Source: an uncultured Roseovarius sp.
GTDB lineage: Bacteria > Pseudomonadota > Alphaproteobacteria > Rhodobacterales > Rhodobacteraceae
Assembly (NCBI GenBank): GCA_951812895.1
Contig: OX638333.1
Location: 176,366 to 240,365, forward strand
DNA length: 64,000 bases
Direction of reading: 5' to 3'
Shown here piece after piece: positions 1-64,000 of the stretch (positions within the stretch are counted from its first letter, which is position 1; every line of letters begins with the position of its first letter). A program made the position numbers and the translations under genes. The notes below the pieces were generated by a model. That model saw nothing but the letters and a program-made list of their open reading frames with translations, was not told where the DNA came from and ran no database searches.

Positions 1-382
1 TGGGGTGAATGTTCCGGGCCATTGGATTGAAAACCCGCAGGAAGTCGATCCGGCTGAAATCCTGAAATCCGAAAATGTTGAACAGCGGGCGGCGGGCGCG
101 CAGATAATCGGGTGGCCTCGAATGGCCGAAAAGCTGGACCGCAAGATTATCGAAGGAGACCCGGAAAGTGACGTTGGCGCTCTTGTTGAGTTCACGCTGC
201 CGGGCCTGCCCGATCCCGGGCGGTTCCTCATGGCGAAATGCCCCAGAAACGGGATCATCTGCGAAGGTGTTCCTCGTGTGTCCGACATAGACGATCAACC
301 AATAAGCACAGCGATTGCGGCGCAAGCATGGCGGGACTGCCTGCCGCAGGCTGAATACATTCATCCCGCCATTCGCACATAG
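1..382 (+). CDS. Phage/island hypothetical protein, 5' end possibly cut by window edge
   Basis: The reading frame is open to the left edge of the window, so the gene may be truncated; a GTG at position 5 is a possible start giving 125 residues, but its ribosome binding site cannot be checked. The opening residues (GHWIENPQEVDPAEI) resemble, from memory, the C-terminal part of the DUF6745 family found in phages and actinobacterial and proteobacterial islands, which are normally about 300 residues or more. If that is right, only the last third is present here. The gene is followed after nine bases by the next small gene, which suggests one operon. Function unknown. Confidence 0.55.
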   Translation, partial: GVNVPGHWIENPQEVDPAEILKSENVEQRAAGAQIIGWPRMAEKLDRKIIEGDPESDVGALVEFTLPGLPDPGRFLMAKCPRNGIICEGVPRVSDIDDQPISTAIAAQAWRDCLPQAEYIHPAIRT

Positions 383-391
383 GAGAACAAC

Positions 392-739
392 ATGCGCGTA
401 GCTATTGCAAACCAAGGTGAGGTCCGAATTGACCGGATCGACGCCATACCCAAAGTTGAAACGAAGGAGTTCAAAGAGAAGAGCACCAAAGGCTGGATCA
501 TTAGCCATTCTGAGCAGGGGCATCATCACACATTAGGTGGTGACTGCGAGGTTTTGGAGCGCGCGGAATGTCCGGCAGGCGCACGTATTCTCTATGCCAT
601 CGTTAAGGAGCCAACCAAGCTCTTTCAAGACGCGGCTGTGCCCCATGATCCAGTGGATTTGAGCGAGGGTATTTATGAATTCCGTATCAAGCGGGAATAC
701 GATCCTTTTGCGGATCAGGCGCGCCGGGTAGCGGACTGA
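392..739 (+). CDS. Hypothetical protein with GHHH motif, phage-associated
   Basis: A 115-residue soluble protein without signal peptide or membrane segment. It starts at an ATG preceded by AGGAGAA at good spacing. Features visible are a Gly-His-His-His stretch (residues 43-46), which might bind a metal, and a charged C-terminus (REYDPF...RRVAD). I recall similar small proteins with a GH-H-rich centre and a C-terminal REY/RRVAD ending next to DUF6745-type genes in phages, which fits the upstream neighbour, but no function is known. Spacing to the upstream gene is nine bases, so the two are probably co-transcribed. Confidence 0.6.
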   Translation: MRVAIANQGEVRIDRIDAIPKVETKEFKEKSTKGWIISHSEQGHHHTLGGDCEVLERAECPAGARILYAIVKEPTKLFQDAAVPHDPVDLSEGIYEFRIKREYDPFADQARRVAD

Positions 740-760
740 CTTTAACCCCACCCACAACAA

Positions 761-782
761 GCCCCCGCTAACAGGCGGGGGC
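761..782 (+). terminator. GC-rich hairpin without T-tract between island genes
   Basis: A perfect 8-base inverted repeat (GCCCCCGC / GCGGGGGC) with a 6-base loop lies between the GHHH gene and the phosphoesterase gene. It is followed by a purine-rich Shine-Dalgarno region rather than a T-tract, so it is more likely an RNA-processing or mRNA-stabilising hairpin than a true intrinsic terminator. Confidence 0.4.
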
Positions 783-799
783 GGAAAGGAGAACGGCAA

Positions 800-1282
800 A
801 TGACAGATTTTCTAATTGGCTGCACTCACTTCGGCCATGAAAACATAATCAAGCTGGCAAATAGGCCGTTTTCTTCTGTTGAGGAAATGGATGCCACCAT
901 TATTGAGAATTGGAACCGTGTAGTCGGCCCTCGGGATACGGTCTACCACCTCGGCGACTTCGCTTTTCGTGGCAAGCCCGGTTCTGGTTATGAAGCACAT
1001 TTGAACGGAAAAATTATTGGCATTCAGGGCAACCACGACCCCCAGCATTGGGGCGTGCCATATTTAAACATCAAGCGTAACAAGCGCCGATCTGTTCTGT
1101 TTCACTATCCTATTGAGGAATGGGATGGCTGGTATCGTGGATCAGTGCATTTTCATGCTCACACCCATTCACCCGAATTTCACAGCGCCGAACGTCGCGG
1201 AAACGTCGGGGTCGATGCCATTGGATTTACCCCGATCCGCTTGGAAGAAGCCGTTTCAAGATTGATGGACAAATCTCAATGA
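800..1282 (+). CDS. Calcineurin-like metallophosphoesterase, phage type
   Basis: A 160-residue protein of the small phage-type metallophosphoesterase family. It probably hydrolyses a phosphodiester or phosphomonoester; the substrate is unknown. The motifs seen are H10 and FGH (11-13), GD at 52-53, GNHD at 77-80 and an HFHAHTH histidine cluster at 117-123, matching the metal-binding blocks of the fold. The first block is odd: these enzymes usually have Asp-x-His, but here residue 8 is Cys (CTH), which removes one expected metal ligand. The start at 800 has AAAGGAGAA in front of it. The stop overlaps the next start as ATGA, so the two genes are translationally coupled. Confidence 0.85.
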   Translation: MTDFLIGCTHFGHENIIKLANRPFSSVEEMDATIIENWNRVVGPRDTVYHLGDFAFRGKPGSGYEAHLNGKIIGIQGNHDPQHWGVPYLNIKRNKRRSVLFHYPIEEWDGWYRGSVHFHAHTHSPEFHSAERRGNVGVDAIGFTPIRLEEAVSRLMDKSQ

Positions 1283-1845
1283 CCAATAACACAGATACCA
1301 GCCGGGAATCGGTGGCACGTCGTGATATAATTGACCGCCTTGCAGACGTTACTGGATTCATTCGATTTGAGACAGGTCACAGGGTTGCTGCGGCTGGCTG
1401 CTTGGCCGAAGAAGCAATATATCAGATTAAGCGCCTAAGAGCAGAGCGTGACGCGGCCCTTGCTGATCGCTGGCAACCTATGGAGACAGCACCCAAGGAT
1501 ACTCCGGTCAGGATCAAAATCCCCTCCAACCAAGATTATCACGGATGTCAGGAGCTTCTGGCAATTAATGTGAACGGTACGCGCTGGCACTCATTCGCAT
1601 GGGCCATGGGGCGTGATTTGGACTTTGAGCCGTTGGGCTGGATGCCGCTACCAAGCGCGTCAGATCAACCCACCCCAGACCGCTACACAGACGGTTGGAA
1701 CGCGGGGATAGAGGCGGCGACACAGGAGTGCGTTGGTCATTCTGGATACCTGTACAAACAAGGTCTGGGATTGGAGTGCTGCGCCGCTGTAGCTTCGGAG
1801 TTAGGCGGAGATATCCGCTCCCTCACCCTACAGGAGGATGGGTGA
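1279..1845 (+). CDS. Phage hypothetical protein with WxPMETAPKD motif
   Basis: A 188-residue protein starting at the ATG that overlaps the phosphoesterase stop (ATGA); the longer open frame upstream of this start is a shadow of that gene. Residues about 73-82 read WQPMETAPKD and a Gly-Trp-Met-Pro-Leu-Pro follows some 50 residues later. This W-P-E-T-A-P-K-D plus GWMPLP arrangement is typical of small DUF551-like proteins encoded in phage accessory regions. The N-terminal 60 residues look helical and charged. Function unknown. The stop overlaps the next start by one base (TGATG). Confidence 0.7.
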   Translation: MTNNTDTSRESVARRDIIDRLADVTGFIRFETGHRVAAAGCLAEEAIYQIKRLRAERDAALADRWQPMETAPKDTPVRIKIPSNQDYHGCQELLAINVNGTRWHSFAWAMGRDLDFEPLGWMPLPSASDQPTPDRYTDGWNAGIEAATQECVGHSGYLYKQGLGLECCAAVASELGGDIRSLTLQEDG

Positions 1846-2009
1846 TGGTAGGATACGAGACATGCGAAAATCCCAAATACGAATATGACGCCAGCAATGA
1901 CGGTGTATGGATCATGGTAAATGGTGAGCATTCTGTTTTCTTACCGCGCAATGTGATAATTTCAATGCTTTCGCTGCTGCCTTCATTCCCACCGGAGGCC
2001 ACCCCATGA
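1845..2009 (+). CDS. Small phage hypothetical protein (54 aa)
   Basis: A 54-residue open frame whose ATG shares one base with the preceding stop (TGATG) and has CAGGAGG in front of it, so it is translated by coupling. It contains no membrane segment or recognisable domain; it is mildly acidic and has aromatic residues (YEYD, VWIMV). Its stop overlaps the next gene's start (ATGA). The tight overlaps on both sides are the main support for it being real. The longer in-frame extension upstream is only an antiphase reading of the previous gene. Confidence 0.6.
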   Translation: MVGYETCENPKYEYDASNDGVWIMVNGEHSVFLPRNVIISMLSLLPSFPPEATP

Positions 2010-2422
2010 CCCTAATCAACGATATCAAGAAAGACGCAGGGGCGGGAACACCGGGGCCATGGTCAATGGAAACCGTAAAAACCAGTTGCGGAACATGTCA
2101 CAAGATTGGGCCATTTCCATCGGCAGAATATTTTAGGCCACACCGACCTCTGACGCATGCATGTATATATGATGATTACCCGCCGGGAATCGGTCATAAA
2201 CATCTGATAGCCAACGCCCGCCGCATAGCCCGTGTGCCTGATCTGGAGCGCTTGGTGCTTGAATTGCACGGCCAGAACCAACGGTTACGGGAAGCGCTTG
2301 AACCGTTCGCGGATGCTGCCGACGAAATGGACGATTGTGGATATGATGATTTCACACAAGCACCCGTTACGGCAGGACAATGCCGCACAGCCCGCACCGC
2401 ACTGGAACAGGAGGGGGAGTGA
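2006..2422 (+). CDS. Phage hypothetical protein with CxxC pair
   Basis: A 138-residue protein that starts in an ATGA overlap with the preceding gene. It has a Cys-Gly-Thr-Cys pair at residues 28-31 and a helical stretch around residues 70-100 (IANARRIARVPDLERL) of the kind seen in small Ead/Ea22-like accessory phage proteins. No catalytic motif is visible. It ends directly before the excisionase-like gene and has a purine-rich tail (GGAGGGGGAG) that serves as that gene's ribosome binding site. Function unknown. Confidence 0.65.
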   Translation: MTLINDIKKDAGAGTPGPWSMETVKTSCGTCHKIGPFPSAEYFRPHRPLTHACIYDDYPPGIGHKHLIANARRIARVPDLERLVLELHGQNQRLREALEPFADAADEMDDCGYDDFTQAPVTAGQCRTARTALEQEGE

Positions 2423-2716
2423 ATGCCCGGACAAAAGCCATATAATCCAGAAACTCTTGCAGATCGGTGGGGCTGTAGTGCTACTACTATCAGAAATCAG
2501 TGTGCATCGGGCCAAATCAGGCACTTCCGACTTGGCAACATGTACCGAATACCGGCTGACGTTGTGGAGGAAATAGAGCAATGCACGAACTCACAATCGG
2601 ACGATTGCGAGGAGGATTCGCAGTCAGTTGGTATGAGAACGGAAAACGGCGACGTTATCAGCTTGAGGCACGCACCCGAAAGGAAGCGGAGGCCGAGGGC
2701 CGAGACAAGTACCTAG
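2423..2716 (+). CDS. Excisionase-like helix-turn-helix protein
   Basis: A 97-residue DNA-binding protein. The N-terminal 50 residues (ETLADRWGCSATTIRNQ ... IRHFRLGNMYRIP) form the winged MerR/excisionase-type helix-turn-helix, in which a Trp-Gly-Cys-Ser turn and a basic wing followed by a RIPADVVEEIE helix are typical. Such proteins bend attachment-site DNA and direct the neighbouring integrase toward excision. The C-terminal 45 residues are polar, low in structure, and encoded by DNA that also encodes the first 45 residues of the integrase in another frame (2581-2716). It has a strong GAGGGGGAG site immediately upstream. Confidence 0.8.
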   Translation: MPGQKPYNPETLADRWGCSATTIRNQCASGQIRHFRLGNMYRIPADVVEEIEQCTNSQSDDCEEDSQSVGMRTENGDVISLRHAPERKRRPRAETST

Positions 2717-3585
2717 AAAAGTCAAAACCTAAAGGTAAATGGCTGGTTTCACAGCTCTGGGAAATGTACGTCGCTTACTTGGGTGCAAAGCCTACAGCCA
2801 CAACCATGAAATTCACCGGCAAGGCCATCCTGCCCCACTTCGGAGCATTAAGGCCGGATCAAATCACAGATCAGGATAGCAAGGATTACCTCAAGAGCAG
2901 GATCAAAGAGGGCCGCAAGCTGGGCGCTGTTCACACAGAACTAGGCCACCTCAGAAGCACAATGAATTGGGCATTCAAGCGAAACCTGATCGACCGATCC
3001 CCACATATCGAATTACCCCCAAAGCCTGATTCCGATGTTCGCCCTCTTAGCGATACCGAATTGCAGCGTATCATTGACGGATGCGGCGCGCCCCACGTGC
3101 GACTCGCCGTAATTCTTTTATTGACGACTGGCGCTAGGGTTGGAGCGGTATTGGATCGAACTTGGGATAAGATTGATTTTGAGAGAGGCGTCATCGACTT
3201 ACGCGAAACAGACGGTGTAACCCGAAAAGGACGCGCCGTTATCCCAATGAACAGAATGGCCCGTGCGGCGCTACAGACCGCCCATGAGGCGCGCAACACC
3301 GAATGGGTGGTCGAGTTCAACGGAAAGCCCATCAAGTCCATTAGGACGGGTTACAGCAACGCTCTCGAACGTGCAGGGCTTCAAGGAACAAACATTCACC
3401 AGATCAGGCATACCGTGGCCGTGAAAATGCTGGCAGCGGGACAACCCATTGAACGGGTCAGCCAGTATCTGGGGCACTCAAACATTCAGATCACGCAAAA
3501 GATATACGCCCGATTCATGCCGGAACATTTGGCCGATGCGGCTGAGATTCTGAACCTTGATGGGGTTCATTCTGGCACCATATAG
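2581..3585 (+). CDS. int: Tyrosine recombinase/integrase
   Basis: A 334-residue phage-type tyrosine recombinase that would catalyse integration of the element. An N-terminal arm-type/SAM-like region (about 1-145) is followed by the catalytic domain, in which the conserved set is complete: R186 (TTGARVGAV), K216, H273-x-x-R276 (HQIRH), H299 (LGHSN) and the nucleophile Y309 (KIYARF). The start at 2581 lies inside the excisionase-like gene, giving a 136-base overlap in different frames. The gene ends 53 bases from the 3' end of tRNA-Val, consistent with use of that tRNA as attB. All catalytic residues are present, so it should be active. Confidence 0.95.
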   Translation: MHELTIGRLRGGFAVSWYENGKRRRYQLEARTRKEAEAEGRDKYLEKSKPKGKWLVSQLWEMYVAYLGAKPTATTMKFTGKAILPHFGALRPDQITDQDSKDYLKSRIKEGRKLGAVHTELGHLRSTMNWAFKRNLIDRSPHIELPPKPDSDVRPLSDTELQRIIDGCGAPHVRLAVILLLTTGARVGAVLDRTWDKIDFERGVIDLRETDGVTRKGRAVIPMNRMARAALQTAHEARNTEWVVEFNGKPIKSIRTGYSNALERAGLQGTNIHQIRHTVAVKMLAAGQPIERVSQYLGHSNIQITQKIYARFMPEHLADAAEILNLDGVHSGTI

Positions 3586-3638
3586 GTTCAGTGAACTAGG
3601 ATACACTTCGTGCGATTTGCGTAAGTCATTGAAAAATA

Positions 3639-3714
<76 letters not shown>

Positions 3715-3768
3715 GTTGGGCGCGTCTTACAAACTGGTGCCGATCAGTGCAAGAGGGAAGATGCGGAA

Positions 3769-4344
3769 TTATTCATACAAGATTTCCGCCTGCCCGTTTC
3801 GCAGGTGATGAACCACCCCCTGCCCACCCGGCAGTTGCGATAAATTCTCCGGCGGCAACCCAAGGATCAGGCAACGCAGCAACCGCGACGTTACCCCGTG
3901 GGTGACAATCACTGAGGGTTCTGTCACCTGCTCCAGAAACTGATCAACACGTGCAACCATCTGGTACAGACTTTCGCCCCCGGGAGCTGCGAATTTCCAC
4001 AAATGCAGATCTTCACGATGTTTCAGGTCGGGATGCATCTGTTTGATCTGCTCCACAGTCTGTCCCTGCCAGTCTCCAATCCCGATCTCGGCCAGTGCGG
4101 CGTCGGTCGTGATTGATCGCCCTTCTGCCGCAATGCGCGCCGTGTGCTGTGCACGTCCTGCATCGCTCGCAAATACCGGAACCGGCCCGGGCAACACCCG
4201 TTTCAGAATCTTGGCTTGGGCCTTTGCCTGACCAATTCCAACCGGTGTCAGGGGGCTGTCATGCTGGCCTTGCAGTTTTCCCGCGACATTCCATTCGGTC
4301 TGCCCATGCCGCAGAATCCAAACCTCTGGAAATACGCAGCTCAT
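3769..4344 (-). CDS. Histidine phosphatase family protein (copy 2 of tandem pair)
   Basis: A 191-residue member of the phosphoglycerate-mutase/acid-phosphatase branch 1 superfamily. The phosphohistidine motif RHG is at residues 12-14 (LRHGQTEWN), a probable acid-base Glu is at 86, and the second catalytic histidine is H149 (VTHGVTS), so the active site is complete. The substrate cannot be read from sequence; relatives include broad phosphatases, CobC-like and PhoE-like enzymes. It overlaps the upstream homologue by four bases (ATGA), and the two clearly arose by duplication: they share the same RHGQTEWN start and a similar Gly-Gln-Gly...NGQ...ILxE C-terminus. Confidence 0.88.
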   Translation of the reverse strand: MSCVFPEVWILRHGQTEWNVAGKLQGQHDSPLTPVGIGQAKAQAKILKRVLPGPVPVFASDAGRAQHTARIAAEGRSITTDAALAEIGIGDWQGQTVEQIKQMHPDLKHREDLHLWKFAAPGGESLYQMVARVDQFLEQVTEPSVIVTHGVTSRLLRCLILGLPPENLSQLPGGQGVVHHLRNGQAEILYE

Positions 4345-4922
4345 TGCGCCACTGCACCCACCTCTTCCAGCAGGCTTTCCTGCCCGTTTTCCAGAACATA
4401 GACACAGCCCTGTCGGTTGCTTAGCCCATTCATCTCTTCCCGGCTTAGCCCACGGATCAGCCCGCGCAGTACCTGCCCCAGCAGCCCGTGCGACACAACG
4501 ATACTGGGACCAGTCAGATCGGTCAGAAAGCTGCGCACACGCGCCTCAAGCGCATCGAAATCCTCTCCGCCAGGGGCTGCTGCATAGACCGCCAGATCCC
4601 CTTCGCCCGGCGCCACCTCATCTCGCAACCGACCTTCCCATTCGCCGGTTGCAATTTCTGCTAATCGCTCATCGATGACAAAAGCGGCATTGTTCAGTGC
4701 AATCTCTGCCGTCCGCCGCGCCCGCCCCAAGGGAGAGGCAAATATGCCACCCGTTCCACGCTGTACCTTTGCCAAAACCGGCGCGATCAACCGCGCCTGC
4801 GCCTGCGCGTCGGTCACACCTTTTGCGGTTAATGGGGAATCCTTACGGCCCTGAATGCGTCGCACCGCGTTCCATTCAGTCTGCCCATGTCTCAGGAACC
4901 AGATTTTGGGAATGTCCAGCAT
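4341..4922 (-). CDS. Histidine phosphatase family protein (copy 1 of tandem pair)
   Basis: A 193-residue histidine phosphatase, upstream gene of the tandem pair. RHG lies at 11-13 (FLRHGQTEWN), the Ala-Ser-Pro-Leu-Gly-Arg-Ala-Arg block at 62-69 contains the substrate-binding arginines, and the second histidine is H145 (VVSHGLLGQ). The fold and all catalytic residues are intact. Its paralogue follows with an ATGA overlap, so both are made from one message. Duplicate phosphatases of this family often differ in substrate; here the phosphate-binding residues are the same and the middle segments (residues 90-120) differ most. Confidence 0.88.
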   Translation of the reverse strand: MLDIPKIWFLRHGQTEWNAVRRIQGRKDSPLTAKGVTDAQAQARLIAPVLAKVQRGTGGIFASPLGRARRTAEIALNNAAFVIDERLAEIATGEWEGRLRDEVAPGEGDLAVYAAAPGGEDFDALEARVRSFLTDLTGPSIVVSHGLLGQVLRGLIRGLSREEMNGLSNRQGCVYVLENGQESLLEEVGAVAQ

Positions 4923-5055
4923 GTCAGACTCTTCAAATCAACAGAATATCGACTCAGCAATCTGGATGATCAGGAACCTGAATTCCCTGTTTTTTTGGAA
5001 AAGGACACAGCACAAAACCAATAATCCGGTCACCCATCAGTGTGAGGGTCTAGCG

Positions 5056-5487
5056 TCACTCCGCTGCGTCTGCAAGCGTGTCCATCGTGTTATCCGACGC
5101 GCTGTTTCCAGGCCGGCTCTGGCGGATCTTGGCAACGATGACCCTGGCATTGGCAACTTCTTTGGACCGCTGCTGCTTGATCTTGCCCATTGGATGCAAG
5201 TTCAGTTCACGCCCCTCGGCCAATGCGTCACCAAGGATATCCATAATCGCCTCGGCAACCGGCTTGGCAAATTTCTTTTTGACCCCGGTCCGCTCAACAA
5301 CCATATCCAGCAGCTCTTTTTTACGAAGCTCCGAACCGCCAACCACTGCGGGTGTTTCTGTAACCAGGCTCGGGCTGGGCACCTTGGTTTTGGCGGTTTC
5401 CGCTGTCGCCTTCGGGCGCGCAGAAGCCACAGATTTCTTCGCCGTTGCAGGTTTTGTTTTGTCGGATTGCGTTGCCCGGGTTGTCAT
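5056..5487 (-). CDS. HU family DNA-binding protein with basic N-terminal tail
   Basis: A 143-residue HU-like histone protein. The C-terminal 90 residues (from SELRKKELLDMVV) form the HU fold, with the DNA-binding arm region LNLHPMGKIKQQRSKE. The N-terminal 50 residues are a flexible Lys/Ala/Thr/Pro-rich extension resembling the tails of eukaryotic H1 or of HU variants in some alphaproteobacteria. The start is taken as ATG 5487 because AAGGTGAGG lies just upstream; an alternative GTG twelve bases earlier has this Shine-Dalgarno inside the coding sequence. HU next to lon is a common pairing in Rhodobacterales; the small divergent gene and lon lie upstream of it. Confidence 0.85.
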   Translation of the reverse strand: MTTRATQSDKTKPATAKKSVASARPKATAETAKTKVPSPSLVTETPAVVGGSELRKKELLDMVVERTGVKKKFAKPVAEAIMDILGDALAEGRELNLHPMGKIKQQRSKEVANARVIVAKIRQSRPGNSASDNTMDTLADAAE

Positions 5488-5615
5488 TTTGCGCCTCACC
5501 TTTTTGTATTTGTACGCTCAGATTAACCTTTTGAGGCTCGTTTGACTACCTGTGAGTTGACGAAAGCACCACAATATCTTTAAAATCAAACTAAATGTAG
5601 TATTGGGGACGCAGT

Positions 5616-5813
5616 ATGAAGACTAGAACAGTTGCTGTCATCTATACGGCAATCTTCCTATCCACCTCGGCGCATGCAGGCAGCTTATCTGATCCTGTCG
5701 TCGAACCTGAGGTCATCGTCGCCGAAACAGAGCAGAGCTCTGAGGACGTGCAGGGCCTGTTGGCTGCGCTTGCAGTGATGACAATCGTTCTTGGTGCCGC
5801 CGGTGCATTCTGA
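5616..5813 (+). CDS. Small secreted/membrane protein (65 aa)
   Basis: A 65-residue protein with a clear N-terminal signal peptide (basic MKTR, hydrophobic core, cleavage after AHA at about residue 21), a short acidic linker (PVVEPEVIVAETEQ), and a C-terminal hydrophobic segment (about residues 47-65, ending AAGAF) that would anchor it in the membrane. Small Rhodobacterales proteins of this design with the Pro-Val-Val-Glu-Pro linker are familiar to me as unnamed conserved proteins. It is read divergently from the HU gene and convergently with lon. Function unknown. Confidence 0.7.
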   Translation: MKTRTVAVIYTAIFLSTSAHAGSLSDPVVEPEVIVAETEQSSEDVQGLLAALAVMTIVLGAAGAF

Positions 5814-5895
5814 ACGCCCGGCGGAGCTACTTTTCAAGAGAATCTCTCTTTGAAGGGCGGGTTTCGCAGAGGCTAATGACATTTGCGATACCAAA

Positions 5896-5930
5896 TGAAA
5901 AAGGGCGTCCCAAACAGAAACGCCCCTCTT
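5896..5930 (-). terminator. Intrinsic terminator of lon
   Basis: A 6-base inverted repeat GGGCGT / ACGCCC (5903-5908 and 5920-5925) with an 11-base loop is followed, in the minus direction, by TTTTTC. It lies just after the lon stop codon. Confidence 0.75.
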
Positions 5931-5948
5931 CAAACTCGATCCGTCGAT

Positions 5949-8357
5949 TCAGTGCGCAACAGCGCCTGAACCTCCACCTGATTTGAGCGCGGCATCCGCC
6001 GCTGCCGCCTCTTCCGCGGCTTCATCCCACTCAATGGATTCCGGCACATCGGTCAATGCCAGCCGCAGAACATCGCGCACATGATCCACAGGCACGATCT
6101 TCAACCCTTCCTTCACATTGTCCGGAATCTCAGCGAGGTCTTTTTCATTCTCACGCGGGATAAGCACGGTTTTGATCCCCCCACGCAACGCCGCCAGCAG
6201 CTTTTCCTTCAGGCCACCAATGGCCAGCGCATTGCCGCGAAGCGTGACCTCACCCGTCATCGCAATATCCTTGCGTACCGGAATTCCGCTCAATACAGAC
6301 ACGATTGACGTGACCATCGCCAGACCAGCACTCGGTCCATCCTTGGGCGTCGCACCTTCGGGCACATGCACGTGAATGTCCCACTTTTCGAACTGTGGCG
6401 GTTTCACCCCGATCTGGGGCGCGATCGACCGCACGTAAGAGCTTGCCGCGTCAATCGATTCCTTCATCACATCGCCCAGCTTGCCCGTGGTCTTCATCCG
6501 GCCTTTACCCGGCAGGCGCAGCGCCTCGATGTTCAAAAGTTCACCACCGACGGACGTATAGGCCAGCCCGGTGACAACACCCACCTGATCTTTTTCCTCT
6601 GCCAACCCATAGCGGAACTTTTTGACACCCAGAAAATCACCAATGTTTTCATCAGTAACTTCAATGCTTTCCGCTTCTTTCTTGATGATTTTCGTAACCG
6701 ATTTACGCGCAACCTTTGCGATCTCACGTTCCAGATTCCGAACTCCAGCCTCGCGGGTGTAATGCCGGATGATCTCGGTCAGCGCCTCATCAGTCAGCTC
6801 AAATTCCTTGGCCTTCAGCCCATGGTTCTTGATCTGCTTGGCAATCAAATGTTGCTTGGCAATCTCGCGCTTCTCGTCCTCGGTGTATCCCGCCAGCGGA
6901 ATGATCTCCATCCGGTCCAATAGCGGGCTCGGCATGTTGTAAGAGTTCGCCGTGGTCAGGAACATCACGTTCGACAGGTCGTATTCAACCTCCAGATAGT
7001 GATCTGTAAAGGTCGAGTTCTGTTCCGGGTCAAGCACTTCCAGCATTGCAGATGCCGGATCACCGCGGAAATCCTGGCCCATCTTGTCAATCTCGTCGAG
7101 CAGGATCAGCGGGTTGGTCGTTTTCGCCTTTTTCAGCGCCTGAATGATCTTGCCGGGCATCGAACCGATATAAGTCCGGCGATGGCCGCGAATTTCGCTC
7201 TCATCGCGCACCCCACCCAAAGAGATGCGGATAAACTCCCGCCCCGTGGCTCGTGCCACGGATTTACCCAGCGATGTCTTACCCACACCCGGAGGGCCGA
7301 CAAGGCACATGATCGGGCCTTTCAGCTTTTTTGAACGCTGTTGCACCGCTAGGTATTCAACAATCCGCTCCTTGACCTTCTCCAGGCCATAGTGATCGGC
7401 ATCCAGAACTTCCTGCGCCTTGTGGAGGTCTTTCTTGACCCGGCTGCGCGTGCCCCACGGAATGCTCAGCATCCAGTCAAGATAGTTGCGCACAACCGTT
7501 GCCTCGGCACTCATCGGGCTCATGTTCTTCAGCTTTTTCAGCTCGGCATCGGCCTTTTCCTTGGCTTCTTTGCTCAGCTTGGTCTCGGCAATCTTTGATT
7601 CCAGCTCGGCAACTTCGCCTTCACCTTCCTCGCCGTCGCCCAGCTCCTTCTGAATGGCCTTCATCTGCTCATTCAGATAATACTCGCGCTGCGTCCGCTC
7701 CATCTGGGACTTCACACGCGTTTTGATCTTTTTCTCAACCTGCAGAACGCTCATCTCGCCCTGCATCAGGCCATATACCTTTTCCAGCCGCTCACTGACG
7801 CTCAGCGTCTCCAAAAGCTCCTGTTTCTGCGCCACTTCGATGCCCAGATGACCAGCCACCAGATCGGCCAGCTTCGCAGGTTCTTCGCTCTCAGACACAG
7901 CGACCAGCGCTTCTTCGGGGACGTTTTTCTTGACCTTGGCGTAGCGCGCAAACTCGTCTGTTACGGTCCGCAACAACGCTTCGATCGTCGCTGCATCACC
8001 AGGCATCTCTGTCAGATACTCGGCACGCGCTTCGAAAAAGCTTTCATTTTCAAGGTATTCAAGGATATTCACCCGCGCCACGCCTTCAACCAGAACCTTC
8101 ACGGTCCCATCGGGCAGCTTCAGCAGCTGCAGCACATTGGCCAGCACGCCGGCCTGATAAATGCCCTCGGCAACCGGGTCATCTTCGCCCGGATCAATCT
8201 GACTCGACAGCAGGATTTGCTTGTCGTCCTGCATCACTTCTTCCAGCGCCCGAACGGATTTGTCCCGGCCCACGAAAAGCGGCACAATCATGTGCGGGAA
8301 TACCACAATGTCGCGCAATGGCAGCACCGGATAAGAGGCGTTAAGGGGGTCTTGCAT
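5949..8357 (-). CDS. lon: Lon, ATP-dependent serine protease
   Basis: An 802-residue cytosolic AAA+ protease that degrades misfolded and regulatory proteins. The N-terminal LON substrate-binding domain begins at residue 7 (YPVLPLRDIVVFP). A coiled-coil stretch (about 215-290) is followed by the AAA+ domain with Walker A GPPGVGKT at 354-361 and Walker B LILLDEIDK near 420. The C-terminal protease domain has catalytic S676 (PKDGPSAGLAM) and K717 (GGLKEKLLAAL). I start at ATG 8357 (MQDPLNASYPVLPLR), the usual family start; the open frame extends 11 codons upstream to a GTG. It reads away from the YHS gene and ends in an intrinsic terminator. Confidence 0.97.
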   Translation of the reverse strand: MQDPLNASYPVLPLRDIVVFPHMIVPLFVGRDKSVRALEEVMQDDKQILLSSQIDPGEDDPVAEGIYQAGVLANVLQLLKLPDGTVKVLVEGVARVNILEYLENESFFEARAEYLTEMPGDAATIEALLRTVTDEFARYAKVKKNVPEEALVAVSESEEPAKLADLVAGHLGIEVAQKQELLETLSVSERLEKVYGLMQGEMSVLQVEKKIKTRVKSQMERTQREYYLNEQMKAIQKELGDGEEGEGEVAELESKIAETKLSKEAKEKADAELKKLKNMSPMSAEATVVRNYLDWMLSIPWGTRSRVKKDLHKAQEVLDADHYGLEKVKERIVEYLAVQQRSKKLKGPIMCLVGPPGVGKTSLGKSVARATGREFIRISLGGVRDESEIRGHRRTYIGSMPGKIIQALKKAKTTNPLILLDEIDKMGQDFRGDPASAMLEVLDPEQNSTFTDHYLEVEYDLSNVMFLTTANSYNMPSPLLDRMEIIPLAGYTEDEKREIAKQHLIAKQIKNHGLKAKEFELTDEALTEIIRHYTREAGVRNLEREIAKVARKSVTKIIKKEAESIEVTDENIGDFLGVKKFRYGLAEEKDQVGVVTGLAYTSVGGELLNIEALRLPGKGRMKTTGKLGDVMKESIDAASSYVRSIAPQIGVKPPQFEKWDIHVHVPEGATPKDGPSAGLAMVTSIVSVLSGIPVRKDIAMTGEVTLRGNALAIGGLKEKLLAALRGGIKTVLIPRENEKDLAEIPDNVKEGLKIVPVDHVRDVLRLALTDVPESIEWDEAAEEAAAADAALKSGGGSGAVAH

Positions 8358-8842
8358 GCTCGTATTCCTGTGTTCTTGGCAAGAAGGCACCAGCCCCGCT
8401 TATTCGGCAGCTCCGGCCTTCTCCGTTTCCAGACGGTTAATCTGGGGCTTGCCCGGCCCTGTTTCAACCGCGTTCGCGGCAGAATGCCTTGTGATGCGGA
8501 CAGGAGCAAGCGGCATTTAACCTGCCTTTAACACATTTAGCCTTGAGACCGCGGTATTTTCAGACAATCGCCACCGCAACCATCGCCATACAACTCCAGC
8601 TGAATGCAAACACTGCAAAGTTCATCTCGTTTTCCCTCCCTAGATCGCGCACAGAGATATCAGACCCCGTCTCTGACTCCCTATTCCGGAATCCCTTACC
8701 TTTTCCTTAACGCACCGCATCCCGGCGAGGTTTCCAAGGGGAAAACGGATCAAGAAACGCCATTTCGGTTGATTGAAAGAGACCGCTGATCGAAGTACGG
8801 TAAACATTAGTCAAATCGTTCAAACGACGGGGAAACGCTGCA
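8358..8842. other. Long intergenic region upstream of lon
   Basis: This 485-base region separates lon (minus) from the YHS-domain gene (plus) and so must hold both promoters. The only coding signal I see is a 21-codon minus-strand frame at 8560-8625 with a strong ribosome binding site. A heat-shock-type promoter for lon would be expected between 8357 and 8560, but I could not identify a convincing -35/-10 pair. For the YHS gene, TTGATT (about 8768) and TACGGT (about 8796) are weak candidate elements. Confidence 0.4.
8560..8625 (-). CDS. Possible 21-residue hydrophobic peptide upstream of lon
   Basis: On the minus strand an ATG at 8625 opens a 21-codon frame encoding a hydrophobic peptide (MNFAVFAFSW, then SCMAMVAVAIV) that could form a single short membrane helix. 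Immediately upstream is GGGAGGG at 8 bases spacing, one of the strongest Shine-Dalgarno sequences in the window. There is no other gene in this region that this site could serve. It may be a small membrane protein or a leader peptide for lon, whose start lies about 200 bases further on. The short length means chance cannot be excluded. Confidence 0.4.
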   Translation of the reverse strand: MNFAVFAFSWSCMAMVAVAIV

Positions 8843-9325
8843 ATGCCTGCCTTCACGCGCCGGAAACTGATCCTAGGCAGCAGCGCTATCGCAGCGGCTG
8901 GTGCGGCCACATTCTGGCTTGCCCTCCCAAAGGCCCAATCCCCGGCAAAAACCTTCGCGGTGGACGGAATTGCTATCCGCGGCACCGATCCGGTCGCCTA
9001 TTTCGAAATGCGCCGCCCGGTACCGGGAACTCCGGAATTCGCTCATGACTGGGCCGGGGCAACATGGTTGTTTTCTTCAGCAGAAAACCTTGAACGCTTC
9101 GCCGCTAACCCTGTGACCTATGCCCCGCAATACGGCGGATTCTGCGCTTGGGCCGTGGCGGTAAAGGGCAAGCTGTTCTCAACCCAGCCAGACAACTGGA
9201 CCATCGTCGATAACCGGTTGTATCTGAACTATAACCACCGAGTTCAGGAACGCTGGAACGCCGACATCCCCGGCTTCATTAGCCGTGGCAATGAACGCTG
9301 GCCGCAGATTGTCAGCGCCACCTGA
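8843..9325 (+). CDS. YHS domain-containing exported protein
   Basis: A 160-residue protein with an N-terminal twin-arginine-like signal (RRKLILGSS at 6-14, hydrophobic to about 30). The mature part is a YHS domain: the DPVAYF motif (about residues 50-55), a WxGATWLFSSAENLERF segment and a PQYGGFCAWAV block with a conserved Cys. YHS domains occur in metal transporters and in stand-alone periplasmic proteins of Rhodobacterales; a metal- or cofactor-binding role is inferred from those relatives but not proven. It converges on tgt across a repeat element. Confidence 0.82.
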   Translation: MPAFTRRKLILGSSAIAAAGAATFWLALPKAQSPAKTFAVDGIAIRGTDPVAYFEMRRPVPGTPEFAHDWAGATWLFSSAENLERFAANPVTYAPQYGGFCAWAVAVKGKLFSTQPDNWTIVDNRLYLNYNHRVQERWNADIPGFISRGNERWPQIVSAT

Positions 9326-9337
9326 CCCCAAACACAT

Positions 9338-9417
9338 CCTCCCCCTTCTTTATGCCAAAAATATCCCGAGGGAGGTTTGGAACCCTGCAGGTTTTCGAAG
9401 TCAGGGGCAACGCCCCC
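9338..9417. repeat. Rhodobacterales-type intergenic repeat at a convergent junction
   Basis: This 80-base interval between the YHS gene (plus) and tgt (minus) contains CTTCTTT-ATGCC-AAAAATATCCC flanked by CCTCCC and GGGAGG arms, then a GGGGC-AAC-GCCCC hairpin (9404-9416) touching the tgt stop. The opening block resembles sequences at 13261-13283 and 55405-55427. From memory, intergenic repeats that start this way and end in a GGGGGC-type hairpin are frequent in Roseobacter genomes. Sitting between convergent genes, it probably acts as a two-way transcription barrier. Confidence 0.6.
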
Positions 9418-9418
9418 A

Positions 9419-10552
9419 TTACAACGGCTCAATATCCCCCTGCGCCCGTCCGGCGTGAAATTCAGCTTCCCAAGCCTCAAACCGCCCTTCGGAAATCGCC
9501 CCCCGCATGCCTGCCATGATGTCCTGAAAATAATGCAGATTATGCCAGGTCAGCAGCATCGAGCTGATGATCTCCTGGCTGCGGAATACATGGTGCAGAT
9601 AGGCACGCGAATAATTGCGGCAGGCCGGACAGGTGCATTGATCATCCAGCGGTCTAGGGTCATCCTGATGCCGCGCATTTTTGATGTTCAGTGCTCCTCC
9701 ACGGGTAAATACCTGTCCCGTCCGCCCCGACCGCGACGGCAGTACACAATCCATCATGTCGATGCCCCGCTTGACCGCACCCACGATGTCATCGGGCTTA
9801 CCCACCCCCATCAGGTAACGCGGCTTATCCTCTGGCAGCATGCCTGGCGCATAATCCAACACACCAAACATCGCCTCCTGACCCTCGCCCACGGCCAGAC
9901 CGCCAACGGCATAGCCATCAAACCCGATTTCCTTTAGTTTCTCGGCGCTTTCCGCACGCAGCTCTTGCGTCACACCACCCTGCATAATGCCGAAAAGCGC
10001 ATGACCGGGCCGGTCCCCAAACGCCTCTTTCGACCGCGCGGCCCAACGCATACTCAACCGCATGCTTTCCGCCACAGCCTCATCCGTCGCAGGCAGCGCC
10101 GGGCATTCGTCGAAACACATCACGATATCGCTGCCCAGCAGCGTCTGAATCTCCATCGACCGTTCCGGTGTCAGCTCGTGCTTGGACCCGTCGATATGGG
10201 ATTTGAACGTCACCCCCTTTTCGGTCAGCTTGCGCAGCCCGGCCAGCGACATCACCTGAAACCCGCCACTATCGGTGAGGATCGGCCGATCCCAGTTCAT
10301 GAACTTGTGCAATCCCCCCAACCGGTCAATCCGCTCTGCCCCGGGGCGCAGCATCAGATGATAGGTATTGCCCAGCAGAATATCTGCCCCCGTCTCACGC
10401 ACAGACCCCGGCAGCATCGCCTTCACAGTTGCCGCCGTCCCCACCGGCATAAAGGCGGGCGTGCGGATCTCTCCGCGCGGCGTCGAAATCGTGCCCGCAC
10501 GGGCCGCGCCATTCGTGGCTGTTTTTTCAAAACTGAATTTCACAAATCCCAT
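9419..10552 (-). CDS. tgt: Queuine tRNA-ribosyltransferase
   Basis: A 377-residue tRNA-guanine transglycosylase that exchanges guanine-34 for preQ1 in tRNAs with GUN anticodons. The TIM-barrel signature residues are present: D94 ([12 protein letters not shown]), the GGLAVGE loop near 217, the nucleophile D268 ([14 protein letters not shown]), and the zinc site with C306, C308, C311 and a His at 320/321 ([16 protein letters not shown]). The length is normal for the family. It is read divergently from the band-7 gene across a 108-base gap. No other queuosine gene is in the window. Confidence 0.97.
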
Positions 10553-10625
10553 CCCGCAACTGATATCTTTCGCCCCTCCTTAATGCGGTTTACATTACCT
10601 TGTAAAACAACTGCAAAATACCCAT

Positions 10626-10645
10626 ATGTATACAATGGCATACAT
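10626..10645 (+). promoter_or_regulatory. Inverted repeat in the tgt / band-7 promoter gap
   Basis: ATGTAT (10626-10631) and ATACAT (10640-10645) are perfect inverted copies separated by eight bases, just upstream of the band-7 Shine-Dalgarno (GAGGGAA). It could be an operator or overlap a -10 element (TATACA). No matching regulator is evident. Confidence 0.3.
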
Positions 10646-10660
10646 TAACGAGGGAACCAT

Positions 10661-11440
10661 ATGACCGAACAAGATATTCTTAATCTGTTATCATCAAACC
10701 TGACCTATATCCTGCTGGCCATCCTGATTTTTGTCCTGATTTTCCGGGGCATAAAGATCGTCCCGCAATCCGAACAACACGTGGTCGAACGCTTTGGCCG
10801 CCTGCGCTCAGTGCTTGGGCCGGGGATCAATTTTATCGTTCCGTTTCTGGACAAAGTCCGCCACCGCATTTCGATTCTCGAACGTCAGCTGCCCACAGCC
10901 AGCCAGGACGCCATCACCAAAGACAACGTTCTGGTTCAGGTCGACACATCGGTTTTCTACCGCATCACCCAGCCGGAAAAGACCGTTTACCGTATCCGCG
11001 ATGTGGACGCCGCAATTGCCACCACCGTAGCCGGCATCGTCCGGGCAGAGATCGGCAAAATGGACCTTGATGAGGTGCAGGCCACCCGCGACGCCATGCT
11101 GCAACAGCTTAACGCCGAACGCGCCCGTCGCGCCCAGGTGACAGAGGCCGAGGGCCAGAAACGCTCGGTCGAGCTTCAGGCCGATGCAGAGCTTTATGCC
11201 GCCGAACAAACCGCCAAGGCCCGCCGCGTACAGGCGGATGCAGAGGCCTACGCCACCGGCGTTGTTGCCAAAGCCATCGCCGACAACGGGCTGGAAGCGG
11301 CCCAGTATCAGGTCGCGCTGAAGCAGGTTGAGGCGCTCAATGCGCTTGGCGCTGGCCCCTCCTCGCAAACCGTGATCGTCCCCGCACAGGCGCTCGAGGC
11401 ATTTGGCAACGCGTTCAACATGCTGAAAGGAAAATCGTGA
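10661..11440 (+). CDS. SPFH/band-7 membrane protein (slipin/stomatin type)
   Basis: A 259-residue protein with one N-terminal membrane helix (about residues 13-32) followed by a band-7/SPFH domain (VPQSEQHVVERFGR ... QDAITKDNVLVQVDTSVFYRI). The C-terminal half is a long Ala/Glu/Arg-rich coiled coil (about 140-225) that drives oligomerisation. Such proteins scaffold membrane microdomains and are almost always paired with an NfeD protein, as here. The length fits the short paraslipin/QmcA group. It starts after GAGGGAACC and shares its stop with the next start (TGATG). Confidence 0.92.
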   Translation: MTEQDILNLLSSNLTYILLAILIFVLIFRGIKIVPQSEQHVVERFGRLRSVLGPGINFIVPFLDKVRHRISILERQLPTASQDAITKDNVLVQVDTSVFYRITQPEKTVYRIRDVDAAIATTVAGIVRAEIGKMDLDEVQATRDAMLQQLNAERARRAQVTEAEGQKRSVELQADAELYAAEQTAKARRVQADAEAYATGVVAKAIADNGLEAAQYQVALKQVEALNALGAGPSSQTVIVPAQALEAFGNAFNMLKGKS

Positions 11441-11709
11441 TGGAACTATGGTCTCTCTGGTGGGTCTGGGCCTGCGCGGCCCTTGCGCTGGCCATTTTCG
11501 AACTGCTGTCCCCGGGCTATATCTTTCTCGGAATCGCCATCGGCGCGGCCCTGACAGCGATCATTGTCGCCCTGCCCATCGCCCTCTCCCTGCCGGTTTT
11601 GCTGGTGATCTTCGCGGCCCTGTCCCTCCTCGGCTGGCTCGCTCTGCGGCGCTTCTTCAAAGCTGAGGATGACCAGACCCGGATAGTTCACGAGGATATA
11701 AACAAGTAA
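11440..11709 (+). CDS. NfeD family membrane protein (short form)
   Basis: An 89-residue membrane protein with three hydrophobic segments (about 5-25, 28-44 and 46-68) and a short polar C-terminus that represents only the start of the OB-fold domain found in full NfeD proteins. It is the partner of the preceding band-7 protein. The ATG at 11440 overlaps the upstream stop by one base; a GTG three bases earlier is also possible. A GC-rich hairpin follows directly, so the operon probably ends here. Confidence 0.85.
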   Translation: MELWSLWWVWACAALALAIFELLSPGYIFLGIAIGAALTAIIVALPIALSLPVLLVIFAALSLLGWLALRRFFKAEDDQTRIVHEDINK

Positions 11710-11727
11710 GGCGGGGTTTACCCCGCC
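11710..11727 (+). terminator. Hairpin after nfeD
   Basis: GGCGGGG-TTTA-CCCCGCC, a perfect 7-base stem with a 4-base loop immediately after the stop codon, followed by TCTCC rather than a good T-tract. The core (GGGGTTT-ACCCCGCC) resembles the repeat at 53255, so it may be a degraded copy of that repeat serving as terminator. Confidence 0.6.
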
Positions 11728-11829
11728 TCTCCACACCCTTGCAGCCCGTCCCAAATTCCTAAATAGTTTTCGAAACCTCCCGACGCGGCCCTGCCCGCCC
11801 GGCAATCAGAAAAACAGGGAAATTTACAC

Positions 11830-13233
11830 ATGACCACCACAGACACCCCGCCAGAACTGCAATTCGGCTGGGAGGAATGGGTGGGCTTACCAGATCTCGG
11901 CGTCCCTGCCCTGCGGGCCAAGGTCGATACCGGCGCGCGCACTTCGGCATTGCATGCCTTCGACATTGAAACCTTCGGCGCCGCCTCCAAACCCAAGGTG
12001 CGTTTCACCGTTCACCCGATCCCGGGCCGCGATGACCTGATCATTCCTTGCTCTGCCGAAATCGTCGACCGGCGCGAGGTCACCTCGTCCAATGGCGACA
12101 AGGAAATGCGCTATGTCATTTCGTCGACCCTCGCGGTCAACGGGCAAAGCTGGCCGATAGAAATTACCCTGACCAATCGCGCCTCCATGACCTCACGCAT
12201 GTTGCTCGGACGTACAGCCCTGCGCGACCATATCTCGATCAACGCTACAGACCGCTTTTGCCAGCCGGAGCTGAATTACGACGTCTACCATCACACCAAA
12301 AAAATGCGCGAAGCTGCTCCAAAACGCGCACTGCGCATCTGTGTGCTGTCACGAGAGGATAATTATTCCACCCGTCGTTTAGTGGAAGAGGGTGAAAAAC
12401 GCGGCCATTCGGTCGAGGTGATAAACACCACCCGGTGCTACATGGCGCTCAACGCCCTGGCGCCAGAAGTGCACTACGATGGCAAACGCCTGCCCCGCTT
12501 TGACGCGGTGATCCCACGCATCGGCGCCTCTGTCACCGCCTATGGCGCGGCGATCATCCGGCAGTTTGAAACCATCGGCACTTTCTGCGTCAACGGCTCT
12601 GAAGGGTTGATTGCCAGCCGTGACAAACTGCACGCGCACCAGATCATGGCCCGCGCGCAGATCGGTATGCCCAACACTGCCTTTGCCGCCTCGCCACGCG
12701 ACACCGGCAATATCATCGGGTTGGTGGGCACCGCCCCCCTGATCGTCAAACTGCTGGAATCGACGCAAGGCAAAGGCGTGGTTCTCGCCGAAACACGCAA
12801 AGCTGCCGAATCGGTGATCGACGCCTTCCGCGGGCTCAAGGCCAACTTTCTGGTTCAGGATTTCGTCAAGGAAGCCGCAGGCGAAGATATCCGCTGCCTT
12901 GTTGTGGGGGGCAAGGTTGTGGCCTCAATGAAGCGCACCGGGGCTGAGGGTGATTTCCGCTCCAACCTGCACCGCGGAGGCAGCGCCAAGTCGATCCGCA
13001 TCACTAAGGTCGAGCGTGACACAGCAGTCCGCGCCGCCAAGGCGTTTGACCTCAATCTCGCAGGTGTCGATCTGCTGCGGTCAGAGGCGGGTCCGAAAGT
13101 GCTCGAGGTCAATTCCTCGCCCGGGTTGGAAGGGATTGAAAAATCGACCGGCAAAAATATCGCTGGTCTGCTCTACGACAACATTGAAACCCGTGTGCGC
13201 CCCGTCCCGATCCGCCGTCGCAAGAAATCGTAG
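11830..13233 (+). CDS. RimB-like retropepsin domain fused to RimK-type ATP-grasp ligase
   Basis: A 467-residue two-domain protein. Residues about 10-150 form the domain once called ATP-dependent zinc protease (PF05618), now known as RimB-like retropepsin, with the aspartic protease motif DTGA at 33-36 and a second block LLGRTAL. Residues about 165-455 are a RimK-type ATP-grasp ligase ([27 protein letters not shown]). RimK adds glutamates to the C-terminus of ribosomal protein S6; RimB is its protease partner in pseudomonads, where the two are separate genes. The fusion suggests that ligation and trimming act on the same substrate. It stands alone after a hairpin. The substrate here is inferred, not shown. 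Confidence 0.88.
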
Positions 13234-13260
13234 AGTACGAACAGCCTGAAAGACCTCCAG

Positions 13261-13283
13261 CTTCTTTCTTGCCCCAAATACCC
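13261..13283 (+). repeat. 23-base repeat, copy at 13.3 kb
   Basis: Begins CTTCTTTCTTGCC and ends CAAATACCC, 27 bases after the RimB-RimK stop. It matches 55405-55427 in 22 of 23 positions (one C/T change) and resembles the block at 9345-9367. All three sit a short distance downstream of a plus-strand gene. Confidence 0.75.
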
Positions 13284-13361
13284 AATTCACTACATGGCTT
13301 CTCTCAAAACAGTGAAGAGAAGGCGCCAATGGGTTCACCCCTCAGAATCCGTCCAAAATCC

Positions 13362-13450
13362 GATTTGTGCGCATCATGTACACAAATTCCCGGCACACTC
13401 CCGATCTTTGTACAATTCACATGTACAATCCGTACGAATTGTACAATTTC
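13362..13450 (+). repeat. 89-base GTACAA-box element, copy A
   Basis: The block GATTTGTGCGCATCATGTA is followed by 21 less conserved bases, then CGATCTTTGTACAA and three further boxes. GTACAA or GTACGA begin at 13410, 13423, 13432 and 13441 (spacings 13, 9, 9). Copy B at 55462-55550 aligns without gaps and with identical spacings. Copy A lies upstream of the SufT-like gene, with TATAAT at 13473-13478 just after it, so here it could act as an operator array. It is unlike any alphaproteobacterial regulator site I know (Fur, Irr, RirA, FnrL, CtrA). Confidence 0.75.
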
Positions 13451-13517
13451 GCTGCCACTGGACGCGGCATTTTATAATCCCTATATGTTTGCTCAGGATA
13501 ACGTTCAGGATCACCCC

Positions 13518-13880
13518 ATGACCCACAACCCCGAACCACTCGAAGGTACACCGCTGATACCACCGTCAACCACCGATCATCCGCTCTATGATCAGGTTGT
13601 CGAGGCATGTCGTTCGGTCTACGATCCGGAAATTCCGGTGAACATCTATGATCTTGGCCTCATCTATACAATTGATATCAATGACGAAAATGACGTGAAT
13701 GTCACCATGACCCTTACTGCTCCGGGTTGCCCGGTGGCAGGTGAAATGCCCGGCTGGATCGCAGAGGCGATTGAGCCGATGGCCGGCGTCAAACAGGTTG
13801 ACGTTGAACTGGTCTGGGAACCACCCTGGGGTATGGACATGATGAGCGATGAAGCTCGTCTAGAACTTGGATTCATGTAG
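13518..13880 (+). CDS. SufT-like MIP18/DUF59 iron-sulfur assembly protein
   Basis: A 120-residue protein of the DUF59/MIP18 family involved in maturing iron-sulfur proteins. The family core is visible: SVYDPEIPVNIYDLGLIY (33-50) and the reactive cysteine C71 in TLTAPGCPVAGEMP. The length and the SufT-type ending (WEPPWGMDMMSDEARLELG) match Suf-system members rather than PaaD. The start at ATG 13518 has AGGAT upstream; a longer frame with an ATG at 13485 is possible. A TATAAT sequence at 13473 and the GTACAA array lie upstream. It is followed after 29 bases by a SufA/IscA protein, which supports the iron-sulfur role. Confidence 0.88.
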   Translation: MTHNPEPLEGTPLIPPSTTDHPLYDQVVEACRSVYDPEIPVNIYDLGLIYTIDINDENDVNVTMTLTAPGCPVAGEMPGWIAEAIEPMAGVKQVDVELVWEPPWGMDMMSDEARLELGFM

Positions 13881-13909
13881 GAATACGAATAGGTTAGGAG
13901 AAATATCTC

Positions 13910-14260
13910 ATGTTCGGGATTCCCGGAAAACAGGCCGTTTCGATGACCCCGGCCGCCGCATCTCAGATTGCGCGCCTGATGAAGAAAGACAACAGTCAGG
14001 GCCTGCGTATCGGCGTCAAAAAAGGCGGCTGTGCTGGCATGGAATACACGATGGAGTATGTGTCAGAGGTTGATCCACATGATGAAGTGGTTGAACAGGA
14101 TGGCGCGCGGGTGATGATTGCCCCGATGGCGCAGATGTTCCTGTTTGGAACGGAAATTGACTATCAGGTTTCCCTGCTCGAATCCGGGTTTCAGTTCAAC
14201 AACCCCAACGTGGTCGATGCCTGTGGCTGTGGTGAGTCCATCAAATTCGAAGGCATGTAG
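13910..14260 (+). CDS. SufA/IscA/HesB family iron-sulfur carrier
   Basis: A 116-residue A-type carrier that receives Fe-S clusters and hands them to target proteins. The three conserved cysteines are C41 (KKGGCAGMEY), C105 and C107 (DACGCGES). The N-terminal segment VSMTPAAASQIARLM is typical of the family. It follows the SufT-like gene in the same direction with a good Shine-Dalgarno (TTAGGAGAAA), so both are probably one operon. The sufBCDS genes are not in this window. Whether it is best called sufA or an IscA paralogue cannot be settled from sequence alone. Confidence 0.9.
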   Translation: MFGIPGKQAVSMTPAAASQIARLMKKDNSQGLRIGVKKGGCAGMEYTMEYVSEVDPHDEVVEQDGARVMIAPMAQMFLFGTEIDYQVSLLESGFQFNNPNVVDACGCGESIKFEGM

Positions 14261-14300
14261 AGAATATCCTTTTACCTATTGATTATAAACAGGAATATTT

Positions 14301-15059
14301 ATGAGTCAGAGACGCAGGATCGCCGCCGGAAACTGGAAAATGAACGGCAGCACTGCTGCTCTGGCAGAATTTGATGCCCTTGCTGCCCGGCATCCTGACC
14401 CCCGCGTCGATATACTGATCTGCCCCCCTGCAACCTTGTTGTCCCCGGCGACACGTCGAATGGATGGCCACAATATTTTGATCGGCGGCCAGGATTGCCA
14501 CTGTGCCCCCTCCGGCGCCCACACCGGCGACATCTCCGCCCCCATGATCGCCGACACCGGTGCCACCGCGGTTATCCTTGGCCATTCAGAGCGCAGGGAA
14601 GACCATGGCGAAACCAGCGAACAGGTCCGTGACAAAGCTCGTGCCGCCCATGTTGCGGGCCTTACTGCCCTGATATGTATGGGAGAATCCGAAGATCAGC
14701 GCGACGCTGACAATACGCTCGACATCATCGGTGGCCAGATGGCAGCCTCCATTCCCGACGATTGCAACGCCGAAAACACCGTTATCGCCTATGAACCGAT
14801 CTGGGCCATTGGCACCGGCCATGTGCCAACCTTAGGGCAAATCACCGAAGTCCATGATTTCATACGCGCCCGCCTGATCCGCCGCTTTGGCGAGACCGCC
14901 GGCAATGCCATCGCCATCCTGTACGGTGGATCGGTCAAGCCCTCCAATGCTTCTGACATCTTCACAGTCGCCAATGTTGACGGTGCCCTGGTTGGTGGTG
15001 CCAGTCTAAAAGCAGATGATTTCTCACCTATTATCAGCGCATTAGAAGGCTCTTTTTAA
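14301..15059 (+). CDS. tpiA: Triose-phosphate isomerase
   Basis: A 252-residue TIM-barrel enzyme interconverting dihydroxyacetone phosphate and glyceraldehyde 3-phosphate in central carbon metabolism. Catalytic residues are K13 (GNWKMNG), H95 (ILGHSERR) and E165 (AYEPIWAIGTG); the phosphate-binding GGS is in LYGGSVKPSN. The length is normal. It is preceded by the suf-type genes (40 bases) and converges with the Lrp-type regulator. No terminator hairpin of good quality is seen in the 37-base gap between them. Confidence 0.97.
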   Translation: MSQRRRIAAGNWKMNGSTAALAEFDALAARHPDPRVDILICPPATLLSPATRRMDGHNILIGGQDCHCAPSGAHTGDISAPMIADTGATAVILGHSERREDHGETSEQVRDKARAAHVAGLTALICMGESEDQRDADNTLDIIGGQMAASIPDDCNAENTVIAYEPIWAIGTGHVPTLGQITEVHDFIRARLIRRFGETAGNAIAILYGGSVKPSNASDIFTVANVDGALVGGASLKADDFSPIISALEGSF

Positions 15060-15096
15060 AGTCTTTCAGTGCTCTGAATATACTCAATTCCAACGC

Positions 15097-15558
15097 TCAA
15101 AGCGGCAACATCGTCGTAGACTTGATCTCTTCCATCGACAACAATGCCGTCACATTATGCACCTTAACCTCTGAGATCAGTGCCTGATAAAACGTGTCAT
15201 AGGCCCGCGCATTAGCCACAACCACCTTTAATATATAATCAATATCACCCGCCAGCCTATGTGCCTCCTGTACTTCGGGCCGGTCTTTCAGGGCTTTAAG
15301 AAACGTCGCCTGCCAATCTGCGTCATGTTCTGATGTGCGGATCAGAACAAAAAAACATGCTTCAAAACCAAGCGCTTCTGCATCAAGCAGAAACGTTTGG
15401 TGGCGGATAATGCCTCCTTCTCGCATCTTGCGGATTCGGTTCCAGACCGGAGTTTTGGAACTGCCCACTGCTTTGGCTATATCGTCCAGCGACTGCCCTC
15501 CGTCCTGCTGCAGCTGCACAAGGATTTTCCGGTCCAGATCATCTATGCGAACAGTCAT
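15097..15558 (-). CDS. Lrp/AsnC family transcriptional regulator
   Basis: A 153-residue regulator with an N-terminal helix-turn-helix (about residues 5-55, LDRKILVQLQQDGG ... SSKTPVWNRIRKM) and a C-terminal RAM ligand-binding domain (AHRLAGDIDYILKVVV). It faces the sulfate-assimilation operon across a 143-base gap that contains two GGAATATT boxes, so it is a good candidate for the operon's regulator; the effector is likely an amino acid such as cysteine or methionine. This role is inferred from position. Confidence 0.9.
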   Translation of the reverse strand: MTVRIDDLDRKILVQLQQDGGQSLDDIAKAVGSSKTPVWNRIRKMREGGIIRHQTFLLDAEALGFEACFFVLIRTSEHDADWQATFLKALKDRPEVQEAHRLAGDIDYILKVVVANARAYDTFYQALISEVKVHNVTALLSMEEIKSTTMLPL

Positions 15559-15578
15559 TCCTGAATCTTTCTTTTACT

Positions 15579-15662
15579 GGAATATTCCGTCCGAATTGGC
15601 TCTCCGTCGGAACATATGTCCTTATTTACGACAGCATATAGCGAATAGGTGGGAATATTTTC
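15579..15662. promoter_or_regulatory. Paired GGAATATT boxes between the Lrp regulator and cysG
   Basis: GGAATATTCC is a perfect 10-base palindrome at 15579-15588, near the regulator start. A second, imperfect copy (GGAATATTTTC) lies at 15652-15662, close to cysG. They are 73 bases apart, about seven helical turns, which would suit looping or wrapping by an Lrp-type oligomer. An AT-rich TATATA sequence that could be the cysG -10 follows the second box. Confidence 0.45.
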
Positions 15663-15701
15663 TATATATGAGAGGAAGTCAACGCCCTCTGGAATCATAA
15701 C

Positions 15702-17099
15702 ATGCAGCACTTTCCGATCTTTCTTGCCGTAAGCGGCCGCAACATCGTCCTGTCGGGCGGTGGCGATGCTGCACTGGCAAAGTTGCGTCTGCTGCTCAAG
15801 ACCGAGGCAAGGCTGACAGTTTTCGCTCCCAATCCCGCCTCTGAAATTGAAGCCTGGGCGGTCGATGGCCGTCTGGAGCTTCAGCGCCGCGCATTGCAAT
15901 CGGGCGATACAGCGCGCGCGGCGCTTTTTTATGCAGCTGACGAAGACCCAAGCGAAGATGCCCGCACATCGGCTATCGCCCGATCCGAAGGCGCTCTTGT
16001 CAACAACGTAGACAATCTGCAGGATAGTCAGTTCATCACACCTGCAATCGTTGACCGGGATCCCGTCACCGTTGCCATCGGCACCGAAGGCGCTGCCCCG
16101 GTTCTGGCCCGCGCCATCAAAGCCGATCTTGAAGAACGCCTGCCCTCGACACTCGGTACGCTTGCCCGGATCGGCAAGGCCTTTCGCAAAATGGCAGACC
16201 ATCTTCCTATGGGGCGTCGTCGCCGTAAATTCTGGGCTGAGTATTACTTTCGTTCCGGCCCGCGGGCGATGGATCAAGGTGGAGAAAAAGCAGTTCGTGA
16301 CGATCTGGACCAATTGCTGCAACAACACCTTGATGCGCAAGAACGCGAAGGTCATGTCGCCTTTGTCGGTGCAGGTCCCGGTGATCCGGAGCTTTTAACA
16401 CTTAAGGCACGTAATGCGCTGGATAAGGCAGATGTTTTAATTCATGATCGCCTTGTCACGCCAGAAATACTGGAACTCGCCCGCCGCGAAGCTATCCTGA
16501 TTGACGCTGGAAAGACCGCCTTTGGCCCTTCCATGTCGCAAGACGATATCAACCAGCTCATCGTGAAACATGCGCTTGGTGGCGCACAGGTTGTTCGTCT
16601 CAAAGGTGGCGACCCGACCGTTTTCGGCCGCCTGGATGAAGAGATCGAGGCCGTGACCGGCGCAGGTATCAGCTGGCACGTTGTCCCCGGCATCACCGCC
16701 GCCTCTGCCAGTGTCGCCGCGATTGGCCAAAGCCTGACAAAGCGCGATCGCAACTCAGCAGTCCGGCTGCTGACCGGGCATGACATGAAGGGTTTTGCCG
16801 ATCATGACTGGCGCACACTGGCCCGTCCGGGTGAAGTCGCTGCGATCTATATGGGCAAGAAATCTGCCCGCTTCATTCAGGGCCGGCTGATCATGCATGG
16901 TGCGGATCGTTCAACCCCCGTGACGGTGATCGAAAACGCGTCTCGCCCGGATCAGCGCATTCTGGAAACCACGCTCGATGCGCTGTCCACCGATCTGGTC
17001 GAAGCAGGCCTGACAGGACCAGCACTCACAATTTATGGCTTATCGCCGCGTGCGGCGGCCTCAGAACTTAACCTTCCCCAGGAACAGGAGCTCGCCTGA
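15702..17099 (+). CDS. cysG: Siroheme synthase (multifunctional CysG)
   Basis: A 465-residue fused enzyme that makes siroheme, the cofactor of the sulfite reductase encoded downstream. Residues 1 to about 205 form the precorrin-2 dehydrogenase/ferrochelatase part (FLAVSGRNIVLSGGGDAALAK, then an NNVDN block). Residues from about 216 form the uroporphyrinogen-III C-methyltransferase (VAFVGAGPGDPELLTLKA, VVRLKGGDPTVFGR, VVPGITAASASVA). It is the first gene of a tight operon and is preceded by the Lrp-type regulator's intergenic boxes. The next gene begins one base after its stop. Confidence 0.96.
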   Translation: MQHFPIFLAVSGRNIVLSGGGDAALAKLRLLLKTEARLTVFAPNPASEIEAWAVDGRLELQRRALQSGDTARAALFYAADEDPSEDARTSAIARSEGALVNNVDNLQDSQFITPAIVDRDPVTVAIGTEGAAPVLARAIKADLEERLPSTLGTLARIGKAFRKMADHLPMGRRRRKFWAEYYFRSGPRAMDQGGEKAVRDDLDQLLQQHLDAQEREGHVAFVGAGPGDPELLTLKARNALDKADVLIHDRLVTPEILELARREAILIDAGKTAFGPSMSQDDINQLIVKHALGGAQVVRLKGGDPTVFGRLDEEIEAVTGAGISWHVVPGITAASASVAAIGQSLTKRDRNSAVRLLTGHDMKGFADHDWRTLARPGEVAAIYMGKKSARFIQGRLIMHGADRSTPVTVIENASRPDQRILETTLDALSTDLVEAGLTGPALTIYGLSPRAAASELNLPQEQELA

Positions 17100-17100
17100 C

Positions 17101-17409
17101 ATGGCACGTGCTTTCACTCCCAAAGTCATCACTGCAAACGATCTGATTGAAGGCGATGTTGTTTACCTGACAGCAGAAGATTGTTGGACGCGCACATTAA
17201 GCGAAGCAGAAGTCCTGATTGACGAGGCCGTCGCTCAGGAACGTCTTCTAATGGCCGAAGCACAAACCGAAACCGTTGTTGGGGTCTATCTGTTCGACGT
17301 GGTGGTTGGCGAGAACGGCCCCGAGCCCACCCATTTCCGCGAGGATTTTCGCCGCACAGGCCCCTCGAACTACCACCATGGCAAGCAAGCGGAGCAAGCA
17401 CATGTATAA
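17101..17409 (+). CDS. DUF2849 protein of the sulfite reduction operon
   Basis: A 102-residue soluble protein of the DUF2849 family (FTPKVITANDLIEGDVVYLT ... TEAEDCWTR pattern), a family found almost only between siroheme synthase and the siroheme-dependent reductase in alphaproteobacteria. It has no cofactor motif. Its position suggests a role in assembly or electron delivery for the reductase, but this is not shown. Its frame overlaps the reductase start by eight bases. The start is the ATG one base after the cysG stop; a longer upstream frame is a shadow. Confidence 0.88.
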   Translation: MARAFTPKVITANDLIEGDVVYLTAEDCWTRTLSEAEVLIDEAVAQERLLMAEAQTETVVGVYLFDVVVGENGPEPTHFREDFRRTGPSNYHHGKQAEQAHV

Positions 17410-19069
17410 TTACAATGAATTCGACGCCGCCTTTGTGGCAGAGCGCAACCGACAGTTCCGGGCTCAGGTTGAACGACGTGTCGCCGGCAACCTGACTGAG
17501 GATGAGTTCAAGCCTTTGCGCCTGATGAATGGCGTCTATCTGCAATTGCACGCTTATATGCTGCGCGTGGCGATCCCGTATGGCACGCTGAATTCCGCGC
17601 AGATGCGTCAATTGGCTTTGCTGGCTGAAAAGTGGGACAAGGGCTATGGCCACTTCACCACACGTCAGAACATTCAGTATAACTGGCCTAAACTGAATGA
17701 TATTCCAGACATGCTGGACGCGCTGGCCGGGGTGAACATGCATGCCATTCAGACCTCGGGCAATACCATTCGCAACGTAACGGCTGACCACTTTGCAGGC
17801 GCTGCCGCAGATGAAGTCGCCGATCCGCGGCCGGTTGCAGAGCTTCTGCGCCAATGGTCAACAGATCACCCTGAATTCCAGTTTCTGCCGCGCAAATTTA
17901 AAATCGCCGTAACGGGCGCCGAAAATGATCGTGCTGTGATCAAAGCGCATGACATCGGCATTCAAGTCGTCGAGCGTGACGACGAAATTGGATACCGCAT
18001 TCTGGTCGGTGGTGGCCTTGGTCGGACACCGATGATTGGTAAGGTGATCAATGAATTCGTCAGCGAGGCGGATTTACTGCCCTATGTTGAGGCGGTGGTA
18101 AGCGTCTGGAACCTGCTGGGACGCCGTGACAACAAATACAAGGCCCGGATCAAAATCACCGTGCATGAGCATGGAATTGACGAAATCCGCGCCCGTGTTG
18201 AAGAGCGTTTCGCGCGCATTCGCCCTGCATTCACTGGCATAGATCAAGCTCTGTTTGCCGATATCAAAGCCGCATTTGCGACTCCGGATTTCCGCAACGA
18301 ATCCACGGCGATTTTCGAGACTGCCTACAAAACCGATCCGATTTTCCGGTCCTGGGGCGATACCAACCTCGCGGATCATCACGCACCCGGCTATGCCATC
18401 GTACAAATTAGTCTTAAGGCACATGGAAAAACGCCTGGCGATGCCACCGCGGAGCAAATGCGCGCCATGGCGGATCTTGCTGAAAAGTATGGGCATAATG
18501 AACTTCGTATCAGCCACGAGCAGAACGTGATCCTGCCACATGTTCATAAATCCGATCTGCCTGCGATTCACTCAGAGCTGAAAAAACACGGGCTGGCCAC
18601 AGCGAATATCGGGCTGATTTCTGACATTATTGCCTGCCCCGGAATGGATTACTGTGCCTTGGCAACCGCCCGTTCAATTCCGGTTGCACAGCAAATCGCC
18701 ACACGTTTTGAAGAGCTGAAACTCGAAAACGAAATCGGCGAGCTGAAGATTAAAATCTCGGGCTGCATCAATGCCTGTGGCCACCACCATGTGGGCCATA
18801 TTGGCATATTGGGCTTGGATCGCGCCGGCGTTGAAAACTACCAGATCACCCTTGGGGGTGACGCGACACAGGACGCGGTGATTGGTGACCGTACTGGTCC
18901 GGGGTTTGCCTATGACGAGATCATCCCGGCAATTGAGCGCATCGTGCATGCCTATCTAGACCTTCGCGAAGGATCAGAAGAGACATTTTTGCAAACCTAT
19001 CAGCGGGTTGGCCTCGCGCCATTCAAAACCGCGCTTTACGAAGAGGCAAAGGCCTATGCCGCAGAATGA
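17402..19069 (+). CDS. cysI: Siroheme-dependent nitrite/sulfite reductase (assimilatory sulfite reductase)
   Basis: A 555-residue reductase with two ferredoxin-like half-domains and two siroheme/4Fe-4S modules, reducing sulfite to sulfide. The coupled cluster ligands are C412 and C418 (ACPGMDYC) and C455 and C459 (GCINACGHHH); siroheme-binding basic residues are in HFTTRQNIQYNW. The surrounding sulfate genes indicate sulfite rather than nitrite as substrate. The start at ATG 17402 overlaps DUF2849; the longer open frame upstream is a shadow. It is shorter than fused plant-type enzymes but normal for this group, which uses ferredoxin, probably supplied by the reductase at 20234. Confidence 0.94.
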   Translation: MYNYNEFDAAFVAERNRQFRAQVERRVAGNLTEDEFKPLRLMNGVYLQLHAYMLRVAIPYGTLNSAQMRQLALLAEKWDKGYGHFTTRQNIQYNWPKLNDIPDMLDALAGVNMHAIQTSGNTIRNVTADHFAGAAADEVADPRPVAELLRQWSTDHPEFQFLPRKFKIAVTGAENDRAVIKAHDIGIQVVERDDEIGYRILVGGGLGRTPMIGKVINEFVSEADLLPYVEAVVSVWNLLGRRDNKYKARIKITVHEHGIDEIRARVEERFARIRPAFTGIDQALFADIKAAFATPDFRNESTAIFETAYKTDPIFRSWGDTNLADHHAPGYAIVQISLKAHGKTPGDATAEQMRAMADLAEKYGHNELRISHEQNVILPHVHKSDLPAIHSELKKHGLATANIGLISDIIACPGMDYCALATARSIPVAQQIATRFEELKLENEIGELKIKISGCINACGHHHVGHIGILGLDRAGVENYQITLGGDATQDAVIGDRTGPGFAYDEIIPAIERIVHAYLDLREGSEETFLQTYQRVGLAPFKTALYEEAKAYAAE

Positions 19070-19790
19070 CCTGATCAATCGGGTCAGTGGTCTAAACGAA
19101 TGGTACCGGCTGCATTCAGCCGTTTCTGTTCTTGAGCATGCCCTGACCGCGCCCAAGGCCGGTAAACTTGCACTGGTGTCCAGCTTTGGGGCCGAATCTG
19201 TTGTGCTTTTGCATATGGTCTCGGTCACAAAACGCGACACGCCGGTGATATTTGTGGACACCGAATTGCTGTTTGCCGAAACGCTGGTTTATCAGCATGA
19301 GCTGGCCGAGCGTCTGGGTCTGACCGATATTCGCATTGTTCGTGCAAATGAACCGGATCTGGGTGAGCACGACCCTGACAAGACGCTGCATCTGCGTGAT
19401 ACCGATGCCTGTTGTGCGCTTCGCAAGACTGCGCCGCTGCAACAAGCACTTGAAGGTTTCGGTGGCTGGATCACTGGGCGCAAGCGCTACCATGGCGGTG
19501 AACGCGCAGCACTCGACTTCTTTGAAACCGAAGAAGGCACAGGCCGGATGAAGGTCAATCCATTGGCGCACTGGACCCGAGACGACGTTAAAACCTATAT
19601 GGAAGAAAATCGGCTTCCGCGACATCCGCTGGTGGCCAAAGGCTATCCATCAATTGGTTGTATGCCCTGCACTTCTCCGGTTGCCGAGGGTGAAGATATC
19701 CGCGCAGGACGTTGGCGCGGAACAGAAAAAACTGAATGTGGTATCCATTTTGAACATGGCAAAATGGTTCGAACAGGAGCAAACGCATGA
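19056..19790 (+). CDS. cysH: Phosphoadenylyl-/adenylyl-sulfate reductase
   Basis: A 244-residue thioredoxin-dependent reductase that turns APS or PAPS into sulfite. The iron-sulfur-type cysteine pattern C119-C120 (ACCALRKTAPL) and C202/C205 (GCMPCTSPV) is present, which indicates the APS-reductase class with a 4Fe-4S cluster. The catalytic cysteine is C228 (TECGIH), with SSFGAES (42-48) as the P-loop-like phosphate site. The start ATG 19056 overlaps the reductase by 14 bases; an upstream in-frame extension lacks support. It is followed by DUF934 with an ATGA overlap. Confidence 0.95.
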   Translation: MPQNDLINRVSGLNEWYRLHSAVSVLEHALTAPKAGKLALVSSFGAESVVLLHMVSVTKRDTPVIFVDTELLFAETLVYQHELAERLGLTDIRIVRANEPDLGEHDPDKTLHLRDTDACCALRKTAPLQQALEGFGGWITGRKRYHGGERAALDFFETEEGTGRMKVNPLAHWTRDDVKTYMEENRLPRHPLVAKGYPSIGCMPCTSPVAEGEDIRAGRWRGTEKTECGIHFEHGKMVRTGANA

Positions 19791-20194
19791 CTGTAATTGT
19801 TACCGATTCCGGCTTTGGAGTGGATGGTTGGAATGAACCATTTGTTCCGCTGGAAACCGCCGATGAAGACACAACAACACTCGATTTGCCTTCTGACACC
19901 GATCCCGACGCGCTAAAAGACAAACTGGCGGGCGTTACAATGATCCGTGTGGATTTCCCAAGCTTTGCTGATGGGCGCGGGTTCACCATTGCCAGGCAGC
20001 TGCGACTGATGGGGTATGACGGACAGCTGCGCGCGCGTGGCCATGTGATTGCCGACCAATATGCAATGGCACGCCGGTCAGGGTTCGATGAGGTCGAAAT
20101 TTCAGATGACCTCGCCGCGCGCCAGCCAGAAGCTCAGTGGAAATTCCGCGCTCAATGGCAGGCACATGATTATCAGGCCCGCCTGCGCGGATAA
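19787..20194 (+). CDS. DUF934 family protein of the sulfate assimilation operon
   Basis: A 135-residue DUF934 protein. The family block FADGRGFTIARQLRLMGYDG and RARGHVIADQYAMARRSGFDE is clear. These proteins are encoded beside cysH/cysI across proteobacteria and are often annotated as probably involved in sulfite reduction, but the reaction is unknown. The start overlaps the cysH stop (ATGA). It has no cofactor motif. A role in channelling sulfite or assembling the reductase is a guess from context. Confidence 0.9.
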   Translation: MTVIVTDSGFGVDGWNEPFVPLETADEDTTTLDLPSDTDPDALKDKLAGVTMIRVDFPSFADGRGFTIARQLRLMGYDGQLRARGHVIADQYAMARRSGFDEVEISDDLAARQPEAQWKFRAQWQAHDYQARLRG

Positions 20195-20233
20195 GCCGCC
20201 CTTTCCCTATTCCTGATCAACGATTACTAGGAG

Positions 20234-21112
20234 ATGTCGGCAAGCCACCGGCAGATGCAACGAATGAACGAGATTACCAACGTGACCGAAACGAAGGCCG
20301 TCAAAGTGCCTGTCCTTCCAGATTCCCAAACCGTGACCAGTGTCAAACACTGGACGGACCGGTTGTTTTCCTTTCGCGTGACCCGGCCTGCTTCATTGCG
20401 GTTCCGTTCAGGTGAATTTGTGATGATCGGTCTGATGGGCGATCCCGATCCAAAAACTGGCAAACAGAAACCGCTTTTGCGGGCTTACTCTATTGCATCG
20501 CCTTCGTGGGACGACGAGTTAGAATTTTACTCGATCAAGGTACAGGATGGCCCTTTAACCTCGCGCTTACAGCATATTCAGCCCGGGGATCAGATCATTC
20601 TGCGGCCAAAGCCTGTGGGAACATTGGTGCATGACGCTCTGCTTCCGGGCAAACGCATCTGGTTTTTTGCCACCGGCACCGGCTTTGCGCCATTTGCCTC
20701 GCTGCTGCGCGATCCGCAAACTTACGAAGATTATGACGAAGTGATTATCACGCATACCTGCCGTGAAGTTGGGGAATTGACCTATGGGGCAGACTTGATT
20801 GCATCGATCCGGGATGATGAGCTGCTGCAGGAGTTGATAGGCAAGGAAAACCTGGCCAAGCTGCGCTATTACCCCACCACCACCCGCGAAGAGAGCCCTA
20901 AGATGGGTCGTATCACCGACCTGATGCGCTCGGGCGAGGTGTTTGCCGACCTAAAGGTCGACCCGATCAATCCAGAAAGTGATCGTGCGATGGTGTGCGG
21001 AAACCTTGCGTTCAACCTTGAAATCAAGGAACTGCTCGAAGGGTTTGGTCTGCGGGAGGGGGCGAATTCTGACCCCAAGGAATACGTCGTTGAAAAGGCG
21101 TTTTTGGACTAA
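20234..21112 (+). CDS. fpr: Ferredoxin--NADP reductase
   Basis: A flavoprotein of up to 292 residues that passes electrons between NADPH and ferredoxin/flavodoxin. The FAD-binding motif RAYSIASPS (after PLL) and the NADP-binding GTGFAPFASLLRD block are clear, as is a C-terminal YVVEKAFLD ending typical of the bacterial subfamily. It lies 39 bases after DUF934 and probably feeds the ferredoxin-type sulfite reductase. The start is uncertain: ATG 20234 has its Shine-Dalgarno directly adjacent, and ATGs at 20255 and 20264 also precede the conserved region. It ends in a strong terminator. Confidence 0.93.
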   Translation: MSASHRQMQRMNEITNVTETKAVKVPVLPDSQTVTSVKHWTDRLFSFRVTRPASLRFRSGEFVMIGLMGDPDPKTGKQKPLLRAYSIASPSWDDELEFYSIKVQDGPLTSRLQHIQPGDQIILRPKPVGTLVHDALLPGKRIWFFATGTGFAPFASLLRDPQTYEDYDEVIITHTCREVGELTYGADLIASIRDDELLQELIGKENLAKLRYYPTTTREESPKMGRITDLMRSGEVFADLKVDPINPESDRAMVCGNLAFNLEIKELLEGFGLREGANSDPKEYVVEKAFLD

Positions 21113-21134
21113 CAAAAGCCTGATATCCAATTAA

Positions 21135-21170
21135 AAAACCCGCGCCAGACAAGGCGCGGGTTTTCATTTT
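21135..21170. terminator. Bidirectional intrinsic terminator
   Basis: AAAACCCGCGCC (21135-21146) and GGCGCGGGTTTT (21153-21164) form a perfect 12-base stem with a 6-base loop. T-rich tails follow in both directions, so it should stop both fpr (plus) and the converging acidic repeat protein gene (minus). Confidence 0.9.
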
Positions 21171-21185
21171 TCCAAAGCCTCAAAA

Positions 21186-21965
21186 TTACAGACCAAGGGC
21201 CTCGCGTGCTGCCTTGATCGCGGCGTCCAGCAATTCGGGATTGTCACCCGCCTGCTTCAGGCCTTCGATCAGTAGCGTCTTTTTAACGTCACCCAGATCA
21301 GAACCGCCAATCAGTTCGCTCGCAGCATCAAGATCAAAGCTATCAACACTCAGTGGATCAGCCACATCGCCTGCTGCCTCTACGGCCTCCTCAACAACTT
21401 CCTCAGTTGCCTCCGTAGTCGCTTCTTCAACAACTTCTTCTGTCGCTTCTGTCGTCGCCTCTTCAACAACTTCTTCAGTGGTCTCAACAGCTGTCTCTGT
21501 TGCCTCTTCTGCAACTTCTTCAACCGCTGTTTCTTCTACCGTTTCAACCGCCATTTCGGTGGCTTCTTCTGTCACAGCATCTACTTCTGTTGCTTCTTCC
21601 ACGACCTCAACAGCTTCTTCAGAAGCAGCTTCGGTACCTGTCACATCTTCAATAACATCCGTGACTGCGTCGGTTGCCTCTTCGGTTGTTTCCTCGACCA
21701 GAGTAGCCGCGTCTTCTACAACTTCCTCAACTGCCTCTTCAACTGTTTCCACAGCCTCTTCGGCCGTTTCAGTAACTTCTTCTACGACTTCCTCTACCAC
21801 TTCTTCCACTTCGTCAGCAGCTTCGGTGGTCTCTTCCACCGCGTCAGGCGTTTCAACAGTTTCACTATCTGCACCAGTCAGATCTGAAACCGACTTTCCG
21901 GTGAACAACATATAACCGCCGCCCAGGACGATCACAGCCAACGCGATCCATAGCAAATTTTTCAT
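21186..21965 (-). CDS. Membrane-anchored acidic Val/Glu/Ala/Thr repeat protein
   Basis: A 259-residue protein with one N-terminal membrane helix (about residues 4-22, NLLWIALAVIVLGGGYML), a middle region of about 165 residues made almost only of Glu, Val, Ala and Thr (for example EEVVEEATTEAT repeated in tandem near residues 165-200), and a folded-looking C-terminal 50 residues (DAASELIGGSDLGDVKK ...). The repeat would be a highly acidic stalk, probably in the periplasm. I know no named family. The start is ATG 21965 with AGGGGAC upstream; a TTG two codons earlier is less likely. It converges with fpr on a shared terminator. The repeat is prone to length change by slippage. Confidence 0.75.
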   Translation of the reverse strand: MKNLLWIALAVIVLGGGYMLFTGKSVSDLTGADSETVETPDAVEETTEAADEVEEVVEEVVEEVTETAEEAVETVEEAVEEVVEDAATLVEETTEEATDAVTDVIEDVTGTEAASEEAVEVVEEATEVDAVTEEATEMAVETVEETAVEEVAEEATETAVETTEEVVEEATTEATEEVVEEATTEATEEVVEEAVEAAGDVADPLSVDSFDLDAASELIGGSDLGDVKKTLLIEGLKQAGDNPELLDAAIKAAREALGL

Positions 21966-22167
21966 ATTCAAGTCCCCTCTTGTGGCGGGTCACTATCCTG
22001 AACGGACCCTAACCCTGATTGCTGTCACATGCCGGTTAAACCGAGAAGCAGCAAGGGGGAATATCACCAAAATCGGCTCAGATCAGCCGATATTGCAGCT
22101 TGAATCACAGTACGGGCAGCGTTACCTTGCAGCTTCAACCTCTGCTCACCATTGAAGGATCAAAGCC

Positions 22168-22716
22168 ATAGCCCGCAGACCCCACAACGCGCCTCCAACG
22201 CGCGACACCGGCCCCCGCATCAACGACCGCATCCGTTCTCCTGAAATTCGGCTTATCGGGGCCGACGGTGAAAATGCTGGTGTTGTAACCCCTGAAAGGG
22301 CGATGGAAATGGCCGACGAGGCCGGGCTCGACCTTGTTGAGATTTCCCCAAATGCCGAACCGCCGGTTTGCAAAATCATGGATTTCGGCAAATATAAGTA
22401 CGAACAGCAAAAGCGCGAATCCGAAGCGCGCAAGAAGCAGAAAATCATTGAAGTAAAAGAGGTCAAATTCCGACCCAACACCGATACGCATGACTACGAA
22501 GTCAAAATGCGCAATGTTTTCAGGTTCCTCGAAAATGGCGACAAGGTGAAAGTCACATTGCGTTTTCGCGGCCGCGAAATGGCGCACCAGGAATTGGGCC
22601 GTGAGCTGTTGGAACGGGTCGCCGGAGATATTGAAGGCGTCGGCAAAGTCGAAAACATGCCAAAAATGGAAGGCCGGCAAATGATCATGATCATTGGCCC
22701 AATGGGCAACAAGTAA
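22168..22716 (+). CDS. infC: Translation initiation factor IF-3, AUA start
   Basis: A 182-residue IF-3, which binds the 30S subunit and proofreads the initiator tRNA. The N-terminal domain ([17 protein letters not shown] ... [17 protein letters not shown]) and C-terminal domain ([16 protein letters not shown] ... [10 protein letters not shown]) are complete. No ATG, GTG or TTG lies before the conserved N-terminus; the first good start is ATA at 22168, with GAAGGAT eight to nine bases upstream, giving (Met)ARRPHNAPP. Rare infC start codons (AUU in E. coli, AUA elsewhere) allow IF-3 to repress its own translation. An ATG-based annotation at 22303 would lose 45 residues. A terminator follows. 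Confidence 0.93.
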
Positions 22717-22745
22717 CCCAATCATTTGGATCTGCTACAACACCG

Positions 22746-22775
22746 AACCCTCTTGTCCTGACAAGGGGGTTTTTC
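22746..22775 (+). terminator. Intrinsic terminator of infC
   Basis: ACCCTCTTG (22747-22755) pairs with CAAGGGGGT (22762-22770) around a TCCTGA loop, then TTTTTCTTT. The genes rpmI and rplT, which often follow infC, are absent here, in keeping with this stop. Confidence 0.88.
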
Positions 22776-22958
22776 TTTAGAGCAAAACTACACCTTTGCG
22801 CGAGCAATCCCACGCATTCCTTGATTTCTTGTGCTGGGTGGTCTGAAATACCCTATCGCATCCGGACAGCCTTGGCTGGTATCATATTAGCACCCGGTAG
22901 GTACTCTGGCCGATGAAAAAGAGGCGTAAAGCCCGTTAAGAGAGGGAGAGAATAGCAC

Positions 22959-24656
22959 ATGAAGATCAAGTCTTCACTGTTTAGCATAGTGACTTCACTG
23001 ACCCTGGCATCAATGGCAATGGCAGAACGCGGCTCTGACGGGCAAGTCAATATCATCTATTGGCAAGCCGCTTCGATCATGAACCCCTACCTATCAGGTG
23101 GAACTAAGGATCTGGAGGCCGCAAGCCTCGTAGTGGAACCGCTTGCCCGATATGACGAAACTGGTGCAATGGTACCTTGGCTTGCCGAAGAAATACCGAC
23201 AGTTGAAAATGGTGGGGTCTCTGCTGATCTGACGTCCATTACATGGACGTTGAAAGAGGGGCTGCTATGGTCCGATGGCACTGCTCTCACGTCCGAAGAT
23301 GTCAAATTTACCTGGGAATACTGCACCGCCGAAGGAGGTGGCTGCGCTCAAAATGAGAAATACGGTGGTATCGTGTCGGTTGACACGCCAGATGAACGCA
23401 CAGTTGTCGTCCGTTTCGCAGGTCCCAAGCCCTTCCCCTACACCGCCTTTGTCGGCGCACAGGCGCCGATCCTTCAAAAGGCACAATTTGCTGACTGCCT
23501 TGGCTCCAAGGCCCCCGGATGTACCGAAGAAAATTTCTATCCCATCGGTACCGGCCCCTTTGTCGTAACCGATTTCAGACCCAACGACGTGATCACCCTC
23601 GCCGCCAACGAACACTATCGCGACCCCGACAAACCTGCCTTTGCAAGTGTTGTATTCAAAGGTGGCGGTGATGCCGCAGCCGCAGGGCGCTCGGTGCTTG
23701 AAACCGGTGAATTCGATTATGCCTGGAATCTCCAGCTGGCGCCTGATGTGTTGGCCAACATGCAGGCCGTGGGAAAGGGCCAGATCGTCTCTGGCTTTGG
23801 CACTTTGGTCGAACGGATCATGGTAAACCTGTCCGATCCCTCCGCAGCGCATGGAGACCGCCGTGCCACTGTTGACCACCCCCACCCCTTCCTTTCGGAC
23901 AAATCTGTGCGACAGGCTTTGTCTATGGCGATTGACCGGCCTTTGTTGGTGGAGATCGGTTACGGCGACGCGGGCCGGGTCACGTGCAATGTGCTGCCCG
24001 CGCCTGAAATCTATGCGTCCAGCGCTAATAATGCCTGCCAAACGCAAGACATTGCTGGGGCCAACGCATTGCTGGATCAGGCAGGCTGGGCACGAGGCGC
24101 GGACGGTGTGCGGGCCAAAGAAGGCATACGTCTGTCGATCCTCTATCAAACATCAACAAACGCGGTACGCCAGGATTTTCAGGCACTTATCAAACAATGG
24201 TGGTCTGAGATTGGTGTTGAAACGGAACTGCGCAACATTGATGCATCGGTGTTCTTTGGAGGCGATCCCGGTAGCCCGGACACGTTCCAGAAATTCTTTT
24301 CCGATATCGAGATGTACGCCAATAATTTCGACGGTACCGATCCAGAGGCCTATATGTCGAACTGGTCTTGCGCCCAGATACCGGCACCGGAAAACCAGTG
24401 GCAGGGCAACAATATGCCCCGCTACTGTAACCCGGCCTATGATGCACTGGTTGATGAGATGCAGCGGACAGGCGCGCTTGAAAAACGTGCCGAACTGGCC
24501 AAGGCGATGAACGACATGCTCATGCAGGATTATGTCATGATCCCGTTGGTCGACCGTGGTCGTGTTTCGGCACATTCCAACTCGCTTGGTGGCGTGGTGC
24601 TTAACACTTGGGACAGCGAGCTGTGGAATGCAGCGGACTGGCACCGCATCAAATAA
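22959..24656 (+). CDS. Peptide-type ABC transporter substrate-binding protein
   Basis: A 565-residue periplasmic binding protein of family 5 (dipeptide/oligopeptide type). The signal peptide spans residues 1-22 with cleavage after AMA. Family markers are the N-terminal 'YDETGAMVPWLAEEIP' lobe, GLLWSDGTALTSEDVKFTW, and the C-terminal LVDRGRVSAHSNSLGG. The ligand could be peptides, opines, nickel chelates or sugars and cannot be told from sequence. It has six or more cysteines, more than usual, which may form disulfides. Two permease genes follow after a stem-loop. The start has AGGGAGAG in front. Confidence 0.93.
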   Translation: MKIKSSLFSIVTSLTLASMAMAERGSDGQVNIIYWQAASIMNPYLSGGTKDLEAASLVVEPLARYDETGAMVPWLAEEIPTVENGGVSADLTSITWTLKEGLLWSDGTALTSEDVKFTWEYCTAEGGGCAQNEKYGGIVSVDTPDERTVVVRFAGPKPFPYTAFVGAQAPILQKAQFADCLGSKAPGCTEENFYPIGTGPFVVTDFRPNDVITLAANEHYRDPDKPAFASVVFKGGGDAAAAGRSVLETGEFDYAWNLQLAPDVLANMQAVGKGQIVSGFGTLVERIMVNLSDPSAAHGDRRATVDHPHPFLSDKSVRQALSMAIDRPLLVEIGYGDAGRVTCNVLPAPEIYASSANNACQTQDIAGANALLDQAGWARGADGVRAKEGIRLSILYQTSTNAVRQDFQALIKQWWSEIGVETELRNIDASVFFGGDPGSPDTFQKFFSDIEMYANNFDGTDPEAYMSNWSCAQIPAPENQWQGNNMPRYCNPAYDALVDEMQRTGALEKRAELAKAMNDMLMQDYVMIPLVDRGRVSAHSNSLGGVVLNTWDSELWNAADWHRIK

Positions 24657-24663
24657 CAATCTC

Positions 24664-24683
24664 GGGCGGGGCTGCACCCGCCC
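24664..24683 (+). terminator. Intergenic stem-loop after the binding-protein gene
   Basis: GGGCGGG (24664-24670) and CCCGCCC (24677-24683) form a 7-base stem with a 6-base loop just after the binding-protein stop and before the permease. The lack of a T-tract suggests an mRNA-stabilising or partial-termination hairpin, which would keep binding-protein levels above permease levels. Confidence 0.6.
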
Positions 24684-24716
24684 CGCAATTTCCCGGCAAG
24701 CAGAAAGAAGCACTGA

Positions 24717-25724
24717 ATGCTGACATACACCATCCGACGGCTGGTATTGTCGATTCCGACGCTGCTTTTCATTTCACTGATCATTTTTCTGTTGTTGGAG
24801 CTGGCCCCGGGCGACCCTATGGCGCAGGTGCCACTTACAGTCCCACCCGAAGTGAAACAACAAATGCGGGAAGCACTCGGGCTGGGGGAACCTACACCGA
24901 TCCGTTTTGGCAAATGGATGTGGCAGTTCTTTGTCGTCGAACCGATGGTTCTGGTTGACGCGACTTTCGGATCCGACTGGGCTGCCGAAAAACAGCGCGT
25001 TATCAGCTGGCAAACCCGGTCTCCAGTCATGGAAATCGTCATCCAGCGTATGCCGCAGACCCTGTGGGTGGTGGCGATGTCTTATGTTGTCGGCGTGCTC
25101 ATAGCTCTGCCCATAGGGATCTATTCGGCTTATCGGCAATATTCCGTTTTCGATCAACTCGGGACATTTGTGACAATGGTGGGCTACTCTGTCCCACCAT
25201 TCTTTTCGGGTGTTCTAATAATCGTAATTTTCTCGGTTCAGCTTGGCTGGCTACCCTCGATCTATGACACAACCCACCAGGTGGTCGACTGGGACAGTTT
25301 TGTCATACAGCTGAAGCAGATGGTCATGCCGGTTATGGTGCTAGCCCTGCAAACCACCGCCCAGATCAGCCGCTTTATGCGGGCCTCGATGCTCGACAAT
25401 CTTAATCAGGACTACGTGTGGACGGCCCGTGCAAAAGGGTTGTCTGAATCAGTGGTCGTGATGATTCATGTCCTGCGCAATTCGATGATACCGGTGATCA
25501 CTGTGATCGCCCTTGGCGTGCCACAGATATTTGGCGGCGCGATTATCACTGAGCAGATTTTCAAAGTGAATGGACTAGGCCAACTTCTGATCACGTCGAT
25601 TCAGGCCAATGACTTGCCAATGGTGCAAACTGTGACATTCATGCTGGCGGTGTTGATTGTGATGTTCAATATCGTGGCTGATTTGCTCTACGGCATCCTT
25701 GATCCGAGGATCCGTTATGACTGA
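24717..25724 (+). CDS. Peptide-type ABC transporter permease (DppB family)
   Basis: A 335-residue inner-membrane permease. The first membrane helix is at about 9-30 (LVLSIPTLLFISLIIFLLLEL), followed by the periplasmic APGDP segment typical of DppB/OppB, and four or five further helices. The ATPase-contacting EAA-like loop is DYVWTARAKGLSESVV. An insertion of about 40 residues between the first helix and the core (around 45-85) is longer than in classic DppB. It overlaps the next permease by eight bases. Confidence 0.93.
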   Translation: MLTYTIRRLVLSIPTLLFISLIIFLLLELAPGDPMAQVPLTVPPEVKQQMREALGLGEPTPIRFGKWMWQFFVVEPMVLVDATFGSDWAAEKQRVISWQTRSPVMEIVIQRMPQTLWVVAMSYVVGVLIALPIGIYSAYRQYSVFDQLGTFVTMVGYSVPPFFSGVLIIVIFSVQLGWLPSIYDTTHQVVDWDSFVIQLKQMVMPVMVLALQTTAQISRFMRASMLDNLNQDYVWTARAKGLSESVVVMIHVLRNSMIPVITVIALGVPQIFGGAIITEQIFKVNGLGQLLITSIQANDLPMVQTVTFMLAVLIVMFNIVADLLYGILDPRIRYD

Positions 25725-26628
25725 AATTGGCAACCCTCAGCCCCGGACCCCGCCTCGCAGCCAATGGCGCGATGTCTGGGACCAGTTCAAACACCACCGT
25801 GGCGCACTGGCCGGTGGTGTCCTTTTCCTGCTTATCATTGCCGTCGTATATCTAGGGCCATTCATTTGGACCATTGACCCCACATTTATTGATATAAGGG
25901 CGCGAAATCAGGGGCCAAACCTGACCCACCCGTTTGGCACAGATCAGCTGGGCCGCGATACGTTTTCCCGGATGATGGCAGGCGGTCAAACTTCAATCGC
26001 AGTGGGACTGACTGCTATGCTTCTGGCCGTAGGATTAGGGGGCCTGATCGGTGTGCTCGCCGGCTTTTTCCGCCGCCTAGATGGGGCACTGATGAGGTTG
26101 ACGGACCTGTTCCTCTCACTGCCATTGCTGCCGCTGCTCTTAGTGATGGTGATGTTGTTTCGTGAAACGCTCAGCGCAACTTTTGGCCCCGAATCCGGGA
26201 TGTTCCTGCTGATCGTCGTGGCCATCGGCATCACCAGCTGGATGCCCACAGCCCGAATTGTCCGTGGCGATGTCCTTGCCCTCAAAGAACGCGAATTTAT
26301 CCTGGCCGCGAGATCGATTGGGACAACCAATTTCGGCATGATCACACGGCATATTCTACCCAACATCCTGTCCCCGATCATGGTCTCAGCCACGCTTGGC
26401 ATTGCAAATGCCATAATTACCGAATCTGCACTTTCTTTCCTCGGCCTCGGATTTCCACCCGACTTCCCAACCTGGGGCCGTCTTCTAAATGACGCGACAG
26501 TTTATTTGCAGGATTACCCAGAGCGCGTGTTCTGGCCGGGACTTGCCATTTCGCTAACAGTGCTTAGCGTGAATTACCTTGGCGACGGCCTGCGCGATGC
26601 GCTTGATCCGCGGATCAGAGGGCGCTGA
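25717..26628 (+). CDS. Peptide-type ABC transporter permease (DppC family)
   Basis: A 303-residue inner-membrane permease, second half of the channel. It has an N-terminal cytoplasmic segment, a helix at about 32-52, the DppC hallmark HPFGTDQLGRDTFSR, and the EAA-like loop EREFILAARSIGTTN. The start is ATG 25717; the longer frame from a TTG at 25699 is less likely because GAGGAT precedes this ATG. No ATP-binding subunit gene follows, although one or two normally do. The nearest downstream genes are unrelated, so the ATPases must be encoded elsewhere. Confidence 0.93.
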   Translation: MTEIGNPQPRTPPRSQWRDVWDQFKHHRGALAGGVLFLLIIAVVYLGPFIWTIDPTFIDIRARNQGPNLTHPFGTDQLGRDTFSRMMAGGQTSIAVGLTAMLLAVGLGGLIGVLAGFFRRLDGALMRLTDLFLSLPLLPLLLVMVMLFRETLSATFGPESGMFLLIVVAIGITSWMPTARIVRGDVLALKEREFILAARSIGTTNFGMITRHILPNILSPIMVSATLGIANAIITESALSFLGLGFPPDFPTWGRLLNDATVYLQDYPERVFWPGLAISLTVLSVNYLGDGLRDALDPRIRGR

Positions 26629-26706
26629 TCCCCGCAAACAGACAGGGGCTTGCACCCGCCTGCCACACAGATAGGATACGGTCTGCGTCAGATATGGGAC
26701 AGTTTT

Positions 26707-27198
26707 ATGCCAGTTTACGAATACAAAGTCATTCCCGCACCGGCTAAAGGGCGCAAGGCAAAAGGCGTCAAAACCCCCGAAGCACGGTTTGCTCTGGTCC
26801 TGCAGGAAACGATGAATACCGAGGCCGCCAATGGCTGGGAATACCAACGCTCGGATATCCTGCCCAGCGAAGAACGGCAGGGCCTGACCTCTTCTCACAC
26901 GGTCTATCGCAGCGTGTTGGTGTTTCGCCGGGCACTCCCTTCTGCAAGTGAAGCAGATGTCGACGAAACCTCCACTCAGGCGAGTTCGGACGCACAAGAT
27001 GATCCAGATACCGTAGAAGACTCGTCTGGTGCAGCAGAGGATGAACCTTCAACCGAAGTGGAAACCCCGGATGAAGCAATGGAAGAAGATCATGAAGCAC
27101 CTTCAGACGAAGCAGTGGATGAAGCCCCCTCTTCTGACGAAAGTTCCGAAACTGGTGATGATACGGCGCCGGAAGACGATACTGTACCGCGCCCCTAA
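26707..27198 (+). CDS. DUF4177-like protein with acidic tail
   Basis: A 163-residue protein. The first 75 residues (YEYKVIPAPAKGRKAKGVKTPE ... LNTEAANGWEYQRSDILPSEER pattern) match the small DUF4177 fold, a compact beta domain of unknown function. The last 85 residues are a disordered tail rich in Asp, Glu, Ser and Pro. The start is ATG 26707 (MPVYEYKV); a longer frame upstream to 26650 is not needed. It stands alone between the transporter operon and the J-domain gene. Confidence 0.75.
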   Translation: MPVYEYKVIPAPAKGRKAKGVKTPEARFALVLQETMNTEAANGWEYQRSDILPSEERQGLTSSHTVYRSVLVFRRALPSASEADVDETSTQASSDAQDDPDTVEDSSGAAEDEPSTEVETPDEAMEEDHEAPSDEAVDEAPSSDESSETGDDTAPEDDTVPRP

Positions 27199-27318
27199 CC
27201 CCCAACAACGTATTATTCTGCGTTTTCGCCGCGACCACACGAAAATTTTTTCTATTTCCTCTTCAATTCGCCGCCCAATTGCCTAAAATCTCTTTTCCGA
27301 GTCGCAAAGGTGTGCCCC

Positions 27319-27942
27319 ATGTCCAAAAGTGATCCCTTCGGTTTCGACATGTCCGTCTCTACGTCGAAGAAGAAAAACCCGCGCGGGCGGCGTGGAATGT
27401 CCGGGGCGTCCGAGACATCAACCCGTGTCTGTGACCACGAAGGGTGCGAAAACTCTGGTCAATACCGCGCGCCCAAAGCGCCAGATGTGCTGGACGAGTT
27501 TTTCTGGTTCTGCAAGGATCACGTGCGCGAATATAACCTGAAATGGAATTTCTTCGACGGCACAACCGAGGCCGAGATCAACGCCCAAATGTCCAAGGAC
27601 AAAGTTTGGGAACGCCAGACCAAATCCTTTACTGATCCCGAAACGCGCGCATGGGCCCGCCTTGGTATCGACGATCCGCATCAGGTTCTGGGCGGCAACG
27701 CCACGCAAAATCCCGGCAAGAACCGAGGTGGTCAACGCAAGCTTCCACCAACGGAACGTCGTGCCATGGACATCCTTGAGGCCGAGGATAACTGGTCCAA
27801 GGCGGAAATCCGCAAAGCCTATAAAAGGCTGATCAAGGTGCTGCATCCCGACATCAACGGCGGCGACCGCAGCCAGGAAGAACAACTGCAACAGGTTGTC
27901 TGGGCCTGGGATCAAATTAAGGTGAGCAAGAGCTTTAAGTAG
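27319..27942 (+). CDS. J-domain (DnaJ-like) protein upstream of cobS
   Basis: A 207-residue protein with a C-terminal J domain (about residues 145-200) and the HPD motif at 176-178 (VLHPDINGG), which stimulates an Hsp70 ATPase. The N-terminal part has a possible metal site: C38, C43, C65 and H68 (CDHEGC ... CKDH). J-domain proteins of this build sit next to cobS in many alphaproteobacteria, suggesting a chaperone role linked to the cobaltochelatase. The start is ATG 27319 with AAAGGTG upstream. A membrane-protein gene on the opposite strand separates it from cobS here. Confidence 0.88.
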   Translation: MSKSDPFGFDMSVSTSKKKNPRGRRGMSGASETSTRVCDHEGCENSGQYRAPKAPDVLDEFFWFCKDHVREYNLKWNFFDGTTEAEINAQMSKDKVWERQTKSFTDPETRAWARLGIDDPHQVLGGNATQNPGKNRGGQRKLPPTERRAMDILEAEDNWSKAEIRKAYKRLIKVLHPDINGGDRSQEEQLQQVVWAWDQIKVSKSFK

Positions 27943-27945
27943 GCC

Positions 27946-28374
27946 TTAGTTGCCAACCGGTTTGACACGCATACGCAGCAGCAGCGCCGAAGAATGTACT
28001 AAAACCAACCCGACAAACCAGGCCAGAGTAACTGGCGGGCATGTCGCCACAGTCCCCAACACCAAATACGGCCCTATCAATGCAAGCTTGGGCACAAGCC
28101 AACCACCAATCAGGATCAAGCAAAAATAGGCGGCGACAAGGCTGCCCGCAAAAGTCGCAGCCAGAGCCGTGCAAAATGAGATCAGCCAACCTCGCCAGGT
28201 TTCTTTTCCAAAGAGCGGCGCAACCAGGTATCCCGCGATACTGGCGGCAACAAACGCAGGCGCACTATAAGATGGGCCGAATTCGTCCACGTTCATCACT
28301 TCCATTGTTACCGCAACGACAAGCCCAAACAAGCCAGTCGTCAAAGAAACGCAGAATCTGTGCGTGTGTTTCAT
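27946..28374 (-). CDS. Four-helix membrane protein, unknown
   Basis: A 142-residue hydrophobic protein with about four membrane helices (near 8-26, 38-55, 65-90 and 95-125) and short loops. I recognise no family motif. It has a good Shine-Dalgarno (AGGAGA) before its ATG, which supports it being real. It is inserted in reverse between the J-domain gene (ends 4 bases away) and cobS (divergent), two genes that are usually neighbours, so it may be a later arrival. Confidence 0.65.
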
Positions 28375-28594
28375 CGATTATCTCCTACTTGTCCCAAATT
28401 CGCCCGACGATAAGGGGTCAATCAGCAGACTTGGCGCAGGATATGCGCAATTATGCCGCAGATTGACGCTATTTCTCATCAGAGATTGTTTTGGCGAATC
28501 CCGGCGTTTTCCCACCGCTCTCCCCCTTGCCCTTCCCCGCGTTATGTTGCACCACGTGCGAAAGGGTTTGACGCGCGATTTAAGGAATAGGCTG

Positions 28595-29581
28595 ATGGCT
28601 GACGGCAGCACCGATACAAATGTAAGACCAACCGAAGAGATTTCCGTTCGCGATGTGTTTGGCATCGACACGGATATGATGGTCAAAGGCTTTGCCGAAG
28701 CAACCGATCGTGTGCCGGAACTGGATACGACCTACAAATTTGATCCTGACACGACCTTGGCAATCCTTGCTGGCTTCAACCACAATCGCCGCGTGATGAT
28801 CCAAGGTTATCACGGTACGGGTAAATCGACCCATATTGAACAGGTCGCCGCCCGCCTGAACTGGCCCGCTGTGCGTGTAAACCTCGACAGCCACATTTCC
28901 CGGATCGACCTGATCGGTAAGGATGCGATCAAACTGCGTGACGGAAAACAAGTCACCGAATTTCATGAAGGCATCCTGCCCTGGGCGCTGCGCAACCCGG
29001 TCGCAATCGTGTTTGACGAATATGATGCGGGCCGAGCCGATGTGATGTTCGTGATCCAACGGGTACTGGAGCATGACGGCAAGCTGACCCTGCTGGACCA
29101 GAACGAAATCATCACACCGCACCCTTGCTTTCGCCTTTTTGCCACGTCAAACACCGTGGGTCTGGGCGACACCACCGGGCTGTATCACGGTGTGCAACAG
29201 ATCAACCAGGCGCAGATGGACCGTTGGTCGATGGTGGCCACGTTGAACTACCTGTCGCACGACGCCGAAACCAACATCGTGATCGCCAAGAACCCGCTCT
29301 TTAACAACGAAAAGGGCCGCCAGACAATCTCGCAGATGGTGACGGTTGCCGATCTGACCCGGACTGCTTTCATGAACGGCGATCTGTCGACCGTCATGTC
29401 GCCGCGGACGGTGATCAATTGGGCCCAAAACACCCACATCTTCCGCGACGTAGGCTATGCCTTCCGGCTGACCTTCCTGAACAAATGCGATGAGCTGGAA
29501 CGTCAGACTGTGGCCGAATTCTACCAGCGCTGTTTTGACGAAGAACTGCCGGAAAGCGCGGCGAGTGTGAGTCTGGGGTAA
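28595..29581 (+). CDS. cobS: Cobaltochelatase subunit CobS (AAA+ ATPase)
   Basis: A 328-residue AAA+ subunit of the aerobic cobaltochelatase, which with CobT and CobN inserts cobalt into hydrogenobyrinate diamide for vitamin B12. Walker A is GYHGTGKST (71-79), Walker [11 protein letters not shown] (D141-E142). The N-terminal [14 protein letters not shown] segment is typical. The start is ATG 28595 with AAGGAAT upstream; the open frame runs much further upstream but is unsupported. cobN is not in the window. CobT follows after a small inserted frame. Confidence 0.95.
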
Positions 29582-29595
29582 TTGTTAGATTTCGC

Positions 29596-29901
29596 ATGAC
29601 AAAGCCTTTCCTGCCTATATCCGAAAGTGCAACGCAGGTGATGACAATGCGATGTATCTTGTACGATGCCTGTGTCAAGTTAGGCTTTTGCGGAGGGGGC
29701 CACACAGCCGATATTCACGATATGCTTGAGAATGTACCAGTTGATAGCGCCAAGTTCGCACAGATGATGCTGGTCTTTGAAGGCTGCGAGCAGGATCATC
29801 ATTGCAAAACTGATTTGCAAAATTTGTTTTCTGAAGCATTCGAAAATCGGTTTGACCCAAAGTTAACCGAAAACGAGCGTACTGCGTTGGGATTACATTA
29901 A
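29596..29901 (+). CDS. Small Cys-rich open frame between cobS and cobT
   Basis: A 101-residue frame in the gap between two genes that are usually adjacent. It has five cysteines (20, 26, 32, 64, 70) and a histidine-rich spot (DHHC at 67-70), giving a look of metal binding, but no family I can name. The ATG at 29596 has no clear Shine-Dalgarno; ATG 29641 (CGCAGGTG just upstream) is an alternative. The stop lies one base before the cobT ATG, so it could be translationally coupled to cobT. Its amino acid make-up differs from the flanking genes. Confidence 0.5.
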
Positions 29902-29902
29902 G

Positions 29903-31777
29903 ATGAGCAAACCGTCTGACAACCCCGCCGATCCGTTCAAAAAGGCGCTGGCCGAGGCCACCAAAGTCATGGCCAACAATCCGGACCTGACCGTGACCTA
30001 TTCGGTTGATCCGTCCGGGATTTCGGGTGAATCCGTGCGTCTGCCCCAGGTCAGCCGCCGCATGACCCGTGACGAGGTTCTGCAGGCGCGCGGCACCGCC
30101 GACGCGCTGGCCCTGCGCCACAAGTATCACGATGACGGTTTGCATAGTCACTATATGCCCGCCGGTGAAATGGCGCGCGAACTATATGACGCTATGGAAA
30201 CCGCCCGCTGCGAGGCCGTAGGCGTCCGCGACATGCCCGGCACGGCTGGCAATATCGATGCCAAAATCGGGGCAGAAGCGCTGCGCCGTGGCTATGACCA
30301 GATCAAGGATACCTCTGAGGCGCCTCTTGCCACTGCTGCGGGCTATCTCATCCGTCACCTTGCCACCGGCCGCGATTTGCCGCGTGGCGCGCAGAACGTG
30401 ATGGAACTCTGGCAGGGATTCATTGAGGATCAGGCCGGCGGCACGCTGGACGATCTTCAGGCCAAGCTGGCCGATCAATCCGAATTCGCCCGCTTTGCCC
30501 GCCAGATCATTTCCGATCTGGGATATGGCGACCAGTTGGGTGATGACCCCGACGCGCCCGATGATGACGAAGAGACAGAGGCTGACCAGGAAACCGAGGA
30601 AGAAGAACAGCCCGACAGCACCGGCGAGGATGACAACGAAGAACAAGCCGACGCCGATCCTGAGCAATCCCAGGATCAGCAACAGGATGACGCCCAGGCC
30701 CAGGTCACAATGGATGAAATGGCCGATGATGACATGGCCGAGGATTCAGAATTGCCAGAGGGCGAGGCCCCGCTGGAACCCCCTGCGCCCCAGCCGATTT
30801 CAGATGCCGATCCGGATTACAAAGTATTTTCAACAGATTACGATGAAGAGGTTCACGCCGAAGACCTAGCCGAACCGGTCGAACTGGAACGCCTTCGCGC
30901 CTATCTCGACCAGCAGCTGGAGCCACTCAAAGGCGCGGTCAGCCGCCTTGCCAACAAACTGCAGCGCCGTCTTCAGGCACAGCAAAACCGATCATGGGAA
31001 TTTGACCGCGAAGAGGGCATTCTCGACGCAGGCCGGCTTGCCCGCGTAGTGGTCAGCCCGACAACACCGCTTTCGTTCAAGGTCGAAAAAGATACAGAAT
31101 TCCGCGATACGGTGGTGACGCTGTTGCTGGACAATTCCGGCTCCATGCGTGGCCGCCCCATCTCCATCGCTGCCATTTGTGCCGATGTCCTGTCCCGCAC
31201 GCTTGAACGTTGTCAGGTCAAGGTTGAAATTCTTGGTTTCACCACCCGCGCGTGGAAGGGCGGGCAAAGCCGTGAAGGCTGGCTCAATGATGGCAGGGCG
31301 CAATTGCCCGGACGTCTGAACGACCTGCGCCATATTATCTATAAATCCGCCGATGCCCCGATCCGCCGGACCCGCCAAAACCTCGGGCTGATGATGAAAG
31401 AGGGTCTGCTCAAGGAAAACATTGATGGCGAAGCCCTCGAATGGGCCCATCGGCGTATCTCAAACCGCCGGGAAGCGCGTAAGATCTTGATGGTGATCTC
31501 TGATGGGGCGCCGGTTGATGACAGCACACTGTCAGTTAATCCCGCCAATTATCTGGAAAAGCACCTGCGCGACGTGATCACGATGGTTGAAAAGCGCAGA
31601 CAGGTCGAACTTTTGGCGATCGGCATCGGCCACGACGTCACCCGCTACTATCAACGTGCAGTGACAATTACCGATGTTGAACAACTGGCCGGGGCCATGA
31701 CCGAACAGCTGGCCGCGCTGTTTGATAGTGATCCGCGCGCCCGTGCCCGGGTGATGGGCATCAAAAGGGCAAGCTGA
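29903..31777 (+). CDS. cobT: Cobaltochelatase subunit CobT
   Basis: A 624-residue subunit that pairs with CobS to form the chelatase motor complex. An N-terminal helical domain (to about 210) is followed by a very acidic linker (about 214-300, rich in Asp, Glu and Gln) and a C-terminal von Willebrand A domain with the metal-ion motif D410-N-S412-G-S414 ([11 protein letters not shown]). The domain order matches CobT and mirrors magnesium chelatase BchD. The start is ATG 29903. A hairpin follows the gene. Confidence 0.94.
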
Positions 31778-31824
31778 CCGGAACAGCTTGGGCAGCGGCT
31801 TTAGCCGTACCAAATAGTCATTGC

Positions 31825-31851
31825 GCAAGGGCCAATTCTTTGGTCCCTTGC
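31825..31851 (+). terminator. Hairpin after cobT
   Basis: GCAAGGG (31825-31831) pairs with CCCTTGC (31845-31851) and the stem is extended by CCAA/TTGG. It is followed by an AT-rich stretch (CATAAATTATTT) rather than a pure T-run, so termination may be partial. Confidence 0.6.
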
Positions 31852-31874
31852 CATAAATTATTTAGGAAACCTGA

Positions 31875-33683
31875 ATGTTCCAGTCCTTCACTGAATCCGC
31901 CTCACCAGAGCAAGGCCCACCACGCCTAAAAAAGCTACAGGACTATCTTCGTGCGGAACGCGTGGATGCTTTCCTTGTCCCCCGCGCTGATATTCATCAG
32001 GGGGAATACGTTGCCCCCAATGATGACCGCCTTGCATGGCTGACCGGCTTTACCGGTTCTGCTGGTTTCTGTGCGGTTCTACAAGACAAGGCAGGCGTTT
32101 TCGTCGATGGCCGTTATCGTACGCAAGTTCGCGCACAGACCGACACCGAACACTTCACGCCCGTCGACTGGCCCGAGACAAAATTATCCACTTGGCTGAA
32201 AGAACAGTTGCCCAACGGTGGGCAGGTGCATTTCGATGGATGGCTCCACACCGCGGCAGAAATCGAAACACTTGAAAAAGAGCTTGATGGTCATGGTTTC
32301 ACGCTTGGATGCTCCGGCAACCTGATCGACTACCTGTGGCCCGATCGGTTTGAAGCCCCCAAGGGGCCGGTGCGCGTCTACCCCGATCACCTCGCCGGAG
32401 AGCCCCATGCGGTCAAGCGTGCCAGGCTGGCAAACACATTGCTTGAGGCGGGCCAGACTGGCGCAATCATAACCCTGCCCGATTCCATCGCGTGGCTCCT
32501 GAACATCCGCGGCTCTGATATACCGCGAAATCCCGTCCCTCATGCCTTTGCTGTGCTGCATAGCGATGCAAAGGTGACCCTTTTTATCGATGACCAAAAA
32601 CTGGATGATACGGCGCGTGCGCATCTTGGTAACGAAGTCGAGGTCTTGCCTTACGAGTCTTTTTTCAAGTCCCTGAAATTCCTGGAAGTCGAGGGGCCAT
32701 TACGCATTGACAAAAACAGCGCACCGCACCGTATCCCAAGCCTGCTGGATTATTCCAATACCCCCTTTGAATGGGGCCAGGACCCTTGCATTCTGCCCAA
32801 AGCCTGCAAATCAGAAGCCGAGATCGCCGCCACACGCGAGGCACATCTGCGCGATGGGGCAGCGGTTTGCGAATTCTTGACATGGTTTGATGAACAGGCC
32901 CCGGGAACGATTTCAGAAATTGATGTGATCACCCGACTTGAGGACTGCCGCCGCGACACCGGCAAGCTGCTTGACATCAGTTTTGAGACCATCGCCGGTT
33001 CCGGCCCGCACGGCGCTTTGCCCCATTACCGTGTCACCGAGTCCACAAATCGTGTTCTTGCAGAGGGAGAGCTCATAGTGCTTGATGGTGGCGGCCAATA
33101 TCTTGATGGCACGACCGACATCACCCGCACCCTGCCCATTGGCACTCCTGGGGCAGAAGAGAAACAGGCCTTTACCCGCGTGCTTCAGGGCATGATCGCT
33201 ATGAGTCGGGTACGCTGGCCAATTGGTCTTGCCGGGCGGGATCTGGATGTATTGGCGCGCTACCCGTTATGGCTGGCGGATCAGGATTACAATCACGGCA
33301 CCGGCCACGGTGTCGGTGTGTACTTGTGTGTCCATGAAGGCCCCCAACGCCTCTCTCGTATCAGCGAAGTGCCCCTGAAGCCCGGCATGATCGTCTCGAA
33401 TGAACCCGGTTTTTACCAAGAAGGGTCTTTTGGTATTCGCATCGAAAACCTTGTCGTCGTGCAAAAAGCCGAGCCGTTACCCGGGGCCAGCCACCAAAAC
33501 AAGCTGTGTTTCGAAACGCTCAATTTTGTTCCGATTGACCGCCGGCTGATCGACATGGACATGCTTAACACGGGCGAACGCGACTGGCTCAACAGCTACC
33601 ACACCACGTGCCGCGACAAAATCGGGCCTCGCCTCTCGCCCGCCGCACGTTTATGGATGGATCAAGCAACAAAACCAATTTGA
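31875..33683 (+). CDS. Aminopeptidase P family metallopeptidase (M24B)
   Basis: A 602-residue Xaa-Pro aminopeptidase of the long three-domain eukaryote-like type. Two creatinase-like N-terminal domains (about 20-150 and 165-305) precede the pita-bread catalytic domain. The metal ligands visible are D404 and D415 (LDGGGQYLDGTTDITRT), the HGTGHGVG motif (474-481), E510 (SNEPGFY) and E524 (RIENL). It removes N-terminal residues ahead of proline, probably in the cytosol as no signal is present. DUF427 follows in the same direction after 60 bases. Confidence 0.94.
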   Translation: MFQSFTESASPEQGPPRLKKLQDYLRAERVDAFLVPRADIHQGEYVAPNDDRLAWLTGFTGSAGFCAVLQDKAGVFVDGRYRTQVRAQTDTEHFTPVDWPETKLSTWLKEQLPNGGQVHFDGWLHTAAEIETLEKELDGHGFTLGCSGNLIDYLWPDRFEAPKGPVRVYPDHLAGEPHAVKRARLANTLLEAGQTGAIITLPDSIAWLLNIRGSDIPRNPVPHAFAVLHSDAKVTLFIDDQKLDDTARAHLGNEVEVLPYESFFKSLKFLEVEGPLRIDKNSAPHRIPSLLDYSNTPFEWGQDPCILPKACKSEAEIAATREAHLRDGAAVCEFLTWFDEQAPGTISEIDVITRLEDCRRDTGKLLDISFETIAGSGPHGALPHYRVTESTNRVLAEGELIVLDGGGQYLDGTTDITRTLPIGTPGAEEKQAFTRVLQGMIAMSRVRWPIGLAGRDLDVLARYPLWLADQDYNHGTGHGVGVYLCVHEGPQRLSRISEVPLKPGMIVSNEPGFYQEGSFGIRIENLVVVQKAEPLPGASHQNKLCFETLNFVPIDRRLIDMDMLNTGERDWLNSYHTTCRDKIGPRLSPAARLWMDQATKPI

Positions 33684-33743
33684 TAAAATCGCCAAATAGA
33701 TCCGAACAAAACGGACGCCAAGCACTCAACGGGAAGATATAAA

Positions 33744-34085
33744 ATGACTGACATCAGAATTCGCAAAGCAACAGGAACATGGACTGTCCGCGCCGGTGGC
33801 GCGGTTCTTGCCGAAAGCAAAAATGCTTTGGTGCTCAGCGAAGGCAGCTATGATGATGTCATCTATTTCCCGCGTGGCGATATTGCCATGGATTTTCTTG
33901 ACGACAGCGATCACACTTCCCACTGTCCCCACAAGGGTGACGCCAGCTATTTCTCAATCGTGACCAAAAGCCAGACACTCGAAAATGCCGCGTGGAGTTA
34001 TGAGGACCCGCTTGAAAACGCCGATCGGATCAAGGATCACTTGGCCTTTTATGTCAGCGACACAGTGACAGTTGAACAGCTCTGA
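33744..34085 (+). CDS. DUF427 domain protein
   Basis: A 113-residue DUF427 protein. The family signature is clear: GTWTVRAGGAVLAES near the start, SHCPHKGDASYFS in the middle (59-71), and AAWSYEDPLENADRIKDHLAFY. The Cys-Pro-His-Lys-Gly-Asp block looks like a catalytic or metal-binding site but no reaction is established. The ATG is preceded by GGGAAGAT. It is probably expressed alone or with the peptidase. Confidence 0.9.
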   Translation: MTDIRIRKATGTWTVRAGGAVLAESKNALVLSEGSYDDVIYFPRGDIAMDFLDDSDHTSHCPHKGDASYFSIVTKSQTLENAAWSYEDPLENADRIKDHLAFYVSDTVTVEQL

Positions 34086-34107
34086 ACCGATCCAATCAAA
34101 GTAAAAA

Positions 34108-34560
34108 TTACTGATTCACCCAGTAGTTTAAAATATTGTAATTATTGTTATAAATTCCGGGAATTTCTTCTTCGGAATTGTATTCATAGTCACGCCCCTG
34201 AAAGGCTTCTTTGACTTCACAGGCAATGTCCTGCGCCTGCAAAGCCGGGCGCCCCAACTTTTCAGCAGTGTATTCAAAACATGCCTTCACAGCAGCGTCT
34301 GCGCCAGCGTCTAGAAACAGGCTGTCATCTTTAGAGACTCCGTCGCAAAAGGCAATTGTGTTGGGGCCGAATGTGGTCTTGCATTCATCAAGGCCAATCC
34401 AGATTTCTTCTTGCGCCGCTTCCGCAGCGGTCGCTGCACTGAGCTCTTGTAAAGCAGCTAACTTACGCTCTGCTTTTTTCGCCTGCATATAGTTATACCC
34501 GGCAAAAGCAATCACACCCAGACAAGCAACGGCCAGTACGCCTTTAAGTCCATTATTCAT
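34108..34560 (-). CDS. Membrane-anchored hypothetical protein
   Basis: A 150-residue protein with an N-terminal membrane helix (about 5-22, GVLAVACLGVIAFAGYNYM), a Lys/Glu/Ala-rich short coiled coil (26-50), and a soluble domain with four cysteines (about residues 59, 72, 93 and 114) likely in the periplasm. The C-terminus is Asn/Tyr-rich (YNNNYNILNYW). I know no family. The start is ATG 34560 with TTGGGGCG upstream; the frame is open for 20 more codons but lacks a better site. It lies between DUF427 (convergent) and the CLC gene. Confidence 0.6.
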   Translation of the reverse strand: MNNGLKGVLAVACLGVIAFAGYNYMQAKKAERKLAALQELSAATAAEAAQEEIWIGLDECKTTFGPNTIAFCDGVSKDDSLFLDAGADAAVKACFEYTAEKLGRPALQAQDIACEVKEAFQGRDYEYNSEEEIPGIYNNNYNILNYWVNQ

Positions 34561-34635
34561 TGATCGCCCCAAAATGTTTAGTGTTTTTAATACTCTAGCC
34601 AGAGCATTTGAAACAAACAACAGCGTCTCTTCCGC

Positions 34636-36324
34636 TCAACTGTGTTCTTCCTCCGACACCGCCGCCAGTGCCTTGTTATAAGCCTTTAGCGCATCCACAT
34701 GAAACAAGGCCCCCCAAAGCTCCGGCGGCTCACCTTCACCCCCCAGTGTCACAACCGGGATAAATGACACAGAGGAACGCTCAAACACAGGCATCGCCGC
34801 CTCAAGCGTTGCGTTGCCATCTATGTAAATTCCATCTTCAATCAACTCCCAACAGCGGTCTTCATCCGCCGCCCGTGGATCGTCCCTGCCCCGCATAATC
34901 TTGGCGACCCGATACATCGACAGCAAATAGGCCTGCGGACCAGCGGCAAGATGCACCCCGCGCCGTTCCAGTTGGCTTAGGAAAAACGACCGGTCGACCA
35001 GACGTGACCCCAATGCTGTCGACATCGACACAGCCACCATTACCGCCAATCCGGTTTGCCAGTCGCCGGTCAGTTCAAACACAATCAGCGTGGTTGAGAT
35101 GGGTGCGCCCAGAACTGCAGCGGCAACCGCCCCCATCCCAGCCAGGGCATAAAGCGTGTGCGAGCCGGACACTTCAGGAAAAATCCCTGTCGCGATCAGC
35201 CCAAAAGCCAGACCCGTAAGCGCCCCCACCATCAGGGAAGGTGAAAACACACCCCCACCCATGCGCCCGCCCACCGTAATTGCAACAGCAGCTACTTTTA
35301 GTACGGCAAACACCATCGCTTCATGCAACAGCAGCTCTCCGGTCAGCGCGGCCGATGTAGTCTCATACCCAACGCCGATGATATGCGGAAACCAGATCGC
35401 CAACCCGCCCAGCAATATCCCCGCCACCATCGGGCGAAGCCAACGGGGAAGCCGGATACGTTCCTGCACATAATTGGCCCAATCTTCCGCAAAGAATATC
35501 GCGTGCATCAGAGCGGTCGCCACCACACCGCACAACAGCCCGAGCAGCAGAAACGCGGGTAACTCCACATAAAATTCCAATGCGCTTGCGACCGGAAGCA
35601 TGAATTCCGTCACATCACCAAAAGCCAACCGGTTGATAACCGTTCCCGCAACAGATGCGATAACAATCGGGGCAAACGCGTGCACCGCGAAATGCCTGAG
35701 CACAACTTCCAAAGCGAAAAGCGCGCCCGCTATTGGCGCATTGAACGACGCTGACACAGCGGCGGCCACGGCGCATCCCAACAAATCTCGTCCGGTGATA
35801 CCATTGGCATTGATCCAATTGCTGACCCAGGTTGAGATGACGCCGGCCATATGGACAACAGGCCCCTCTCGCCCGCTGGACCCGCCGGTGCCCAATGTAA
35901 TCAAAGAGGCGAACATAGATGCCACCCCTGCACGGGTCTCGACCCGCCCGTCGTGCATTGCCGCCCCGTCAATAACATCTGCCACAGCACGTACCCGGCC
36001 ATCCGGTGTAAACCAATGCAGGATCAGGCCAACCACCAGACCGCCAGTTGTAGGTATCAGAAGGATCCAGTACCACGGCAGGTGTTCGGCAATGCTATGC
36101 AGCTGCGCGACTTCGTCGGTGCCATACAACCAGCCCTCTAACGCCTCGATCCCTTTGCGGAAAAACAGTGCGGCAAACCCGGCGGCAATCCCGATGAACA
36201 AAGCGATCAGCCAGAACTGAAACTCACTAGGCCCGCGCTTTCGCATCACCTGCCAGCCGCTGCGTGTCGCATTCATCGCTGCTGCGAATTTTTCTTTCAG
36301 AACCGGCGCACCAATGCGGCTCAT
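34636..36324 (-). CDS. CLC-type chloride channel/antiporter with CBS region
   Basis: A 562-residue CLC family protein with ten or more membrane helices. The selectivity motifs are recognisable: TGGSSGREGP (147-155) with the gating glutamate E153, and GGVFSPSLMVGA in the second half. Instead of the classic GSGIP the first site reads GTGGSSG, normal for this subgroup. The C-terminal 110 residues look like a single CBS-like regulatory domain. Whether it works as a channel or proton antiporter cannot be decided from sequence. It reads divergently from the D-lactate dehydrogenase gene. Confidence 0.92.
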   Translation of the reverse strand: MSRIGAPVLKEKFAAAMNATRSGWQVMRKRGPSEFQFWLIALFIGIAAGFAALFFRKGIEALEGWLYGTDEVAQLHSIAEHLPWYWILLIPTTGGLVVGLILHWFTPDGRVRAVADVIDGAAMHDGRVETRAGVASMFASLITLGTGGSSGREGPVVHMAGVISTWVSNWINANGITGRDLLGCAVAAAVSASFNAPIAGALFALEVVLRHFAVHAFAPIVIASVAGTVINRLAFGDVTEFMLPVASALEFYVELPAFLLLGLLCGVVATALMHAIFFAEDWANYVQERIRLPRWLRPMVAGILLGGLAIWFPHIIGVGYETTSAALTGELLLHEAMVFAVLKVAAVAITVGGRMGGGVFSPSLMVGALTGLAFGLIATGIFPEVSGSHTLYALAGMGAVAAAVLGAPISTTLIVFELTGDWQTGLAVMVAVSMSTALGSRLVDRSFFLSQLERRGVHLAAGPQAYLLSMYRVAKIMRGRDDPRAADEDRCWELIEDGIYIDGNATLEAAMPVFERSSVSFIPVVTLGGEGEPPELWGALFHVDALKAYNKALAAVSEEEHS

Positions 36325-36411
36325 AACATTGTCCCAACCGCGCGCTGATACACTTCCCCCGGCACGATACTTGGCCTAGTCTGTGCAGGTCGCAATGAGG
36401 AACAAAAAACC

Positions 36412-37788
36412 ATGAGTGTCCGGGATGTTATCGCTGAGCTGTCTACTGTTTTAGGCCAACGGCTCAGCCTGTCCAAGTCCGATCTTGAACATCATGGCAC
36501 AAGTGAAACCCATTTCGCAGTAATGCCGCCCGACGCGGTCGCTTATCCTGAAAACACAGAAGAGGTCGCGCAGATTGTCAAAATCTGTGCCCGTCATCGC
36601 TGCCCAGTAATGGGTTGGGGCACGGGCACATCACTCGAAGGGCAAGCCCAGGCGCTGCGCGGCGGGGTCAGCGTTGATTTTTCAAGGATGAACAACATCC
36701 TTGATACCCGCCCCTCTGATATGGATGTGCGCGTTCAGCCCGGCGTAACCCGCGAAGACCTTAATCAGGAATTGCGTGCCTCAGGCCTGTTTTTCCCGGT
36801 CGACCCCGGCGCCAATGCATCGCTCGGCGGGATGGCGTCAACCCGGGCCAGCGGCACAACCGCAGTGCGCTATGGCACAATGCGCGACAACGTGCTGGGG
36901 CTCGAAGTTGTGACAGCCGCGGGTGAGATCATGCGCACTGGAACACGGGCGCGCAAATCTTCGTCCGGCTATGACCTGACAGCACTTTTCGTGGGGTCCG
37001 AAGGCACGCTCGGCCTGATCACAGAATTGACCCTGCGCCTGCACGGGCAGCCCGAAGCCGTTTCAGCCGCAGCCTGTGCCTTTGACAATGTTGCCGGGGC
37101 CGTCGACTGCGTGATCGACACCATTCAAATGGGCCTGCCTGTCGCCCGCATTGAACTGGTTGATTCAGACACCGTGCGTGCGGTGAACAGCTATTCCGCG
37201 ACCAGCTTGCCAGAATGCCCCCATCTCTTGCTTGAATTCCACGGGTCTGAAACCGGCGTGGCGGAACAGGCGGAAACCTTCGGGCTGATTGCGGCAGAAC
37301 ATGGCGGCTCAGGATTCGAGTGGGCCACCCGGACAGAAGACCGCAACGCGCTCTGGGCGATGCGGCATTCGGCCTTTCACGCGGTTCTTGCCTCGCGCCC
37401 CGGCTCAACATCACTGGTCACAGACATCTGCGTGCCCATTTCCCGGCTATCCGAAGCAATCGAAGCCTGCCGCGCAGACCTGGCCGAGGCGCAGATAGAC
37501 GGCCCGATCCTGGGCCATGTCGGTGATGGAAATTTTCATGCAGTCCTGCTGTTTGATGATACTGACCCCGATGAAAAATCCCGCGTGCTTGCGGCGTCAA
37601 ACAGGTTGGTTGATCTGTCATTATCCCTTGGCGGTACTGCCACGGGTGAACATGGGATAGGCTTGGGGAAGCTGTCCTATATGGAACGGGAACACGGCCA
37701 GGCTTGGGCAATGATGGGCGCGATCAAACAAACACTCGACCCCCACAACATCATGAACCCCGGCAAACTGGTCCCACCAAAGAATTGA
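36412..37788 (+). CDS. FAD-linked D-lactate dehydrogenase/glycolate oxidase family protein
   Basis: A 458-residue flavoprotein. The N-terminal FAD-binding type 4 domain is marked by CPVMGWGTGTSLEGQ and VDPGANASLGGMASTRASGTTAVRYG. The C-terminal substrate domain has the family ending GGTATGEHGIGLGKLSYME, with GHVGDGNFHAVL upstream. It is nearest the mitochondrial-type D-lactate dehydrogenases and GlcD; the substrate is probably D-lactate or another D-2-hydroxy acid, with cytochrome c or quinone as acceptor. glcE/glcF partners are absent, which favours D-lactate dehydrogenase over glycolate oxidase. Confidence 0.9.
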   Translation: MSVRDVIAELSTVLGQRLSLSKSDLEHHGTSETHFAVMPPDAVAYPENTEEVAQIVKICARHRCPVMGWGTGTSLEGQAQALRGGVSVDFSRMNNILDTRPSDMDVRVQPGVTREDLNQELRASGLFFPVDPGANASLGGMASTRASGTTAVRYGTMRDNVLGLEVVTAAGEIMRTGTRARKSSSGYDLTALFVGSEGTLGLITELTLRLHGQPEAVSAAACAFDNVAGAVDCVIDTIQMGLPVARIELVDSDTVRAVNSYSATSLPECPHLLLEFHGSETGVAEQAETFGLIAAEHGGSGFEWATRTEDRNALWAMRHSAFHAVLASRPGSTSLVTDICVPISRLSEAIEACRADLAEAQIDGPILGHVGDGNFHAVLLFDDTDPDEKSRVLAASNRLVDLSLSLGGTATGEHGIGLGKLSYMEREHGQAWAMMGAIKQTLDPHNIMNPGKLVPPKN

Positions 37789-37803
37789 GAAATCGCCCGA
37801 ATC

Positions 37804-38085
37804 CTATGAATTCGGTTCAATAGAGACGTCGCATGCATCGCCAGTCTCCACACCAGCTTTCTTACAATGAGGTTGTGTCAGATTGAAAAAGAAGGCATCG
37901 CTGCCTTTGCCCCAAGGTCTTATCATCCGTTTAAAGGCTGGGGAGTTGTTTATCCGAACCGAGGCCTGAAACGCTTTACTCCGTGCACCAACATGCTCTG
38001 CTTTGACGATGATGTAACGAGGTAGATCTGTCTGCTTTCGAAGAATTTTTGCAGAGAATCTAATTTCTGGTTCGCCCATTTCCAC
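37804..38085 (-). CDS. DUF1905-like small protein downstream of recN
   Basis: A 93-residue protein whose pattern (FSAKILRK near the start, VRINNSPAFKRMIRPWGKGSDAFF in the middle, and KKAGVETGDACDVSIEP at the end) resembles the DUF1905 beta-barrel family, which has no known function. It lies 11 bases after recN in the same direction, so it may be co-transcribed with it. ligA, which follows recN in many relatives, is not here. It converges with the dehydrogenase gene. Confidence 0.6.
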   Translation of the reverse strand: MEMGEPEIRFSAKILRKQTDLPRYIIVKAEHVGARSKAFQASVRINNSPAFKRMIRPWGKGSDAFFFNLTQPHCKKAGVETGDACDVSIEPNS

Positions 38086-38096
38086 CCCTGTAGATT

Positions 38097-39746
38097 CTAC
38101 CCGGCCATCAACGCCTCAGCTGCGGCTCTGGCTTCGTTTGTAACCCGGTCGCCTGATAACATTCGGGCGATTTCATCGACCCGGTCCTCGGTACTGAGTG
38201 GTGTCACGGTCGATATCGTTTCCTCACCACTCACCCGCTTTTCAACCCGCCAGTGATGCGCCGCGCGTGCCGCGACTTGGGGTGAATGCGTCACAACAAG
38301 GACCTGCCCTAATGCCGCGATCTGGGCCAGACGCCGCCCTACCGCGTCGGCTGTTGCCCCTCCGACGCCCCGGTCAATCTCATCGAATATCATCGCCCGG
38401 CTGCCAGACATGCCCGTCAGACACACCTTCAGGGCCAGCAAGAACCGGCTCAGCTCACCACCAGACGCAATCTTGTTCAGCGGCCCTGCGGGTGCACCAG
38501 GGTTGGTTGCTACGCAAAAAGTTACCGCATCGCACCCTTCGGGACCCGGATCTCCCTGTTCAACAACGGTGGTAAACACCGCACGCTCCATCTTCAGTGG
38601 GGCCAGTTCTGCTGAGACGGCTTTATCCAGACGGCTCGCTGCCTCGATCCGTGCCTCACTCAAAACCCCTGCTGCGTGCTCATACGCGGCATCTGCCTCC
38701 GCCTCTGCCACTTCCAGTGCACGAATATCAGCATCCCCACTCTCAAGCGCATGCAACTTTTGACGCAACTCATCTGCGTAAACCGCCAATCCGTCAGGCG
38801 TCACCCCATGTTTACGTGCAAGTGCCCGGATCGCGAACAGTCGTTCTTCGACCGTTTCCAATTCATGCGGATCGAAACTTAGCTGTTCCAGCGCGCGGTT
38901 CACACCGCTTGCGGCCTCATCCATCTCGGCAAGCGCGCTACTAAGCGCTGCAATTGGCTCATCCAGCAAATCTCCGGTCTTTTCTGCCGCCCCTTCAAGC
39001 CAACGCAGCGCATCATTTGCTGCCCCTTCGGCCCCTTCGCTACCCAGTGCGGTTCGGGCTTTGCTGACATCTTCACGGACACGTTCTGCACCCTGCATCA
39101 AACGACGACGTTGATCGAGCTGCTCGTCCTCTCCCTCCAGCGGATCAAGACTGTCCAGCTCTGACACTGCATGACGCAGAAACTCTTCCTCGGCCTGCAT
39201 CTCTTCATGTTTTACACGCGCCTCTTCCAACGCGGCTTTCGCCGTTCGTCGCCCGCGCCAGGCCGCGCGCACCACATCCTTTTCCAATGCGTAAGCCCCG
39301 TACACATCCAGCAAATCCCGGTGGCCACGCGGATTAAGCAAACCCCGGTCATCCTGCTGACCGTGCAGCTCTACCAATACATCAGATAGCTGTCGTAAAA
39401 CCTCTCCTGAACATCGCCGGTCATTGACCCATGCAGTCTTGCGCCCGTCGCGCGTATTGATCCGCCGCAGGATCAACTCATCACCTATTGGCAATCCGGA
39501 GTCGGCTAGAATGTCCCGCGCCGGATGGGCATCCGGTAAGTCAAACTCTGCCGCCACCTCACCCTGTGCTGCACCCTGTCGAACCAGCTCTGCGCGACCC
39601 CGCCAGCCTAGGACAAATCCTAATGAATCCAGCAAGATAGACTTGCCCGCACCGGTTTCACCCGTCAGCACATTCAGCCCGGGCTGAAAACTCAGCTCTA
39701 GGTGATCAATGATCAGGATATCGCGTATTTCAAGCGCACGTAGCAT
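38097..39746 (-). CDS. recN: DNA repair protein RecN
   Basis: A 549-residue SMC-like ATPase acting early in double-strand break repair. Walker A is GETGAGKS (29-36); a long coiled-coil central region spans about 160-370; the signature (ASGGELSRFLLAL) and Walker B (AMIFDEIDRGVGG) are in the C-terminal half. Length is normal. It follows bamD after 36 bases, the common order in Rhodobacterales (lpxC, bamD, recN). Confidence 0.96.
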   Translation of the reverse strand: MLRALEIRDILIIDHLELSFQPGLNVLTGETGAGKSILLDSLGFVLGWRGRAELVRQGAAQGEVAAEFDLPDAHPARDILADSGLPIGDELILRRINTRDGRKTAWVNDRRCSGEVLRQLSDVLVELHGQQDDRGLLNPRGHRDLLDVYGAYALEKDVVRAAWRGRRTAKAALEEARVKHEEMQAEEEFLRHAVSELDSLDPLEGEDEQLDQRRRLMQGAERVREDVSKARTALGSEGAEGAANDALRWLEGAAEKTGDLLDEPIAALSSALAEMDEAASGVNRALEQLSFDPHELETVEERLFAIRALARKHGVTPDGLAVYADELRQKLHALESGDADIRALEVAEAEADAAYEHAAGVLSEARIEAASRLDKAVSAELAPLKMERAVFTTVVEQGDPGPEGCDAVTFCVATNPGAPAGPLNKIASGGELSRFLLALKVCLTGMSGSRAMIFDEIDRGVGGATADAVGRRLAQIAALGQVLVVTHSPQVAARAAHHWRVEKRVSGEETISTVTPLSTEDRVDEIARMLSGDRVTNEARAAAEALMAG

Positions 39747-39782
39747 CAGACCGCCCCATGGTGTGGGTGTCCCCCACCTGCC

Positions 39783-40631
39783 TTACAGCCAGCGACCTTT
39801 GAGCATCTGACGGTACACCTGCCGCAACCAGCCATCCCCGGCGGCTTCCAGCGTCAGCCCACGGCCCGTCAACAGTTTGTAGCTGTCTTCATACCATTCA
39901 GTGCCACGGAAGTTATGCCCCAGAATCGCCCCGGCGGTTTGCGCCTCGTCCGTCAGGCCCAGAGACAGATACGCCTCTACAAGACGATGCAACGCTTCTG
40001 CGGTATGGGTTGTGGTCTGGAAATCTTCCACAACGACGCGAAACCGGTTAATCGCTGCAGTAAAATGGTCCCGGCGCAGATAATACCGGCCAACTTCCAT
40101 TTCTTTGCTCGCCAGATGGTCAAATGCAAGGTCGAATTTTAATACCGCAGATCGCGCATATTCACTATCCGGATACCGTTCAATGACTTCACGAAGCGAT
40201 TGCAACGCCTGGAATGTCAGACCCTGATCCCGGCCAACTTCGTCAATCTGATCATAATAGCTCAGCGCCAGAAGGTATTGCGCATAGGCCGCATCTTCAT
40301 CTGTAGGATAAAAATCAATGAAACGCTGCGCGGCAGCGCGGCTGTTCTCATAATCTTCGTCCTTATGGTAGGCATATGCCTGCATGATCACGGCGCGCTT
40401 GGCGTAATCCGAATAAGGATAGAGCCGCTCAACCTCGCCAAACACTGTTGCCGCGATGTCTGGCTCATTCCGGGCCAGATCGTATTCACCACGCTCGTAA
40501 ATCTGTTTGGCGGTGAAATTCTCGTAATTGACATCGCCGCGTTCGACTTTGTCGCCGGAGCAGCCGGAAATCAGCATACCTGCGGCCAGAGTTGCTATCA
40601 GATTTGCCCGAATCCGTTTGCGGGTTTTCAT
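39783..40631 (-). CDS. bamD: Outer membrane assembly lipoprotein BamD
   Basis: A 282-residue lipoprotein of the BAM complex that folds outer-membrane proteins. The signal peptide ends in a lipobox with the acylated Cys at residue 24 (MLISGCSGD). The rest consists of tetratricopeptide-type repeats (for example FGEVERLYPYSDYAKRA, LREVIERYPDSEYARSA). The start is ATG 40631 with AAGGTGAG upstream; an in-frame extension of 14 codons would spoil the signal peptide. It lies between lpxC and recN. Confidence 0.94.
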   Translation of the reverse strand: MKTRKRIRANLIATLAAGMLISGCSGDKVERGDVNYENFTAKQIYERGEYDLARNEPDIAATVFGEVERLYPYSDYAKRAVIMQAYAYHKDEDYENSRAAAQRFIDFYPTDEDAAYAQYLLALSYYDQIDEVGRDQGLTFQALQSLREVIERYPDSEYARSAVLKFDLAFDHLASKEMEVGRYYLRRDHFTAAINRFRVVVEDFQTTTHTAEALHRLVEAYLSLGLTDEAQTAGAILGHNFRGTEWYEDSYKLLTGRGLTLEAAGDGWLRQVYRQMLKGRWL

Positions 40632-40745
40632 GCCTGAACTCACCTTCACTGCGCTATCGGGGCGCCTTTGCACCCCGGTCTTTGCAACGGTCCTAGCACA
40701 TTATTTTACGAGGCAAAACGACTTTGGCACAATTCCGCGTGCGGT

Positions 40746-41669
40746 TCAGGCGACTTCGGGAATTTCGCCCCAATGTACCCCTGCTCCGGGCAGGCGTTCG
40801 ACCATCTCGGCGTCGCATTCAACAACTTCATAGGCGGTCCGATCGGCAAACAGCGCCCGCAACAAATCATTTGTCAGCGCATGGCCTGCGCGCATTCCCT
40901 GATAATGGCCCAAAATCGGCAATCCGGCGAGGCCGAGATCACCCAAAGCATCCAGCATTTTGTGACGAACCGGCTCATCCGCATGACGTAATCCACCCGG
41001 ACTGACAACCCGGTCACCGTCAAACACCACGCCATTCTCTCCGGGCACGCCACCAAGCGCCAAACCATTTGCCAGCATCATGTCAACATCGGCCTGGCGA
41101 CAGAACGTGCGGCTGGAACTCAGCTCACGCACAAAGCTGCCATTCGACATGTTGAGCGTTTTCTTCTGCGTGCCAATCGCTTCGTCTTCATATTCGATCA
41201 GGAATTCGATCAGCAGTGTTTCATGCGGCGTCAACCGCGCCACAGCGTCCCCACGGCGCACCTCAACCGGGCGCAACACGCGCAGCGCCTTGATCGGTAC
41301 ATTGGTTTTGCGCACGCCTTTGGACAGAACGCCGCGCACAAACATCGAAGAACTGCCATCGAGAATTGGAATCTCCGGCCCGGTTACTTCAATTTCCGCA
41401 TTATGAATGCCGCATCCGACCAGAGCTGCCATCACATGTTCGACTGTCGATACAGAAATGCCATGCTCATTCACCAGAAATGTGCACAGCGGCGATTGCA
41501 TAACCAGATCCCAACGTGCCGGAATTGTACCCACACCAGGCTCGCAATCGGTCCGGTGGAAGACAATGCCGCGGTTGGCTAGTGCGGGGCGAATCGTAAT
41601 GCGAGCGGGCTCGCCTGTATGCAGGCCCACGCCATCAAAACTCACCTGGCTTTTAATCGTAGTCTGCAA
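40746..41669 (-). CDS. lpxC: UDP-3-O-acyl-N-acetylglucosamine deacetylase, TTG start
   Basis: A 307-residue zinc deacetylase for the first committed step of lipid A synthesis. The zinc site includes H78 (STVEHVMAAL) and the later RHKMLDALGD pair; the loop FDGVGLHTG near the start is family-typical. The start is read as TTG 41669 with AGAGGGA five bases upstream, giving Met-QTTIKSQVSFDGVGLHTG, the usual N-terminus. The frame is open to 41834, but those 55 codons match nothing in the family. It follows the ftsZ terminator, so it needs its own promoter. Confidence 0.94.
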   Translation of the reverse strand: MQTTIKSQVSFDGVGLHTGEPARITIRPALANRGIVFHRTDCEPGVGTIPARWDLVMQSPLCTFLVNEHGISVSTVEHVMAALVGCGIHNAEIEVTGPEIPILDGSSSMFVRGVLSKGVRKTNVPIKALRVLRPVEVRRGDAVARLTPHETLLIEFLIEYEDEAIGTQKKTLNMSNGSFVRELSSSRTFCRQADVDMMLANGLALGGVPGENGVVFDGDRVVSPGGLRHADEPVRHKMLDALGDLGLAGLPILGHYQGMRAGHALTNDLLRALFADRTAYEVVECDAEMVERLPGAGVHWGEIPEVA

Positions 41670-41837
41670 ATCGTCCCTCTGAGCAGAACATCCGGGAGGA
41701 TGGTTTCCGAATGGTTTAGGACCCGAAGGGCAGAGTCTCAATTCAATCTTTGCAACGCAATGAAACATCGCCAATTTCGAACCGGCAAGATATTGCCGAC
41801 CGGATTTTGACACTACGTATCGTTCTGAAAACAAACG

Positions 41838-41866
41838 AAAACGGGCCGCTACTCAGCGGCCCGTTT
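41838..41866 (-). terminator. Intrinsic terminator of ftsZ
   Basis: ACGGGCCGCT (41841-41850) and AGCGGCCCGT (41855-41864) form a perfect 10-base stem with a 4-base loop. In the minus direction it is followed by TTTTCGTTTG. It closes the division operon before lpxC. Confidence 0.88.
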
Positions 41867-41886
41867 CGTGACACATTATGTCAGTT

Positions 41887-43491
41887 TTAGTTGGCCTGAC
41901 GGCGAAGGAAGGCGGGGATTTCGATCTGATCCTCTTCCTCGTTGCGTGATTCTTCAGGTGCAGGGCGTGCCTGAACAGACGGCTGCTGGCGGGTTTCACG
42001 CGCTGTATTCTGCTGCGCTTCACCACCATGGCCGGTCATCCGGTTAATCAAAGAGTTGATTCCGAACCTAGGACGCTCACCCTCTGATGGAGTTGCTTCG
42101 GCCTGAACCGGACGTGCAGCAGCACCCGGTGCTTTGCTAACCGCTGCCTGCAATCGAGCCAGCGCATCCGGCGATGGTTCCCCTGCCAGCGGTGCACGTG
42201 GTGCGACAAAACTTTCGCGGTCTTCCATCTCAGCTTCGCCGCTCACTTCAACTTCCTGCTCCGGTGTCGGCACATATGCGGGCGGTGGCAGGCCGTCATC
42301 TTGTGCTGAGTCAGAACCTTCGGTGTCAAAGATGTCTTCCATCTGATCTTCCGCCGCTGCACGCTGAGCATCAAATGCGTTGAACAGGCTAGGTTCAGAT
42401 TCAGTTGCGGCCACTTCTGGCTCAGACGCCATTTCTTCCTCTGCTGGCTGCGGCGCAATCTCAATCACCGGCTTCAGAGGCTGCGCCAGGCTGCGGCGCG
42501 GCACAGGAATTTCTGTATCAATCGCGCTGGCATCGATACCGGTCGCAACAACACTCACCCGCATTGTTTCTTCCATGTTGGTGTCCATGGTTGAGCCAAC
42601 GATGATGTTCGCGTCCGCATCCACTTCTTCGCGGATCCGGTTGGCCGCTTCGTCCAGTTCAAACAATGTCAGGTCATGACCGCCGGTGATGTTGATCAGC
42701 ACGCCTTTTGCTCCACGAAGGCTGATCTCATCGAGCAGCGGATTGGCAATCGCTTTCTCAGCCGCCTGGATTGCACGGTCTTCACCGCTTGCCTCACCAG
42801 TACCCATCATCGCCTTGCCCATCTCATCCATCACAGCGCGAACGTCTGCAAAATCGAGGTTGATGAGGCCCGGACGCACCATTAGGTCGGTCACACCTTT
42901 AACGCCCTGATACAGAACGTCATCGGCCATGCTGAACGCTTCGGTGAACGTGGTCTTTTCATTCGCCAGACGGAACAGGTTCTGGTTCGGGATGATGATC
43001 AGCGTATCGACCATCTTCTGAAGGGCTTCGACCCCCTCCTCGGCCTGCTTCATCCGCTTGTTGCCTTCGAACTGGAAAGGCTTGGTAACAACGCCCACCG
43101 TCAGAACACCCAGCTCACGCGCAGCCTGCGCAATGATCGGGGCTGCACCTGTTCCGGTACCGCCGCCCATACCAGCCGTGATAAAGCACATATGTGCTCC
43201 GGCCAGATGATCGACGATCTGTTCGATGTTTTCCTCAGCCGCCGCAGACCCGATGGTTGGCTTGGCGCCTGCGCCCAGCCCTTCGGTTACTTTTACGCCC
43301 AGCTGGATCCGGCTTTGTGCCTTGTTCTGGCTTAGCGCCTGCGCGTCGGTATTGGCCACCACAAACTCAACACCATCGAGCTCTTTATCGATCATGTTGT
43401 TGACGGCATTGCCGCCCGCCCCACCTACGCCGAATACGGTAATCCGGGGTTTGAGGTCCTCTTGTCCTGGCATCGTGAGGTTCAGTGTCAT
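41887..43491 (-). CDS. ftsZ: Cell division protein FtsZ
   Basis: A 534-residue tubulin-like GTPase that forms the division ring. The GTP-binding tubulin signature GGGTGTG is at 109-115, with the T7 catalytic loop [17 protein letters not shown]. The globular part ends near residue 325 and is followed by an unusually long disordered linker of about 190 residues rich in Pro, Glu, Ala and Gln, then the conserved C-terminal peptide [10 protein letters not shown] that binds FtsA. Long linkers are known in alphaproteobacteria. The 174-base gap upstream probably carries an ftsZ promoter and a hairpin in the leader. Confidence 0.97.
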
Positions 43492-43513
43492 GCTCTGTCC
43501 GCCTGCTGTTGTC

Positions 43514-43529
43514 GCCCGCTTATGCGGGC
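43514..43529. other. Hairpin in the ftsZ leader
   Basis: GCCCGC (43514-43519) and GCGGGC (43524-43529) form a short stem with a 4-base loop about 25 bases before the ftsZ start. On the plus strand it is followed by CTTTTTCC, so it would work as an intrinsic terminator only for antisense transcription; on the ftsZ mRNA it is a leader hairpin that could affect translation or stability. Confidence 0.5.
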
Positions 43530-43665
43530 CTTTTTCCGCCTGTATTCCGGTATTATTACCGTTCGTTACCCGTTACGTCACCCTAAAATCACGCCAAACA
43601 CACAAAATATTGCATGTTTTTTCCGGCTTTGCGCGGTATTTTGCTCAAAACACCACATATCGGGG

Positions 43666-45000
43666 TTACCAGTTGTCCTTGAACCATTTTACAGCTCGCC
43701 GCAACGAACGCGCGGGGTAACGGTCCACCGGTATCTCAAAGTCCCACCATTCGTCTTGTGGATTAGCTGCAAAGAGGCACATTCCAACCGCACTGGCGAA
43801 GCCCGGACCGGTTGCCGCCTGTGGCAATCCATGCACCCGAAGCGGGCGTCCCAGACGCACCTGCTGCCCCAGAATGCGGCTCGCCAACCCGTCAAGCCCG
43901 GGGATCTGGCTGCCGCCACCTGTCAGCACAATCTGCTGACTTGGCAGGTAACCAAATCCTGCCGCATCAAGCCGCGCGCGCACCTCTTCCAATATCTCCT
44001 CGACCCGCGGCCGCATGATCCCAATCAGCTCTGCACGGCTGACGGTACGCCGATCGTGTTCCCAATCTCCGGTCTCGCCACCAATTTCGATCAGCTCACG
44101 ATCATCCATCCCGGTGGCAACTACGCCGCCATAAAATGTCTTGATCCGTTCCGCTGTGGCCTGCGGAATTTGCAGCCCCATCGAAATGTCATTGGTCACG
44201 TGATCGCCACCGATCCGAACACTGTCAGAATAAATCATGTGTTTTTTAATAAAGATCGATACCCCGGCACTGCCACCACCAAGGTCAATACAGGCGGCTC
44301 CAAGCTCTTGCTCATCTTCAACCAGTGCGGCGTTCCCCGACACATAGGCCGAGCTTGCCAGTCCCGCGAGTTCAAGATCACAGCGTTTGACACAATGGGC
44401 CAGATTCTGAACCGCGACAGCATCGATTGTCACCATATGCATATCCGTAGACAACACCTGCCCCAGCTGCCCCCGCGGATCGCTCAGCCCGGTCCGGTGG
44501 TCCAGCGCAAAATTCACCGGCTGTGCATGCAGCACTTCGCGCCCTTCACCGTAAGCCGGCACGTCACAGGCGCTCAGAACACGGCTCACATCCTGTTCCG
44601 ATACAACATGCCCTTCCAGCTCTACCTGCCCGGCCAATCCGTAGGACCGTGGACTGGCGCCCGAGAAGCAGGCAATGACATGATCCACCCGGATATTGGC
44701 CATCTTTTGCGCGGCCTGCAGGGCGGTACGAATGGCCCGCTCTGTTTCCTGCATCGCCTCGATCTCGCCAAACCGCACGCCCCGTGACCGTGTTGTGGCC
44801 GCGCCGATCACCCGAAAACCGGCCTGCCCCGCCATCGCGCCAACACCTTCGCCATCGTTCAACCGCTCGGTGCCATCAAACCGCAGCACCAGACAGGCAA
44901 TCTTGGACGTCCCGACATCCAGCACCGCCACCACACCCCGTTGCATCGCTGCCTTGCGCATGTTCCGCATGGCCCGCTGGGAATCGTAAAGCTCGATCAT
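43666..45000 (-). CDS. ftsA: Cell division protein FtsA
   Basis: A 444-residue actin-like ATPase that tethers FtsZ to the membrane. Phosphate 1 motif VAVLDVGTSKIACLV is at about 24-38; phosphate 2 is LGAACIDLGGGSAGVSIF; the C-terminal amphipathic membrane-targeting helix (SLRRAVKWFKDNW) is intact. The start is the ATG that overlaps the ftsQ stop (ATGA at 44997-45000). The longer frame upstream would lie inside ftsQ. A 174-base gap separates it from ftsZ. Confidence 0.96.
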   Translation of the reverse strand: MIELYDSQRAMRNMRKAAMQRGVVAVLDVGTSKIACLVLRFDGTERLNDGEGVGAMAGQAGFRVIGAATTRSRGVRFGEIEAMQETERAIRTALQAAQKMANIRVDHVIACFSGASPRSYGLAGQVELEGHVVSEQDVSRVLSACDVPAYGEGREVLHAQPVNFALDHRTGLSDPRGQLGQVLSTDMHMVTIDAVAVQNLAHCVKRCDLELAGLASSAYVSGNAALVEDEQELGAACIDLGGGSAGVSIFIKKHMIYSDSVRIGGDHVTNDISMGLQIPQATAERIKTFYGGVVATGMDDRELIEIGGETGDWEHDRRTVSRAELIGIMRPRVEEILEEVRARLDAAGFGYLPSQQIVLTGGGSQIPGLDGLASRILGQQVRLGRPLRVHGLPQAATGPGFASAVGMCLFAANPQDEWWDFEIPVDRYPARSLRRAVKWFKDNW

Positions 45001-45878
45001 TGTTGTTGTGCTCCCACCGTCAATTTTGTCACCCGCCACCAATCTTCAACGGCGCGCTCATTCATTCTCAAGGTTGGCCGATCGCTCAGCCGCATATCCA
45101 CCACCACGATGTCGCGCTCCAGCATGTCCTGCACCTGGCTGAGCACGATCACGCGTTCTAGCGCTCGCACCGGGTTTTCCTCTGGCAGCAAGATCCTCTG
45201 ACCTTCTTTCAGCACCAGATCCCAACGCCGTTCACCAATTCGGACAAGACCCAGCACATTCGCCTTTATCGGGGCCGCAGCCTCTAAAATCGCAATTGCC
45301 CCGGGCACGTCCTGATTGCCACCAGCCCCGGCAATCGCCGGCAGATCAAACCGCTCCGACCGGGCGTCCAACTCATCGGTAACAACGCCTTCAATATCGA
45401 CAAGTGCCAGCCCGTCATGCGACCGCCAAACCACGACCGGCTCACGTTCGCTGACCTCCGCGACCAGCACGCCGCCTTGCCGCACCCGTACGTCTGCATC
45501 GGCCACGGCGGGCAATCCAACGATCATTTCGCGGACACTCTCAAGGTCCAGATCGAAAGAGCTCGCGGGCAGATCAAAGGGAAAAATCTCGCGGATATCT
45601 TCTTCGATTGACGGGCTTGCCCCTTCAATTGCCAGAAGATTGATCATGAATTCCGGGCGCGTTTCGATCTGGTGCCGGAAATCGGCAACCGCCAGCCGGA
45701 TTGAATCCTGCCGGTCACGGTCTGACAGATACCCAGCCGCAATTGCAAAGGTCAGGCAGAACGGGATACCCACCCGCAACACTTTGCGAAACAACGGTGT
45801 CAGCATAAGCCGCTGAAACCTGTACGACCAGCGTGACGGCGCCGGATCGTTCGGTGTATCTGAATTCACCTGTTGCAT
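44997..45878 (-). CDS. ftsQ: Cell division protein FtsQ
   Basis: A 293-residue bitopic division protein. A cytoplasmic N-terminus is followed by one membrane helix (about 36-52), a POTRA domain (about 80-150, EGASPSIEEDIREIFPF ... VRQGGVLVAEVSEREPV) and the FtsQ beta domain (VVWRSHDGLALVDIEGVV ... DLVLKEGQRILLPEE). It recruits FtsL/FtsB in the divisome. It overlaps ddl by 13 bases upstream and ftsA by four bases downstream. Confidence 0.95.
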   Translation of the reverse strand: MQQVNSDTPNDPAPSRWSYRFQRLMLTPLFRKVLRVGIPFCLTFAIAAGYLSDRDRQDSIRLAVADFRHQIETRPEFMINLLAIEGASPSIEEDIREIFPFDLPASSFDLDLESVREMIVGLPAVADADVRVRQGGVLVAEVSEREPVVVWRSHDGLALVDIEGVVTDELDARSERFDLPAIAGAGGNQDVPGAIAILEAAAPIKANVLGLVRIGERRWDLVLKEGQRILLPEENPVRALERVIVLSQVQDMLERDIVVVDMRLSDRPTLRMNERAVEDWWRVTKLTVGAQQQ

Positions 45879-46822
45879 GATGCCTCCTCAACCAACATGC
45901 GGCACAGCTCCGGAAAAGAAATGCCCACGGCCTGTGCCTGCTCTGGTGACAATGACGTGGGAGTCATTCCTGGCTGAGTGTTGGTCTCCAACAGCACAAG
46001 ACCGGCCAACCCCTTTGTTTCATCCCAGCGGAAATCAGTACGGCTCATGCCCTGGCATCCCAGAACTTCATGCGCACGCACCGCAAAATCCATGCAGGCG
46101 TCAAATATCTCTTTTGGCAGATCAGCAGGCACCACATGACGCGACCCGCCTGTAGCGTATTTGGCGTGATAGTCATACCAACCGTCAGTCAGGATATCAG
46201 TCACGGTCAGCGCCCGATCGCCCAATACCGTTGTCGTCAGCTCCCGACCCGCGGCATATGCCTCGACCAACACCGTCTCGGGCATGTCATCGGACAGTTG
46301 CGGAGGACTGTTTGCCGCCTCATCCACGATGTATATGCCAACGGAAGAACCCTCATTATTGGGTTTCACCACATAAGGCGGCGGCATAACATGTCTGCGC
46401 ATCACGTCACCGCGTGCAGCCAGTATGCTGTCAACAATCGGTAAACCGGCAATACGGTAGGCTTCTTTCGATTTCTGCTTGTCCATCGCCAGGGCCGAGG
46501 CCAGCACACCGGAATGTGTATAGGGAATTTTCAACCATTCCAGAATGCCCTGCACACAGCCATCTTCACCCCAACGCCCGTGCAGGGCATTGAACACAAC
46601 ATCGATAGACAATTCCGAAAGCTGCGCAGGCAGATCGGGGCCGGCATCGACCTCAATCACCTCAAAACCTGCATCCCTCAGCGCGGTGGCGCATTCGCGC
46701 CCTGACGACAATGACACTTCGCGCTCGGCTGAAATGCCACCCAATAACACCGCAACTTTGGGGGATTTCCTGCTCGAAATACCCACTTGTGCCTCAAAGT
46801 CCCGGGCCGTTTTCCGACCCAT
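45866..46822 (-). CDS. ddl: D-alanine--D-alanine ligase
   Basis: A 318-residue ATP-grasp ligase making the D-Ala-D-Ala end of the peptidoglycan stem. Family motifs: VAVLLGGISAEREVSLSSG (about 23-41), the lid region VVKPNNEGSSVGIY, and the metal-binding LVLLETNTQPGMTPTS. The N-terminal 20 residues before the fold are slightly longer than usual and an internal start is possible. It overlaps ftsQ by 13 bases and is 25 bases after murB. Confidence 0.96.
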   Translation of the reverse strand: MGRKTARDFEAQVGISSRKSPKVAVLLGGISAEREVSLSSGRECATALRDAGFEVIEVDAGPDLPAQLSELSIDVVFNALHGRWGEDGCVQGILEWLKIPYTHSGVLASALAMDKQKSKEAYRIAGLPIVDSILAARGDVMRRHVMPPPYVVKPNNEGSSVGIYIVDEAANSPPQLSDDMPETVLVEAYAAGRELTTTVLGDRALTVTDILTDGWYDYHAKYATGGSRHVVPADLPKEIFDACMDFAVRAHEVLGCQGMSRTDFRWDETKGLAGLVLLETNTQPGMTPTSLSPEQAQAVGISFPELCRMLVEEASCNR

Positions 46823-46847
46823 GTTTATTTATTTTAGCCTGTCTGGC

Positions 46848-47774
46848 CTACGGGGCTGGTTCGCCAACCCTCATGATTTCCCAATGTAACTCTATTCCGC
46901 TGTTTTGGAAAACCTTTTTTCGCACCTCTTCACCCAATCCTTCCAGATCAGCGGCGGTGGCCCCTCCGGTATTGACCAGAAAGTTCGAATGTTTGGGACT
47001 CATCTGCGCCCCGCCGCGTGTGGCACCCCGCATTCCGGCCTCGTCAATCACCTTCCATGCCTTAAGATCATGCACGTCATCATCGCGACCGGTACTGCTG
47101 AAACCTGCCGGATTACGGAACGTGCTGCCTGCCGTCCGCTCCTTGGTTGGTTGCGTTTCGTCGCGCTTGGCCAGCTGCGCCTCCATGCGTGCCATCAACT
47201 CATTGGGATCACCTTCCGGCCCTTCAAATACGGCCTCTGTGATCACCCACCCATCGGGCAGATCGGTCTGGCGATAGCGAAAATTCAATTCATCCGCGTT
47301 CAGTTGTACCACCTCACCTGTCCGCGTCACAGCGGTGGCCTGCACAAACACATCCGCCGTATATCTGCCGTAACACCCGGCATTCATCCGCACCGCGCCA
47401 CCTACGGCTCCGGGAATTGTCCGCAGGAATGTCAGGTCCACACCCGCCTCTGCCGCGCGTCTGGCCACATGCGCATCCAGCGCCGCCGCCCCGGCAACAA
47501 CCCGCCCTCCCTCAACACGAATACCGTTGAATCCACGCCCCAGCCGGATCACCACCGCACGCAGGCCCCCATCGCGCACAATAAGATTGCTGCCGACACC
47601 CATGGGAAAAACCGGGACATCCCGGTCAAGAGCGGCAAGGAATCCAGCCAGATCATCCCTGTCCGCTGGTTGAAACAACCAATCCGCAGGCCCGCCGACA
47701 CGCAGCCATGTCAGATCGTCCAGAGGCCTGTCTGCGGTCAACTTGCCGCGTGGGGTGGGAAGGGGGTTCGTCAT
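46848..47774 (-). CDS. murB: UDP-N-acetylmuramate dehydrogenase
   Basis: A 308-residue FAD enzyme that reduces UDP-GlcNAc-enolpyruvate to UDP-MurNAc. Motifs: [15 protein letters not shown] near residue 24, [12 protein letters not shown] (61-72), the FAD-binding [15 protein letters not shown] near 125, and the catalytic serine region GSTFRNPAG. It has the short type II-like form. It is separated from murC by four small membrane-protein genes. A weak Shine-Dalgarno (CTGAAG) precedes its ATG. Confidence 0.96.
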
Positions 47775-47814
47775 TCTTCAGCAGTTAGAGGAATCGACTG
47801 GTTTTGAAAACCGC

Positions 47815-48114
47815 TCACTCTTCCTTTTCTGCGTCGTTCAGTGCACGCCGCCTGCGCAACCAGCCAAATATCGCCCCGGGGACCAGCCCGGCCAGTGGTG
47901 GAGCGGCCAGAAATACCCAGAACAGGAAATAGCCCAGCCCGTCCCAGCCCTGCCCGGTTTGAGCTTTGATCAGCAGATAGGCGTTCACCACCAGCATCAG
48001 CAGAAGCAGAATGATCACCACGCCACCCATTCCCTGCCGGGCATTCCGCCAGCCCAGCCAGCCACCGCCCAGAAACAAAGCTATAGCGGCCCCGATTAGC
48101 AGTTCTATCGACAT
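47815..48114 (-). CDS. Small membrane protein in the murC-murB interval (99 aa)
   Basis: A 99-residue protein with three hydrophobic segments (about 3-20, 30-50 and 62-82) and a charged cytoplasmic tail (RRRRALNDAEKEE). It is the last of four small membrane-protein genes between murC and murB. A strong AGGGGCG lies before its ATG. I recognise no named family. The conserved position in the wall cluster of Rhodobacterales hints at an envelope role, not demonstrated. Confidence 0.65.
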   Translation of the reverse strand: MSIELLIGAAIALFLGGGWLGWRNARQGMGGVVIILLLLMLVVNAYLLIKAQTGQGWDGLGYFLFWVFLAAPPLAGLVPGAIFGWLRRRRALNDAEKEE

Positions 48115-48126
48115 TGTCCGCGCCCC

Positions 48127-48417
48127 TTAACGCATCCGTTCCCGTATCAGTCCTGTCACGGCGCCCGTTACTGCACCGATATACCATGCCGGAAAAACAA
48201 ATGTCGCCACCAGCTGCGCAGTCCCGGAAATCCAGCCTTTTAACGAGACCAGCACAACAACGATAATCACTATCAGTGCATATCCCAGCCCGCGCAATAC
48301 TTCGCCTGCGCCCTTGTCGCCCGCTTTGAGGAATGAGCCAACAAAGCCAATCACCAGCGCCACTAAACAAGCCGCACCCAACAACAACCAGTCATTGCTG
48401 GTGATGGTCCCGCTCAC
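48127..48417 (-). CDS. Small membrane protein in the murC-murB interval, GTG start (96 aa)
   Basis: A 96-residue protein with about three hydrophobic segments (11-28, 42-61 and 70-88). The start is taken as GTG 48417, which overlaps the upstream stop as GTGA; the open frame runs 30 codons further upstream but through the preceding gene. It has a basic C-terminus (IRERMR). No family recognised. Coupled translation with the DUF2484 gene before it is likely. Confidence 0.6.
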   Translation of the reverse strand: MSGTITSNDWLLLGAACLVALVIGFVGSFLKAGDKGAGEVLRGLGYALIVIIVVVLVSLKGWISGTAQLVATFVFPAWYIGAVTGAVTGLIRERMR

Positions 48418-48662
48418 TGTCCGACCAGACCACGCACCCAGCGACCCAGGTAGATCACGGGCCAGCGCAAAATGCTCATCGCAGCAATCAACACTGCCAG
48501 CCCCCACCAGGGGCCGTTTTCATAGGTGACATAGCCCAGCAACGGAATGCCAACGGCGATCAGTATATAAGCCCTGCGCCAGTAATTGTCCCGCGCCGGG
48601 ATCATCGCCAAAAGATTTGCCGCCACGACCCAAACACAGGCCAGAATAAGTGAAAGTGTCAT
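48414..48662 (-). CDS. DUF2484-like membrane protein (second copy)
   Basis: An 82-residue membrane protein with two or three helices. It begins MTLSLILACVWVVAANLLAMIPARDNYWR, the DUF2484 pattern (V-W-V-x-A ... A-M-x-P-x-R). It is a paralogue of the gene immediately upstream, which reads ...LGCLWVLAVTAIAMLPMRRQ. DUF2484 is confined, as far as I know, to Rhodobacterales and sits between murC and murB. It shares one base with the upstream gene's stop. Confidence 0.8.
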   Translation of the reverse strand: MTLSLILACVWVVAANLLAMIPARDNYWRRAYILIAVGIPLLGYVTYENGPWWGLAVLIAAMSILRWPVIYLGRWVRGLVGQ

Positions 48663-48925
48663 CAGGTCCCTTCCCTTTCAGGCGATACATCGCCCTGCCC
48701 CAAAAATTTCTTCGTATAAAACCGTACGGGCCTGCGGAACATTGAAAATAGTGCAAAAATGCCAAAACATCCGACCATCCAACCGAATTCCTGCCACAGC
48801 ATCCAGATCAACACCGGTGCCAGCATCAACAGCACAATACCGGGCACAAACTGCCGCCGCATCGGCAGCATGGCAATTGCCGTCACCGCCAGAACCCAAA
48901 GACATCCCAATACCATTACTGTCAT
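48662..48925 (-). CDS. DUF2484 family membrane protein (first copy)
   Basis: An 87-residue membrane protein with an N-terminal helix (MVLGCLWVLAVTAIAMLPM), a second helix (FVPGIVLLMLAPVLIWMLW) and a third (GWMVGCFGIFALFSMF), then a charged tail. It matches DUF2484 in length and pattern. It follows murC after 19 bases with a good Shine-Dalgarno (AGGAGGTTTG), so it belongs to the same transcript. The next gene is a paralogue starting in its stop codon (TGATG). Confidence 0.82.
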   Translation of the reverse strand: MTVMVLGCLWVLAVTAIAMLPMRRQFVPGIVLLMLAPVLIWMLWQEFGWMVGCFGIFALFSMFRRPVRFYTKKFLGQGDVSPEREGT

Positions 48926-48944
48926 GCCAAACCTCCTGCGTTTC

Positions 48945-50342
48945 TCATGATTTCAACCTCTTAGGCAGCGCGTTTGCCCAGGCACTGATCGTGCCCGCAC
49001 CCAGACAGACTACCATATCGCCAGGCCCGGCCTCTGCCCGGACCAGTGCCTCCAGATCATCTTCGTCTTTGATTGCCAACGCGCGTTTGTGCCCATGCCT
49101 GACCAGCCCGGCCACCAGATCATCGCGGCTTGCGCCTTCAATCGGGTCTTCGCCTGCTGCGTATACATCGGCGATGGCCACGACATCGGACTCGTTGAAA
49201 CAAGCGCAGAACTCTTCAAACAGGCTGGACAATCGACTGTAGCGATGCGGCTGATGCACCGCGATCACCCGACCAGTTGTGGCCTGTCGCGCGGCTTTTA
49301 ACACGGCGGTGATCTCAACCGGGTGGTGACCGTAATCGTCGATGACCGTGACACCATTCACCTCTCCCACTTTGGTAAACCGCCGGTTCACCCCGCCAAA
49401 CGCGGCCAGTGCCTCACGAATTTCATCTGTCTTCATTCCCAGATGCCGCGCTACGGCAACCGCACTCAGCGCGTTGCTGACATTGTGATCACCGGGCATC
49501 GGCAAGATGCATCCCTCGATCACCAGGCCTTCGTTTTGCAGCGCGATATGAAAATGTGCGACACCACCCTGATAGGTCAGGTTGACAGCCCGCACATCAG
49601 CCTGGGCATTAAACCCGAATTTCACCACCCGCCGGTCTGATATCCGGCCGACCAGGGTCTGCACATCCGGATCGTCGGTACAGCACACGGCAAGGCCGTA
49701 GAACGGAATATTCGAAACAAATTCGTGAAACCCCTGATGCAACCGTTCCTCGGTGCCCCAATGCTCCATATGTTCAGGGTCAATATTGGTGACAATCGCA
49801 ATCGTCGCAGGCAGCCGGTTAAACGTACCGTCGCTTTCGTCCGCCTCAACCACCATCCATTCGCCATCGCCCACACGCGCATTGCTACCATAGGCGTGAA
49901 TGATGCCGCCATTGATCACCGTGGGATCAAACTTTCCATGATCCAGAACGGCTGCCACCATCGTCGTGGTGGTGGTTTTGCCATGGGTGCCTGCCACCGC
50001 AATGTTGGATTTCAGTCGCATCAGCTCGGCCAGCATCTCGGCTCGTCGTACCACCGGCAATCCACGCCTGCGCGCCTCGTCCAGCTCCGGATTACCCGGT
50101 TTAATTGCTGACGAGATAACAACAACCTCCGCCTCGGCAAGGTTCTCTGCATGCTGCCCCTCGTAGATCAGGGCCCCTGCTTCCGCCAGCCGGTCTGTAA
50201 TTTTCGAACGCTTAAGGTCCGACCCCTGTACCACATATCCATGGTTCAACAGCACTTCGGCAATCCCGGACATCCCGATCCCGCCGATCCCGACAAAATG
50301 GATTGGCCCCACATCACCGGGAAGCTTGGTTGCTGCATTCAT
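48945..50342 (-). CDS. murC: UDP-N-acetylmuramate--L-alanine ligase
   Basis: A 465-residue Mur ligase adding L-Ala to UDP-MurNAc. The nucleotide-sensing [18 protein letters not shown] motif is at about 14-31, the ATP loop GTHGKTTTT at 118-126, the central [10 protein letters not shown] block follows, and the C-terminal domain has HPHRYSRL. It overlaps murG by four bases and is followed by DUF2484. Confidence 0.97.
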
Positions 50343-51448
50343 GTCGTTTCGGCCTTTCCTGCCAGCGCCTCGACCATATCGGCCAACACCTCCGGCGCAT
50401 CCGGTTTCGCCACGCTATGTGCGGCAATTGCCATCTGTGCTGCTATCCCTGAATCGCATAATATCGCTGCGATCTGCTCTGAAAACGGTTCAACTTCCAA
50501 CTCGGATTCCGAAACAATCACAGCCGCCCCGGCTTCGTTCAGTGCCCGTGCGTTGGCGCGTTGGTGATCGCCCGTTGCGTGCGGATACGGGATCAGAATC
50601 GCAGGACGGCCAATCACGCTGATATCGGCCACACTGGACGCACCCGCCCGGCTGATGATCAGCTGTGCTTCGCTCATCCGGCGCGGCACATCATCGAAAA
50701 ATGACTCCACTTCGGCATCAATGCCCTGATCCGCATAAAACTGCGCCACCCGCACACGGTCTTCTTCGCGGGCCTGATGGCTGACCCGGATATGGCGCAA
50801 CATCTCCAGAGGCAGCGCAGCAATCGCAGGCGGAACAACATCGCTTAATGCGCGTGCGCCCTGCGAGCCGCCAATCACCAAGACTGACATCGGATAGTCT
50901 CCGGGTGGAATATACCCTGATCCTGCCCGCTCAAGCACGCTGGCACGCACAGGATTGCCCACATGCACGCCCTCTGCGCCGTCGGGCAGATCTGTAGGCC
51001 ACGTGCCACAGGCCACATGAGTGACCCGTCTCGCAAAGATCCGGTTCACCCGGCCCAGCACGCCATTTTGCTCATGCACCATCCGCGGCTTGCGCAGGAT
51101 CCACGCCGCCACCAATGCCGGAATACTGGGATAACCACCAAACCCAACAATCACATCAGGCCGGTCGCGCATCATGCCAAACGAGGCGCCAATGATGCCC
51201 CCCAGAACACGCAACGGCACCAGCGCCTTGGCCAATACACCGCCCCGGGCAAAAGTCGCGCTTGAAATTTCCTCGATCTCAACGCTTTCGGGGAAACCCC
51301 CGGTATAGCGCGCACCACGCGCATCGGTGCTCAGCTTCACCCGCCAGCCCCGATTCAACATCACCTCAGACAGCGCTTGTGCCGGGAACATATGCCCGCC
51401 GGTTCCGCCCGCCGCGATGGTCAACAATGGCCGCGCTTCGCTCATCAT
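50339..51448 (-). CDS. murG: Undecaprenyl-PP-MurNAc-pentapeptide GlcNAc transferase
   Basis: A 369-residue GT28 glycosyltransferase converting lipid I to lipid II at the inner face of the membrane. Motifs: [10 protein letters not shown] (14-23), [30 protein letters not shown], and the C-terminal [24 protein letters not shown]. It overlaps murC by four bases. It is 40 bases downstream of ftsW, with a repeat fragment between. Confidence 0.97.
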
Positions 51449-51454
51449 CTACTC

Positions 51455-51477
51455 CGTAGGGTGGGCACCAACCCGCC
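51455..51477. repeat. GTAGGNNGGG repeat fragment between ftsW and murG
   Basis: CGTAGGGTGGGCACCA followed by ACCCGCC lies in the 40-base gap between ftsW and murG. GGTGGG/ACCCGCC can pair around CACCA. It shares the CCGTAGG-N2-GGG start and CCCGCC end with the repeat at 53255. Confidence 0.45.
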
Positions 51478-51488
51478 TTCGCGCCGCA

Positions 51489-52655
51489 TCACCCGACCCG
51501 GCCCCGCAGAATATCCCTGATCTCGCCCTGCGGCCGTGATCGGGTAAAGGCAAAGATCATGCCAACCGCAATCCCCCCCGCAATCAAAGACGATCCGCCA
51601 TAGCTCACAAACGGCAGCGTCATTCCCTTGGCGGGCAGCAACCGAACAGCTACCCCCATATTGATCATTGCCTGCACGCCGAACATGGCCACCAGACCAC
51701 AGCCAGCCAGCCGGATAAACGTATCCCGTTCGCGCATCAGCCGCATCAGAGACCGCACCACAATCAGCGCATAAAGCGCTATGATACACAGCACCAGGAT
51801 CAGACCATATTCTTCCGCGGCGACCGCAATGATGAAATCCGTATGCGCATCCGGCAGGCTCCACTTCACCTCGCCTTCGCCGACACCAACACCAAAAAAT
51901 CCACCCTCGCGGATCGCATTGGTCGCAAATCCCAGCTGTGTGTTCGGGTCCACATCCGGGCTCAGAAACCCGTCAATCCGGCGGGCAAAATGCTCTGAAT
52001 TGGCATAGGCGAAACTGCCCACCGCCACGACGCACACCGCCATCCCGATCAGCAGCAGAATGGGCGCACCGGCCACAAAATACATCACACCCCAGCCAAA
52101 CAGCACCAGACAGGCCTGACCAAAATCAGGCTGCATCGCCAGAAACCCGACAATCAGAAGGGCCAGCAATAACGACCAGCTTTTGCCCGGCGGGCCGTTA
52201 ATTTCCTGACTGGCCGCCATCAGCCAGGCCGCGGCCACCACAAATCCGGGCTTCAGAAACTCCGACGGCTGCAAACTGGCAAATCCAAGGCTGTACCACC
52301 GCACCGCCCCTTTGCCGAAATCCGTGCCAAACCACGGCAACAGCATCAGCGCCACCAACGCCACCAGAAATCCCAGCACCGCCAGTCGCCGCACCAGCAG
52401 CGGGCCCATCATCGAGGTAATGAACATCGCACTCAGCGCTGCAAACCCGAAAATTGCCTGTTTTTCCACGTAGTAAAACGGCTCGAACCCGTTCTTTTCC
52501 GCCAGCGGAGGCGACGCGGCCAGCCCCAACAGAATGCCGATCCCGAACAGGATCAGCACACAGGACATCGACCATTTGTCAATCGTCCGCCACCATTTGG
52601 GAATAACAGGCTCACCGCCCCGCACCGGGACTGCCCCATAGACCATTTCCGTCAT
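51489..52655 (-). CDS. ftsW: Lipid II polymerase/division protein FtsW (SEDS)
   Basis: A 388-residue SEDS glycosyltransferase with about ten membrane helices that polymerises septal peptidoglycan with FtsI. Family motifs: KGAVRWYSLG near residue 110, the long loop with DFGQ and the HTDFI...AEEYG motif (AHTDFIIAVAAEEYGLI), and PFVSYGGSSLI near the end. The start is ATG 52655 (MTEMVYGAVPVRGGEP), the usual form in relatives; the open frame extends 26 codons upstream without support. murD is normally directly upstream; here four genes separate them. Confidence 0.95.
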   Translation of the reverse strand: MTEMVYGAVPVRGGEPVIPKWWRTIDKWSMSCVLILFGIGILLGLAASPPLAEKNGFEPFYYVEKQAIFGFAALSAMFITSMMGPLLVRRLAVLGFLVALVALMLLPWFGTDFGKGAVRWYSLGFASLQPSEFLKPGFVVAAAWLMAASQEINGPPGKSWSLLLALLIVGFLAMQPDFGQACLVLFGWGVMYFVAGAPILLLIGMAVCVVAVGSFAYANSEHFARRIDGFLSPDVDPNTQLGFATNAIREGGFFGVGVGEGEVKWSLPDAHTDFIIAVAAEEYGLILVLCIIALYALIVVRSLMRLMRERDTFIRLAGCGLVAMFGVQAMINMGVAVRLLPAKGMTLPFVSYGGSSLIAGGIAVGMIFAFTRSRPQGEIRDILRGRVG

Positions 52656-52769
52656 CGGAAAACCACCGCTCGCTGCCTCTGCTCTCGCCCCGTTTTCGGG
52701 GTCTTGGCCACAGTCTAGCAGGTGAATGGCCACGAGGGAAGCATTTCACGAGGCTCCGAACAACGCTTT

Positions 52770-52784
52770 GTGACAACCTGTCAC
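52770..52784 (+). promoter_or_regulatory. 15-base palindrome upstream of merF
   Basis: GTGACA-ACC-TGTCAC is a perfect 6-base inverted repeat with a 3-base centre, 27 bases before the merF start. TATCAT at 52798-52803 could be the -10, which would put the palindrome in the -35 region, as expected for a repressor site. The layout is not that of a MerR operator (a dyad within a 19-base spacer). Confidence 0.45.
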
Positions 52785-52810
52785 GTACCGGATGTGCTAT
52801 CATCGTTCCA

Positions 52811-53041
52811 ATGACGGCACAAAAGCCATACGCGAAAAACAAACTGCTGACACTTGGTCTCGCAGGTTCCCTGCTGGCCACCTTGTGTTGTTTCACACCA
52901 CTTCTGCCGGTCCTGCTCGGCGCCCTCGGCCTGACTGGCCTGCTCGCCACGCTATATAGTGATGTGGTACTTCTGCCGATGCTGGCCGGATTTCTCTCGC
53001 TTACAGGATACGCATTATGGCGACGAACCCGACAAAAGTAG
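52811..53041 (+). CDS. merF: MerF-like mercury transport protein
   Basis: A 76-residue membrane protein with two helices (about 12-42 and 47-68). The first helix carries the vicinal cysteine pair C26-C27 in LLATLCCFTPLLPVLLGALGL, the hallmark of MerF/MerT, which pass Hg(II) across the inner membrane. The second MerF cysteine pair near the C-terminus is missing. No merR, merP, merT or merA is in the window. It overlaps the GDCCVxC gene by 25 bases. It sits in the gap between ftsW and murD. Confidence 0.82.
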   Translation: MTAQKPYAKNKLLTLGLAGSLLATLCCFTPLLPVLLGALGLTGLLATLYSDVVLLPMLAGFLSLTGYALWRRTRQK

Positions 53042-53259
53042 AGCTAAGCTCAATACTGACCTGCCCCGACTGCGGCCATGTTGCGACAGAGGTGATGCCA
53101 ACCGACGCCTGCCAATGGTTTTATGAATGCCGGTCCTGTCACACGGTTCTGAAGCCGCTCAAGGGCGATTGCTGCGTCTTCTGCTCCTACGCCACCGTCC
53201 CATGCCCGCCCATTCAACAGGGCGATTCCTGCTGCGGCCAGCACTCCACCACACCGTAG
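53017..53259 (+). CDS. GDCCVxC domain protein
   Basis: An 80-residue Cys-rich protein with eleven cysteines. The hallmark GDCCVFCSY is at 50-58, preceded by two CxxC pairs (C16/C19 and C38/C41) and followed by VPCPPIQ (61-67). Members of this family, some of which are selenoproteins with Sec at one of these cysteines, are encoded next to merF in many bacteria, so a role in binding mercury or another soft metal is likely but unproven. All positions here are Cys; no in-frame UGA is seen. It overlaps merF by 25 bases. Confidence 0.85.
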   Translation: MATNPTKVELSSILTCPDCGHVATEVMPTDACQWFYECRSCHTVLKPLKGDCCVFCSYATVPCPPIQQGDSCCGQHSTTP

Positions 53260-53318
53260 GTCGGGGTTTCACCCCGCCATTTACACCAGCGGCATTGCCC
53301 GGCTAAAGCCCGGCCTAC
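53255..53318. repeat. Palindromic intergenic repeat after the mer pair
   Basis: GTAGGTCGGG (53256-53265) and CCCGGCCTAC (53309-53318) form an outer stem with one G-T pair. Inside are GGGGTTTCACCCC and GGCTAAAGCC mini-hairpins. It begins inside the GDCCVxC stop region and probably acts as its terminator. Related fragments lie at 51455-51477 and 11710-11727. Confidence 0.6.
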
Positions 53319-53349
53319 CCCTTAACATTGAAATTCGGCTTACATTCAC

Positions 53350-54033
53350 TCACACACCACCGCGGATAAAATCCAGACGATACGCCTTGCGCACATCCCG
53401 CGCCGCTTTCAGCCCGAATGAAATACCCCCTGCAATCTCCATGTAGGGTTTCAACGCCGGCACCGCATGCCCCGCCGCTGCGATTACCGCACTGGCGAAT
53501 TGCGATCCGGCAAGCGCGGCATCAATTCCCAGACCATCCTTCTGCAATGATTGTGCAAATGCCGCCCCGCCCACAGCCACCTGAAGCACGTCTATCGCCG
53601 GGGCAAAGGGCTCAAACGCCTCACCCAGCACCAGCCCTCCGCCTCTTTCCAACCCTTCAAGCGCAAAACCGCCCAGCATGATCCGCCGGCCCTGCAGCTT
53701 GAGCTGGATCAGCTCCGCGGCCTTCTGGTCTTCATCCGATACCGGGTCTTCCGGCACAAGCGCACTGATCCCGCCCCCAACCAGATTGGTCCCTTGCGGC
53801 AACCCCGCCAATCCAAAACCGGGCAATACCGGATTAAACAGCGCTCCGGCCGCTGCCGGACCTGCGGGCTGTTCGCCGGTATTCCGGATCACTTCGCGGA
53901 TATCCGGGTCGATACAAAACACCGTTTCCTCTGTGCCCAAGATATCCGGTTGATCCCCCGGTGTTTTAACAACAGGGTCTTCCTCTGCGTCCGGACGGGA
54001 AGAACTTTGTATGATATATGGCGCATCTGACAT
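53350..54033 (-). CDS. Hypothetical protein (227 aa)
   Basis: A 227-residue protein starting at ATG 54033 (MSDAPYIIQ) with TCGGAGCTGA upstream. The first 80 residues are polar and Pro/Glu/Asp-rich; the rest is Gly/Ala-rich with mildly hydrophobic helices (FALEGLERGGGLVLGEAFE, FASAVIAAAGHAVPALK) and a Cys only near residue 40. No family recognised. The frame stays open another 330 codons upstream, but that part is antisense to the flavoprotein gene and is a shadow. It reads divergently from that gene and converges with the mer pair. Confidence 0.6.
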   Translation of the reverse strand: MSDAPYIIQSSSRPDAEEDPVVKTPGDQPDILGTEETVFCIDPDIREVIRNTGEQPAGPAAAGALFNPVLPGFGLAGLPQGTNLVGGGISALVPEDPVSDEDQKAAELIQLKLQGRRIMLGGFALEGLERGGGLVLGEAFEPFAPAIDVLQVAVGGAAFAQSLQKDGLGIDAALAGSQFASAVIAAAGHAVPALKPYMEIAGGISFGLKAARDVRKAYRLDFIRGGV

Positions 54034-54180
54034 AGTCAGCTCCGATTGCAAAATCTGAACAAATACAATCATATCACGAAACTCGGTCGCGCCAAAGTAT
54101 ACCCTCACAACCAGCTTCCAATCCAAACCAATGCCCCGCAGCGCTTGACCCTGCACGCGGCTTAGGCCAAGGGGCAGCAC

Positions 54181-55362
54181 ATGCAGATCAACACTCTCAT
54201 CCTCGGTGCCGGTGCCGCCGGCATGATGTGCGCGGCCCATGCGGGGCCGGACACGCTGATCATTGATCAGGCCAAAAAACCGGGCGAGAAAATCCGCATC
54301 TCCGGCGGCGGGCGCTGCAATTTCACCAACCTGCATTGCGGCCCGGACAATTTCCTGTCGGCCAATCCGCATTTCGCCCGTTCGGCGCTCGCCCGATATA
54401 CCCAGTGGGATTTTATCGATTTGGTCGCGTGCCACGACATCGCGTATCATGAAAAAACCCTGGGCCAGCTCTTCTGCGACGGCAAATCCGTTCAGATCAT
54501 CGATATGCTGCGTGCCGAAATGGCTGACGCGGGTGCCACCCTCTGGCTCTCCACCAGCCTCACCGACCTCTCTCATGACGGCACCCAATTCTCCGCCACG
54601 CTCGACCGCGACGGCATCCGCCACACGGTCACAGCCCGCAATCTCGTCCTCGCCACGGGGGGCAGATCGATCCCGGCCATGGGCGCCTCGGGCCTCGCCT
54701 ATGACATCGCCACCCGCTTTGGCCATAGCGTCACCGAAACCCGCCCTGCCCTTGTACCTCTCACATTCTCGGACAAACGGTTTGCCCCGCTTTCCGGCAC
54801 CTCCCTGCCGGTCCGCATCTCCAATGCCCGGACCAGCTTTGACGAGGCATTGCTTTTCACCCATCGTGGCCTGTCTGGTCCGGCGGTTCTGCAAATTTCT
54901 TCTTACTGGCGCGAAGGTGAAGAGATCACTATCAACCTCGCCCCTGATCTCCCGCTCTTCGACACGCTGCGCGACCAACGCCAGCTTCAGGGCCGGCACA
55001 ACCTGACCACCGAACTGGCCCGCCACCTGCCGGCAAAACTAATCCAGCATCTGACACCGGAACTGTCTCTCAAGGGTAACCTCGCCGATCAGTCCGATGT
55101 CTGTCTCTCCGACCTGACAAGCACCCTGCACAACTGGACCCTTAAACCCAACGGGTCCGAAGGGTACCGCACCGCCGAGGTCACCCTTGGCGGCATCGAC
55201 ACCTCAGGGCTTTCATCCAAAACCATGATGTCCAACACCGTGCCTGGTCTTTATGTGATAGGCGAGGCCGTCGATGTCACCGGTTGGCTTGGCGGATTTA
55301 ATTTCCAATGGGCCTGGTCATCCGGCCACGCCGCCGGTCAGGCGATCCGCGCCACCACCTGA
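54181..55362 (+). CDS. BaiN/RdsA-type NAD(P)/FAD-dependent oxidoreductase
   Basis: A 393-residue flavoprotein of the HI0933/YhiN family. The dinucleotide motif GAGAAG is at 9-14, followed by KIRISGGGRCNFTN (about 38-51), a second FAD contact ATGGRSIPAMGASG, and the C-terminal GGFNFQWAWSSGHAAG. The family includes enzymes acting on steroid or flavin-like substrates, but most members are of unknown function. It lies between ftsW and murD, an unusual place. The ATG follows AGGGGCAGCAC. A repeat element and the GTACAA array B follow. Confidence 0.9.
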   Translation: MQINTLILGAGAAGMMCAAHAGPDTLIIDQAKKPGEKIRISGGGRCNFTNLHCGPDNFLSANPHFARSALARYTQWDFIDLVACHDIAYHEKTLGQLFCDGKSVQIIDMLRAEMADAGATLWLSTSLTDLSHDGTQFSATLDRDGIRHTVTARNLVLATGGRSIPAMGASGLAYDIATRFGHSVTETRPALVPLTFSDKRFAPLSGTSLPVRISNARTSFDEALLFTHRGLSGPAVLQISSYWREGEEITINLAPDLPLFDTLRDQRQLQGRHNLTTELARHLPAKLIQHLTPELSLKGNLADQSDVCLSDLTSTLHNWTLKPNGSEGYRTAEVTLGGIDTSGLSSKTMMSNTVPGLYVIGEAVDVTGWLGGFNFQWAWSSGHAAGQAIRATT

Positions 55363-55404
55363 AGCCACCAATTCCAACCTCTGGACCTCGGCATACAACC
55401 CCGG

Positions 55405-55427
55405 CTTCTTTCTTGCCTCAAATACCC
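55405..55427 (+). repeat. 23-base repeat, copy at 55.4 kb
   Basis: Begins CTTCTTTCTTGCC and ends CAAATACCC, 42 bases after the flavoprotein stop. It is 22/23 identical to 13261-13283 and stands in the same order relative to the GTACAA element that follows. Confidence 0.75.
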
Positions 55428-55461
55428 AGATCCCACCCCGTGCAACCGCCACGAAAATATG

Positions 55462-55550
55462 GATTTGTGTGCATCATGTATTCAAGTGTCTCAAACAGGG
55501 CCGATCTTTGTACAAATCACATGTACAAATTGTACAAGCTGTACAAATTC
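55462..55550 (+). repeat. 89-base GTACAA-box element, copy B
   Basis: The block GATTTGTGTGCATCATGTA is followed by 21 variable bases, then CGATCTTTGTACAA and GTACAA boxes starting at 55510, 55523, 55532 and 55541 (spacings 13, 9, 9, exactly as in copy A). It lies between the convergent flavoprotein (plus) and murD (minus) genes and abuts the murD stop codon. With no gene starting here, a simple promoter role is unlikely for this copy. Confidence 0.75.
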
Positions 55551-56951
55551 TCAGCCCAGTTCGGCCCGCACCCGCGCCGTAAAGTCATCGCCGCGCTGTT
55601 CAAAGTTATCATACTGATCAAAACTCGCGGCAGCAGGGGCCAGCAAAACCGTCTCACCCGACGCTGCGTCCGCAACCGCACGGTGCACTGCTTCTGCCAT
55701 CGTTGTGCACACTTCGGCTTCAACCCCCTCTAACTGCAGGGAAAAATTAGCCGCTTCACGCCCGATGACATAGGCTTTGACAACGTTGCCAAAACCGGGT
55801 TTCAAAGCCGACAACCCACCATCCTTTTCCAGACCGCCACAAACCCAACGGATTTTCCTAAAAGCTTTCAACGCCTTAAGCGCTGAATCCACATTTGTGG
55901 CCTTGCTGTCATTCACATAAGAAACACCATCTCGTTCAGCAATAATCTGGCTCCGGTGCGGCAATCCGGCAAAACTCCTGAACCCGTCTTCAACAGCCCT
56001 TGGTGCCAATCCCAACACCCGACACACCGCATAGGCAGCACAGGCATTCTGATGGTTGTGTTCCCCGGGTAAGCCTTTGATTTCTCTCAAATCTATCGAT
56101 CCAACCTGACGACCCTTGCGGTACTCACTCAGATACCCTTTGCGGGCAAAAACGGCCCAGCCCGGTCCGGTCAATTTCCCCTCAACTGACACCCGGATCA
56201 CCCGATCATCGCCAATCCCTTCGGACAATTGTCCGGCCAGAAACCGGCCCTCGGCCTCATCCACGCCAACCACAGCCCGGTCCGGGCCACCCTCGGCAAA
56301 CAACCTGCGTTTGGCCGCAAAATACCCGCCAAGACCCTCATGACGATCAAGATGGTCCGCAGAAAGATTAGTAAAAACAGCGACATCCGGGGTTAATGCC
56401 CGCGCCAGCTCGGTCTGGTAAGAGCTTAGCTCCAACACCACCACTGCGCCTTCTCCCGGGGGATCAATATCCAAAACACCCTTGCCAATGTTCCCGGCCA
56501 ACTGGCTGGATTTTCCAGCAGCTTCTAAAACATGGTGGATCAGCGCAGAAGTAGTTGATTTTCCATTGCTTCCCGTGACTGCCACCACCCGTGGTGCGGT
56601 TCCAAACCCATCCCAGTCCCCATTGGCGAAGGACCTGAAAAACAGCCCGATATCATTGTCTACCGGCACCCCGGCTTTCTCAGCCGCTGCAACAACCTTA
56701 TGTGGTTCCGGGTAAAGATGCGGAATGCCCGGCGATACGATCAGGCGCACAATGTCTTCAAAAGCGCGGTCTTTGTTTAGGTCTTTGACCTCAAAACCAT
56801 TTTCCGTTGCCATATCGCGCGTAGCCGGGTTGTCATCCCAGCAAACTGGCACCGCCCCTCCGGCCTCCAGCGCGCGCGCAGCGCTCAATCCTGATCGTCC
56901 CAATCCCAGCACCGCAACCCGCAGCCCGGCAAATCCGGAAACCGGGATCAC
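55551..56951 (-). CDS. murD: UDP-N-acetylmuramoylalanine--D-glutamate ligase
   Basis: A 466-residue Mur ligase adding D-Glu. The N-terminal [15 protein letters not shown], the ATP loop GSNGKSTT (127-134), [16 protein letters not shown] and the C-terminal [19 protein letters not shown] motifs are all present. It overlaps the upstream tautomerase-like gene by four bases. Its stop touches the GTACAA array B. Confidence 0.97.
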
Positions 56952-57280
56952 GTGAAAACCTCATGTTTGTTCGTCACATAGGCCCCGGAATTGTAATTCA
57001 GCTCCAATGAGAAAAAACAGCTTTTGGGCAACGCAGATTTAATCACCCTTTCGACATCCGCCATCAATGCGGTTGTAAAGGCCTCGTCCCGATGTGGTTT
57101 TTCCAGTAAAGAAAGCGCCACAACCATATGGGAGTGATGGAAAAAATCCGTTGGATAGGCACGTCCCTTACACTCACCAGATCCCGCATCATGGCGCTGT
57201 ATTGTCGCCTCGATCACAGCCAGCATCTCACCGGCATCAACCCCCAGATCGCTGGAATATGATAGTTCGGCATGCGGCAC
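56948..57280 (-). CDS. 5-carboxymethyl-2-hydroxymuconate isomerase-like protein
   Basis: A 110-residue protein of the tautomerase superfamily, CHMI type. Met-Pro-His at the start gives the catalytic N-terminal Pro after Met removal, and the length and spacing ([12 protein letters not shown] ... [23 protein letters not shown]) fit the family. In the homoprotocatechuate pathway such enzymes isomerise 5-carboxymethyl-2-hydroxymuconate, but no other gene of that pathway is here. It lies between mraY and murD, overlaps murD by four bases (ATGA) and so is co-expressed with wall genes; its real substrate is open. Confidence 0.75.
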
Positions 57281-57290
57281 ACCCGCTCTC

Positions 57291-58373
57291 CTATCTCACT
57301 TTCAGCGTGGCAAGGCCAATAATCGCCAGGATCAGGGCAATAATCCAGAACCGGATCACGATCTGCGGTTCCGCCCAGCCCTTTTTTTCATAGTGATGAT
57401 GGATCGGCGCCATCAGAAAAACCCGCTTACCGGTGCGTTTGAAATACAGCACCTGAATGATCACGCTCATCGCCTCGACCACGAACAGCCCACCAACAAT
57501 GGCCAGAACCACCTCATGTTTCGCGGCCACCGCAATCGCCCCCAATGCGCCTCCAAGGGCCAGCGATCCTGTATCACCCATAAATACCGCAGCGGGTGGG
57601 GCATTATACCATAAGAAACCCAATCCTCCGCCGGTTAAGCCCGCTACAAATATAAGAATTTCACCTGTTCCAGGCACGTAATGCACGTCCAGATACTCGG
57701 TATAATCCACACGTCCAACCGCGTAAGCGATAATGCCTAAGGCACCCGCCGCAATCATCACGGGCATGATTGCAAGGCCATCCAGACCATCGGTCAGGTT
57801 CACCGCATTCGCAGCGCCAACAATAACCACCATGGCAAACGGGATAAAAAAGAACCCCATGTTAATCAGGGTATCCTTGAAGACCGGCAGGGCCAGTTTG
57901 TATTGCAGCGGCTCAGGATGATACATCGTCGCCCAATAAGATGCGAGCCCCGCGATCAAAAAACCCAAAAGTAATCGTACCTTACCCGGAACACCTGATG
58001 TGTTTTGTTTGGACACCTTGGCGTAGTCATCGGCAAACCCAATCAGGCCAAAGGACAAGGTAACAAACAACACCAGCCAGACAAACGGATTGTCCAGCCG
58101 CGCCCATATCAGGGTTGAGGTCAGCAGCGCCCCCACAATCAGCAGCCCGCCCATTGTGGGCGTTCCCGATTTGGCAAAGTGGCTTTCTGGCCCATCATCC
58201 CGGATCGGCTGTCCCTTGCCCTGTTTGCGGCGCAGCACATTGATCAGTGGCGGGCCGAACAGGAATCCAAAGAACAAAGCTGTCAGAAACGCCCCGCCTG
58301 AACGGAAGGTTATATACCTGAAAAGGTTGAAAAAGTCACCGCCATCTGACCACGCGGTCAACCAATATAACAT
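57291..58373 (-). CDS. mraY: Phospho-N-acetylmuramoyl-pentapeptide transferase
   Basis: A 360-residue membrane enzyme making lipid I. About ten helices; the catalytic D115-D116 (GFADDYAKV), the TPTMGGLL motif (71-78), the [13 protein letters not shown] block and the [13 protein letters not shown] loop are present. It starts directly after the murF stop (adjacent bases) and is followed by the tautomerase-like gene. Confidence 0.97.
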
Positions 58374-59810
58374 CTAAGCTTCCTCTTCATCGCGGGCCAG
58401 TTTGCGCCCCACTTTGCGCAGGGCATCAACCACCAGACTCACGCGGCTGCCCTTCGACCCCTTGACCAGAACGATATCGCCTGCGTCTACCATATGATGT
58501 ATGCGGCCTGCCACCTCTTCGGCGGTCTCTGCCCATTCTCCACGACGGTTGTCAGGCAAAGCCTGCCACAACGCCCGCATTCGTGGCCCAACGCAATGCA
58601 AAACATCAATGTCATTCATCGAACCTAACCCTGCCAAATCCGCATGAAGCGACATTTCATCAGGTCCAAGTTCCAGCATGTCCCCCAAAATCGCAATTCG
58701 CCTGCCACGCGCGATACGGCCAACTGCATCTATCGGTGTCTTTGCCGCCAGAACTTCAAGTGCAACCGTTACCGACGTCGGATTGGCATTATAGGCGTCA
58801 TCAATCAGTTCCAGCGTGAGACCCTCTTCACCCGGATCAAGCTGTAGCGTCTCAACCGCGCCACGCCCAGCCGGCGGGCGCCATTTCCCCAGCGAAATCG
58901 CAGCCCGGGCAATATCCAAACCAAGCGCGTCTGAGGCCGCCAGAACGGCCAAACCGTTCATGGCAAAATGCCGGCCCATGCTCATGATTTTAAAAAGAAG
59001 TTTCTCATCGTCGCGCGCTGCTTGCACAATCGTGCACCCTTCGGCCAATGTGGCCTGCAGCATGCGGAAATCGCCATTCTCACCAAAACTCAGCAATTTT
59101 GCGTGCCCGCGCAATGCGGCTTGCGTCAAAACCGGTGTCGTGTCCAGATCGGCATTTACCACCGCTACGCCTCCGGCTTCCAGCCCTTCGAAAATAGCAG
59201 CCTTTTCCTCGGCGATGCCTTCAATTGCGCCAAAAGCCTCCAGATGTGCCGCCGCGACCGTCGTGACCATCGCCACATGCGGGCGGGCCATTTTCGCCAA
59301 AGGGGCAATTTCACCTGGGTGGTTCATCCCGATTTCAATCACTGCAAATTCAGTATCCACCGGCATCCGCGCCAGTGTCAGCGGAACGCCCCAGTGATTG
59401 TTATAACTCGCCTCAGCGGCGTGGGTTTTGCCCTGATCTGACAGGACGTCACGCAGCATTTCCTTGGTTGATGTCTTACCAACCGATCCGGTCACCGCGA
59501 CCACGCGCGCCGCCGTTCGTGCGCGTCCGGCCCTGCCAAGCGCTTCCAGTGCCGCCTGCACATCATCAACGATCAACAATGGAGCATCTTCTGCCACACC
59601 ATCAGGAACCCGGCTCACCAATGCCGCAGCAGCGCCCTTATCCAAGGCTTGCGCGACAAATTCATGCCCGTCCCGCACATCCTTGAGCGCCACAAACAAA
59701 TCACCGGGCTCTAGCGTGCGTGTGTCTATCGATACGCCAGTCGCACTCCAATTCCGCCTGCTTCGCCCACCAGCGGCCGCAATCGCATCAGCCGCTGTCC
59801 AGAGCGTCAT
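58374..59810 (-). CDS. murF: UDP-MurNAc-tripeptide--D-alanyl-D-alanine ligase
   Basis: A 478-residue Mur ligase adding D-Ala-D-Ala. The ATP loop GSVGKTSTKEM starts at 108; EIGMNHPGEI and the C-terminal LIDDAYNANPTSV motif are typical. It overlaps murE by four bases and abuts mraY. Confidence 0.97.
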   Translation of the reverse strand: MTLWTAADAIAAAGGRSRRNWSATGVSIDTRTLEPGDLFVALKDVRDGHEFVAQALDKGAAAALVSRVPDGVAEDAPLLIVDDVQAALEALGRAGRARTAARVVAVTGSVGKTSTKEMLRDVLSDQGKTHAAEASYNNHWGVPLTLARMPVDTEFAVIEIGMNHPGEIAPLAKMARPHVAMVTTVAAAHLEAFGAIEGIAEEKAAIFEGLEAGGVAVVNADLDTTPVLTQAALRGHAKLLSFGENGDFRMLQATLAEGCTIVQAARDDEKLLFKIMSMGRHFAMNGLAVLAASDALGLDIARAAISLGKWRPPAGRGAVETLQLDPGEEGLTLELIDDAYNANPTSVTVALEVLAAKTPIDAVGRIARGRRIAILGDMLELGPDEMSLHADLAGLGSMNDIDVLHCVGPRMRALWQALPDNRRGEWAETAEEVAGRIHHMVDAGDIVLVKGSKGSRVSLVVDALRKVGRKLARDEEEA

Positions 59811-61291
59811 GCCAGGCCTCCGTCAAGCGCCGCGACGGCCACGCTGGCCTGCTCAGTATCATCAAAGGGAAAGACATCATCTCCGACAATCTGCCCGGTC
59901 TCATGACCTTTGCCTAAAATCAAAAGCGCATCTCCGGGTCCAATAGCATCCACCCCACGCAGAATGGCCTCGGCACGGTCTCCAACTTCCAGCGCATCCG
60001 GACAACCCTTCATCACTTCCCCGCGAATTGCGGAAGGGTCCTCACCACGCGGATTGTCGTCAGTAACGATAACGCTGTCGGCGAATTCAGCGGCGGCGCG
60101 GCCCATTTTCGGGCGCTTGTCTGAATCCCGATCGCCGCCCGCCCCGACAATTGCCACCATCCGGCCCATGACATGCGGGCGCAATGCTGAAAGCGCTGTG
60201 GAAACGGCATCGGGCGTATGGGCATAATCCACAAAAACCGCCGCATCGTTTTCCCGAGTCGCGGCCAACTGCATCCTGCCCCGCACGGTGCGCATATGTG
60301 GCAAGGTTTCAAAAACACGTTGCGGATCACAACCCGAGGCAATTGCCAGTCCGGCGGCCAATAACAAATTCTCCCCCTGAAACCCTCCGATCAAAGAAAG
60401 CCGCACCTGCCGCGCCTCTCCGTGCCAGGCAAACCTGATTTCCTGGCCTGTAGCCTCAAACCTCTGGGCCTGCAATTCTAAATCGCACCCGGCTATGCGC
60501 CCGACAGTCAGCACCTCCTGCCCACGCGCATGTGCGATATTGGCCATTTCCGGCCCTCGCGGATCATCCACGTTGATCACCGCCACGCCGTCTTCGGATA
60601 AAACCCGGTCAAACAATCCCGCTTTGGCCGCGAAGTACTCGTCAAACGAGGCGTGATAGTCGAGGTGATCCTGCGTAAAGTTGGTAAATCCCGCTGCGGC
60701 CAAATGAACACCGTCCAATCGACGCTGCTCCAGCCCATGGCTGGACGCCTCCATTGCGGCGTGTGTAACGCCTGCAAGCTCTGCTTTATGCAGGGTGCTG
60801 TGCAGGGTAACCGGCTCTGGCGTGGTATGTGCTAGTGGCGCCTCATACGCCCCTTCAACCCCTGTTGTACCCAAATTGATGGCCTCAAGGCCCAGTTCAG
60901 TCCAGATTTGCCGGGTAAAGCTGGCAACCGAAGTCTTACCATTCGTGCCAGTCACGGCGACCATGGTCTCGGGCTGCGATCCAAACCACAGCGCCGCCGC
61001 ATAGGCCAGAGTTTGCCTTGGGTCCTCGGCCAAGATCACCGCGGCCTCGCTCTGTTCTAGCTCCTGATGCGCTATTTCCGCGCCTTTTCCGTCCGTCAGG
61101 ATCGCAGTGGCGCCCATCCGCAGTGCATATTGAATAAATTCACCGCCATGCACCCGCGTGCCGGGCAGGGCCGCAAACAAAAAGCCGTCTCGCACCTTGC
61201 GGCTGTCAACAGCCAGCCCCGAAACCTCGGCCTTGCGTCCCGACAGCGCGGTCAGCCCCAATTCTGCAAGTGATTTAGACTGCCCCGCCAC
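59807..61291 (-). CDS. murE: UDP-MurNAc-L-Ala-D-Glu--meso-diaminopimelate ligase
   Basis: A 494-residue Mur ligase. The ATP loop GTNGKT is at 115-120. The substrate-specifying DNPR motif (412-415, VTDDNPRGEDP) indicates meso-diaminopimelate rather than lysine, so the wall is of the usual Gram-negative type. It overlaps murF by four bases and follows ftsI by 16 bases. Confidence 0.97.
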   Translation of the reverse strand: MAGQSKSLAELGLTALSGRKAEVSGLAVDSRKVRDGFLFAALPGTRVHGGEFIQYALRMGATAILTDGKGAEIAHQELEQSEAAVILAEDPRQTLAYAAALWFGSQPETMVAVTGTNGKTSVASFTRQIWTELGLEAINLGTTGVEGAYEAPLAHTTPEPVTLHSTLHKAELAGVTHAAMEASSHGLEQRRLDGVHLAAAGFTNFTQDHLDYHASFDEYFAAKAGLFDRVLSEDGVAVINVDDPRGPEMANIAHARGQEVLTVGRIAGCDLELQAQRFEATGQEIRFAWHGEARQVRLSLIGGFQGENLLLAAGLAIASGCDPQRVFETLPHMRTVRGRMQLAATRENDAAVFVDYAHTPDAVSTALSALRPHVMGRMVAIVGAGGDRDSDKRPKMGRAAAEFADSVIVTDDNPRGEDPSAIRGEVMKGCPDALEVGDRAEAILRGVDAIGPGDALLILGKGHETGQIVGDDVFPFDDTEQASVAVAALDGGLA

Positions 61292-61307
61292 GTCGTGCCC
61301 TTTTGGC

Positions 61308-63092
61308 TTAGTTTGATGTGAGCGTTATACCAGTCAATTGCCCGGGTTCAACGTCCGGTCTCATTCCCATGAGCGGTGCAACGCGACGAATGATTTCGGC
61401 CGCAACAGGCACCGCAGTCCAACCCGCTGTCCGGCGCGGCTCACTCCCTGATGTCTCAACCGGTTCGTCGAGTGTGACCACAAGTACATATTTTGGATCA
61501 TGCGCCGGGAAAATACTGGCAAATGTGGCAATAACCTTGTCATCGTAGTATCCGCCGCCACGTTCCTTTGGCTTGTCGGCCGTGCCGGTTTTTCCACCCA
61601 CCGCATAACCGGGTACCTCGCCGAGGCTGGCCGTGCCATCCGTGACAACCTCTCGCAGCATCGACACGGCAGCAGCCGCGGTTTGCTCTGACATCACAGC
61701 GGGCCCAAGCGTGCTATGGCGTTGTTTGACCAGTGTCGGAACAACACGGTGGCCACCATTTGCAATGGTTGCATAGCCCGTCGCCAGATGCAGCGGACTT
61801 ATTGACAGTCCGTGACCATATGAGATGGTCATCGTCGAAAGCTCTGACCAGTTCGGCGGCAACAGCGGTTTTGCCTTTGCCGCTTCTACAATTTCCAGCG
61901 GAGTTGCATCAAAGAAACCAAGCGCCTGCAGGAATTCCTTTTGCCGCTTCTCGCCAATCATCTGGGCGATACGTGCGGTTCCGATGTTGGATGATTTGAC
62001 TATCACTTTAGTCGCCGAAAGCTCTGCACCATAATTGCGGAAATCACGTATCTTGTGCTTGCCCCAGGTCAACGGCCCTTTGGTGTCGATCATGGTCGCA
62101 GGATTAATCAGGCCAATATCCATCGCCTGTGCAGCCGCAAAAATCTTAAATGTCGAACCCAGCTCGTACACCCCTTGAACCGCGCGGTTAAACAGCGGGC
62201 TGTCGGAAGGGTTGCCTTCGGTCGGAGGCTGCGGGCGGTCGTTGGGGTCAAAATCGGGAAACGATGCAATAGCAATAATTTCCCCGGTTTCCACATCCAT
62301 CAGAACACTTGCCGCACCTTTGGCATTCATTAGCTTCATGCCACCCCAAAGCACACGCTCGACCGCGGCCTGCACCGACAAATCAAGGGACAGCGCCAGC
62401 GGTTCGTGGCCCTTGGCAGGATCGCGCAGACGGTCGTCGAAATACTTCTCGACACCGGCCACACCAATGACTTCCGCCGCATGCACACCCTCGCGGCCAA
62501 ATCCGGCGCCTCCCAGAACGTGGGCGGCAAGCCTTCCATTGGGATAAAGACGCATTTCACGCGGACCGAACAGCAATCCCGGCTCACCAATGTCATGCAC
62601 GGCCTGTTTTTGTTCTGGGCTGATTTTCTTTTTCACCCACAAGAATTTACGCGATCCGGTGAAATCCTTGATCAACCGGTCACGGTCCAGATCAGGGAAG
62701 ATATCAACCAGCCTGTCCGCCGCACGCTCTGGTTCGATCAACTGATGTGGTTGAGCATAAAGGGAATGCGTTTCAAAATTCGTCGCCAGTATACGCCCTT
62801 TGCGATCCACAATATCCGCGCGCTGCGCAAGTATGTCGGCACCTGCTACACTGGCCCGTGGCTCTGCTGGCTCGGAATTTGCCAGAACGCCCATGCGCCC
62901 ACCGATCAACGCAAATGCACAAAAGAAGAAAACCCCAAGAACCAGCAAACGCCCCTCTGCCCGCATCCGGGCACGGTCGCGCATTTCCTCGTGGCGAATG
63001 CGAATGTTTTCGCGTTCAATTGCATCGGGGTTCTCACCCCTGGCCCGGGCCTGAAGGATTCGCGCGAGCGGACGTAATGGGGTGCGGATCAT
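61308..63092 (-). CDS. ftsI: Peptidoglycan transpeptidase FtsI (PBP3)
   Basis: A 594-residue class B penicillin-binding protein, the septal transpeptidase. A cytoplasmic basic N-terminus, one membrane helix (about 48-68) and a pedestal domain precede the catalytic domain, with S313-x-x-K316 (LGSTFKIF), S367-S-N369 and K501-T-G503 (GGKTGTAD). The N-terminal cytoplasmic part is longer than in E. coli. It overlaps ftsL by four bases. Confidence 0.96.
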   Translation of the reverse strand: MIRTPLRPLARILQARARGENPDAIERENIRIRHEEMRDRARMRAEGRLLVLGVFFFCAFALIGGRMGVLANSEPAEPRASVAGADILAQRADIVDRKGRILATNFETHSLYAQPHQLIEPERAADRLVDIFPDLDRDRLIKDFTGSRKFLWVKKKISPEQKQAVHDIGEPGLLFGPREMRLYPNGRLAAHVLGGAGFGREGVHAAEVIGVAGVEKYFDDRLRDPAKGHEPLALSLDLSVQAAVERVLWGGMKLMNAKGAASVLMDVETGEIIAIASFPDFDPNDRPQPPTEGNPSDSPLFNRAVQGVYELGSTFKIFAAAQAMDIGLINPATMIDTKGPLTWGKHKIRDFRNYGAELSATKVIVKSSNIGTARIAQMIGEKRQKEFLQALGFFDATPLEIVEAAKAKPLLPPNWSELSTMTISYGHGLSISPLHLATGYATIANGGHRVVPTLVKQRHSTLGPAVMSEQTAAAAVSMLREVVTDGTASLGEVPGYAVGGKTGTADKPKERGGGYYDDKVIATFASIFPAHDPKYVLVVTLDEPVETSGSEPRRTAGWTAVPVAAEIIRRVAPLMGMRPDVEPGQLTGITLTSN

Positions 63093-63457
63093 GGAAAGGC
63101 CTCGTCTTTTAGATCATCCAGCTCATCCAGCCCGGATACATCCACAGGATTGGTGATCGGCAACGGATCTTCTGGCGGGTACCCCACCTGATCAACCTTG
63201 CCAAATTGGTAGGGCTGCAGGGGCAACAGCCCCAGCTCGCCAAAATTGATCTCGGCCAGATCACGCAAACGATCAGGCCGGTTCAGATAGGCCCATTCTG
63301 CGTTCAGTACACGCAATCTTTGGCGCGACTGACCGATTTCCACTTGCAACTTTTCGGCGCGCGATTGTGCTTCCTGCGTTTTGTAATTTTCGTGATATGC
63401 CCAAAATGCCAGCCCAATCACGGCCAACGCAGATAGGATCAAAAACAAACTGCGCAT
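63089..63457 (-). CDS. ftsL: Cell division protein FtsL
   Basis: A 122-residue bitopic protein with one membrane helix (residues about 2-19), a coiled coil (about 25-60, HENYKTQEAQSRAEKLQVEIGQ region) and a C-terminal segment with GELGLLPLQPYQ. It bridges FtsQ/FtsB and FtsI. Sequence conservation is low, so the call rests on position between rsmH and ftsI, size and topology. It overlaps ftsI by four bases and shares one base with rsmH. Confidence 0.88.
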   Translation of the reverse strand: MRSLFLILSALAVIGLAFWAYHENYKTQEAQSRAEKLQVEIGQSRQRLRVLNAEWAYLNRPDRLRDLAEINFGELGLLPLQPYQFGKVDQVGYPPEDPLPITNPVDVSGLDELDDLKDEAFP

Positions 63458-64000
63458 CAGGTCCCCCGTTTCAGTTGCGGCATACCAATAGCCCGCAATT
63501 CCGATGGCTCCGCCGGAGCATCCGTGCGGATCGCCACGCGAAGCTTAGCACTGCGGGCGCGTGGATTAACGGTCAACTCCTCCGCATCCGGGCCAATCGC
63601 TTTGCGGCTTTTCAGTTCAAATTGCGGCTTTTTCTCTGCAATCTCTGGCGCATGACGGCTTCCACCCCCACCGCTTGCCGATTTGATCTGCAAAAACCGT
63701 TTCACCATCCGATCCTCGATCGAATGGAACGTCACCACAGCCAGTTGGCCACCCACAGAAAGTGCACGCTCAGCTGCATCAAGTCCCGCAGCCAGCTCTC
63801 CGTATTCGTCGTTCACGGCAATCCGAATCGCCTGAAAGGTTCGTGTCGCCGAATGTGCCTGACCCGGCTTTGAACGAGGCAGGCATTTTTCAACGATTTC
63901 TGCCAGCTGAAGGGTGGTCTCGATAGGCGCAAGAGCCCTTGCTTTCACAATCGCCCTGGCAATTCTTCGGCTGGCACGTTCTTCACCGTAAAGGAACAGA
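63457..64000 (-). CDS. rsmH: 16S rRNA (cytosine-1402-N4)-methyltransferase, 5' end beyond window
   Basis: The C-terminal 180 residues of RsmH (MraW), which methylates C1402 of 16S rRNA. The reading frame continues to the right edge ([18 protein letters not shown] is encoded at 63949-64000), so the start and the SAM-binding N-terminus lie outside. Markers in the visible part are [25 protein letters not shown] and [12 protein letters not shown]. It shares one base with the ftsL start. mraZ would be expected beyond the edge. Confidence 0.95.

Follow-up and report, generated by a model that had tools for sequence, protein, structure and literature searches.

Dispersed GTAC-box arrays with polar placement behind stop codons in Roseovarius: putative sites for a DNA-binding protein

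The ordered GTACAA boxes upstream of a SufT-like gene (copy A) belong to a family of dispersed arrays that are inherited vertically. We tentatively favour the reading that these arrays are putative sites for a DNA-binding protein at the 3′ ends of transcripts, where they may have a boundary role. Copy A was found in a window of 64,000 nt, the whole stretch of DNA analysed, which is part of one contig of a genome of 4,544,618 bases (here G000, or the own genome).

Copy A carries four boxes on the + strand, GTACAA at 13410..13415 (box 1), 13423..13428 (box 2) and 13441..13446 (box 4) and GTACGA at 13432..13437 (box 3), with start spacings of 13, 9 and 9, just as a sequence-only reading of the window had described them. 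The gap-free counterpart 42.1 kb away that this reading had reported is equally real. Copy B (55462..55550, + strand; boxes at 55510, 55523, 55532 and 55541, with identical spacing) lies 42,100 bases from copy A and is identical to it at 68 of 89 bases without a gap, while the second-best match to copy A without gaps on this strand of the window reaches 40/89. A relaxed pattern of three boxes is found twice in the window and never in 100 dinucleotide shuffles. The poorly conserved inner stretch of 21 bases was also recovered: positions 13387–13407 of copy A are identical to copy B at 12 of 21 bases, compared to 21/25 and 35/43 on the two sides. A 19-base block said to precede the boxes is present but does not stand apart, being a part of the dyad ATTTGTGYGCATCATGYACACAAAT, which fits the register of two further boxes. 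In copy A this block 1 (13362..13387, +) forms the dyad GATTTGTGCGCATCATGTACACAAAT, whose register is that of two GTNC boxes set 9 bases apart, so that the unit has six box positions. Between it and box 1 are a variable spacer (13388..13399, +), which falls within the poorly conserved stretch, and the lead-in CCCGATCTTT (13400..13409, +).

The surroundings of copy B are typical of the family. It ends at 55550, and the stop codon of a MurD-like Mur ligase gene (55551..56951, − strand) starts at 55551, the convergent left neighbour being an HI0933-like gene (54181..55362, +). Copy A is atypical since it precedes a start and has no nearby stop. It lies between two genes of the same strand, a RimK-like ATP-grasp gene (11830..13233, +) to the left and the SufT-like gene (PF01883; 13518..13880, +, with the ATG at 13518 chosen by us as the start) to the right, and a SufA-like gene (PF01521) occupies 13910..14260 (+).

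As read from 20 own-genome copies and 38 chosen copies of several genomes, the unit is composed of a dyad of ~25 bp, a spacer, the lead-in, which across dialects reads CCCCGAT(C/T)TT, box 1, and then boxes 2, 3 and 4 at successive steps of +13, +9 and +9. The copies taken outside the own genome were 40 of 69 in G027, 20 of 36 in G004, 10 of 33 in G068, 5 of 23 in G010 and 5 of 18 in G019, together with 21 of 46 rows in G017 and 41 of 44 rows in G033, which form a close pair. Each examined genome has its own dialect, which its copies share. The dyad reads ATTTGTGTGCATCATGCACACAAAT in the own genome and ATTTGCGTCCATGATGGACGCAAAT in G027 and begins with TTTTCGTACGACTTGTACG in G068; the dyad columns of G068 and G010 read GTAC-N5-GTAC literally. 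The boxes of G019 are GTCC, GTAG, GTAC and CTAC, while in G017 and G033 box 3 is mostly GGAC and block 1 shows plainly only its right-hand box. In the G004 copies block 1 is unrecognisable. A MAFFT alignment of 28 chosen copies from five dialects spans 94 columns with zero gaps, the rows having been hand-picked from ungapped matches, with gapped copies (such as L063 and L084) and a G068 hairpin variant omitted; G004 copies were left out of this alignment and of the cross-dialect RNAalifold alignment, and L036 was dropped from one alignment because of its poor fit. By eye, box 1 in G068 (L183, L186, L189, L190) can sit in a GC-rich hairpin loop between two box pairs, for example CCCCGGA...TCCGGGG in L190.

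In the 4.54 Mb genome the exact pattern of four boxes was found nine times and the same pattern read backwards not once. A model built from sequence only returned 54 rows in G000, or 52 places once two overlapping rows were removed, with scores from 84 bits down to 21 bits and a tail of weak copies. In a collection of species genomes, which may leave out records of the window's own genome, GTACAA at all four boxes was found in nine stretches, all from Roseovarius albus or Roseovarius sp. MMSF_3281. The own-dialect model matched 19 of 84 Roseovarius genomes and a multi-dialect model detected the family in 28 of the 84, of which 15 have from 15 to at least 50 matches and 13 have one to six. These per-genome counts are lower bounds, the best ~50 matches having been scored in the genus and the best 10 in the wider draw described below, and the model misses weak dialects: G009, G023 and G050 have gltD arrays recognisable by eye and 0–1 model matches. 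The spacing is kept in relatives, and the array is not confined to two places, contrary to the outcome that the sequence-only reading had named as speaking against it.

Among 394 genomes drawn from the family, with the best 10 candidates scored in each, three matched, namely the own genome together with G402 and G304, which belong to other genera. As judged by eye from four loci each, a conserved insert separates boxes 1 and 2 in G402, and in G304 the array lies within a longer unit bearing the palindrome TGTGCAAATTGCACA. This longer repeated unit (L229, L231, L234, L237) also contains GTTAAC and TTGAC, and its palindrome is similar to the own-genome block 1 (TGTGCA-N3-TGCACA). Viral contigs gave no exact match, and a search of open papers on this motif or on repeats dispersed in Roseobacter genomes gave no title pointing to it among the matches listed.

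The arrays of G000 are extragenic, dispersed and palindromic, according to the model places and a crude gene call. Placement was counted for 50 of the 52 places, the partial ones near 2746492 and 3306190 being left out, with a simple gene rule that accepts open frames of at least 110 codons. In 35 of the 50 copies the box side has a stop codon facing it at no more than 40 nt, and in 10 the block-1 side does; among those within 200 nt the median distance to the stop is 6 nt on the box side and 59.5 nt on the block-1 side. The corresponding counts for the box side and the other side are 26/40 and 10/40 in G027, 10/20 and 3/20 in G004, 7/10 and 1/10 in G068, and 15/21 and 4/21 in G017. Between convergent genes, the box side is the nearer one in 24 of 26 pairs in G000 (p = 0.0012), 16 of 24 in G027 (p = 0.044), 5 of 7 in G004 (p = 0.11) and 14 of 16 in G017 (p = 0.008). 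Fifteen of the 50 own copies, copy A included, have no facing stop within 40 nt, and by our crude gene call three lie between divergent genes. In the top clusters of flanking genes, the genes next to the arrays look mostly like housekeeping genes, with one Lrp-type regulator; these clusters were inspected for a regulator next to its own array. No candidate for the binding protein was found.

How the arrays are inherited could be followed in one species pair, G017 and G033. For each of the 21 G017 copies sampled, a counterpart occupies the corresponding place among 41 G033 loci, and the stretches that align are 86–94% identical. The box cores are identical at 410 of 420 positions (97.6%), the box flanks at 319/357 (89.4%), the filler at 72/84 (85.7%) and the spacer (model columns 27–43) at 268/357 (75.1%), with 1709/2121 (80.6%) for the left flank in this comparison; for cores against spacer, the Fisher p is 1.6e-22. 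The G017 copies were the best-scoring ones, a choice which may favour conserved boxes in G017 but not in G033. Block 1 as a whole (407/504) is conserved no better than the left flank (2554/3150). From the shared places and the contrast between cores and spacer we conclude that the family is not recently mobile in this pair and that selection acts on the boxes. Boxes that are conserved and keep a fixed spacing, with variable filler between them, make up the pattern expected of a protein-binding array.

Over larger distances, 13 G000 copies have a box-side flank in common with one of 40 G027 copies in the same orientation, and one more does so in flipped orientation. L062 of G000 and L150 of G027 occupy one intergenic region with the arrays in opposite orientation. 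Several genes carry the array in four to five genomes, G017 and G033 counted as two: gltD, murI, a methyltransferase, an Lrp-type regulator, lpxK, hisG and a CDP-alcohol phosphotransferase, all named from our reading of the sequence. In these flanking-gene clusters the G033 loci were taken without orientation, and the G004 copy at hisG is in reverse orientation.

The gltD 3′ end was inspected by eye in the best-scoring 30 of the 84 genomes. A GTAC-type array follows the stop codon in 16 of them, three of which have no more than one model match. Of the others, one shows a variant and five an unrelated array made up of CGTCGGTAT units; eight show none. This second kind of array is itself dispersed, with 18 pattern matches in G077, 12 in G036 and 23 in G083, some of them overlapping, and none in the backward control; a gene stop lies inside it or within 60 nt in 25 of 30 loci, some of the loci being one place. 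In the sister genomes G024, G036, G059, G077 and G083 (L327–L356), few or no GTAC arrays were detected, and a dispersed GGCTGTATCGCGTCGGTATCACGTCGGTATTGCGTCGGTGC array with an 11-bp period is often found close to stop codons, that of gltD among them. Genes common to both kinds of array are gltD and those at L333 and L338 (64–89% identity), with weaker sharing at L348 (48%) and at L336/L337 (26%, near chance by a rough estimate). G023 and G059 are close in the gltD tree and have wholly different 3′ arrays, that of G059 being like the array of a more distant clade. The contrast suggests that the gltD 3′ region may have been exchanged between lineages.

A trans-acting DNA-binding protein would best fit box cores conserved far above the spacer, a fixed spacing and dialects that are uniform across a genome. 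The array would then be a double-stranded DNA site for a putative dimeric or multimeric protein, whose specificity may drift and drag all the sites of one genome along. The polarity towards the stop codon suggests an action on the transcription of that gene or on what follows. With less assurance, we propose that the complex, bound where a transcription unit ends, could form a polar boundary, halting RNA polymerase or insulating it; intrinsic terminators looked rare in this genome. For copy A, the anchoring gene may have been lost or moved, or the array may have been co-opted before sufT. Intrinsic terminators give the boundary role no direct support, since they are equally rare at array-bearing ends (1/35) and at other ends (5/84). 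On whether the arrays replace intrinsic terminators the comparison has no power, such terminators being rare by our own finder. The protein-site reading as a whole is weakened by the missing candidate for the binding protein, by the fifteen own copies without a close facing stop, and by block 1, which is conserved no more than the flank in G017 and G033 and unrecognisable in G004. The boundary guess is further weakened by the unanchored copies, by signs of copying that we discuss below, and by the few copies (L049; L165, L171, L172; by eye) in which a terminator-like hairpin lies between the array and the next gene.

The same polar placement behind stop codons would also be expected if the array acted in the RNA, as the first ~90 nt of the 3′ UTR, with hairpins stabilising, processing or terminating the mRNA. 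We hold this to be possible but rather unlikely. On the gene-sense strand, RNAalifold predicted 12 pairs across dialects, five of them with a compensatory change (four in block 1 and one between boxes 4 and 2), and two single folds, copy A on the + strand (z = −4.15) and copy B in gene sense (z = −2.16), are better than those of shuffled sequences. However, compensatory changes do not separate RNA from DNA, because a DNA palindrome predicts them just as an RNA hairpin does; the consensus energy is small (−4.3 kcal/mol across dialects), and in the own dialect (element strand, −5.9) none of the 12 predicted pairs is compensated. The other two single folds gave z-scores of −1.18 and −0.49. Block 1 shows no gene-sense wobble excess, with GT 14 and AC 24 across dialects. 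On the element strand its GT:AC counts are 33:34 in G000 and 30:31 in G027 (42 and 41 rows, one row being a reverse-strand match), and in the few copies of G068, G010 and G019 they are 8:1, 3:3 and 1:1. Of the six other symmetry centres listed, four have more AC than GT mismatches on the element strand (e.g. 28:5 and 47:1), which is the direction of gene-sense wobble, although fixed consensus mismatches confound these counts. A terminator-like hairpin precedes the array in a few copies, and Rfam at gathering score matched a single element in the window, a tRNA, and none in the array. Of the two natures proposed from the sequence at the outset, a protein-binding array or a structured RNA, the former is backed by the fixed spacing, the conserved cores and the dialects, while the latter stays unproven, since the own dialect has no compensated pair and the five found across dialects are equally expected of a DNA dyad.

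The arrays might instead be an old non-autonomous mobile repeat of a REP/BIME- or MITE-like kind, which spread in ancestors, was kept at safe gene ends and is now mostly fixed, with occasional copying. Their dispersed, extragenic and palindromic nature, their tens of copies and the weak tail of model scores agree with this, as do several signs of copying. The G027 copies are homogeneous, two of them being 0.97 identical and some having common flanks; spacers are more alike than their composition predicts (mean 0.40 versus 0.26 in G000 and 0.45 versus 0.27 in G027); and the box 3–4 segment of G027, TTCGTAC-N5-GTACGAA, is found in both orientations. (The common flanking sequence of L142, L152 and L164 and of L133 and L136 in G027 extends over 260–370 bp, so that larger duplicated segments exist around these copies.) Against it stand the positional stability of all 21 sampled copies, box cores conserved far above the spacer, and the Y1_Tnp transposase family (PF01797), which is absent from seven of eight carriers including G000, with one match at cut-off in G004. 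No tie to an insertion sequence emerged either, in an analysis that involved no insertion-sequence library. We judge the mobile origin to be unlikely. That ~50 sites are spread over the chromosome, so few of them between divergent genes, would also suit a chromosome-scale site that helps to organise the nucleoid or to control division, as Noc, SlmA or MatP sites do, and is tolerated only at promoter-free gene ends. This is quite improbable, given that the sites are spaced nearly at random along the chromosome (CV 0.88 for 50 places) and that such a role needs no tight anchoring behind a stop; the arrays are oriented with the leading strand in 35 of 50 copies versus 203 of 340 genes, which is no clear signal of replication polarity beyond the gene bias (skew switches at ~2.0 Mb and ~3.8 Mb taken as origin and terminus). 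Lastly, the position of copy A upstream of a TATAAT at 13473 and of the suf genes, remarked on in the sequence-only reading, is correct and might indicate a promoter operator of these genes. The link is peculiar to copy A, which alone among 50 own-genome copies examined has a TATAAT within 60 nt after the array; arrays between divergent genes are rare and the other copies lie behind stops of unrelated genes, so that for the family as a whole the operator reading is contradicted and we regard it as extremely improbable.

The preferred reading, a protein-bound array behind stop codons, can be set beside known systems. Noc, SlmA and MatP recognise single short palindromes at tens of chromosomal sites with an ori/ter bias; the arrays are likewise tens of putative protein sites over the chromosome, but they are multi-box, tied to stop codons and without a strong ori/ter bias in our counts. 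MetJ met boxes are tandem palindromic half-sites in steps of ~8–9 bp located in promoters; the tandem steps are similar, whereas the arrays lie behind stops. REP, BIME and REPIN elements, as far as the cited accounts describe them, are dispersed extragenic palindromic repeats with species-specific classes, possible protein-binding roles and RAYT transposases (PMC2817692, PMC3116915). The arrays resemble them in being dispersed, extragenic and palindromic with genome-specific sequence classes, and differ from what is described there by their six positions at fixed asymmetric spacing, their fixed polarity toward the stop of one gene, their stable places in a close pair and the lack of Y1_Tnp in G000. 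An identity with RAYT-linked REPs was rejected on the last two grounds. The DNA uptake sequences of Neisseriaceae are presented in the source consulted as sites that occur throughout the genome, differ in dialect between lineages and have a reader protein (PMC3630211), and the arrays are likewise genome-wide with lineage dialects. The arrays are complex units of ~90 bp, in the tens, at 52 places and not at the hundreds or more that one short word would occupy, and their reader is putative only. Uptake sequences, in contrast, reach thousands of copies per genome. The array family thus appears to sit among dispersed extragenic binding-site families, with a REP-like dispersion and dialects like those of uptake sequences.

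A broader scheme, which we offer as speculative and rather doubtful, would be a protein-dependent transcription-boundary system of Roseovarius in which stop-adjacent arrays are read by a protein of changing specificity and the sites are rewritten in place in each lineage, as GTAC, as GTCC/GTAG and perhaps, behind gltD in a sister clade, as the unrelated 11-bp CGTCGGTAT unit. If it is true, a conserved family of sites at dozens of core-gene ends, with a putative reader and lineage dialects, would amount to a new layer of 3′-end or chromosome biology. The dialects make co-evolution of reader and site testable, and the on/off pattern across the 84 genomes offers a direct way to screen for the gene of the reader.

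In addition, a second dispersed motif, CTTCTTTCTTGCCNNAAATACCC, is found beside both copies in the window, at 13261–13283 and 55405–55427, where it stands 27 nt (copy A) and 42 nt (copy B) past the stop codon of the left-hand gene. The genome holds 37 copies of it with at most two mismatches, including several close inverted pairs, and none was found in the backward control. By comparison of coordinates, nine of the copies lie within 130 nt of a GTACAA array.
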